From Deltaproteobacteria bacterium (GTDB lineage Bacteria > Myxococcota_A > UBA9160 > SMWR01): a stretch of 40,714 nucleotides of DNA. This document shows, in pieces, positions 1-40,714 of the stretch. Location: positions 1-40,714 of the forward strand of contig JAFDEI010000001.1 in NCBI GenBank assembly GCA_019310425.1. The letters run 5' to 3'. The notes beneath the pieces were generated by a model, which was given only the letters and a program-made list of their open reading frames with translations, did no database searches and had not been told where the DNA came from. Every line of letters starts with the position of its first letter. Position 1 is the stretch's first letter. The position numbers and the translations under genes were made by a program.

Positions 1-1
1 T

Positions 2-142
2 CCGCAGAATGACTTCTGGCCGGTTCCCCGTTGGCTGAACCACCTTCTGACGTGGCAATACCGATTCGAAGCCCAGCTGTTGCGCCGCCTCAACCTGCCG
101 TTCGGGGTCTCGGTCGTGTGCATCGCTCGTCGAGCAGATTGA
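2..142 (+). CDS. C-terminal fragment of an unidentified protein (possibly a SAM-dependent methyltransferase tail), truncated by window start
   Basis: Open frame from base 2 to TGA at 140-142 (…NDFWPVPRWLNHLLTWQYRFEAQLLRRLNLPFGVSVVCIARRAD*), ends 4 bp before the next ATG at 147; family guess is weak. Confidence 0.45.
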   Translation, partial: PQNDFWPVPRWLNHLLTWQYRFEAQLLRRLNLPFGVSVVCIARRAD

Positions 143-146
143 AGAG

Positions 147-1784
147 ATGCCGGCCATGAATGCCCGTGGCGTTGAGTGGGCCCTGCTGGTACTCGGCGGC
201 TCGATCGCGCTGTACCTGGCGTCGCGGAGGAAAGACCTCGATCGGCTCGATGTCGTTTTGGCGTCGTTGATTCCGATGGCCGGCGGCGTCGTGCTCGTCC
301 ACCTCTTCGAGCGGATCGCCCAGGGGCCGATGGACGCATGGAACGCCGGACGCCTGTCGACTTCGATCGGGCTGGTGCGCGGCTTCGACATCTACCCGAC
401 GCTTCACGAGGGCCCGATCCTCGACTTCATGTACGGGCCGATGGCGGCGCTGTTCTACACACCGGCCGCGCTGGCCGATTCGCCGAGTAGCGCGATCTGG
501 ATCGGCATCACGCTGAGTTTCTTGTTCGCTGTTGCACCTTTCGCGTGGTTCGCGGCTCGAAAGTCCGAGCCGCGAAAACGACATCTCAGCGCGGCAGCCG
601 TGGTGTGTTTCGGTCTGTTCTGCACATACGACGCAGGCCTTAGGATGGCCGCTTGGAGTATCCACGCAGATGCTCCTGCCATGGGATTCTCGGGCCTCGC
701 TTGCGTGTGCCTGCTGGTTGGATCCGACCGTCCATCCAGCCGTCGGCTGTTCCTGACCGCGTTGTTCGCCGTACTCGCGGTGTGGTCGAAACAACCCGCC
801 GTACTCATCGTCGCCTCTCTCCCGCTGTATCTCTGGATTCGTGACGGCCGGCAGCAAGCAATTCGCTGCGCGTTATGGATCGGAGGTGTCGGGGTGGTCG
901 TCTCGCTCGTCTTCGTGTTGTGGTTCGGCTTCGAGGACCTGTTCCTCAGTATGTTCCGGATACCGTTCGGTCACCCGTGGAAACAATCGTCCTCGAAGTT
1001 CGTCGCACTACTCGAATCGTGCCTCCGGATCAGCTGGGCTTCGCGCTTTGCGATCGCCTTGATCCTCGGAGCCGCAGCCACGAGCTACCCGCGCGGAAAA
1101 TCGCTGCGAGCCTGGCTGCACGAACATCCTTGGACCGGTTTCGCATGGGTGGGGATCTTCATGATTCCCACCGCCGTGCTGGGGAACGTCAAGATCGGGG
1201 GCAGCGTCAGCCCCTTTGCGATGGCGACCTGGTTTCTGGCAGCTGCAGGGATTGCGGGGCTCGCGCAGGTGGCGGCGACTTCGCAGCGTGTGCGAGCGCA
1301 GCTCGCAGGTGTCGTCCTTGCCGGGATCATGGCCTTCGCCATCGGCTACGAACTCGGCGCGCCTTCGCGCCGCGAGGCCCTCGAAAATGCAGCGTTCCAG
1401 CTTCGACACCGGAGTGACAATCCGCTGGAACAGGCCGTCGCGTTCGCGAGAGCGCATCCGGGTGAAGTCCTGTTCGTCTCGAATCCCCTCATCGGCCTGT
1501 ATTCCGATGATGCGCTCTATCATTCCTTCAAGGGCATCTTGGACCGCATGGTATCCGGCCTCACTCCCCCGAGTCCGGAACTCCTGCGCGCACACAACCC
1601 ACCCCGGCTGCGTTACCTCGCGACGAGAGGAACCCGACGGCCCAACCGATTCCAGCGACCCGACTTCTTCTACCCCGATTTCGACACGCACATTCGGCCC
1701 GAGCGGATGGACCATCACTCGGTCTGGGTGAGGGCGGGCGATTCCGGGAAGCATCGCCCCGGCATCACCTCCCCGAGGAGCTAG
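147..1784 (+). CDS. Polytopic membrane protein, GT-C / glycosyltransferase-39/87-like
   Basis: 545 aa, many hydrophobic segments, GFDIYPTLHEGPILDFMYGPM loop typical of GT-C-like membrane proteins; ATG 4 bp after upstream stop. Confidence 0.6.
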   Translation: MPAMNARGVEWALLVLGGSIALYLASRRKDLDRLDVVLASLIPMAGGVVLVHLFERIAQGPMDAWNAGRLSTSIGLVRGFDIYPTLHEGPILDFMYGPMAALFYTPAALADSPSSAIWIGITLSFLFAVAPFAWFAARKSEPRKRHLSAAAVVCFGLFCTYDAGLRMAAWSIHADAPAMGFSGLACVCLLVGSDRPSSRRLFLTALFAVLAVWSKQPAVLIVASLPLYLWIRDGRQQAIRCALWIGGVGVVVSLVFVLWFGFEDLFLSMFRIPFGHPWKQSSSKFVALLESCLRISWASRFAIALILGAAATSYPRGKSLRAWLHEHPWTGFAWVGIFMIPTAVLGNVKIGGSVSPFAMATWFLAAAGIAGLAQVAATSQRVRAQLAGVVLAGIMAFAIGYELGAPSRREALENAAFQLRHRSDNPLEQAVAFARAHPGEVLFVSNPLIGLYSDDALYHSFKGILDRMVSGLTPPSPELLRAHNPPRLRYLATRGTRRPNRFQRPDFFYPDFDTHIRPERMDHHSVWVRAGDSGKHRPGITSPRS

Positions 1785-1826
1785 GCAACTTCCAGTTCTC
1801 CGATTTCCGGTTGCGGCCGATCCGTC

Positions 1827-1855
1827 TAGAACGTATGTTCCGAACGGTCGTTCTA
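1827..1855. promoter_or_regulatory. Tandem inverted-repeat operator upstream of tetR-MFP-RND operon
   Basis: TA-GAACGTATGTTC-C-GAACGGTCGTTC-TA: two GAAC-N4-GTTC dyads separated by 1 bp inside a 29-bp imperfect palindrome, 14 bp before the tetR start. Confidence 0.65.
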
Positions 1856-1869
1856 AATAGGGGATCGTC

Positions 1870-2571
1870 TTGGTCGAACACCTGGGCAAAGCGCCTTCTT
1901 CCGCCACACCTCACCGCGCCACCAAGCAACGGCTGTTGGACGCCGCCGAGCTGCTGTTCGCTTCCCACGGATTCGAGGGCACCTCGATGCGCGCCATCAC
2001 GCAGGCGGCCGACACCAGCCTGTCCGCAGCCAACTACCATTTCGGATCCAAGCAGGCGCTGCTCGAGGCCGCGCTGGTCCGGCGGATCGAACCGGTGAAC
2101 CGCCGTCGCGTCGAAGCGATCGATGCACTCGAAAAGAGTTCCGAGGGAGTCGTTTCCGTCGAGGCCCTGCTCGAAGCCTTCCTGCGACCCGGATTCGAGG
2201 TGCAGCGCGAATCCCCGGAAGAGGGACGGCGGCTGCGCGAGGTCGCCGCGCGCTTCTCCGCCGACCCCCACGAGATCGTGTCCAAACTCAAGTTCGAACT
2301 CTTCGCACCCGTGATGCGGCGTTACCTCGACGCGCTCGAAAGAGCACTCCCCGATCGTACGCGCGAGGACCTCGCTCTCGACTTCCAGTTCTTCCTCGGC
2401 GTGATGATCCACGTAATGAGCGGCAAGAACGTGTTTTCCCGAGACCACGCGGACCCCATGCCGTATGCCGATGAAACGATCCTCGACCGGATGGTTTCCT
2501 TCGCAACCGCCGGGCTGCGCGCCGGCGGGGTGCCACGAGCGCCCGAATCCACGCCGGGAGCTGGGTCGTGA
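1870..2571 (+). CDS. TetR/AcrR family transcriptional regulator
   Basis: N-terminal HTH: RLLDAAELLFASHGFEGTSMRAITQAADTSLSAANYHFGSKQALLEAAL; TTG start; GTGA overlap with the next gene. Confidence 0.9.
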   Translation: MVEHLGKAPSSATPHRATKQRLLDAAELLFASHGFEGTSMRAITQAADTSLSAANYHFGSKQALLEAALVRRIEPVNRRRVEAIDALEKSSEGVVSVEALLEAFLRPGFEVQRESPEEGRRLREVAARFSADPHEIVSKLKFELFAPVMRRYLDALERALPDRTREDLALDFQFFLGVMIHVMSGKNVFSRDHADPMPYADETILDRMVSFATAGLRAGGVPRAPESTPGAGS

Positions 2572-3809
2572 ACCGCCGAATCAAGATACTGATTCCGTTG
2601 GTCATTCTCGCATTCGGGGTTGCCGGTGCCGTCGTGATCAGGCTGATCCGACCGGAGATCGAGTCCGCACCTCCCGAGGTATTCGCGCCGCACGTGCGCG
2701 TCACGCGCGTCGAGCCGCAGAACTTCGAATTCGTGATTCGCGCGCACGGTACGGTCACGCCACGCACAGAGAGCACCGTCGTGCCGCAGGTCTCGGGACC
2801 GGTGGTGTGGGTCTCACCCATCTTCGCGTCCGGCGGATTCTTCGAAGAGAACGAGCCGCTGGTCCGGATCGAGCGCGCCGACTACGAGGCCGCGCTCGAG
2901 AGCGCGCGTGCGGTGATCGCCCGCAGCGAGAGCGAATACGAGCGCGCCCTCAAGGATGCGAAACGCCAGAAGCGGCTCGCCAACCAGAGCGTCGCAAGCG
3001 CCTCGCGCCATGACGAGGCCGTCAACGCCGAACGAATCGCGAAGGCGACCCTGCGTGAGGCCAAGGCAATGCGCGGCCGCGCCGAGCGCGACCTCGACCG
3101 TACCGAGATCCGCGCGCCGTACACCGGGCGGGTGCGCGAAGAGAACGTCGACGTCGGCCAATTCGTCACACGCGGCACGGCGATCGGCAAGATCTACGCA
3201 GTCGACTTCGCCGAAGTGCGGCTCCCGATTCCCGACTCCGAGCTCAGCTTCGTCGACCTCCCGATGCTCTACCGTGGCGAAGCGGATGACGGTGTCGGGC
3301 CGGAAGTCGAACTGCGCGCGCGATTCGCGGGCCGCGACCACAGCTGGAGCGGTCGCATCGTCCGCACCGAAGGCGAGATCGACGCACGAAGTCGCATGGT
3401 GAACGTCGTCGCACGCGTCGAGGACCCGTACGGGCACGGCCCGGACGCGGGCGAGCGCCCTCCGCTTGCGGTCGGACTCTTCGTCGAGGCCGAAATCCGC
3501 GGGCGCAGCATCGAAGGCGCGGTGATATTGCCGCGATCGGTGCTGCGTACCGGCGACCGGGTACTCGTAGTCGACGGCAACGGCCGGGTCGAATTCCGCG
3601 GCGTCGAAGTGCTGCGCAGCGAGCGCGATTCCGTCGTAATCGGCAGTGGTCTCGAGGCCGGTGAAGAAGTCATCGTGTCGCCGCTCACGACAGTCGTCGA
3701 GGGCATGGCGGTGCGAACCGTGCGTGATGAAGAAGAGCCGAACGAACCGCACGGCGCGCTCGCGGAGGACGCCGAACGGACCGACCCGGTCGCGGCGGCT
3801 GCTCGGTGA
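2568..3809 (+). CDS. RND efflux periplasmic adaptor (membrane fusion protein, HlyD/AcrA family)
   Basis: N-terminal TM/signal, lipoyl/barrel motifs (VVPQVSGPVVWVSPIFASGGFFEENEPLVRIERADYEAAL; RTEIRAPYTGRVREENVDVGQFV); GTG start overlapping tetR stop. Confidence 0.92.
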   Translation: MNRRIKILIPLVILAFGVAGAVVIRLIRPEIESAPPEVFAPHVRVTRVEPQNFEFVIRAHGTVTPRTESTVVPQVSGPVVWVSPIFASGGFFEENEPLVRIERADYEAALESARAVIARSESEYERALKDAKRQKRLANQSVASASRHDEAVNAERIAKATLREAKAMRGRAERDLDRTEIRAPYTGRVREENVDVGQFVTRGTAIGKIYAVDFAEVRLPIPDSELSFVDLPMLYRGEADDGVGPEVELRARFAGRDHSWSGRIVRTEGEIDARSRMVNVVARVEDPYGHGPDAGERPPLAVGLFVEAEIRGRSIEGAVILPRSVLRTGDRVLVVDGNGRVEFRGVEVLRSERDSVVIGSGLEAGEEVIVSPLTTVVEGMAVRTVRDEEEPNEPHGALAEDAERTDPVAAAAR

Positions 3810-6800
3810 ACGGCATCATTGCGTGGTTCGCCCGCAACCACGTCGCCGCCAACCTGCTGATGTTCCTGATGATCGCGGGTGGCCTCGTCGCGCTGCCGAG
3901 CATTCAGCAGAAGAGCTTCCCCGACATCAATATCGATGTCGTCACGGTGAGCGTGCCGTACCTGGGCGCTGCACCTGAAGAAGTCGAGGAAGGTGTTTGT
4001 ATCCGGGTCGAGGAGGCGATCCAGGGGATCAACGGTATCGAGCGGATCTCATCGACCGCAGCCGAGGGCGCGTGCAGCATCGGTGCCGAGTTGATCGCCG
4101 GCTACGAGGTCGAACGCGCGCTAAGTGAAATCAAGAATGCTGTCGACGCGATCGACACCTTCCCGGAGGAGGCCGAGAAGCCGATCGTCAGCCACTTCGT
4201 GATGAGGCGAAACGCGATCCAGATCGCGCTGTCGGGTGATGTCGACGAGCGGACACTCAAGACCTACGGACAGCGCATCCGCGACGATATCGCGGCGTTG
4301 CCCGGCGTTACCCAGGTCGACCTGTCGAACGCGCGCAACTACGAGATTTCGATCGAGGTCGCGGAGGAAACGCTGCGCCGCCACCGGCTGACCTTCGAAC
4401 AGGTGCTCGAAGCAGTTCGAAAATCGTCACTCGACATGCCCGGAGGGTCGATCAAGACGCGACGAGGCGAAATCCTGCTGCGCACCAAGGGGCAGGCCTA
4501 CACCGGACGGGATTTCGAAGAAATCGTCGTTCTGACACGGCCCGATGGAACCCGCTTGCAGCTGGGCGAGATCGCCAATGTCGTCGATGGCTTCGAGGAA
4601 GACCCCCGCCTGTCGCGCTTCGACGGTGAGACCGCGGTACTGATCCAGGTCTTCCGTGTCGGCGATCAGAAGGTGATCGACCTCGTCGAGACGGTGAAGG
4701 CCTACGTCGAACAGACCCGCGGCCAGCTGCCGGGAGGTATCACGCTCACGGTCTGGCGCGACGATTCTCGGAGTCTGCGCGATCGACTCGACATCCTGAC
4801 CCGCAACGGTCGCAGCGGCTTCATTCTCGTCTTCGTCATACTCTCGTGCTTCCTGCGACTGCGCCTCGCGCTCTGGGTCAGCATCGGGGTTCCGCTGTCG
4901 TTCCTGGGCGCGCTGGCGCTGTTCCCCGCGCTCGGACTATCGATCAACGTGATCTCGTTGTTCGCGTTCATCCTCGTGCTCGGACTGCTCGTCGACGACG
5001 CAATCGTGGTGGGTGAGAACGTCCACTCCCACCAGGAGCGCGCCGAAGACCCACTCCAATCCGCGATTCGCGGCACTCAGGAGGTCGCCGTCCCCGTGAT
5101 CTTCGGGGTTCTCACGACCGTGGCGGCCTTCATCCCACTCATCACCGCACCGGGAGCACTCGGACAGGTCTTCTCCGGAATCGGAGTCGTCGTGGTCTGC
5201 TGCCTGTTCTTCTCGCTGGTCGAGAGTCAACTCGTGCTGCCGTCCCATCTCGGCCACGTTCGAATCGGCAACCAGAAGGTCGACGTGCCGCGCGGGCCGG
5301 TCCGCGAGCGCTGGAAGCGAATCCAGGCCGTGATGTCGAGAAGCCTCACGCAATTGGCCGAGCGCGGCTACCAGCCCGCGCTGGAGCGAGTGCTCGAATG
5401 GCGCTACGCGACGATCGCGGTCGGCGTCGTGCTGTTGATGTGGATTGTTACCATCGTCGCGACCGGCGGCATCCGCGTGTCGTTCTTCCCCCCGGTCGAA
5501 GGCGACTACATCTCGGCCTCCGTCACGATGCCTCTCGGCACACCCGTGCAGGCGACCTCCTCGGCGATCCATGAGCTCGAAACATCCGCTCGGCGTGTGG
5601 CCGAACAGCTCGCCGAGGAATTCTCGCAAGACGGCGAGCCGTTGATCAAGCACTTCCTCGCATCGGTGGGCGGGCAGCCGTCGAAGGGCAGAAGCGCTTC
5701 CGGACGCCCCACATCTGCACAGAGCCACCTCGGCGAGGTACAGATCGAATTGCATGGCGCCGACGGACGACCAATCAGCGCGGGGGAAATCTCACGACGC
5801 TGGCGCGAAGCCACGCCGATGATCGCTGGCGCCGAAGAAGTCACCTTCGTCTCGTCGATCTTCAGTGCCGGCGAGCCCATCAAACTGCGCCTGCAGTCCG
5901 CCGACGTCGACGACCTTCAGGTCGCCGCGGAGGCCCTCAAGGCGAAGCTCGCCGAGTACCCCGGCGTAGTCGACATCACCGACTCCTTCCGATCCGGCAA
6001 GGAAGAAATCAAGCTCTCGATTCTGCCGTCGGCCGAGATGCTCGGGCTGACTCTCGATGACCTCGCGCGTCAAGTGCGACAAGCGTTCTACGGCGAAGAG
6101 GCGCAGCGGATCCAGCGTGATCGCGAAGACATCCGGGTGATGGTGCGCTACCCGAAGTCGCAGCGAGGCTCGATCGGCGACCTCGAGAACATGCGCATCC
6201 GGACTCCAGCTGGGGGCGAGGTCCCGTTCTATACCGTTGCGCGTGCCGAGCTCGGGCGGGGCTTCGCATCGATCAAGCGCAGCGATCGGCAGCGCGTAAT
6301 CGACGTGACCGCAGACATCGAACTCGCCGTTGCGAACAGCAACGCGGTCATGGCCGACTTGCGTACGAATTTCCTACCGCAGCTGATCGCCGAGCACCCC
6401 GGCCTGCGCTACCGGCTCGGGGGCGAGCAGCGCGAACAGGCCAAGATGGTGCGCGGCATGATCCGGGGCTACGGACTCGCTTTGGTCCTCATCTACGCGC
6501 TGCTCGCGATTCCGCTGCGATCCTACGCGCAGCCGCTGATCATCATGACCGCGATCCCGTTTGGGCTGATTGGCGCGATCGGAGGCCACCTGCTGATGGG
6601 AATCGGACTCAGCATGATGTCGGTGATGGGCGTCGTCGCACTATCGGGAGTCGTGGTGAACTCGAGCCTGGTCCTCGTCCACCACCTGAACCAGCAACGC
6701 AGTCGGGGGTCCTCGGCCGCGACGGCCGCGCGCACCGCGGGCGTGGCCCGCTTCCGGCCGATCGTCTTGACCTCCCTCACCACCTTTGCGGGCTTGACCC

Positions 6801-7024
6801 CGCTGCTGCTCGAAGAGAGCGTCTCGGCACAGTTCCTGATCCCGATGGCGATCTCGCTGGCGTTCGGAGTCGCATTCGCGTCGTCGGTCACGCTCTTCAT
6901 GGTGCCGAGCCTCTACCTGGTACTCGACGACCTGCAAGGCCTCGCGCAGCGCCGCACAGCGCACGGCAGTGCCGCCGGGGATCCACCCACAACACCGGCG
7001 CGGACCTCGGCGATCGGCCGCTGA
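3806..7024 (+). CDS. RND efflux pump inner-membrane permease (AcrB/MdtB/HAE1-like)
   Basis: 1072 aa; FARNHVAANLLMFLMIAGG start, LGLLVDDAIVVGENVHSHQE TM4 motif, duplicated RND architecture. Confidence 0.95.
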   Translation: MNGIIAWFARNHVAANLLMFLMIAGGLVALPSIQQKSFPDINIDVVTVSVPYLGAAPEEVEEGVCIRVEEAIQGINGIERISSTAAEGACSIGAELIAGYEVERALSEIKNAVDAIDTFPEEAEKPIVSHFVMRRNAIQIALSGDVDERTLKTYGQRIRDDIAALPGVTQVDLSNARNYEISIEVAEETLRRHRLTFEQVLEAVRKSSLDMPGGSIKTRRGEILLRTKGQAYTGRDFEEIVVLTRPDGTRLQLGEIANVVDGFEEDPRLSRFDGETAVLIQVFRVGDQKVIDLVETVKAYVEQTRGQLPGGITLTVWRDDSRSLRDRLDILTRNGRSGFILVFVILSCFLRLRLALWVSIGVPLSFLGALALFPALGLSINVISLFAFILVLGLLVDDAIVVGENVHSHQERAEDPLQSAIRGTQEVAVPVIFGVLTTVAAFIPLITAPGALGQVFSGIGVVVVCCLFFSLVESQLVLPSHLGHVRIGNQKVDVPRGPVRERWKRIQAVMSRSLTQLAERGYQPALERVLEWRYATIAVGVVLLMWIVTIVATGGIRVSFFPPVEGDYISASVTMPLGTPVQATSSAIHELETSARRVAEQLAEEFSQDGEPLIKHFLASVGGQPSKGRSASGRPTSAQSHLGEVQIELHGADGRPISAGEISRRWREATPMIAGAEEVTFVSSIFSAGEPIKLRLQSADVDDLQVAAEALKAKLAEYPGVVDITDSFRSGKEEIKLSILPSAEMLGLTLDDLARQVRQAFYGEEAQRIQRDREDIRVMVRYPKSQRGSIGDLENMRIRTPAGGEVPFYTVARAELGRGFASIKRSDRQRVIDVTADIELAVANSNAVMADLRTNFLPQLIAEHPGLRYRLGGEQREQAKMVRGMIRGYGLALVLIYALLAIPLRSYAQPLIIMTAIPFGLIGAIGGHLLMGIGLSMMSVMGVVALSGVVVNSSLVLVHHLNQQRSRGSSAATAARTAGVARFRPIVLTSLTTFAGLTPLLLEESVSAQFLIPMAISLAFGVAFASSVTLFMVPSLYLVLDDLQGLAQRRTAHGSAAGDPPTTPARTSAIGR

Positions 7025-7034
7025 CAGATAGCGT

Positions 7035-7063
7035 CACCGTCTGGAATTCAATACCGGACGGTG
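7035..7063 (+). terminator. Hairpin just after RND gene (possible terminator without U-tract)
   Basis: CACCGTCTGG-AATTCAATA-CCGGACGGTG, 10-bp stem with one G-U, 10 bp past the stop codon; no T-run follows. Confidence 0.4.
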
Positions 7064-7175
7064 TGCGGAATCGTATCGATATTGCGTAAAATCCCTCCGC
7101 TGGAACAGTGGAGGAAACCCGCATGGGAGAGGCCGGCTGTTCAGTGGGCGCGATTGAAATCGCAAAGGATCGAAA

Positions 7176-7643
7176 ATGAACAATGCAGATGAACTCGAAG
7201 CCATCAAGCGACTGAAGTACAAGTACCTGCGCTGCCTCGACACGAAGCTATGGAGTGACCTCGCGGAATGTTTCACCGAAGACGCCGTCTCGGCCTATAG
7301 CGGCGGCAAGTATTCCTTCGACGGGCGCGACGCGATCATGGAGTTTCTCGAGAAGGCCATGGGCGCGTCGAGCTTCCTTTCGAGCCACACCGTCCACCAC
7401 CCCGAAATCGAATTCACGAGTGAGACCACGGCAACCGGCGTCTGGGCACTGCACGACATCGTGATCGAAACGAACGCCGACATCGTGATACAGGGCGCGG
7501 CCTTTTACCACGATGAGTACGTGAAGATCGACGGCGAATGGAAGATCCGTTCCACGGGCTATGAGCGCACGTACGAAGAGACGCTGTCGCGTGCCGATCT
7601 GCCGAGCCTGAAGATCACCGCCAATCGGTTCAGCGACGGCTGA
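7176..7643 (+). CDS. SnoaL-like / NTF2-fold nuclear transport factor 2 family protein
   Basis: 155 aa; IKRLKYKYLRCLDTKLWSDLAECFTEDAV…GRDAIMEFL…SSHTVHHPEIEF…YVKIDGEWKIRSTGYERTYEE. Confidence 0.85.
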   Translation: MNNADELEAIKRLKYKYLRCLDTKLWSDLAECFTEDAVSAYSGGKYSFDGRDAIMEFLEKAMGASSFLSSHTVHHPEIEFTSETTATGVWALHDIVIETNADIVIQGAAFYHDEYVKIDGEWKIRSTGYERTYEETLSRADLPSLKITANRFSDG

Positions 7644-7680
7644 CGCGAACCCGGCGGCAGCAGCCGGCGACTGCGCGCGA

Positions 7681-9603
7681 TCAGTCCGGCGGGCTCGACG
7701 ACTCGAGACGAGTGCGTGCAACCACGCTGGGGCCATAGTCGAGCGAGCCCTTTCGCAGATTCACGAAGAACAGCTCCGGCAGGCTGAAGAACGCACCCTT
7801 CGCGCCGGCGACGACTTCGCCTGGACCCTCGAACGGCAGGCGCAGCAACCCAAGCACCGCCTGACCGAGCCCGGCCACCAGATTGAGCGCGCCGTAGAGC
7901 GGACGCGGCAATACCACATCATCGGTGAAGAACAGGAAGAACGAATCACGCGGGTTGTCGCGATACACGCTCGAAGTGAGAGTGTTCGACTCGCGCAGGT
8001 AGACCCTGGCTCGATTCTCGCGAGCGTACATTTCGGTCATTCGGGTCATCCGCAGCGACGGAATCTCAGCGACTTCGGCCACTCGGTACTCGCGCGCCAC
8101 TGCATCGAATGAAATCCAGGGAATGAAGTTGAGTGTTCCATACGTCTCGATGCGTCCACCCAGTCGTTCGGCGACCTCGGACGGATCGAATGCGGATTCG
8201 AGCGTCTCGAACAACGCCGACACGCAGTTGTTGGTCACGAGCTCGTAGCCGTAGATCGCGCGAAGCGCCTGCACGGTCGACGACTCGCGCAAGCGCGCGA
8301 CGTTCAGCGCCGATTCGGCGTCGTCCGGGCGGAGCCGTGGCAGCCAGGCATCCGGCGGGCTCTGCTCACCGTGCGGAACGAGACGCCCTCCGTAGACGCG
8401 AATGTCGCGACCACTCGCAAGACCGTCACGAACCTCGAGCGCGCGATTCGCCGCGGCCTCGACCTCATTGTAATCGCGCTCGCCGATCTCGTCCGCGGCC
8501 AACAACGCCGCGCGCGATTCGAAGAAGTCTCTTCGGGCATAACGGCGCAGCTCGGCGAAGAACTCGGAACGACCCGGATGCAATACGTCCGTGATGGCTC
8601 TGGTCCGAGCCGGGAATGCGTCGAGTACGACCCAGCGGCCGGTCGCGAGAGATTCCGCGATGGCTTCGAGACGCGCCATGCCGACGAGTGCCGCGAATCC
8701 CCAATCGTCGCGCTCGGAGCCGAATAGATCCATGAGCCGATCTTCGAGCCGACTTTCGTGGGAGAGCAGAACTTCCCGCTCGGCCTGCGAGAGTCGCCAG
8801 TCCGCGCTCGCATCCGAGCGCAGCGCTTCGCGGCGAACCGGCCGAGCGTCGATCAGCACGTCGAGTGCAGCGCGCCCGCTCGCGAGGTCACTGAATCGAT
8901 CCGAGAAAGCGTACTCGTCGGGCGGCAGGTGATCGCGACTGGAAATGACCGGATCGTCGGGCGCTTCGTCCGGCCGCAGTTCGGCAAGTGCACGATCGGT
9001 CGCGGTCAGACGCCGACCGAGTGCGTCCGGGCCGTACCTCTGCTCGACGCGGCCGCGCAACGCGACCAGGGCGGGCGCCGGAGCGACTGGAGCCGGATCG
9101 GCAACCTCGAAGAAGCCCGCTCCGCGCAGCTTCGGTTCGTCGCGTGGACGCGCCGTCGGTCCGCTGTTCCTCAGACCGCCGTTCCTCGGGCCGCCGTCAC
9201 CCCCGCGCCCGAGAATACGCTCGAGCAGCGCCACGTCGCTCCGGCGCGCGTCCAACACCCGGAAGTGCTGCTGCTCGATCAGGAAACGACGGTTGAAGTG
9301 ATCGTGTATCTGCTCGTAGCTCTCGTCCGATACAAGGACCCGACCCACGTGAACCGAGCGGTTCTCGAGAACGGTATAGGCGTAGCGAAAGGTGTCGAAC
9401 GGCTCGCGCAACAACCGCAACGAACCATCTTTCGCATTCTGGTAGTGGAATACCCGGTCGCCGAAACGAACCGCCGCATGCCCGCCGCTGGAGCCGCCGA
9501 CATTGGATTCGACATAGAGATACTCGAACCTGGCGGCACGCGCGGAGGCGCCCGCGACCAACAGGGTCACGAGCACCGCCGCGGAAAACGCGCGCCGGCT
9601 CAC
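7681..9603 (-). CDS. DUF4105 / Lnb-like (lipoprotein N-acyltransferase N-domain-like) exported protein
   Basis: Signal-like N-terminus (VSRRAFSAAVLVTLLVAGASARAA), SSGGHAAVRFG and downstream YELVTNNCVSALFETL His…Cys arrangement; GTG start at 9603 gives a GTGA overlap with the upstream gene (longer ORF to 9639 possible). Confidence 0.6.
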   Translation of the reverse strand: MSRRAFSAAVLVTLLVAGASARAARFEYLYVESNVGGSSGGHAAVRFGDRVFHYQNAKDGSLRLLREPFDTFRYAYTVLENRSVHVGRVLVSDESYEQIHDHFNRRFLIEQQHFRVLDARRSDVALLERILGRGGDGGPRNGGLRNSGPTARPRDEPKLRGAGFFEVADPAPVAPAPALVALRGRVEQRYGPDALGRRLTATDRALAELRPDEAPDDPVISSRDHLPPDEYAFSDRFSDLASGRAALDVLIDARPVRREALRSDASADWRLSQAEREVLLSHESRLEDRLMDLFGSERDDWGFAALVGMARLEAIAESLATGRWVVLDAFPARTRAITDVLHPGRSEFFAELRRYARRDFFESRAALLAADEIGERDYNEVEAAANRALEVRDGLASGRDIRVYGGRLVPHGEQSPPDAWLPRLRPDDAESALNVARLRESSTVQALRAIYGYELVTNNCVSALFETLESAFDPSEVAERLGGRIETYGTLNFIPWISFDAVAREYRVAEVAEIPSLRMTRMTEMYARENRARVYLRESNTLTSSVYRDNPRDSFFLFFTDDVVLPRPLYGALNLVAGLGQAVLGLLRLPFEGPGEVVAGAKGAFFSLPELFFVNLRKGSLDYGPSVVARTRLESSSPPD

Positions 9604-10052
9604 GGCTTGGGTTCGGCGTCGAAGCCCTTCTGGATCCACTCAGCCCGCTTCGGATCGGAGCCGGCCAGATTCGCAGACACGTCACTGAACCGCTGTCCGC
9701 TCAACCCGGCCTTCTTCAGACCGCGACCGATGCCGCGGTAGGTTCCCTCATCCTGCTCCCAGTCCGTAATTCCGTCTTGCTTGGCGATCTCGGCGACCCG
9801 ACGCTTGAATGTTCCCACATCGCCACCGGAGAGCACCCACTCCGCGGTGAAGTCTCGAATGTCGCGAACGTACGCGGCCTCGCGACTCGACGGTGAACTC
9901 GACCCGGATGAGGACGCCGACGACTTCGACGACGACGCACTCGAGCCCGACGAGCTCTCGGAACTAGCCTGGGAAGTCGAGCTCTTCGAGCAACCGGTCG
10001 AGCTGAGGCCGGCGATCAAGACGAATAGAAGCAAGACGCGTATCGTGGGCAT
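9600..10052 (-). CDS. Small lipoprotein with Ser-rich low-complexity linker
   Basis: MPTIRVLLLFVLIAGLSSTGCSK lipobox then SSTSQASSESSSGSSASSSKSSASSSGSSSPSS, followed by a small helical domain. Confidence 0.75.
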   Translation of the reverse strand: MPTIRVLLLFVLIAGLSSTGCSKSSTSQASSESSSGSSASSSKSSASSSGSSSPSSREAAYVRDIRDFTAEWVLSGGDVGTFKRRVAEIAKQDGITDWEQDEGTYRGIGRGLKKAGLSGQRFSDVSANLAGSDPKRAEWIQKGFDAEPKP

Positions 10053-10099
10053 GGCGGTGAACTCCTCGCAGTGTCGACGCAATTCGGAAATTCGTGGAT

Positions 10100-10122
10100 G
10101 AGGCGGGGCTCGCCCGCGCCTC
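10100..10122 (-). terminator. GC-rich hairpin between Rieske gene and lipoprotein gene
   Basis: GAGGCG GGG CTCG CCC G CGCCTC (one bulged G); no T-tract. Confidence 0.3.
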
Positions 10123-10182
10123 AAACGTAGCGGACCGGCTCACGCACGCCGCAGTGCGGCCTCGCCGACGACCAACGCGTAG

Positions 10183-11244
10183 CTAAGAGCGCTGACCGTC
10201 GCTGTAGAACTGACGCGCCCAGGCGCGGTAGGTCGCGACCGGGCCGTCGCCCTTGGCCAGCGCCGGAAGCTGGATGAATGCCTTGTAGTTCCAGATGTCG
10301 AGATCCTGCCCGACCTCCTGGCAGAGGATGGTGTGAGCGATTCGTCGCAGCAGCGGCGCGATTGGCCCGAACTTCGTCTCCGTAGAAACACCGAGAATGA
10401 GGTCGATGTGTTCGTCGTCGATCGGAACCGGCAGCACGAACACCCGCGCGTTGATCCCGAACAGGCCGATCTCGACATCGACCTGTGAAAAGCCGAGACC
10501 CCAGACCTTCACGTGGTACTCGACGGGAAATTTATAGATCGGCTTCCGGTTCGGCAGACCGTACGGACGCCAAGCTCGATAAGAGGTCTGGAGGCTAGGC
10601 CCCGACGTCTGAACGTCCCGCAGAACGCTGCCGTCGATGAAGCCGTGCAGCTCGGTGAAATGTCCGAAGTCAACGCTGTTCTCGGTGGTCTCCTGGGGAT
10701 GGGTATCGATCGCGAATCGCTTCCAGCGGATCCTGTTCCAGCCCGCCTCGTCGAGCACCGGCACTTCCCATTCGGGCGCGCGACCCTGCGAATCGAAATA
10801 GGTCAGGATGAGTCCGTTCTGCTCGCGGACTTCCCACCGCTGCAATCGCGCCTTCGCGGGCGGCGGACCGTCGTACGCGGTCGCGACGCAGGTTCCGGCC
10901 CCGTCGTAGACGAAGCCGTGAAAGGAGCAACGAAGCGTCTCACCCCGAACCTGGCCGACCTTCCCGAGGTGCGCACCCATGTGCGGGCAGAACGCGTCGA
11001 TGATCGAAACCACACCCGACTCGCTGCGGTAGATCGCGAGTTCGCGGTCGAAGTAGCGCCGCGCGAGCACGCGCCCCGGCCGAAGCTCGTCACTGGCCGC
11101 GACGACGTACCAGCCGTCCGGTATTCCAAAAGGAAAGCGTTCACCCAAGAGACGGATCCTCTGCTCGATCTGATCTCCCGGATCGAGTCGCTCTGGTCTG
11201 ATCTGGAAGGGGCCGCGGATGGTGCGCGCTCGCGGCCGACACAC
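10183..11244 (-). CDS. Rieske [2Fe-2S] domain oxygenase (aromatic ring-hydroxylating/KshA-like alpha subunit)
   Basis: Rieske motif CPHMGAHLGKVGQVRGETLRCSFH (C-x-H-…-C-x2-H), downstream NSVDFGHFTELHGF iron-ligand-like region. Confidence 0.88.
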   Translation of the reverse strand: MCRPRARTIRGPFQIRPERLDPGDQIEQRIRLLGERFPFGIPDGWYVVAASDELRPGRVLARRYFDRELAIYRSESGVVSIIDAFCPHMGAHLGKVGQVRGETLRCSFHGFVYDGAGTCVATAYDGPPPAKARLQRWEVREQNGLILTYFDSQGRAPEWEVPVLDEAGWNRIRWKRFAIDTHPQETTENSVDFGHFTELHGFIDGSVLRDVQTSGPSLQTSYRAWRPYGLPNRKPIYKFPVEYHVKVWGLGFSQVDVEIGLFGINARVFVLPVPIDDEHIDLILGVSTETKFGPIAPLLRRIAHTILCQEVGQDLDIWNYKAFIQLPALAKGDGPVATYRAWARQFYSDGQRS

Positions 11245-11348
11245 TCTAGCCCGAAGCGGTGGCTGCTCGCCAAGACTGCGTCAAAGGTTTCGGAACGCCC
11301 CGGCGTAGGTCCGAGGTGACCGGAAAGTGGAAAGCGCCGGGCGGGCGA

Positions 11349-11873
11349 TCAGTAGCCGTAGTCGATCCGGGCCGGTGTCGCGATTCGCTCCATGCGCATC
11401 TGAGCGTGGATCGGCGCGCTCGTCATTGCCGCCATCCCGCGTCCCGTCTCTGCGTCGAGATCGTAGACGACGAAGATGTTCCCGCTCGTCCAGATGTGTT
11501 CGTTGGGACGGGTGCCGGTCGCGATGCCCTCGCCGTAGGTCGACTTCAACTCGGAGAGCACCGCCTCTGCGTTCTCGTGCCCTGTCGTCTGGATCGAGAT
11601 GAAGTAGAGCCGGCCGTCGTAGAAACTGTAGGTGACCGAGTCCACCCGGTTGCTGCCGACGGTGAAGGTGTCGCTGTTCCGGATGTAGGTCTCGGTCCGG
11701 GCCTCGGAATCGACGCCGATCCGCTGAAGCCCGATGAATGATTCGACCGGATCGCCGAGCCGAGCATCGACGAAGCCCCCGCCCTCGACGAGGTCACCGA
11801 GAGTTCCCGCGCCGACGGGTGCGACGAACAGCAGCAGAAGGGCACTGGCGAGTAAAATGGCGAAACGCAGCAT
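11349..11873 (-). CDS. Exported hypothetical protein
   Basis: 174 aa with signal peptide MLRFAILLASALLLLFVAPVGAGT; coding-type sequence, no recognised family. Confidence 0.6.
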   Translation of the reverse strand: MLRFAILLASALLLLFVAPVGAGTLGDLVEGGGFVDARLGDPVESFIGLQRIGVDSEARTETYIRNSDTFTVGSNRVDSVTYSFYDGRLYFISIQTTGHENAEAVLSELKSTYGEGIATGTRPNEHIWTSGNIFVVYDLDAETGRGMAAMTSAPIHAQMRMERIATPARIDYGY

Positions 11874-12149
11874 GGCGACCTCGATCGTTCGTGGATGCTG
11901 TGTGGCGTTTAAGCCCCATTGAGTTTTTCGGCGTCCCCGACATCTGGCTTGAGGGTGGCCCGTCAGAACCGACTATCGTAGCGGCAGCCATCCCGCGTCC
12001 TAGCGAGTTCCAGCCTACCACGAGAATTGCGCCACGGGTGTAAGGAGTGCCCGGAGCCCGCGAGCGCGAGCTTCCGCCGGGCAGCGTTCTCGCTAGATGG
12101 CCGTGGTACGCTTCGCCGCTCGCCAGCAGCCGGAAACTCGAGGAGGACC

Positions 12150-13433
12150 ATGCGCGGTACAAGCCACCGAGGTTCGTTCCGGTTTGCGGGCACGGCGCTC
12201 GCCGTCCTTCTCGCCGGCGGCTGCGCATCTTCGCCGCACCCGCCGTTCGCGCCCCCGTCTGCCGAAGAAACCCGCCGCCTGAAGAGCTCGGGCTACGAGC
12301 TGCCGCCTGTGCTCGACGCCAAGACGCTCGCGACCCCGGCCCAGCTCCAGGGCCCGAACCACCGCATCGCGAAGAGGGTCTACAGCAACGACCGCTTGCA
12401 CGTCTACACGATCGAGTCCGAGGCCGGGACCTTCTATGCCTGGGGAGACGACGTCCTCGACGCGCGAATCCGGGAGATCGCTGCGATCCAGGCAATGAAC
12501 GAAATGCGCACCACCGAAGAATTCGCGACCGCGGCGAATGATGCACGCGCGAATTCGCTCGTCGCGGAGTGGAACTTGATTTCCGAGCCAGTCGACTCGG
12601 CAATCGGCGTACCGCAGGAAGCCTGGAAGCGCGCAAACGCGAAGGGCAGCGACCGGGCTGAGCGCAGAGCACTGAAAGCCTTCGGGCATCGCAAGCGAGA
12701 GATCGCTGCCGAATTCGCCGTCGATCCGTACAGCTCGAACGCCACGCTCCAGCGCGAGTTGAATCGCCTCGGTTGGGCCGTCTACGCGGGGGGGCTCCCC
12801 TCGATGTTCGTTCCTGCCGGCGTGGAGGCCACGGGCGAAGGCGATCGCATGCTCGAAATCCTGCGGCAGTATTCGCCGCGAGAGATCGAGCGCCTCAATC
12901 GCATCGAGCTCCGCGTGATCGGCGTCCCGAAGCCCCTCACCGATGAGTTCATCCGCAACCCGTGGTATTCGCCGCGTTACGCGACCCTGCTGGTCGCTGA
13001 CCTCGCCGCCCTGAGCAAGGCCCGGAAACGCGAAACATTCATCGAGATCGCCGCCACCGCACGATCCGAACAGGACGCGCGCTACTTCCAGCGCAGCGCT
13101 GAGTTGATGCGACAATACGACCGCAACAGAGGAAGGATCGAAGAAATCATCGAGGTCGAAGGAACCCTGATCGGCCTTACCGAAAACGGGAAGCGGGTGG
13201 TGCCCTATCCCGCAGACTTTGCGGTCTGGAGTGAATCGACTGCAGCGCTCACCGACTCCTTCACGCGGGCGGTGCCGACCGACGTGCCGGAGATGCCGAC
13301 CGAGCTGCTGCTGGCCGGGTCGGCATCTCCGGCCGCCCACCGGCAGCTCGAGAGCCGCGGCGTCACCGTCGTCGAGCACGCCTTCCACGCGCTCCGCCCG
13401 GCGCCCGGCACCAGCGACGCGGGTATCGAGTAG
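12150..13433 (+). CDS. Lipoprotein of unknown function
   Basis: GAGGAGG SD then ATG at 12150; MRGTSHRGSFRFAGTALAVLLAGGCASS lipobox; ends 4 bp before the M48 gene. Confidence 0.75.
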   Translation: MRGTSHRGSFRFAGTALAVLLAGGCASSPHPPFAPPSAEETRRLKSSGYELPPVLDAKTLATPAQLQGPNHRIAKRVYSNDRLHVYTIESEAGTFYAWGDDVLDARIREIAAIQAMNEMRTTEEFATAANDARANSLVAEWNLISEPVDSAIGVPQEAWKRANAKGSDRAERRALKAFGHRKREIAAEFAVDPYSSNATLQRELNRLGWAVYAGGLPSMFVPAGVEATGEGDRMLEILRQYSPREIERLNRIELRVIGVPKPLTDEFIRNPWYSPRYATLLVADLAALSKARKRETFIEIAATARSEQDARYFQRSAELMRQYDRNRGRIEEIIEVEGTLIGLTENGKRVVPYPADFAVWSESTAALTDSFTRAVPTDVPEMPTELLLAGSASPAAHRQLESRGVTVVEHAFHALRPAPGTSDAGIE

Positions 13434-13437
13434 AGCC

Positions 13438-14868
13438 ATGCAGAACCGCACATTGATTCCGTTGGTCGGCGTGCTGGTAGCAATTCTGTCCGTCGCCTGT
13501 GGCAGCAGCAAGGCGCCGCGAAAGCGCGAGGTCATCCTCACCAGTGAGGCGGTCGACGAGAACGTCGGCCGCGAGGCTGCCCAGAGCGTCACCACCAGTC
13601 TGGGTCTCGTGGAGACCCCCGAGCTCGTCGCGTACGTGAACCGGATCGGACAGAGTCTCGCGCGTCACGCACCACGCGGCGGCTTCGATTATCACTTCGC
13701 GATCGTCGACCAGGACGCGCCGAACGCGTTTGCGCTACCGGGCGGATACATATATGTGTCGCGCGGCCTGCTCATCCTGACCAATTCCGAGGACGAACTC
13801 GCGAACGTCCTCGGACACGAGATCGTCCACGTCGCAGCCCGACACGCCGCCGCGCGGCAGGCGATAATTCGCGGCATGCCCGGCCCGTTCAAGTTCTTCG
13901 CCCAGGGCCATATCGCCGGCTACAGCCGAGACCAGGAGCGGGAAGCGGACCGCCTGGGACAGGGTCTGGCCGGAATCGCGGGCTACGACCCGATGGGCAT
14001 GGCGATTTTCCTGAAGAACCTCGAGTTCACCGAGCGCCTGCACCTCGGCAACTCGCGCCTTCCGGGCTTCTACGACACCCACCCTGCGACCACCGAGCGC
14101 GTGGCATCCGCAGGCGGACGCGCGCGCATGGTGAACTGGCAGCGCCCGGCGGGCTATTCAGAGGGACGCACCAGCTACCTGCGACGACTCGAAGGGCTTG
14201 CGATTGGCATGAGCGGCGCCGAAGGTGTGTTCCACGACCAGCGCTTCATCCATCCCGATCTCGATTTCACACTGCGCTTTCCGGACGGCTGGGAAACATC
14301 GAACACCCACGCCGCGGTCGGCGCGGTCAGCCCCGCGCGCAACGCGCAGATCGTGCTCGAAGGTCAGGGTCCGGGAAACGATGCGGAGCTCGCGGCTTCC
14401 CAGTATCTCGGCAACCCGTCGAATGCGAACATCGTGGTCGAGCGCTCGCTGCAGGTCCCGGTCGGAAAGCACAAGGGCTTCCGCATCGACGGCAAAGCCA
14501 AAGCGGGCGGCGGCTGGCTGCCGATTGCGATCACGTGGGTCGCGCGATACGGCATGGTCTATCGCTTCACCGCCATCTCGGCCCCTGGTGCACTGCAACG
14601 CTACGAGGGTGCCTACGCGAATCTCATGCGCAGTTTCAAATCGCTCACACCGCAACAGAAGAATTCCGTGTACGAGAATCGAGTACACATCGTCGAGGGG
14701 CACGAGGGTGAGGACCTGAAAACACTCTCGAAGCGTTCCAGCAACGATTGGGACATCCAGACCACCGCCGTCTTCAACGACATCTTCGCCAACCAGCCGT
14801 TGAGTGGCGGAGAAGCCGTGAAGATCTCGGTCGCGCGCCGATATGTCGCAAAACGCCCCAAACCCTAG
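13438..14868 (+). CDS. M48 family metalloprotease (BepA/YfgC-like) with additional C-terminal domain
   Basis: VLGHEIVHVAARHAAAR (HExxH), DQEREADRLG glutamate motif, lipobox VACGSSK. Confidence 0.92.
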   Translation: MQNRTLIPLVGVLVAILSVACGSSKAPRKREVILTSEAVDENVGREAAQSVTTSLGLVETPELVAYVNRIGQSLARHAPRGGFDYHFAIVDQDAPNAFALPGGYIYVSRGLLILTNSEDELANVLGHEIVHVAARHAAARQAIIRGMPGPFKFFAQGHIAGYSRDQEREADRLGQGLAGIAGYDPMGMAIFLKNLEFTERLHLGNSRLPGFYDTHPATTERVASAGGRARMVNWQRPAGYSEGRTSYLRRLEGLAIGMSGAEGVFHDQRFIHPDLDFTLRFPDGWETSNTHAAVGAVSPARNAQIVLEGQGPGNDAELAASQYLGNPSNANIVVERSLQVPVGKHKGFRIDGKAKAGGGWLPIAITWVARYGMVYRFTAISAPGALQRYEGAYANLMRSFKSLTPQQKNSVYENRVHIVEGHEGEDLKTLSKRSSNDWDIQTTAVFNDIFANQPLSGGEAVKISVARRYVAKRPKP

Positions 14869-14898
14869 GGCTGCAGAATTTCGTCCGCTGACGTCTCT

Positions 14899-14942
14899 TG
14901 TGTGTTCCATATCGTGCACAACCACCACTGTGTGTTCGATAT
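14899..14942 (+). promoter_or_regulatory. Direct repeat, candidate enhancer-binding-protein upstream activating sites
   Basis: TGTGTGTTCCATAT (14899-14912) and TGTGTGTTCGATAT (14929-14942), 13/14 identical, exactly 30 bp apart. Confidence 0.5.
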
Positions 14943-15025
14943 GAGCAGTTTTTCGCTGCCACACGGATCCGCAGAAATCCTCATAACTCCCTTGTTTTAA
15001 AGATATTTCCGCGTTTTTGAACACT

Positions 15026-15040
15026 TGGCACGGTAAGTGC
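15026..15040 (+). promoter_or_regulatory. Sigma-54 (RpoN) -24/-12 promoter
   Basis: TGGCACGGTAAGTGC: GG at 15027-28 and GC at 15039-40 with correct 10-bp interval; matches TGGCACG-N4-TTGC except one base. Confidence 0.7.
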
Positions 15041-15076
15041 TTTTTGTGTAGGCGACGACCTGAAGAGGAGTTGCCG

Positions 15077-15742
15077 ATGAAACGCTCGAAGATCCACCGA
15101 CCCGATGAAAGCGGCTTCATCGCGCGCCTGAAGGCGGGCGACGCCGATGCCTACGAGGAACTCGTGAGGCTCTATTCGGGGCGGCTGATCGCACTCGCAC
15201 GACAGATTCTGGGAGACGAGGATCTGGCTCACGACGCAGTCCAGGACGCGTTCCTGAATGCTTTCCGCGCGATGGATCGCTTCAACGGTGACGCGCGCCT
15301 GAGCAGCTGGCTGCACCGAATCGTGATGAATGCCGCACTCGCGAAGTTACGCGTCAAGCGGCGACGACCGGAGAGCTTCTACGCCGAGGAGTTCGGCATC
15401 GGCGCAGACGAAGATCCGCTCGACCGCGCCCTGATTGCCGACCCCGGCGATGGACCCCTCTGCGTCGACGACGAAATCGCCCGATGCGAGGAGGCGCAAT
15501 TCGTCCAGAATTGCATCGCACGCCTGAAGAAGAACCACCGCACGGTGCTCACGCTCCGCTACATCCACGAGTACGATACCGAGCAGACCGCGAAGATCCT
15601 CGGTGTGGGCCCGAACACCGTGAAGACACGCCTGATGCGGGCACGCGGTGCGCTGCGCAGCCACATCGAGCGCGAGGTCGAGCACGCGTCGATGTTCATC
15701 GCATCGCTCGCTCTCGAGAGCGAGCAGTCGCAGGCCGCTTGA
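15077..15742 (+). CDS. RNA polymerase sigma factor, ECF (sigma-70 family)
   Basis: Region 2 (DEDLAHDAVQDAFLNAFRAMDRFNGDARLSSWLHRIVMNAALAKLR) and region 4 (LTLRYIHEYDTEQTAKILGVGPNTVKTRLMRARGALR); GAAGAGGAG SD. Confidence 0.93.
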   Translation: MKRSKIHRPDESGFIARLKAGDADAYEELVRLYSGRLIALARQILGDEDLAHDAVQDAFLNAFRAMDRFNGDARLSSWLHRIVMNAALAKLRVKRRRPESFYAEEFGIGADEDPLDRALIADPGDGPLCVDDEIARCEEAQFVQNCIARLKKNHRTVLTLRYIHEYDTEQTAKILGVGPNTVKTRLMRARGALRSHIEREVEHASMFIASLALESEQSQAA

Positions 15743-15759
15743 GCCCGAAGTAGTGGCAC

Positions 15760-17898
15760 TCAGGGAAGCAGCGGTCGCCAACGGATCCGGGCGAGGTCGA
15801 ATGCGCTGACCGCGCCGCGGGCCTCCGCGGTCTGCGTGTTCGCGGCACGGAAACCGATCGCGGTCACGCGCTCGCGAACGAGCCGGCCCGGAATCTCGAT
15901 CGTGTGCCAGGTGAAATTCGCGTGCTCGACCCGCAGTTCTTCGACCGCAATGCCGTCGACCGCGATTTCGAGTCTCTGCGGCAGCGCCCACGGGCGCACG
16001 CGGAGCCGCACATCGAGTTCGACCGGCACGCCGATCGGCAGCTCGGCGAATACCGTCGCAACTGGACCGTTCGCAGGAACGAAGGTCGAACCGTCCACGT
16101 CACGCAACGGACCTGCCCAACCAAGATACGAGAAGTACCCGTCCGCACCCGGCTCACCAGCCGTGATCTCACGTGCATCGAGCGAAACTTCGGGAGAAAA
16201 AACCACCTCGTGGAACATCCACGAACCGGGACGGCGGCTCTCCGGACCCACCGCGTAGCGCTCGACCCGCTCCAGGTACCCACCCGGCTTCCCTTTTCGC
16301 AGAACGTAGAGCCCGTAGCTGCGCCGTCGCTTTTCACCTCTTGTTAGCTGCGCCAGGTCGCGACCGGGAAGGTCCGCATCGATCCCCGCGACGGCGGCAA
16401 TCGTGGGCGCGATGTCCTCGAGCGACGCCGGGGCGCTGGAGCGATGCAAGCCACCCTCGCCTCCGGGCCACTTGATCGCGAGCAGCGGACGGGAGCGCGA
16501 AAGCCGTGCCGCGGTCAGCCCATGCGAACCGAACGCGCGGGCCCCGAAGGAAGCACCATGATCACCCGCAACGACGATCAACGAACGACCGTAGACTCCG
16601 AGAGCCCGCAGACGATCGAGAAGCGCCTGCGTCTGCTTCATGCTGCAGCGCATCTGCTCCTCGTAGTTGGCCCGACTGTAGGGGCGTGACGGCACCTTGT
16701 TGCAATCGGCATCGAGTACGAATGGCCCGTGGCCACCCCCGGCATGCAGGATCTTGAATGTGGGCGCATCACGGCCGATGCGAATCCGCGCTGAAAATTC
16801 GTCGAAGAACGCCGCGGCGCTCGACACGAACACCGGCGCCTCGCCCTCGCGCCACAAAGCAGACTGTGCGAGCCAGCCTCCGTCGCGATAGATCGCTTGT
16901 TTGATTCCGTAGGGTGCGTGGCGAAACAGCGACAAGTCGAACAGCTGTGCCGCCATCTGAAGCCGGTAGAGGTCGGGGGATTCGTAGGGGCGCGGAATCG
17001 CGAAGCAGTTCGAATAGCGGCCCTTGAGGCAGAAGAGCGGCCAGGCCGAAACCCAGTCGACCTTGAAACCCGCCTCCATCAGCGAGCCGGTGATTGCGTC
17101 ACGCTGCAATGAGGCAGTCATGTAGTCGTCGATCGGCATTCGATTGTCGTATGCCGGAGCTCCGAGCATCACCGGCAGGCTGTACTGCGTCGACGGAAAT
17201 GCCCCCGTCGTGTCGCTGAAGAACTCGAAGCCGGAGAACACCGCGTCGTAGGACTCGGGGTCGCGGTCGGCGAACTGCGCGAAGGTGTCGGAAGTGACGG
17301 TATCGATGATCAGCAGCACGATGTTCGTGCCTGTCGAGAATTCGAAGATCTCATCGTCGGCAACCAGCGCGGGTACTGCCGCAGAACCCTCGTCGGCCGC
17401 ATTCCAGTCGAGCGGCAGCGCGACGAGCTGAAGCGCGAGAAAGATCCCCGCGATCGTGGCCACGCGAGCGCGCAGCGCGCGATGAAAGACCTGCGCGGCA
17501 ACGATGCCGGAAATCCACAACAGTGCGTCGCGAACGCGCGCCGATGCCTCGACCGAAAAATCGAGCTCATTACCGTCGAGCAGGCCGAAGTTCCCGACGA
17601 GCCAATTTCCCTGAAGCCAGGCCAGAACGGCAAGTGAAAACACGAACGCAAGAGCGCGGCTTCGCCCGCGCCCGGGAACCAACCATTGCAGCGCCGCGAA
17701 GACGACCGTCAGCCCAAGCGCGGCCGAGGCCAACAGCCAGAACACGCTCCAGTACGAGGCCCCGTATTCGGTACTGTTCGCCGCGTAGAGGGTCCGCGGA
17801 CCGACGATTGCGAGGTTCACCGCCAACAGCGCGCTCACTAATAGCGCGTGAGTCGCTTTCGGCTGCTGCTCCGTGCCGCGCACTTCACTGCTTTGCAT
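15760..17898 (-). CDS. Membrane-anchored alkaline-phosphatase/sulfatase superfamily protein (LTA-synthase/phosphoethanolamine-transferase-like)
   Basis: N-terminal TM helices; NIVLLIIDTVTSDTF metal-binding start, FPSTQYSLPVMLGAP nucleophile region, VAGDHGASFGARAFGSHG; ATG at 17898 preferred over ORF start 18033. Confidence 0.8.
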   Translation of the reverse strand: MQSSEVRGTEQQPKATHALLVSALLAVNLAIVGPRTLYAANSTEYGASYWSVFWLLASAALGLTVVFAALQWLVPGRGRSRALAFVFSLAVLAWLQGNWLVGNFGLLDGNELDFSVEASARVRDALLWISGIVAAQVFHRALRARVATIAGIFLALQLVALPLDWNAADEGSAAVPALVADDEIFEFSTGTNIVLLIIDTVTSDTFAQFADRDPESYDAVFSGFEFFSDTTGAFPSTQYSLPVMLGAPAYDNRMPIDDYMTASLQRDAITGSLMEAGFKVDWVSAWPLFCLKGRYSNCFAIPRPYESPDLYRLQMAAQLFDLSLFRHAPYGIKQAIYRDGGWLAQSALWREGEAPVFVSSAAAFFDEFSARIRIGRDAPTFKILHAGGGHGPFVLDADCNKVPSRPYSRANYEEQMRCSMKQTQALLDRLRALGVYGRSLIVVAGDHGASFGARAFGSHGLTAARLSRSRPLLAIKWPGGEGGLHRSSAPASLEDIAPTIAAVAGIDADLPGRDLAQLTRGEKRRRSYGLYVLRKGKPGGYLERVERYAVGPESRRPGSWMFHEVVFSPEVSLDAREITAGEPGADGYFSYLGWAGPLRDVDGSTFVPANGPVATVFAELPIGVPVELDVRLRVRPWALPQRLEIAVDGIAVEELRVEHANFTWHTIEIPGRLVRERVTAIGFRAANTQTAEARGAVSAFDLARIRWRPLLP

Positions 17899-18024
17899 CC
17901 GGCTCCCCGGGAGTGGAGGTTGGGCCCCAGCACAACTCAGGTTATCGTTTCGCGCGCAGCGGTGACGTACTTTCCCAGGCCGCGATCCGCGGCTCCGGAC
18001 GTCGAGAAGATCCGAGGTGAATGA

Positions 18025-20271
18025 ATGGCGCACCCACTTTCATCTCGAACGTCGACCCGGATCCTACTCGTCGCAGTGTGGTCGTTCGCCTGTGGCGGCT
18101 CCGGCGACGATGTCGCCCCGCAACGCGCCGAGGGGTTGCGCAAGCCCCAAGCTGCGATCGAAGCCACGGCTGATCGCCAAAGCTCGGGAACCGCCGCGGT
18201 CGCGCCACCGGGAGACTCGCAGATCTTGTTCGGCGATCTCCACATCCACACGTCGTATTCGTGGGATGGATTCCTGTTCTCGCTGCCGCTGGTTGGCGGC
18301 GAGGGCGTGCACCCGCCCGCCGACGCGTGCGACTTCGCGCGTTACTGCGCCGACCTCGACTTCTTCGCGCTCACCGACCACGCCGAATCGATGCTGGCCG
18401 AGAACTGGTCGGCGTCGAAGGAGAGCATCCGCCACTGCAACGCGCTCGCAGGCGACGCGAGCGACCCCGACCTGGTCGCCTTCATGGGCTTCGAATGGAG
18501 CCAGGCGGGACTCACCCCCGAGACCCACTGGGGGCACCGAAATGTCATCTTCCCCGGAACCGACGAGAGCGAACTGCCCACCCGCCCGATCGGTGCCGGA
18601 GCGAAGCGCGAGCTCCACCAGGCGCTCGGCCGCAACATGGCCACATTGCGCTGGTTGCAACCGCAGGGCTTTCGCGAGTACACCGCCTTCGTCGACTACA
18701 TCGACGCTCTGTCTCGGCGAGAGGTCTGTGAAGAGGGCGTTGGCGTCCACGAACTACCGCTTACCTGTGAGGAGATCGCCCCGTCGCCACACGAGCTCTA
18801 CGCAAAGCTCGACGAGTGGGGCTTCGAAACGCTCGCGATCCCCCACGGAACCACCTGGGGGACCTACACGCCTGCGGGCAGCTCCATCGCGAAGCACCTC
18901 GATCCGCTGCACTACGATCGCGAGCGGCAGGGCCTGATCGAAATCTACTCGGGTCACGGCAACTCCGAGGATTTCCGCGACTTTCGTCCGTTCGAGATCG
19001 ACGCAGACGGTGAGCGCAGTTGCCCCGAGCCCACCGCCGACTACCTGCCGTGCTGCTGGCAGGCAGGCGAGATCATGCGATCGCGCTGCGGCGACCTCGA
19101 AGCGTCCGAGTGCCAGGCCCGCGTTGAGCTGGCTCGGCGATATGCGGCCAATGTCGACCTGCGCCCCCACAACGTGTTTCCGGATGCCGCCCCCGAGCAA
19201 TGGCTCGACTGCGGGCAGTGCCGCGACTGCCTCAGGCCCTCGTACGGCTACCGGCCGCGCGAGTCGGTCCAATACGCGATGGCGCTCTCCGATCCGCAAG
19301 CAACCGATGCCGATGGGCGCCCGCTGCGCTTCCGCTACGGATTCGTCGGCTCGAGCGACGGTCACTCGGCGCGGCCGGGCACCGGCTACAAACAGATCGA
19401 ACGCAGCATGATGACCGACGCGGTCGGAACGCCCGGATTCATCATCGACACCTTCAACCATTGGAGCCGCCGGATGGACGACCCCCGCATGCCAATCGCG
19501 CCGGAGCGCGGGGCGATCGGCGTGGTGGGCTCGGACAACCGCGTCGCGAGCTTCCTCTACGCCGGCGGCCTCGCCGCCGTCCACTCGCAGAGCCGCAGTC
19601 GCGAGGCAATCTGGCAGGCGATGAAGCGGCGCGAAGTCTACGGCACCAGCGGCCCGAGGATCCTGCTGTGGTTCGACCTCACCAACGCCCCGAGTGGGCC
19701 CGTGCCGATGGGTGCCGAAGTCGAGCTCGCGGAGAACCCACGCTTCGAAGTGCGATCGGTCGGCGCTTTTCAGCAGCAGCCCGGCTGCCCGGAATGGAGT
19801 CGGCAGGGTCTACGGCCGGAGCGCTTGCAACGCCTCTGCCGAAACGAGTGCTACCACCCGAGCGACGAGCGCTATGCGATCTCCGCGATCGAGGTCGTCC
19901 GCATCCGACCGCAGACCCGTCACGGTGAAGCCGTCGCGCCGCTCATCGAAGACCCGTGGCGCAGGTTCCCATGTGACCGCGAGCAGGACGGCTGTTCGGC
20001 CGTCTTCGAGGACCCCGAGTACGCGACCTCCGGGCGCGACGCACTCTACTACGTGCGGGTGCTGCAAGAACCGACCACAGCCTTGAACGGCGCACCGCTC
20101 AGCACGCAGTTCGATGCCGAAGGCAACGCGATCGGGACGACGCTGTGCTGGGGTGACGACAAAGACTCGCTGGCAGGGTGCCCCGCGCCGGTGCAGGAGC
20201 GAGCCTGGTCGTCGCCCATCTTCGTCAACCAGCCGCGCAGACCCGAGCGCACACGGGAGACCTCCCCATGA
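18025..20271 (+). CDS. DUF3604 domain-containing lipoprotein
   Basis: LVAVWSFACGGS lipobox; LFGDLHIHTSYSWDGFLFSLP, FFALTDHAESM, GFVGSSDGHSARPGTGYKQ, MKRREVYGTSGPRI. Confidence 0.9.
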   Translation: MAHPLSSRTSTRILLVAVWSFACGGSGDDVAPQRAEGLRKPQAAIEATADRQSSGTAAVAPPGDSQILFGDLHIHTSYSWDGFLFSLPLVGGEGVHPPADACDFARYCADLDFFALTDHAESMLAENWSASKESIRHCNALAGDASDPDLVAFMGFEWSQAGLTPETHWGHRNVIFPGTDESELPTRPIGAGAKRELHQALGRNMATLRWLQPQGFREYTAFVDYIDALSRREVCEEGVGVHELPLTCEEIAPSPHELYAKLDEWGFETLAIPHGTTWGTYTPAGSSIAKHLDPLHYDRERQGLIEIYSGHGNSEDFRDFRPFEIDADGERSCPEPTADYLPCCWQAGEIMRSRCGDLEASECQARVELARRYAANVDLRPHNVFPDAAPEQWLDCGQCRDCLRPSYGYRPRESVQYAMALSDPQATDADGRPLRFRYGFVGSSDGHSARPGTGYKQIERSMMTDAVGTPGFIIDTFNHWSRRMDDPRMPIAPERGAIGVVGSDNRVASFLYAGGLAAVHSQSRSREAIWQAMKRREVYGTSGPRILLWFDLTNAPSGPVPMGAEVELAENPRFEVRSVGAFQQQPGCPEWSRQGLRPERLQRLCRNECYHPSDERYAISAIEVVRIRPQTRHGEAVAPLIEDPWRRFPCDREQDGCSAVFEDPEYATSGRDALYYVRVLQEPTTALNGAPLSTQFDAEGNAIGTTLCWGDDKDSLAGCPAPVQERAWSSPIFVNQPRRPERTRETSP

Positions 20272-21242
20272 CCCCCTCCCACGACTCGCGATGGCCGTTC
20301 GAGAAAGGGCTTCACGACCTCGGCGACCACTGCTACGCATACCTCCAGCCGAATGGGAGCTGGGGTTGGAGCAATGCCGGCCTCGTCGTCGACGGTGATG
20401 AAGCGTTGCTCGTCGACACGCTGTTCGACCTGCCGCTTACCCGCGAGATGCTCGAGTGCATGCGCGACGCCGAACCCACCGCCGTTGAGCGAATCGACAC
20501 ACTCGTCAACACACACTCGAACGGCGACCACTGCAACGGCAACGAGCTGGTCGCGGGCGCGGAAATCATCGCCTCCACGGCGGCCGCCGAAGAGATGGCG
20601 AGAGAGACCCCGGAGACGATGGTGCAGTTCAAGCAGGCGGCGCCCGATCTCGGCGATCTCGGCGAGTTCTTCCTGCACTGCTTCGGCCCATTCGAGTTCG
20701 AGGGCATCACGAAAACACTGCCCACGACCACCTTCGACGGCGATCTCACACGGCACGTCGGCGACAAGCGCATCGAGCTGATCGGCGTCGGGCCGGCTCA
20801 CACCGCGGGCGACGTGCTCGTCTTCGTACCGAGCAACCGCACCGTGTTCACGGGCGACATCCTGTTCGTCGACGGGCACCCGATCATCTGGGCCGGACCG
20901 GTCGGCAACTGGATCGAAGCCTGCCGCCGTATCGAAGCCATGGACGTCGAAACGGTCGTTCCCGGGCACGGCCCGATCACCGACAAGCACGGTGTCGCCG
21001 CGATGCGCGAATACCTGGCCTACATCGCGGCCGAGGCGCGCACACGATTCGACGCGGGAATGGACGCCTATGAGGCTGCGCGTGATATCGCGCTCGACGA
21101 TTACGACGCCTGGGTCGACGCCGAGCGAATCGTCGTGAACGTCACGACTCTCTACCGCGAATTCTCGGGCGACCCCAGCGAGACGCCGATTGCCGAGCTC
21201 TTCGGACGCATGGCCCAGATCGCGAAGGACCGGCGCCGCTGA
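20268..21242 (+). CDS. MBL-fold metallo-hydrolase
   Basis: VNTHSNGDHCNGNELVAGAEIIAS, GPAHTAGDVLVFVP, FTGDILF; ATGA overlap with DUF3604 gene. Confidence 0.9.
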   Translation: MTPSHDSRWPFEKGLHDLGDHCYAYLQPNGSWGWSNAGLVVDGDEALLVDTLFDLPLTREMLECMRDAEPTAVERIDTLVNTHSNGDHCNGNELVAGAEIIASTAAAEEMARETPETMVQFKQAAPDLGDLGEFFLHCFGPFEFEGITKTLPTTTFDGDLTRHVGDKRIELIGVGPAHTAGDVLVFVPSNRTVFTGDILFVDGHPIIWAGPVGNWIEACRRIEAMDVETVVPGHGPITDKHGVAAMREYLAYIAAEARTRFDAGMDAYEAARDIALDDYDAWVDAERIVVNVTTLYREFSGDPSETPIAELFGRMAQIAKDRRR

Positions 21243-21248
21243 GCGTAC

Positions 21249-21278
21249 TGGACCGTTCCCGCTGAGATCGCCTAGAAT
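21249..21278 (+). promoter_or_regulatory. Candidate sigma-70 promoter of the SDR gene
   Basis: TGGACC-N18-TAGAAT upstream of ATG at 21332. Confidence 0.4.
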
Positions 21279-21331
21279 CACCACCCCCCTAGCGCCGTTC
21301 GCTCGGCGTGCGATCAAAGGAGCAGCAATCG

Positions 21332-22081
21332 ATGCGACGTTTCGAAGACAAGGTCGTGCTGATCACAGGTGCCGCATCGGGAATCGGGCGCGCCACCGCA
21401 CTACGAATGGCAGAGGAAGGCGCGTCCTTGATCTGTGCCGATCTGCAGGCCGAAGCCGCCCAGGAGACGGCGAAGCTCGCCGAAGAACGCGGCGGACGCG
21501 CAATCTCCCGCACCTGCGACGTGAGCCGACCCGACGAAGTCAACGCGACGGTCGGAGAAGCGCTGGAGCACTACGGCAAGCTCGATTCACTGTGCAACAT
21601 TGCGGGCTTCCTGCGGATGGACAACTTCCACGAGTTGGCGCTCGAAGACTGGAACCGCGTGCTGTTGATCAACCTCACGGGCACGATGCTGATGTGCCAG
21701 GCCGCGCTCCCGCACCTGCTGGCAACCGGTGGAAACATCGTGAACGCCTCATCGACCTCCGCACTCGCCGGGTTGCCCTGGGGCACCGCCTATGCGGCGT
21801 CGAAGGGCGGCGTGCTCGCGTTCACCCGCGCGCTCGCGATCGAGTACGGCCGCCAGGGGGTCCGCGCCAATGCGGTCTGCCCCGGCTCGATCAAGACACC
21901 AATGACAGGCGGACTCGCGATGCCCGAAGGTGTCGACCTGACGTTGATCCATCGCGCGATGCCGCTCGACATACCGCGTGGACCGGAGACCGTCGCGGGC
22001 GTGATCGCGATGCTCGCATCCGAGGATGGCGCTCACATCAACGGCGAGTACATCCGCGTCGACGGCGGCACACTGTCCTGA
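21332..22081 (+). CDS. SDR family NAD(P)-dependent oxidoreductase
   Basis: VVLITGAASGIGRATALRMAEEGA (TGxxxGxG), NASSTSALAGLPWGTAYAASKGG (YxxxK). Confidence 0.95.
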   Translation: MRRFEDKVVLITGAASGIGRATALRMAEEGASLICADLQAEAAQETAKLAEERGGRAISRTCDVSRPDEVNATVGEALEHYGKLDSLCNIAGFLRMDNFHELALEDWNRVLLINLTGTMLMCQAALPHLLATGGNIVNASSTSALAGLPWGTAYAASKGGVLAFTRALAIEYGRQGVRANAVCPGSIKTPMTGGLAMPEGVDLTLIHRAMPLDIPRGPETVAGVIAMLASEDGAHINGEYIRVDGGTLS

Positions 22082-22208
22082 TCCGCCCGCAGGGGCCCGA
22101 CCAGGGCCTTCTGCGTGGTTTCCCCCTCTACGCCAGTGGTTTCTTTCCCCCCTATCTTCGGGAGTCTCGCTACACTGAAAGGCGGAACCGGCCAGGGAGG
22201 ACTCCGTC

Positions 22209-22802
22209 ATGGAATCCCGTTTCCAGCTTTCCCACTTCGGCCTCGCGCTCGTACTCGCAACCGCCTGCGACGGCGCTCACGACACCGCCATCAGTGAAGC
22301 GGACGCCGTACCGATCGCGGGCCTATATGAAGTCTCGGGGACCACGATCGAAACCAGTACAGGCAGCAAACGCAATATCACCGGAACGGTGATCCTCGCG
22401 GAAGACGGCGACGAATACACCGCGACATTCCACCTTGCGACTTCATTCGATAGCGCCTCAGGCGCCATACCCGCGGAAGTCATCGGCAAGGGCTCCGGTG
22501 GCATCGATGGCCGCGAGTTGCGCGGCACCGCGGAAACCCAACTGGTGGTGTCGACCGTACCGGGAATCGACCCGGCCTTCGCCTTCATCCCGCGAATCAC
22601 GAGCACGCGCATCGTCTCGAATTCGGTGACTTCGGTTGCGGCGGACGGCTCGGTGGTGATCCAGATCGAAAACAGACCCGCGGCGGGAGAAGACTACGCT
22701 CCGTCTCGCACGACGCTGCGCGGCATCCGGATCGGCGCCCAGCTGGGCGCGGGCGGCAGACTGCCGCCAATCGCCGCGATTCCGACCGACGCCGCCGAAT
22801 GA
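22209..22802 (+). CDS. Putative lipoprotein, unknown function
   Basis: GGGAGGA SD; FGLALVLATACDG lipobox; beta-rich sequence. Confidence 0.65.
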   Translation: MESRFQLSHFGLALVLATACDGAHDTAISEADAVPIAGLYEVSGTTIETSTGSKRNITGTVILAEDGDEYTATFHLATSFDSASGAIPAEVIGKGSGGIDGRELRGTAETQLVVSTVPGIDPAFAFIPRITSTRIVSNSVTSVAADGSVVIQIENRPAAGEDYAPSRTTLRGIRIGAQLGAGGRLPPIAAIPTDAAE

Positions 22803-22806
22803 CGGG

Positions 22807-24276
22807 TCAGCGCGGCAGGTAGCCGAGTTCGCGCAACAGCTCGGCGGATTCGGAATCGAGATCCTTGAACGCTCCACGGGGCTCGCCCCGACGCCACGCC
22901 CCCCCCGGTAGCGGGCGCGGACCACCGGACTCCGCAACGAATGCTTCCAGCCCGGCGTGGAGTTCGCGCTCGCGTGCGGCGAAGCGCGGGTCGCCCGCGA
23001 GGTTCCGGGTCTCGGACGGATCAGCCGCGAGGTCATACAGCTCGTGCGCGCCGTCCGAAGACCAGATCAGTCGCAGCCCATCCGATTCGATCGAACGCAG
23101 GCGCCGCAGATAGCGACCCAGCCGGTCGCGGTGCACCACCAGCGCGTCCGGCTCGAACAGACTCAACGCCTGGGCGGGGAAGTAGTATTCGGCAACGACG
23201 GGACGTTCGGCGTCGACCGAGGGCTCCGCTGCGAACAGGTCGCGTGCGTCGTTGTCCGATGCGGGCGGCACCACGCCCGCCGCAGCGAGAATCGTCGCAA
23301 ACAGATCCACCAGTGCAACCGGATCGCTGCGCCGCTCTCCCGCGTGTGCATGATCGGGCAGCACGACCAACAGCGGCACGTGAACGGTGCTCTGGTGGAG
23401 ACTGAACACGTGCCGGAAGTGCCCGTGATCGCCGAAGTTCTCACCGTGGTCGGAGGTGAGGATCAATACGCTGTCCTCGAGCAGGCCGTCGGCTTCGAGA
23501 CGATCGATGAGCGCGCCGACCAGTGCATCGAGCTGCGCGACCTCACCGTCATAGAGGGTGGCGAGCAGTGTGAAATCACTCTCGGAGACGGACGCTGGAT
23601 CGAGGTAGTAATGCTCCGCGTCGTGCTCGCGTGCCTCTGAAATCTCGCGCGAATCGATGCGCCTGCGCGCAACCGCCGAGCGGTAGGGCTCCGGCGGCTC
23701 GTTCGGACCGTGAGCTTCGATGAAGTTCACGAACAAGAAGAACGGTCGCCGGGTGTCGCGGTATTCGAGCAACTCATCGAGCGCGAGCAGATTCGGGTGC
23801 CGCTCCGGCCGCGTTGAAGCCGGCCCCGCCGACACGCGCCAGGTTTCTTCGAACGAATCGAAGCCACGCGCGAGCCCGCTCTGGATGCTCACCACCGGGT
23901 TGGCCGAAACTCCGAAGGTCCGATAACCGCCCTCGCCAAGCAGCTCCGCGAGCGTTCGCGCACGCTCGTCGAGGAATGTGTACTCCTGTGTTGCACCGTG
24001 CCGGATCGGGTACAGGCCGGTAAAGAGCGACGCGTGCGCGGGCAGGGTCCAGCTCGACGTGGACGAAACCCGCTCGAAGTAGCTGCCACGCGCACACAGC
24101 TCGTCGATCCGGGGAGTCGGCACGGCGTTGTCGGAGCGGCAATCCATGCGATCCGCTCGCACCGTGTCGAGCACGATCAACACGATGTTCGGGCGCGAGT
24201 CCGCGCCGGGCATGCAGCCCCAGCCGGTCGTGAGAATCGCCAGCAGGAAGCCCAAAACGACACGCGCGTACGGCAT
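22807..24276 (-). CDS. Sulfatase-family (alkaline phosphatase superfamily) lipoprotein
   Basis: RPNIVLIVLDTVRADRMD, SSWTLPAHASLFTGLYPIRHGA, ILTSDHGENFGDHG; lipobox LTTGWGC. Confidence 0.88.
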   Translation of the reverse strand: MPYARVVLGFLLAILTTGWGCMPGADSRPNIVLIVLDTVRADRMDCRSDNAVPTPRIDELCARGSYFERVSSTSSWTLPAHASLFTGLYPIRHGATQEYTFLDERARTLAELLGEGGYRTFGVSANPVVSIQSGLARGFDSFEETWRVSAGPASTRPERHPNLLALDELLEYRDTRRPFFLFVNFIEAHGPNEPPEPYRSAVARRRIDSREISEAREHDAEHYYLDPASVSESDFTLLATLYDGEVAQLDALVGALIDRLEADGLLEDSVLILTSDHGENFGDHGHFRHVFSLHQSTVHVPLLVVLPDHAHAGERRSDPVALVDLFATILAAAGVVPPASDNDARDLFAAEPSVDAERPVVAEYYFPAQALSLFEPDALVVHRDRLGRYLRRLRSIESDGLRLIWSSDGAHELYDLAADPSETRNLAGDPRFAARERELHAGLEAFVAESGGPRPLPGGAWRRGEPRGAFKDLDSESAELLRELGYLPR

Positions 24277-24353
24277 GCCGCGATGCTAGCAGCCCGATAT
24301 TCCTGACGGATCGCCGCCGAGTTCCAACCGCTCGCAGTCGGGCACGCAGATGT

Positions 24354-27300
24354 TCAGGCGTGGGCCGGCCGGCTCGAACGACGAATCACCGCCCTGAGTT
24401 TCTCGACCGCGTCATCGAGTACGATGTAGAAGACCGGCACCACGATCAACGTCAGCAGAGTCGACGAGAACATCCCCGCCGCGACTGCAACCGCCATCGG
24501 CGCACGGGTTTCCTCGCCCGGGCCGACGCCGATCGCCGCGGGCAGCACCCCGAAGATCATCGACAGAGCAGTCATGAGCACCGGGCGCATCCGAACCGGG
24601 GCTGCAGTCCGCATCGCCTCCACCTTCGACAGCCCGCCATCCCGCAGTTGATTGGCATAGTCGACCAGCAGGATCGAATTCTTCGTGACCAGGCCCATCA
24701 GCAGGATGATCCCGATCAGGCTGAACAGATTCAGCGTCATGCCCGCAGCGAATAGCGCAACGAGCGCGCCCACCATGGCCAGCGGCAGGGCAAGCATCAC
24801 CGTGAGCGGGTGAATGAAGCTCTCGAACTGAGCTGCCAGCACCATGTAGATCACCAGCACCGCGAGGCCGATCGCGAGGCCGAACTGCGAGATACTTTCC
24901 ATGAAGGCCTCGGCGTCCGCGGACAAGCTGAGCGTGATGCCTTCGGGCAGGATCCCCTCGGAGATCACATTGACCGCGGCGATGGCCTCGTCGAGTGATC
25001 TCTCTTCGAGATTGGCCGTGATCGCGACGCTGCGCTGCCGGTCGGTGCGCGTGATCGCGGATGGGGACGCGCCGGTCGTGACGTCGACGAGATTGCCGAG
25101 TTCGATGACTTCACCGCGATCATTCCGAACGTAGAGGCGCTCGATTGCGGAGGGTTCGTCGCGCGCACCTTCTTCGAGACGCACGCGGATGTCGTAGCGT
25201 TTTCCGGCTTCCTTGAATGTCGCGACGTCGAGACCACCGATCATCGCCTGGACCGTTGTCGCCACGGTGCGCGCATCGACCCCCATCGCGGCTGCCTTGT
25301 CGCGATTCGGCGTCACGCGCACCTCGGGCAGGCCCAGCTTCAGCGACTTGGTGATGTCGACGAAACCGCCGGCCTCGCGCATACGCGCCATGAAGGTGTC
25401 CGACAGACGGTCGAGTTCGTCGAGCGAGCGATTGCCACGAATTTCGAACGAGAACGAGCCCGTGCCGCCTCCGCTCATGTTCGACAAGTCGTAGATCTGC
25501 ACCTCCTGTCCGGGAATCGCCTGCAGGGCTTCGCGCGCGGCCGGGATCAGTTCCTGAGTCGTCCGCTCGCGGTCACGCTTGGGCTTCAGGATCCCGAAGA
25601 TCATGCCCTGGTTCGAAACCGGTGCGCTGTTGCCCCCCGATGTACCGACACCCGAGAACACGCCCGCGAGTTCTGGCTGGTCGAGGATCCATTCCTCGTT
25701 TCGCAACAGGTATTCGCGCGTCGTCTCGAGCGGGGTACCTGCCGCGGTCTCGAATCGCATGAAGAACAGTCCGTTGTCGGCGGGCGGAAAGAACTCGGCA
25801 CCGAGCTGCGAGCCCACACCGAGCGCCAGAACGAAGCTCGCGAGTGCGGAGCAGAGCGTGAGGGCGCGGTGCCCGAGACACCAATCGAGCAGCTGCGCGT
25901 AGCGGCGTTCGAGCCACGCAAACGATGTCTCCAATCGGTGGTAGAAACCCCCGTGAGCGCGTTCTTTCGGCTCGGGCATGCGGGCGGCCAGCATCGGCGT
26001 GAGCGTCAGCGCCACGAAGAGCGAGATCATCACTGCAAACGCGACGGTCGCGCCAAATTCGGAGAGGAAGCTCCCGACGATCCCCTCGACGAAGATCACC
26101 GGCAAGAACACCACCGCGATCGAAACCGTGGCCGCGGTCGCGGCGAAGGCGATCTCGCCCGTACCCTTCGATGCGGCCGCAAACGGCGCGTCGCCCTCCG
26201 AGCGGTGCCGCTCGATGTTTTCGAGAACAACGATCGCGTCGTCGATCACCACCCCCACCGCGAGAGCGAGCGCGAGCAACGTCATCGTGTTGAGCGTAAA
26301 CCCGAACATCCACATCATCCCGAAGGTCGTAATGAGGGAAATCGGGATCGCAGCCGCGACGATCATCGTGGGCCGCGCGCGCCGGAGGAATACCAGCACC
26401 GTCAACACTGCGAGCACTGCTCCGAAGACCAGCGCGAAGATCGTCTCGTCGACGGACTCCCGAATCGGCCGCGAGAAATCTGCGGCACCCGAGTTCTCCT
26501 TCAACGAGTAACCGGTGGGCAGCTCCGCCCGGAGTTCATCGAGGCGCCGGAACACCTCGTCCACGACCGCCACGGTGTTTGCGCCCGACTGCTTGCGAAT
26601 GCCGACCGCGACCGTCGGTATGCCGTCGAACTGCGCCAGCGTTTTCGCGTCGGATGCTCCGTCTTCGACGCGCGCGACGTCGCCCAGCCGAACCGGCGCG
26701 CCTCCGATCCAGGCAACGACGAGCGACTCGAGTTCGGCCACCGACCGGAACTCCGCATCGGTCTTGACCGAATACTCGAGCGCCCGACCTTCGATGAGGC
26801 CACCGGGAACCTCGACGTGCTCGCGGCGAATTGCGAGAAGCACGTCACCCACGGCCAGGCCACGCGCGTGCATCGCATCGCCGTCGAGCCAGATCCGGAT
26901 CGCGCGATCCTGGTTGCCGAAGAGTTCCGCCGAGGCGACTCCGGGAATCGTCTCGAGCCGAGGCTTCATGTGATTCCGCACCCACTCGCTGACTTCGACG
27001 AGCGGGCGGTTCGAGTTCACCGGGAACCACAGCACCGGCTGGTCGCCGAAATCCTCCTTGTCCACGACCGGCGGCTCGACATCGGGTGGGAGTTCGAAAC
27101 GCGCCCGCGCGACCTTGTCACGTACGTCCTGCGTTGCGATGTCGATATCGGTTCCGAGTTCGAACTCGACCTTGATCGACGATGCACCGTTGATGCTCTT
27201 GCTCGAGAGAGTGCGCACACCCGCGATCGTGTTGATGTGTTCTTCGAGGATGTCGGTGACATCCTGCTCCACCACTTCCGGGCTCGCGCCCTCGAGCAGC

Positions 27301-27446
27301 GCCGTCACGGTCACGACCGGAAAGTCCATGTCGGGAAACTGCTCGACCCCGAGCTGGGCGTACCCCAGCACGCCGAACACGATCAGCGACAAGGTCATCA
27401 TCAGTGTAAAGACCGGTCGATTGATGAAGAGGTCGAACGAACTCAA
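24354..27446 (-). CDS. RND efflux pump inner-membrane permease (HAE1/MdtC-like)
   Basis: 1030 aa; FDLFINRPVFTLMMTLSLIVFG, AVGVVIDDAIVVLENIERH, VLAAQFESFIHPLTVMLALPLA; TTG start overlapping MFP stop. Confidence 0.95.
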   Translation of the reverse strand: MSSFDLFINRPVFTLMMTLSLIVFGVLGYAQLGVEQFPDMDFPVVTVTALLEGASPEVVEQDVTDILEEHINTIAGVRTLSSKSINGASSIKVEFELGTDIDIATQDVRDKVARARFELPPDVEPPVVDKEDFGDQPVLWFPVNSNRPLVEVSEWVRNHMKPRLETIPGVASAELFGNQDRAIRIWLDGDAMHARGLAVGDVLLAIRREHVEVPGGLIEGRALEYSVKTDAEFRSVAELESLVVAWIGGAPVRLGDVARVEDGASDAKTLAQFDGIPTVAVGIRKQSGANTVAVVDEVFRRLDELRAELPTGYSLKENSGAADFSRPIRESVDETIFALVFGAVLAVLTVLVFLRRARPTMIVAAAIPISLITTFGMMWMFGFTLNTMTLLALALAVGVVIDDAIVVLENIERHRSEGDAPFAAASKGTGEIAFAATAATVSIAVVFLPVIFVEGIVGSFLSEFGATVAFAVMISLFVALTLTPMLAARMPEPKERAHGGFYHRLETSFAWLERRYAQLLDWCLGHRALTLCSALASFVLALGVGSQLGAEFFPPADNGLFFMRFETAAGTPLETTREYLLRNEEWILDQPELAGVFSGVGTSGGNSAPVSNQGMIFGILKPKRDRERTTQELIPAAREALQAIPGQEVQIYDLSNMSGGGTGSFSFEIRGNRSLDELDRLSDTFMARMREAGGFVDITKSLKLGLPEVRVTPNRDKAAAMGVDARTVATTVQAMIGGLDVATFKEAGKRYDIRVRLEEGARDEPSAIERLYVRNDRGEVIELGNLVDVTTGASPSAITRTDRQRSVAITANLEERSLDEAIAAVNVISEGILPEGITLSLSADAEAFMESISQFGLAIGLAVLVIYMVLAAQFESFIHPLTVMLALPLAMVGALVALFAAGMTLNLFSLIGIILLMGLVTKNSILLVDYANQLRDGGLSKVEAMRTAAPVRMRPVLMTALSMIFGVLPAAIGVGPGEETRAPMAVAVAAGMFSSTLLTLIVVPVFYIVLDDAVEKLRAVIRRSSRPAHA

Positions 27447-28564
27447 TTCGGGCTCCCCGCGACATCCGGCGTCCGGAGGTCGACGGCCTCGCCCGCGGGC
27501 GTTCGAAGCGACACTGGCTGCCCGTCCGTGAGTCGGAAGTGCCCGCGGACTACGATGCGATCACCGCTCGCGATTCCGCTCGCGATCTCCACCATCCCTG
27601 CCTGAAACAGCCCCGTCTCGACGAGAACGCGTTCGACCCGGTTGTCGTCGATCGCACGAAATACCACGGCTCCATCCGCGCGTTGCAGCACCGCGGCTTG
27701 CGGGACCATCGTCACGCCGCTGCGCTTCGCAACGCCCAGGTCGACCCGCGCGAACAGGCCCGGGCGAAGGCGGCCGTCGCTGTTATCGACCTGGGCTTTC
27801 ACGCGCAGCGTGCGGCTCTGCTCGTCGATCACCGGAGCGATCACGGTGACCCGACCCTCGAAGATCACGTCGGGATAAGGCGCAACACGCAACGCGACCG
27901 TCTGTGCCAATGCCACACGGCTGGAATCCGCCTCGGTGAGGCGAAATTCGACCTCGATCGGGTTCAGCGAAACGAGCTCGAACAGCTTCTGGCCGGGTAT
28001 CACGTACTCGCCCCGGCTCACGAATCGCCGGCCGATCATGCCCGCGAACGGCGCGCGCACGGTCGCGTCGCCGAGCGCTCGTTCGGCGACGCCGAGTTCG
28101 GCTTCCGCGGCGCGCAGACGCGATCGCGCCAGCGTCTGCTCGGTTTCGGCTTCATCGAGCTGTGTCTGCGACGCGACCTTCTGGCCGCGGAGCTTCTTCA
28201 CGCGCGCGAGTTCGCGTTCCTGCTCGCGCATCTGCGCACGGGCCTGGTCGGCACCGGCAAGTGCGCGGTCACGCTCGAGGGCCCGGCGCGCGGGGTCGAT
28301 CGTGAGTACTTCGTCGTTTTCCCCGGCGGCACTGCCCTCGTCGAGCGTAATGCCGGTAATCTGGCCGGCCACTTCGGCCGCGATCTCCGCACGGTCTTTC
28401 GCGACCAGTTGGCCGGGCACTTCGATCCGTTCGTCGATATCGACAGCGAGCGCCGGCTCGATCGTCACCGGCGTGAACTTCGCCGCTTCGACTTCGGCTT
28501 CTTCGCCTGCGCAGCCGAACAGCCAGATGAAGGCCAACGCAGTGCAAGTCATTCGCCGCGTCAC
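27443..28564 (-). CDS. RND efflux periplasmic adaptor (MFP) lipoprotein
   Basis: MTCTALAFIWLFGCAGEE lipobox, IDERIEVPGQLVAKDRAEIAAEVAGQITGI, DATVRAPFAGMIGRRFVSRGEYV; GTG 28564 overlaps tetR stop. Confidence 0.92.
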   Translation of the reverse strand: MTRRMTCTALAFIWLFGCAGEEAEVEAAKFTPVTIEPALAVDIDERIEVPGQLVAKDRAEIAAEVAGQITGITLDEGSAAGENDEVLTIDPARRALERDRALAGADQARAQMREQERELARVKKLRGQKVASQTQLDEAETEQTLARSRLRAAEAELGVAERALGDATVRAPFAGMIGRRFVSRGEYVIPGQKLFELVSLNPIEVEFRLTEADSSRVALAQTVALRVAPYPDVIFEGRVTVIAPVIDEQSRTLRVKAQVDNSDGRLRPGLFARVDLGVAKRSGVTMVPQAAVLQRADGAVVFRAIDDNRVERVLVETGLFQAGMVEIASGIASGDRIVVRGHFRLTDGQPVSLRTPAGEAVDLRTPDVAGSPN

Positions 28565-29208
28565 GACGCACCTCCGTTCGTTCGGGCCGCGTCCCTCGAG
28601 TCGGCTTCTTTCAACAGACCGCGCAGTAGGATTTCGATCGACTGTTCGATGTGGGAGTCCGTCCACGGGTATTCGGCGTAGCTGATGCGAGTCGAAATCA
28701 AACCGTGCAGAATCACCCAGATGCACTGGACCGCTTCTTCGATGTCGTCGAGCCGGAGCCGCTCCTCGCGCGCCAGCCGCGACAGCGTCAACTCCATGCG
28801 CTTGCGCGATTGCTCGGTGGTCTCCGGCGGCGACACGTCGGCCGGCCGTGGCGCCATCAGCAAGCTGTAGTGGGTCGGATTCTCGAGACCGAATTCCACG
28901 AATGCGAGGAGCTGTGCGCGCAGGAGTTCGGCTGAATCCTCGAATTCGGGCACGCGGTCGATCCGCTCGGCCATTTCGCCAAATCGCTCCTCGAGCAGCG
29001 TGTCGATCAGGCCGGCTTTGTCGCCGAAGTGGTGGTAGATGGTCGGGGCCGTATAGCCACAGCGATCTGCGAGCCGGCGCATCGAAAAACCCTCGTAGCC
29101 CTCGTTCACGAGCAGTGCCTCGGTCGCGGTGAGGATTTGCCGGCGGACCGTGGCCCGCTGCTGGTGACGACGGATTTCCGAAGGTTTTTCAGTAGGTTGA
29201 GTATCCAT
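28561..29208 (-). CDS. TetR/AcrR family transcriptional regulator
   Basis: VRRQILTATEALLVNEGYEGFSMRRLADRCGYTAPTIYHHFGDKAGLIDTLL; ATG at 29208. Confidence 0.93.
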   Translation of the reverse strand: MDTQPTEKPSEIRRHQQRATVRRQILTATEALLVNEGYEGFSMRRLADRCGYTAPTIYHHFGDKAGLIDTLLEERFGEMAERIDRVPEFEDSAELLRAQLLAFVEFGLENPTHYSLLMAPRPADVSPPETTEQSRKRMELTLSRLAREERLRLDDIEEAVQCIWVILHGLISTRISYAEYPWTDSHIEQSIEILLRGLLKEADSRDAARTNGGAS

Positions 29209-29255
29209 CAGGACCCCGCAGCTAAGCGCGATGATTGAACGGTGTGAAATTTGGC

Positions 29256-29266
29256 TAACGATGTTA
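29256..29266. promoter_or_regulatory. Candidate TetR operator
   Basis: TAAC-GAT-GTTA dyad about 48 bp upstream of the tetR ATG in the tetR/tesB divergent region. Confidence 0.35.
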
Positions 29267-29394
29267 TAGGCCTCGAGCCGGCCCCGCAAATCGACGAGCG
29301 TTCGCCAGCCCGTCGAAAGGCCTGGGGGCCCCACTTGCCGTGATTCTCGGTTCGATCCGCTAGCGAATCGTTTTGAAACCGGGATCATGCCCCC

Positions 29395-30234
29395 GTGAAT
29401 AAAGACGCCTCGGGCCTGAAACGCCTGATCGAACAGCAGCTCGCCCTCGAGCCACTCGACCGCGACCTGTTCCTCGCCGATCCCGGGGAGGGCGAAGGAC
29501 GCTTGTTCGGCGGGCTCGTCGCAGCACAATCGGTGGTGGCCGCGGGCCTCACGGTCACCGATGACCGCTCGCTGCACTCGCTGCACGCCTACTTCCTGCG
29601 ACCGGGTCGGCACGGGCTGCCGATCCGCTTCGTCGTCGACCGCATTCGCGACGGCCGCAGTTTCACGACTCGGCGCGTGAAGGCCCACCAGGGCGGCGAG
29701 GCGATCTTCAACCTGTCGGCGAGCTTCGCCACACCCGAAGACGGCATCTCCCATCAGGACGAGATGCCCGCGGCGCCCCCGCCGGATGGATTACCGGACT
29801 GGGAAGAGATTCGCGCGCAGTACATGGGCGACGCGGGCGGCCAGCGCTTCGACACCGCGATCGAAGTCCGAATGTGCGATCTACCGGACAGCAGTCCCGA
29901 GGCGCGACAGCGCAACTGGCTGCGCGTGCGGGGCGCGCTGCCCGAGAATCCGCTGATCCACACCGCAATGCTCGTCTACGCGAGCGACCGCACCCTGCTC
30001 GGGACGGCGGCGCGCCCGCACGACATTCCGTGGAACAAACGCGTGGCGGCGAGCCTCGATCATGCCATGTGGATCCACCGCCCGGTCCGGATGGATGACT
30101 GGATCCTCTACGCGGCCGAGAGTCCGGTCGCGCATTCGGCGCGCGGCCTGTGCTTCGGCGGTCTCTTCTACCCCGACGGCACCCGCGTCGCCTCCGTCGC
30201 GCAGGAAGCGCTGATCCGACGGGCGCGCGACTAG
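29395..30234 (+). CDS. tesB: Acyl-CoA thioesterase II (TesB family)
   Basis: GRLFGGLVAAQSVVAAGLTV, SLHSLHAYFLRPG, FTTRRVKAHQGGEAIFNLSASF, ASLDHAMWIHRPVRMDDWILYAAESPVA. Confidence 0.9.
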   Translation: MNKDASGLKRLIEQQLALEPLDRDLFLADPGEGEGRLFGGLVAAQSVVAAGLTVTDDRSLHSLHAYFLRPGRHGLPIRFVVDRIRDGRSFTTRRVKAHQGGEAIFNLSASFATPEDGISHQDEMPAAPPPDGLPDWEEIRAQYMGDAGGQRFDTAIEVRMCDLPDSSPEARQRNWLRVRGALPENPLIHTAMLVYASDRTLLGTAARPHDIPWNKRVAASLDHAMWIHRPVRMDDWILYAAESPVAHSARGLCFGGLFYPDGTRVASVAQEALIRRARD

Positions 30235-30305
30235 CCCGAATTATTCATGAAGGTCCTGCTGCGGTCGCGCATCTACGCACTCTTAAACGCCCGGGCGGCA
30301 GACGC

Positions 30306-32969
30306 TCAGTCGGGCTTCGGAGCGAACCGCACCTCACGCACCGCGAAGCTGCCGGCCTCGACCGAAGCATCGGCCGCGAGCGTGTGCGCGCGGCAGCGCG
30401 TCGCTGCGAGCACGTCGCCGAGCACGGGTTCGAGCCCGGCGAGTGTCTCGGCATCCGCCGCAATCGTGAGCGCTTCGACTTCGCGCCCCATCGACACCTC
30501 GCTGTCGGCCTTTGCCTTGTTGATCGCGTTCCAGCACGCGACCGCGACGTCGAAGCTCGCTTCGGTCGCGGGGGCATCGAACCCGTCGAGCTCCGCCGCA
30601 CTCGGCCAGGCCGCGCGATGGATGCTGGACTCGCCCTTCTCCACAGCAAACGCCCACGACCAGACCTCTTCGCTGATGTAGGGGAGGAACGGCGCGAACA
30701 GTCGCAGCAGAACGTCGAGCCCGAGTCGCAACGAGGCCACCGCCGAGCCGCGCTCGGCCTCGCCGTCGCCCGCCTCGCCACGCGCCCGCGTCTTCGCCAG
30801 CTCGAGGTAGCTGTCGGTGAAGTGGGTCCAGAAGAAGGCCTCGGTGTCGCTGAGCGCCTGCGCGTGATTGAAGTCCTCGAACGACGCCGTCACGCGTTCG
30901 ATCAGGCCGCGGAGCTTTGCCACGAATGCGCGGTCGAGCTCGGTCTGCACCGGGTGCACTTCAGCGGTCTGCCCGAGCACGAACTTCCCCGCATTGAAGA
31001 GCTTGGTCGCTAGACGTTTACCGACCTTGAATACCTTTTCGTCGGCGGCGGTATCGGTTCCGAGGCGTGCGCTCGCAGACCAATAACGCGCACCGTCCGC
31101 TGTGAACTTCTCGATCAACGGCATCGGCGTCAACACGTTGCCCTGACTCTTCGACATCTTCTTGCGGTCCGGATCGAGCACCCAGCCCGAGATCACCACG
31201 TGTCTCCACGGAATCTCGTCCTCGTGGAGCATCGCCTTGGCAATGGTGTAGAAAGCCCAGGTTCGAATGATTTCGTGGCTCTGCGGGCGGATGTCCGCCG
31301 GGAAGAGCTTCCCGTGGCGCTCGGCGTCGAGCGACCAGTGCGACCCGATCTGCGGTGTGAGGGAACTCGTGAACCAGGTATCGAAGATGTCGGACTCGCC
31401 GGTGAAGCCGCCCGGTTGGTCACGCTGGCCCTCGTCGAAGCCCGTCGGCACGTCGGTCGTGGGGTCGACCGGCATGCGCTCGGGCTCCGCCACCAGGACG
31501 CCGTCGTAATCCGGAACTCCGCTCTCGTCGAGCCGGTACCACACCGGAATCGGAACCCCGAAGTACCGCTGGCGGCTGATGCACCAATCGGCGTTCAGAC
31601 CCTCGGTCCAGTCGCGAAAACGACTGTACATGAATTTCGGGTGCCACTGAACCTGCTCGCCCTTCGCGAGCAATGCCGACTGCTTGTCGAGCAGCCGAAC
31701 GAACCACTGGCGGGTGGGAACGAGCTCGAGCGGGCGGTCACCCTTTTCGTAGAACTTGACGTTGTGCTCGATCGGCTCCGGCTCGGCCTGGAGCGGCGCA
31801 CCGCCACCCACGGCAGCAGCGCCGTCCGGGTCGCGCAACAACTCGACGATCAACTTGCGAGCCTGGTTCACGCCCTTGCCCGCGATCTCCGCGTAATAGC
31901 GATTTGCCGCGTCGGCGTCCGCGCTCGGGAACTCATCGTTGCCGAACGCCACCGGCATCAGCGTTCCGTTGCGCCCGATCAACTGGCGCAGCGCGAGGCC
32001 CTCTTCCCGCCACCATTGGACGTCGGTCTGGTCACCGAAGGTGCAGACCATCAGGATGCCGGTGCCCTTTTCGGGGTCGGCGAGTTCGCTGGGGAAGATC
32101 GGCACCGGAACGCGGAACAGCGGGGTGACGGCGTTCTTCCCGAACAGGTCCTGGTAGCGCGGGTCGTCCGGGTGGGCGGTCACGCCGACGCAAGCGGGCA
32201 GCAGCTCCGGGCGCGTGGTTGCGATCACGAAGCGGCCCGTGTCTCCCTCGACCGCGAACTCGACGTGGTGGAACGCGCCGGGTCTGCTGCGCTCCTCCAT
32301 CTCCGCCTGGGCGACCGCAGTCTGGAAATCCACGTCCCAGGCGGTCGGTGCGTCGCGGTTGTAGAGATGACCTTTTTCGTAGAGGTCGCGGAAGCTCCGC
32401 TGCGAAATCAGCCGGCAATGCCGGTCGATCGTCGCGTACTGCTGGCGCCAGTCGATCGACAGCCCGAGACGGCGAAAGAGCCCTTCGAAGGCCTTCTCAT
32501 CCTCGACGGTCACGCGCTCGCACAACTCGATGAAATTCGGACGCGAGACCAGGCGCGGATGTGATTTCCGCTGCTTCGCCGAGGCGGGCTCGACTTCGAG
32601 CACTTCTTCGAACGGGGCGCTGGGGTCGCAGCGCACATGGAAGTAATTCTGGACCCGGCGCTCGGTGGGCAAGCCGTTATCGTCCCAACCCATCGGGTAG
32701 AAGACGTTCAGCCCTTTCATGCGCTTGTAGCGCGCGAGCACGTCGGTATGGGTGTAGGAGAAGACATGCCCGATGTGGAGCGAGCCCGAAACCGTCGGCG
32801 GCGGCGTGTCGATCACGAAGGTCTCATCGCGCGGCCGGTTGGGATCCCAGGCGAAGATCGCGCGCTCCTCCCAGAAGCGGTCCCAGCGCTGCTCGGCTTC
32901 GGGCGCGTCGAAGTGCTTGGGTAGCTTGCTCGGGTCGATCGAACGGAATTGCAGCTTGTCGGTGCCCAT
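30306..32969 (-). CDS. valS: Valine--tRNA ligase (archaeal-like short form)
   Basis: PPPTVSGSLHIGHVFSYTHTD (HIGH), YPMGWDDNGLPTERRVQNYFHVRCDP, DPDRKKMSKSQGNVLTP (KMSKS). Confidence 0.95.
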   Translation of the reverse strand: MGTDKLQFRSIDPSKLPKHFDAPEAEQRWDRFWEERAIFAWDPNRPRDETFVIDTPPPTVSGSLHIGHVFSYTHTDVLARYKRMKGLNVFYPMGWDDNGLPTERRVQNYFHVRCDPSAPFEEVLEVEPASAKQRKSHPRLVSRPNFIELCERVTVEDEKAFEGLFRRLGLSIDWRQQYATIDRHCRLISQRSFRDLYEKGHLYNRDAPTAWDVDFQTAVAQAEMEERSRPGAFHHVEFAVEGDTGRFVIATTRPELLPACVGVTAHPDDPRYQDLFGKNAVTPLFRVPVPIFPSELADPEKGTGILMVCTFGDQTDVQWWREEGLALRQLIGRNGTLMPVAFGNDEFPSADADAANRYYAEIAGKGVNQARKLIVELLRDPDGAAAVGGGAPLQAEPEPIEHNVKFYEKGDRPLELVPTRQWFVRLLDKQSALLAKGEQVQWHPKFMYSRFRDWTEGLNADWCISRQRYFGVPIPVWYRLDESGVPDYDGVLVAEPERMPVDPTTDVPTGFDEGQRDQPGGFTGESDIFDTWFTSSLTPQIGSHWSLDAERHGKLFPADIRPQSHEIIRTWAFYTIAKAMLHEDEIPWRHVVISGWVLDPDRKKMSKSQGNVLTPMPLIEKFTADGARYWSASARLGTDTAADEKVFKVGKRLATKLFNAGKFVLGQTAEVHPVQTELDRAFVAKLRGLIERVTASFEDFNHAQALSDTEAFFWTHFTDSYLELAKTRARGEAGDGEAERGSAVASLRLGLDVLLRLFAPFLPYISEEVWSWAFAVEKGESSIHRAAWPSAAELDGFDAPATEASFDVAVACWNAINKAKADSEVSMGREVEALTIAADAETLAGLEPVLGDVLAATRCRAHTLAADASVEAGSFAVREVRFAPKPD

Positions 32970-33082
32970 GGCGAACCTTTGCGTGCGGCCTGCCGGAAAG
33001 GCTCTGGAATTAGCACAAAGCGCAGCAGGGCGGGCTCTGTCCCCCGGGGGGGGCTGACAATTTTCGATTCCGTGGAGATGAC

Positions 33083-33111
33083 TTGCGGGGAAGCGGGGGC
33101 AGATCTAATGT
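33083..33111 (+). promoter_or_regulatory. Candidate sigma-70 promoter of rpsN
   Basis: TTGCGG-N17-TAATGT, 34 bp upstream of rpsN ATG. Confidence 0.4.
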
Positions 33112-33145
33112 CCGGCCTCTCCATTCCCGACAGGAGCAACGCAGG

Positions 33146-33451
33146 ATGGCCAAGCTCTCCCAGGTGCTGCGCGACCAGCGCCGTGAAAAATTGATCGCAA
33201 AATTCGCCGAGAAGCGTGCTGAACTGCGCAAGCGACTGAACGACGCGAACGTCTCGTACGAAGAAAAGATGGAAATCCAGCAGCAGTTCGCGAAACTGCC
33301 GCGGAACTCCTGCCCGACGCGACTAAACCGCCGCTGCAAGGTGTCGGGCCGCTCGCGGGGCTACTACCGCAAATTCCAGGTCTCGCGCATCGCGCTGCGC
33401 GAGCTTGCGCTCAAGGGCCAGCTGCCCGGAATGCGCAAGTCGAGCTGGTAA
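33146..33451 (+). CDS. rpsN: 30S ribosomal protein S14 (zinc-independent, C- type)
   Basis: 101 aa [20 protein letters not shown]…[51 protein letters not shown]. Confidence 0.96.
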
Positions 33452-33464
33452 GGACGAAATCTCA

Positions 33465-33710
33465 GTGAAGCCCGGAATCCACCCCGACTACCACAAAGTG
33501 CTCTACGTCGACACCGCGACCGGCGACGAGTGGATCTCCCGCTCGACGCTGACCTCCAAGGAGAAGCGCGAAGTCGACGGCGAAGAAATGCCCGTCATCA
33601 AGCTCGAAATCTCGTCACACAGCCATCCGTTCTGGACGGGCAAGATGCGCGAGCTCGATGCCGACGGGAAGATCGACCGCTTCCGCCGCCGCTACGGCTC
33701 CTCGAAATAG
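33465..33710 (+). CDS. rpmE2: 50S ribosomal protein L31 type B
   Basis: MKPGIHPDYHKVLYVDTATGDEWISRSTLTSKEKREVDGEEMPVIKLEISSHSHPFWTGK…RFRRRYG; no CxxC; GTG start with AAGGA SD. Confidence 0.93.
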   Translation: MKPGIHPDYHKVLYVDTATGDEWISRSTLTSKEKREVDGEEMPVIKLEISSHSHPFWTGKMRELDADGKIDRFRRRYGSSK

Positions 33711-33734
33711 CCGTCACACGCAGCGCAATGATCA

Positions 33735-33766
33735 ACGGGCCGCCCGCTAATACGCGGGCGGCCCGT
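33735..33766. terminator. Bidirectional intrinsic terminator between convergent rpmE2 and rpmB
   Basis: Perfect 13-bp stem ACGGGCCGCCCGC-TAATAC-GCGGGCGGCCCGT followed by TTCGTTTC on +. Confidence 0.85.
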
Positions 33767-33827
33767 TTCGTTTCGGTCGACTTCGGTCGTACTGGCCGCT
33801 CGGCCGGGGCGCGAGCGGTGTCGGAGA

Positions 33828-34139
33828 TCAGGCCTTCGCGGACGCGTTCTTCGGCGTACCCGCGAGCGCCTTGCGAACGGCGCGCTTGAGCCGCAGTCCG
33901 GGCTCGGCGAGTTTCTCGTCCGCCATCTTCATCAGGTAACGATCGAGTCCGCCGTTGTGCTGCACCGAGCGCAGCGCACGGGTAGAGACCCGCAGCCGTA
34001 CGACGCGTCCGAGCGCGTCGCTCTGGAGCGAGACCTTCTGGAGGTTGGGCGAGAAACGCCGGTTCGTCTTCACGTTCGAATGAGCGACGTTGTGACCGAA
34101 CTGAGCCTTCTTGCCGGTGAGATCGCAGCGACGCGCCAT
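33828..34139 (-). CDS. rpmB: 50S ribosomal protein L28
   Basis: MARRCDLTGKKAQFGHNVAHSNVKTNRRFSPNLQKVSL…VRLRVSTRALRSVQHNGGLDRYL. Confidence 0.95.
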   Translation of the reverse strand: MARRCDLTGKKAQFGHNVAHSNVKTNRRFSPNLQKVSLQSDALGRVVRLRVSTRALRSVQHNGGLDRYLMKMADEKLAEPGLRLKRAVRKALAGTPKNASAKA

Positions 34140-34186
34140 GGGGATTCCTCGGGTCGTATGGGGTTCTTCGAGCTTCGGGACGCTTG

Positions 34187-34215
34187 TGGATAGCCCTCGG
34201 ACGCCGCCGGGTCAA
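34187..34215 (-). promoter_or_regulatory. Candidate sigma-70 promoter of rpmB
   Basis: On minus strand TTGACC-N17-TATCCA, about 48 bp before the ATG. Confidence 0.6.
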
Positions 34216-34260
34216 GCGTTCAGCCATTTCGAGGCATCGGCCCCCCAAGGGGGACAATAG

Positions 34261-34298
34261 TGCAGTCCAGGCACTGCGGGTGCAGTTTGCGAACTGCA
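34261..34298. promoter_or_regulatory. Tandem dyad operator
   Basis: TGCAGT-CCAGGC-ACTGCG (34261-34278) and TGCAGT-TTGCGA-ACTGCA (34281-34298), 20-bp period. Confidence 0.6.
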
Positions 34299-34404
34299 TC
34301 GAAGCCCTATCTTGCTGACTGGGGCGCCGCCAGAGCCCGCTTCGAGCTGGTACGAAGCTTGCTCTACCAAGGGGCCTCAGAATCCGCCCCGAGGAGGTTC
34401 CCGA

Positions 34405-34647
34405 ATGCCCCGCTACTACGATGACGAAATGACCGACCGCAACGCCCCGAGCCCCGGCATCGCTGCGGTGCTGTCGGTGTTGCTGCCCGGACTCGGGCAG
34501 GTCTACTGCGGTCGTTTGCTCGCGGGCGCGATCTGGTTCCTCGCCACCGCAGCCGGCTACTCGTTGATCCTGGTGCCGGGCTTCCTGATCCACGCACTCA
34601 GCGTCTGGTCCGCCTACGCGAGCGCGCGCGACTGGGACGGCTACTGA
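34405..34647 (+). CDS. Small TM2-like membrane protein
   Basis: 80 aa, SPGIAAVLSVLLPGLGQVYCGRLLAGAIWFLATAAGYSLILVPGFLIHALSVWSAY; GAGGAGG SD. Confidence 0.75.
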   Translation: MPRYYDDEMTDRNAPSPGIAAVLSVLLPGLGQVYCGRLLAGAIWFLATAAGYSLILVPGFLIHALSVWSAYASARDWDGY

Positions 34648-34719
34648 GGCGAGCCACGCGACGAACCGGCTTGGCCCAGCCGTCGGTGCCGATGAGGGCT
34701 GGGGTAACCTACGGCCGCC

Positions 34720-36000
34720 ATGGCCTTCCGCTTTCTCCACCTCGCGGACTTGCACCTCGACACCGTCTTCGGCGGGCTTCCCGAGACGCGCAACCGCCTT
34801 CGGGCAGCGACCTTCGAAGCCTTCGAACGCGCGGTTGACTTCGCGATTCGCGAGCAGCTTCACGCCGTGCTCGCGGCGGGCGACCTCTACGACGAGAACG
34901 ACTTTTCATTGAAGACTGAGATCCGGTTTCGCGAGCAGGTACGGCGCCTCGCCGACGCGGGTATCTGGTTCCTCGCCTGCTGCGGCAACCACGATCCGGG
35001 CGGCGCGAACCACCACGCCGCGCACCTCGGCATCAGCCTCGACGGAACGGCTGCTCCGGCACCCGACGACGACTGGCGCCGTCGCGTCCACCTCTTCCGC
35101 GCCCCCGCTCCCGAAACCGTCCGGATTCACGACCGCGACGGCGCCGCGGTCGCGGTCGTGATCGGAGCAGGCCACCCCACCGCCGCGGAAGCACGCAACC
35201 TCGCCGCCGAGTTCACGAAGCTCGAAACTCCGCTGCCCGTGGTCGGACTGCTCCACACCCAGGTCGAAGGCGTGCGCGCCGCCGAGGCGCACGATCGCTA
35301 CGCGCCCTCGACCGCAGCCGACTACGAACGCCTCGACTACAGCTATTGGGCACTCGGGCACGTTCACGTTCGCGGACGCGCGGTCGCGGGACTGCCGGTC
35401 TTCTACGCCGGCAACCTCCAGGGCCGCAATCCGAGCGAGACGGGCGCGAAGGGTGGCTACCTCGTCGAAGCGCACGCGGGCGCTCCCGCCGAACCGGAAT
35501 TCATCCCGTTCGCCCCGTTGCGCTGGGAACGATATGAATTCTCGGACCTACCACAGACCGACACCGCGGCCATTCTCCTCGATCACCTCGTCGAACGCAT
35601 CGCCGCCGCGCGCGCGGGGGCCGACGACGCGTTCGCGTTGCGCTGTTCGTTGAGGGGGCCGTCGCCACTCGCACGACGATTTCGCGATGGCGGGGCGCAA
35701 GTCGATTTCGAGGAGGCGCTCGCCATCCGGACCGGTGCACTCGAAGTACAGCTCCGAACCAAGGGCCTGACGCTTCCCTTCGACCGCGAAGCCCTCCGCG
35801 ACGCGCCCACCGTCGTGGCAACCGCACTGGAGTTGATCGCCGCCGCGCAGCACGACGAGGACCTGCTGGCTGAACTCGCTCCGGCCGAACTCCTCAGCCA
35901 CTTCGACGACCCCGCAGCGCGCGCAACCCATCTCGCCGACCTGCTCGACGGCCTCGACGAAGAGTTGATCCACCGCAGCGTTGCGGAGCGTGGGCCGTGA
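34720..36000 (+). CDS. Metallophosphoesterase / DNA repair exonuclease (SbcD/Mre11/YhaO-like)
   Basis: FRFLHLADLHLDTVFGG, VLAAGDLYDEND, LACCGNHDPGG, YWALGHVHVRG. Confidence 0.9.
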   Translation: MAFRFLHLADLHLDTVFGGLPETRNRLRAATFEAFERAVDFAIREQLHAVLAAGDLYDENDFSLKTEIRFREQVRRLADAGIWFLACCGNHDPGGANHHAAHLGISLDGTAAPAPDDDWRRRVHLFRAPAPETVRIHDRDGAAVAVVIGAGHPTAAEARNLAAEFTKLETPLPVVGLLHTQVEGVRAAEAHDRYAPSTAADYERLDYSYWALGHVHVRGRAVAGLPVFYAGNLQGRNPSETGAKGGYLVEAHAGAPAEPEFIPFAPLRWERYEFSDLPQTDTAAILLDHLVERIAAARAGADDAFALRCSLRGPSPLARRFRDGGAQVDFEEALAIRTGALEVQLRTKGLTLPFDREALRDAPTVVATALELIAAAQHDEDLLAELAPAELLSHFDDPAARATHLADLLDGLDEELIHRSVAERGP

Positions 36001-38642
36001 AGATCCACAGGCTCGACGCGAAACACTTCGGTCCGCACCGCGGGCGCGAATTCGAGCTCGACCCCGGAATCGTGCTGATCTACGGACGCAACGAATCCGG
36101 CAAGTCGAGCTTTCGCAGCGCGATCGAGACGATCCTCTACGGCTTCGAACCCGCGACGCGCGAAAACCATCCGCTTGCGATCTGGGGCGAGGGGCAGGGC
36201 GATCTCCACCTCGAGGCCGATTACTCACTCGATGACGGTTCGGAATCGCGAATCGAACGCGTACTGCTCGCCACAGGCAAGTCACGCACCGCGCCGGTCG
36301 GCTCGGCGTTCGAGGGTCAACGCAAGGGCAACAACGCGTTGGCGGTCACGGAAGGCCTCCCGCGCGCGCTGTACCGCTCCGTTTACGCGATCGAGACCGA
36401 GCAACTCGGCGCGCTCGCGGCTAGCGAGCAAAGCCACGTCGACGACCTTCTCCTGCCCGAATCGCAGTCGCTCGGCCTGCGCCCGATCGCCGAGGTGCGC
36501 GACAGGCTGCGCGAAGACCTCGGCGCGCTCTGGCGCCCTCACAAGCGGGGCCAGACCCGTATACGCACCCTCGCGGACCAGCTATCCGCGGCGCACAAGC
36601 GCGCGCGAGCCGCCGAAAGCGAGGAAGGCGAGTTGCGCGAGGCGCTGCGAGAACAGAGCGAACTCGACGAGCAGATCGCCGCCGACAAATGCGAGAAGGA
36701 ACGCCTCGAGCGAATCAATCGCGACACGCCGTACCTTCGCGACCTCTTCGAACTGCGGCAACGTGAACGCGCTCACGGCGAAGCCGTCGACCTCGCTCGC
36801 CTGGGCGATGAGTTCCCGCTGGCTGACCCCGAGGTCGTGGAACGCGAGGCGCGCAAACTCACACAAGAGATCGAGGCTCCGTGCGCGCGCCTCGAACGCA
36901 ACGCGCTCGTACTCGAAGAAGCGCACGAGCGGGTGCTGAACGCCACCGCGGAGATCCGCGCCGCCGAGTCCGCGATCGCGGCTCACGCCACGAGCCGACG
37001 CACAGCCGCGGCGGTCGGCGCGAGCGCGCGGCGCCTGCGCGCCGACGCGAGACGTGAACTCGACAGCGTGCTCACGCAGCCCTCCGACGACCGCCTGCTC
37101 GCGGATCTCGAACGACTCCCCACCGCCCAGCTGCGATCCGCCCACGAGAGCTGGGCACAGGAGTGGGAAGCGCACGTGTCCGCGACACCCCCGATCGCGC
37201 CGCGGCCTCCCATCTGGACGCTCCCGCTCGCTTTGCTCGGTGGCGGTGCCGCGATCGTCGCGACGCTCGAGAAGCTTCCGGTGTGGGTGCCACCGATCCC
37301 GCCTTGGGTCGCCCCTGCCGGCGTCGCGGTCACCGTGCTGGCCGCCGTCGCGGCCTTCTTCCTGCGCGCCCGCTCCGAAGCGAAAGGCCCGCCTCCGGAG
37401 CGCCCGAGCGGCGTCGACGACGGACTCGCGGATTTCCCTGTGGCGGGCGCGATGCTCGCGAGCCCGTCCACGCTGCTGCGCTGGATCGACTCCGCCGCGC
37501 GGGCGCAGAAGCTGCTCGTCGAAGCCGAGGCCGAGGAGTCTGAATCGCTTCGACTCGAACGCGAAGCGGACAGCGAGGTCGCTGCCTGGCGCGCTTCGTG
37601 CGAACAGCTCGGAATCGACTTCGATTGCGATGGACCGGTGCTCGTCGAGCGCATGCGGCACGCCCTCGAGCACGCGGTGGCGGCGCAGCAGCGCGTTCGC
37701 GACGATGCCACGCAGCGGCGAACCGCGCAGGCGATGCTAGACGTGAAACAGCCGATGCTGGAACGCCAGCGCGCACACCTCGCAGCACTCGGCGACACGC
37801 TGCGCGCAAATGTGCCTGAAACAACCGATCTGCACACCGCCTACGAGGTGCTCGCGCAGCGTCGCCGGGAGCAGGACTACACGCGATCGCGAGCCGCCGA
37901 GCTCGCGCAAGACCCGCGCTTTACAGCGCTCCATGATGACCCACGCGTGGCCACCGAACAGGTACACGACGACGCTCCCTGGAACGAGAGCATCGCGCGC
38001 GAACGCAGCGCAGCGCTCGACACACTCGACAGCTCGATCGAGAACGCAAACAAGCGTCTCGGCGAACTCGGCGAGATACTCCGCAACGACCCCGGCAGCC
38101 GCAGTGCCCACGCACGCGACGCTGTCGAAGCGTTCCAGGCGGAGCTTCGAGAGACGAAGGCCGAGCGTGACCGGCTCGCGCTCCTCGATTCGATCCTTGC
38201 ACGTGCAGAGCAACGCTTTCGCCAAGAGCACCAACCCGACGTGCTGCGACGCGCGAGCCACTACCTCGAACAGATCACCGAAGGCCGCTACGGGCGCCTC
38301 GACTACCTCGAAGGAGCGGATGGCGGCCTCTTCGTGTCATGCCGAGAACGCAGCGAGCCCGTAAAAGTCGCCGAACCGATCAGCCGGGGCACATGCGACC
38401 AGATCTTCCTTTGCTTGCGTCTCGGCCTGATCGACCATCTCGATGCCGGCCGCGAAAAACTTCCGCTGATCCTCGACGACGCGCTGCTCCACACCGATGA
38501 TCTGCGGCGCCGCGAGTTCTACCCACTGCTGCGCGACATCGCAGCGACACGGCAGGTATTCTTCCTGACTTGCCACCGCGCGATCGCCGACGAGGCCGAG
38601 AAAGCTCTCGCGACCGCGCGAATCGAACTAGCCGACCGATGA
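35997..38642 (+). CDS. AAA family ATPase, SbcC/YhaN-like, with central hydrophobic segments
   Basis: Walker A GRNESGKSSFRSAIETILYGFEP, Walker B KLPLILDDALLHTDD, signature-like ISRGTCDQIFLCLRLGLID; coiled-coil middle; GTGA overlap with SbcD-like gene. Confidence 0.9.
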   Translation: MKIHRLDAKHFGPHRGREFELDPGIVLIYGRNESGKSSFRSAIETILYGFEPATRENHPLAIWGEGQGDLHLEADYSLDDGSESRIERVLLATGKSRTAPVGSAFEGQRKGNNALAVTEGLPRALYRSVYAIETEQLGALAASEQSHVDDLLLPESQSLGLRPIAEVRDRLREDLGALWRPHKRGQTRIRTLADQLSAAHKRARAAESEEGELREALREQSELDEQIAADKCEKERLERINRDTPYLRDLFELRQRERAHGEAVDLARLGDEFPLADPEVVEREARKLTQEIEAPCARLERNALVLEEAHERVLNATAEIRAAESAIAAHATSRRTAAAVGASARRLRADARRELDSVLTQPSDDRLLADLERLPTAQLRSAHESWAQEWEAHVSATPPIAPRPPIWTLPLALLGGGAAIVATLEKLPVWVPPIPPWVAPAGVAVTVLAAVAAFFLRARSEAKGPPPERPSGVDDGLADFPVAGAMLASPSTLLRWIDSAARAQKLLVEAEAEESESLRLEREADSEVAAWRASCEQLGIDFDCDGPVLVERMRHALEHAVAAQQRVRDDATQRRTAQAMLDVKQPMLERQRAHLAALGDTLRANVPETTDLHTAYEVLAQRRREQDYTRSRAAELAQDPRFTALHDDPRVATEQVHDDAPWNESIARERSAALDTLDSSIENANKRLGELGEILRNDPGSRSAHARDAVEAFQAELRETKAERDRLALLDSILARAEQRFRQEHQPDVLRRASHYLEQITEGRYGRLDYLEGADGGLFVSCRERSEPVKVAEPISRGTCDQIFLCLRLGLIDHLDAGREKLPLILDDALLHTDDLRRREFYPLLRDIAATRQVFFLTCHRAIADEAEKALATARIELADR

Positions 38643-38652
38643 GGAGAGCGCC

Positions 38653-39879
38653 GTGAAGCTTCCGGAGCGCGGAACATCTCAAGAAGAAGTCCTCGAGCGG
38701 ATGCGCGAGCGCAAGGCCGCCGATGCCGACTGGGAGGGTGGACGAACCTGGAGCCTCGTCTACCCCGCCGGCGAGGAAGTCGACGAGATGCTCCGCGCGG
38801 CGAATGAGCTCTACCTGTTCGAGAACGCCCTCAACCCGTTCCGCTTCCCGAGTCTGCGCACGATGGAGGACGAAGTCTGCGCGATGACCGCCAACCTGTT
38901 GCACGCGCCCGACAGCTTCGGCGGCGCGATGACATCGGGCGGGACCGAAAGCATCCTGATGGCCGTGAAGGCGGCGCGCGACCGCGCCGTGGCCGAGAAG
39001 GGCATCGAGAACCCGCAGGCGCTGGTCCCCTATTCCGCCCACCCCGCCTTCGCGAAGGCGTGCAAATACCTCGGACTCGAGCACGTTCAGATTCCGCTCG
39101 ACGACGACCGGCGCGCGGACGTCTCCGCCGCGGCGAAGCTGATCGGCGACCGCACCGCGCTGGTGGTCGGGTCTGCGCCCAACTACCCGTTCGGTGTGAT
39201 CGACCCGATCCCCGAACTCGCCGCGCTCGCGGCCGAGCGCGGGATCAACTTCCACACCGACGCCTGCCTCGGCGGCTTCCTGCTGCCGTTCCTGGAAGAT
39301 CTCGGCGAAGACATCCCGCCCTTCGACTTTCGCGTGCCCGGCGTGATGACGATCTCGGCCGATGTTCACAAATACGGCTACTGCACCAAGGGCGCATCGG
39401 TGATCACGCACCGCGAGAAGGCGCAGCTGCACGAATATCAGTTGTTCGTCTACGACGCCTGGCCGGGTGGGATGTACGGCTCGTTCGCAATGGCGGGCGC
39501 ACGTCCCGCGGCCCCGATCGCGGCCGCCTGGTCGATCATGAACTTCCTCGGCCGCGAGGGCTACCAGAAGCTCGCGCGCGTGATCCGTGAAACCACCGAC
39601 ACACTGCGCTCTGGAATCGAGGCGATCCCGGAGCTCTCGATCTGGGCCGATCCGGTGATGGGTGTGTTCTCATTCGGCTCAGAGAAGATCGACATCATGG
39701 CGGTCTGCGACGTGATGGACGAGCGCGGCTGGCACCTCGACCGCCAGACCGGGCCCGACGCGCTGCACATGATGGTCTCGCCCGGACACGCGAAGGTCGT
39801 CGATGCCTTCCTCGCTGACCTGCGGCGCGCGGCCCTGCATCACGGAACTTCCAAGGGCGCCGAAGCGCGCTACAGCTGA
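38653..39879 (+). CDS. PLP-dependent aminotransferase-fold lyase/decarboxylase (sphingosine-1-phosphate lyase-like)
   Basis: GGAMTSGGTESILMAVKAAR, HTDACLGGFLLPF, ISADVHKYGYCTKGASVI (Schiff-base Lys), substrate inferred only. Confidence 0.88.
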   Translation: MKLPERGTSQEEVLERMRERKAADADWEGGRTWSLVYPAGEEVDEMLRAANELYLFENALNPFRFPSLRTMEDEVCAMTANLLHAPDSFGGAMTSGGTESILMAVKAARDRAVAEKGIENPQALVPYSAHPAFAKACKYLGLEHVQIPLDDDRRADVSAAAKLIGDRTALVVGSAPNYPFGVIDPIPELAALAAERGINFHTDACLGGFLLPFLEDLGEDIPPFDFRVPGVMTISADVHKYGYCTKGASVITHREKAQLHEYQLFVYDAWPGGMYGSFAMAGARPAAPIAAAWSIMNFLGREGYQKLARVIRETTDTLRSGIEAIPELSIWADPVMGVFSFGSEKIDIMAVCDVMDERGWHLDRQTGPDALHMMVSPGHAKVVDAFLADLRRAALHHGTSKGAEARYS

Positions 39880-39888
39880 GGTAGGACA

Positions 39889-40107
39889 TTGAGCTACGAG
39901 ACACTGAAGGTCGAGCGCGAAGGCGCGCTCTGCTGGTTGACCCTCGACCGCGCCGATTCCCTGAATGCGAGCCTCGACGCAGGCAGCCTCGAGGCCGTGG
40001 TCGCAATGGAAGACCGCAACCAGATCCTCTGCACCCCGACCGAGGATTTCCGGGAAGGCATGCTCGCATTCCTCCAGAAACGCGAGCCCATCTACAGCGA
40101 CAGGTAG
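39889..40107 (+). pseudogene. Internally deleted enoyl-CoA hydratase (crotonase) remnant, in frame
   Basis: 72 aa: N-terminal crotonase strand YETLKVEREGALCWLTLDRADSLNA joined to C-terminal LEAVVAMEDRNQILCTPTEDFREGMLAFLQKREPIYSDR; central acyl-CoA/oxyanion-hole part absent; TTG start. Confidence 0.65.
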
Positions 40108-40111
40108 GGGG

Positions 40112-40714
40112 ATGCTCGACACCGCCCATCCCGACGAGCATCCGTTCGTCTCGCGACCGCATCGGACGCTGGTGCGCCTCACGCTGCCGGTGTTGATCTC
40201 CCTCATCGCGGAACCCCTCACCGGCCTGGCCGATACCGCATTCATCGCCCATCTCGGCGCCGCGCCGCTGGCCGCACTGGGTGTCGGCACGGTGCTGCTG
40301 TCGAGCATCTTCTGGGTCTTCAACTTTCTCGGAATCGGCACCCAGACCGAAGTCGCCCGCGCGACCGGATCGGCGAAAGCCGAGGGCGCGCGCGAGGCGG
40401 CGGGCCTCGCGCTCGCACTTGCCACGGCGATCGGCTGCGGCATTGCGCTGCTCGGCTGGCCCTTCCTCGACGCGGCCGCGCGCTTCATGAGCAACGACAT
40501 CGGCGTTCAGCGCGACGCAATCGTCTACCTCCAGATCCGCCTGCTCGCAGCGCCCGCGGTGCTCGTAACGGTCGCAGCCTTCGGCGCACTGCGCGGCCTC
40601 CAGGACATGCGCACGCCGCTGTGGATCGCACTCGGCATCAATGCCCTCAACCTCGGGCTCGACCCATTGCTGATCTTCGGAGCGGGGCCGGTTCCCGCAC
40701 TCGGTATCGCGGGC
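40112..40714 (+). CDS. MATE family efflux transporter (DinF-like), truncated by window end
   Basis: Open frame from ATG 40112 to window end: RPHRTLVRLTLPVLISLIAEPLTGLADTAFIAHLGAAPLAALGVGTVLLSSIFWVFNFLGIGTQTEVARATG…. Confidence 0.9.
   Translation, partial: MLDTAHPDEHPFVSRPHRTLVRLTLPVLISLIAEPLTGLADTAFIAHLGAAPLAALGVGTVLLSSIFWVFNFLGIGTQTEVARATGSAKAEGAREAAGLALALATAIGCGIALLGWPFLDAAARFMSNDIGVQRDAIVYLQIRLLAAPAVLVTVAAFGALRGLQDMRTPLWIALGINALNLGLDPLLIFGAGPVPALGIAG

Follow-up and report, generated by a model that had tools for sequence, protein, structure and literature searches.

How is an ECF sigma factor kept under control when no anti-sigma gene lies beside its own? As a rule, ECF sigma factors are restrained by anti-sigma factors, only a minority of them being controlled by transcription alone, and the change between these two states is rarely visible. 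The question is raised by a locus within the window, by which we mean the whole stretch of DNA analyzed here, that is, 40,714 nucleotides of contig JAFDEI010000001.1 (assembly GCA_019310425.1). The gene concerned (15077-15742, forward strand) encodes a protein of 221 amino acids that scored above the cut-off for PF04542 and PF08281, as well as for the NCBIfam model sigma70-ECF, and that had no match to region 1 or 3, which identifies it as an ECF sigma factor. It is preceded by a gene for an M48-family metallopeptidase (PF01435) on the same strand (13432-14868, with a possible start at 13438), from which it is separated by an intergenic region of 208 bp (14869-15076). The next gene downstream, located on the reverse strand at 15760-18033, is convergent and encodes a sulfatase-domain protein (PF00884), not an anti-sigma factor, and no frame with the HxxxCxxC zinc-finger signature of anti-sigma-like proteins was found near the ECF gene. 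A preliminary description of this DNA had already presented the gene as one without an adjoining anti-sigma gene, preceded by a good Shine-Dalgarno sequence and by a region that is AT-rich for this genome. Our analysis agrees on all three points: a GAGGAG sequence is present at 15065-15070 on the forward strand, 6 nt 5' of the ATG at 15077, and the GC content of the intergenic region is 48.6%, versus 62.9% for intergenic DNA sampled from the genome.

A first part of the answer may lie in this intergenic region. The preliminary description had noted an RpoN-like site matching all but one base of the consensus, and this site was indeed found: TGGCACGGTAAGTGC, at 15026-15040 on the forward strand, differs at a single position from TGGCACG-N4-TTGC. 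Its -24 element, TGGCACG (15026-15032), is perfect, whereas its -12 element, GTGC (15037-15040), differs from the consensus TTGC by a T to G change of the first base; the GG and GC are thus retained, and the element is followed by TTTTT. The site is located 36 bp from the ATG of the ECF gene, which places a near-consensus GG-N10-GC motif upstream of the gene, and the geometry of sigma-54 promoters predicts a transcription start at 15052, 12 nt past the C of the GC. The description would have lost its basis had rpoN been absent; the genome does contain rpoN, with an intact DNA-binding domain, together with about 19 genes encoding a strong sigma-54 activator domain (PF00158). Only two sites with one mismatch are present in the window. 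The other one, TGGTACGAAGCTTGC, at 34348-34362, is followed after 42 bp by a small gene (34405-34647) whose product has a DUF5683 match below the cut-off.

The bare string TGGCACGN5TGC is not over-represented in the genome (19 matches, versus 17 for the reversed pattern), and therefore it is position that matters: the evidence lies in the place of the site before a gene and in a control with altered spacings. In this control, genes were called by a simple home-made caller based on codon usage, and sites were counted if they had at most one mismatch, were located between genes and lay no more than 150 bp 5' of a start. In 1.56 Mb, about a third of the genome and including some contigs chosen for their motif matches, 15 sites, the candidate among them, were found upstream of genes at the N4 spacing, compared with a mean of 1.1 (range 0-3) for twelve wrong spacings. 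When the control was repeated on 1.04 Mb of contigs not picked by motif, some of which had been picked for their activator genes, the corresponding numbers were 5 sites versus 0.9 on average, and never more than 2, at the wrong spacings. From both counts it follows that about 80-90% of the near-consensus sites upstream of genes should be real. Several of the genes behind them fit known sigma-54 targets, namely those for an activator response regulator, a FliA-like sigma factor, a pilin-like protein and a histidine kinase, and so does a PII gene preceded by a site with two mismatches. A second activator and a proteasomal-ATPase-like protein are also encoded behind such sites.

Two of these sites deserve mention in their own right. 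One (L199:3265, minus strand of contig C243 of the same genome) is located about 99 bp upstream of the proteasomal-ATPase-domain gene, and a proteasome-like ATPase would be an unusual target for sigma-54. The other (L141:575, minus strand of contig C366) lies about 96 bp upstream of the FliA-like sigma-factor gene; two activator genes are present on the same contig, and the site possibly marks a second sigma-54-to-sigma cascade.

It could be argued that the match upstream of the ECF gene arose by chance, or belongs to a weak intrinsic terminator of the M48 gene, and that the ECF gene has a promoter of another type or is expressed by autoregulation or read-through. Chance alone would place about one such site per megabase before a gene, autoregulation is found in most ECF operons (PMC8103513), and GGCAC-GGTAA-GTGCT with the T-tract behind it may alternatively represent a weak terminator-like hairpin (fold z -1.96). 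However, the stem of this hairpin has only about five pairs and the complementarity of GCA and TGC is inherent in the sigma-54 consensus, a scan of the region upstream of the ECF gene revealed no sigma-70-like promoter, and the enrichment before genes occurs only at the sigma-54 spacing. An ECF-type promoter starting from the GAAC at 15019 was considered by eye and dropped, as no -10 element is present at 16-17 nt. We therefore regard coincidence or a terminator as improbable. The computational evidence thus gives good support to a sigma-54 promoter in front of the ECF gene, which is very probably real and which, we infer, is used to express it. Of the proposal that the gene is sigma-54-driven, it is the promoter itself that gains from the presence of rpoN, the activator domains and the spacing enrichment; direct regulation by RpoN, a presumed signal and a presumed regulon would complete the circuit.

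Sigma-54 promoters bring with them the question of an activator and its binding sites. A 13/14 direct repeat with a spacing of 30 bp is present upstream of the promoter, as had been described: TGTGTGTTCCATAT at 14899-14912 and TGTGTGTTCGATAT at 14929-14942, both read on the forward strand. The first copy is the core of an imperfect palindrome, TGTGTTCCATATCGTGCACA (14901-14920, TGTG-N2-C-N-ATAT-N-G-N2-CACA), in which 7 of 10 positions pair; the chance of such a dyad is about 3% at a fixed site and 45% anywhere in a region of this kind. The dyad of copy 1 is centered at about -141 relative to the predicted transcription start, and the same register of copy 2, in which the dyad is broken, at about -111. 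Both positions fall within the range of about 80-200 bp upstream that is expected of enhancers, and the arrangement presumably resembles that of the two strong NtrC sites of the glnA promoter. The repeats may therefore be candidate upstream sites for a sigma-54 activator, a role that is plausible but unproven.

On the other hand, it is possible, although we somewhat doubt it, that the sigma-54 promoter is real and that the repeats are not the enhancer of its activator, being either chance occurrences or sites for another regulator. Sigma-54 activators usually bind palindromes, and a dyad is present in copy 1 alone, with 7 of 10 pairs. The 13/14 repeat did not arise in any of 400 dinucleotide shuffles of the region, which, like its typical enhancer position, speaks against chance; yet the repeat by itself is only moderately unusual, because 25 of 639 real intergenic regions of the genome (about 4%) hold a comparable one within 90 bp. 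An activator gene carrying the repeat in its own promoter, which the preliminary description had suggested looking for, did not turn up in a search across the genome, nor did a second target: no second good copy of the repeat or of the palindrome was found, the latter being unique at zero to one mismatch. The single match to the repeat with one mismatch, in contig C257, falls on the start codon of an SDR-like gene and was rejected as probably due to chance. In the case of the repeats, then, position, spacing and the weak dyad over copy 1 favor the proposed activator binding, whereas the lack of any other genomic promoter with the motif counts against it.

The second part of the answer comes from the relatives of this gene. 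Its best homologues in the order share 45-53% identity with the window protein and occupy another locus. In most of the relatives read, the gene order of this usual locus is EF-G-like, ATPase-like, TerB-domain, ECF, zf-HC2 anti-sigma-like and FAD-dependent disulfide-reductase-like, the TerB and zf-HC2 assignments having been made by Pfam. The zf-HC2 anti-sigma-like gene, of about 80 codons, directly follows the ECF gene, and in some relatives in which the ECF gene is instead located after an arsenate-reductase-like gene, the zf-HC2 gene is still present. An ECF match with an E value of up to 1e-42 was obtained in 22 genomes of the order, the window genome included, of which 20 also match the zf-HC2 anti-sigma profile; the two exceptions are the window genome (G000) and G029. 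The relatives compared belong to other genera, and wider searches of contigs and plasmids returned distant ECFs only. In the relatives, genes other than an ECF gene lie downstream of the M48 homologues.

The ECF homologue of G029 (contig C124, L120) is preceded by a small gene that, judged by eye, resembles one for a STAS-domain protein, and this genome possibly represents an independent loss of the partner.

The relatives also differ in what precedes the ECF gene. In all seven relatives of the same taxonomic family, the start codon is closely preceded by a TAnnnT box, and among the relatives at large many have such a box 6-9 nt 5' of the start (L003, L007-L010, L012, L014, L016, L017, L021, L023 and L025). 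Its position suggests a -10 box of a housekeeping-type promoter that would generate a leaderless transcript. The window ECF gene has no TAnnnT box and has a Shine-Dalgarno sequence in its place. No sigma-54 site with one mismatch was found upstream of the relatives' ECF genes that were examined.

What has become of the usual locus in the window genome? On its contig C38, the TerB gene and the FAD-reductase gene, the latter 66% identical to its homologue in the relatives, lie side by side, separated by a gap of 245 bp in which no remnant of an ECF or anti-sigma gene was detected. Likewise, the profile search of this genome (91% complete, in 368 contigs) did not recognize a cognate zf-HC2 anti-sigma gene; the sole match to the anti-sigma profile is weak and lies beside another ECF gene, on C243.

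An anti-sigma factor encoded elsewhere might nevertheless still control the window ECF, its gene being either too divergent to be recognized or missing from an assembly of this completeness. Other bacteria do have some ECF factors whose anti-sigma gene lies at a distance. However, the two genes adjoin in nearly all of the relatives read; the profile has matches in 30 of 80 genomes and did not retrieve a cognate in the window genome; and the linker that is conserved in the relatives is altered in the window ECF. We consider a persisting unlinked partner unlikely. The idea that transcriptional control replaces anti-sigma control, put forward in the preliminary description, is strengthened by the paired locus of the relatives and by the empty slot.

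The origin of the window ECF is less clear. In alignments with its relatives, regions 2 and 4 are intact, while the linker between sigma2 and sigma4 is altered, the relatives' motif (such as PEQSIEDLLPG) being replaced, and an extra C-terminal tail is present. The protein joins the ECF family of the order, apart from other ECFs, with support of 100/96, and is placed just outside a clade of 28 others (support 88/83) on an end branch of 1.95, versus a median of 0.39. A clade of the window ECF with its own taxonomic family was not rejected (p-AU 0.11, or 0.36 without outgroups). The tree is therefore compatible with either a moved orthologue or an older paralogue, and settles neither.

According to the first possibility, a regulatory conversion took place, in which the ECF gene left its anti-sigma operon, lost its inhibitor, diverged fast in its linker, and gained a sigma-54 promoter and tandem enhancers. 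We put this forward tentatively, at somewhat less than even weight. According to the second, the window ECF is either a paralogue of long standing or an acquisition from beyond the order sampled, and the usual pair was lost independently. This is nearly an evenly balanced proposition: the long branch outside the 28-member clade and the absence of synteny common to the window ECF and its relatives argue for it, while the best match, which comes from the same family with 53% identity, the non-rejection of a clade with that family, and the absence of another close copy from the window genome argue against it.

Whichever origin applies, the gene and its site, rpoN and the activators, the class of sites specific to one spacing, the empty slot and the failure to recognize a partner are computational observations, and we consider it likely that they reflect a sigma-54-driven orphan ECF, control of which has probably moved from an inhibitor to transcription. 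RpoN holoenzyme would bind at 15026-15040 and transcription would begin near 15052, once the promoter is opened by an activator whose gene lies elsewhere in the genome and which is perhaps bound at the repeats. The ECF factor so made would not be held by a cognate anti-sigma factor. It belongs to, or near, the order-wide family normally encoded directly before a zf-HC2 gene; in the window genome the pair is gone from its usual place, and a lone ECF gene stands between unrelated genes with a promoter of a different type. From the lost pair, the lone gene and the different promoter, we infer that control probably moved from protein inhibition to sigma-54-dependent transcription, in a manner like that of HrpRS and HrpL.

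The sigma-54-to-ECF circuit is already known from HrpL, which makes the present case less surprising. HrpL (ECF32) of the plant pathogen Pseudomonas syringae and its relatives is expressed from a sigma-54 promoter with HrpRS as activators and without anti-sigma control (PMC8999054; PMC5263251), and a review names it first among the transcriptionally controlled ECF factors that lack an anti-sigma factor (PMC8999054); a cascade of the HrpL type has also been described in Pantoea (PMC8103513). The likeness to the window ECF is one of mechanism. Unlike HrpL, the window gene has its closest kin in a family found across the order, which retains a zf-HC2 anti-sigma gene; no gene for an activator adjoins it, and no secretion genes were recognized beside it. 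A second comparison is with SigE (ECF39) of Streptomyces, which is not known to be driven through a sigma-54 promoter. SigE is under the control of the two-component system CseBC and, as we propose for the window ECF, it is regulated at the level of transcription and not by an anti-sigma factor (PMC8999054). SigX of Pseudomonas was set aside as a second precedent, as a review describes an interplay with CbrAB and no sigma-54 promoter on sigX. The closest homologues of the window protein remain the ECF/zf-HC2 pairs of the TerB/FAD-reductase locus, which differ from it in having the anti-sigma gene next door and, within the taxonomic family, a TAnnnT box and no sigma-54 site. The window ECF is thus a probable further member of the known class of sigma-54-to-ECF cascades, and likely a case of regulatory rewiring. 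What is new here is the pairing of ECF and zf-HC2 genes in the relatives, set against a lone ECF gene and an empty usual locus in the window genome, so that a single family offers for comparison both the paired state and the orphan state, in which a sigma-54 promoter is probable. If true, the conversion would show how HrpL-like orphan ECFs arise from ordinary sigma/anti-sigma pairs.
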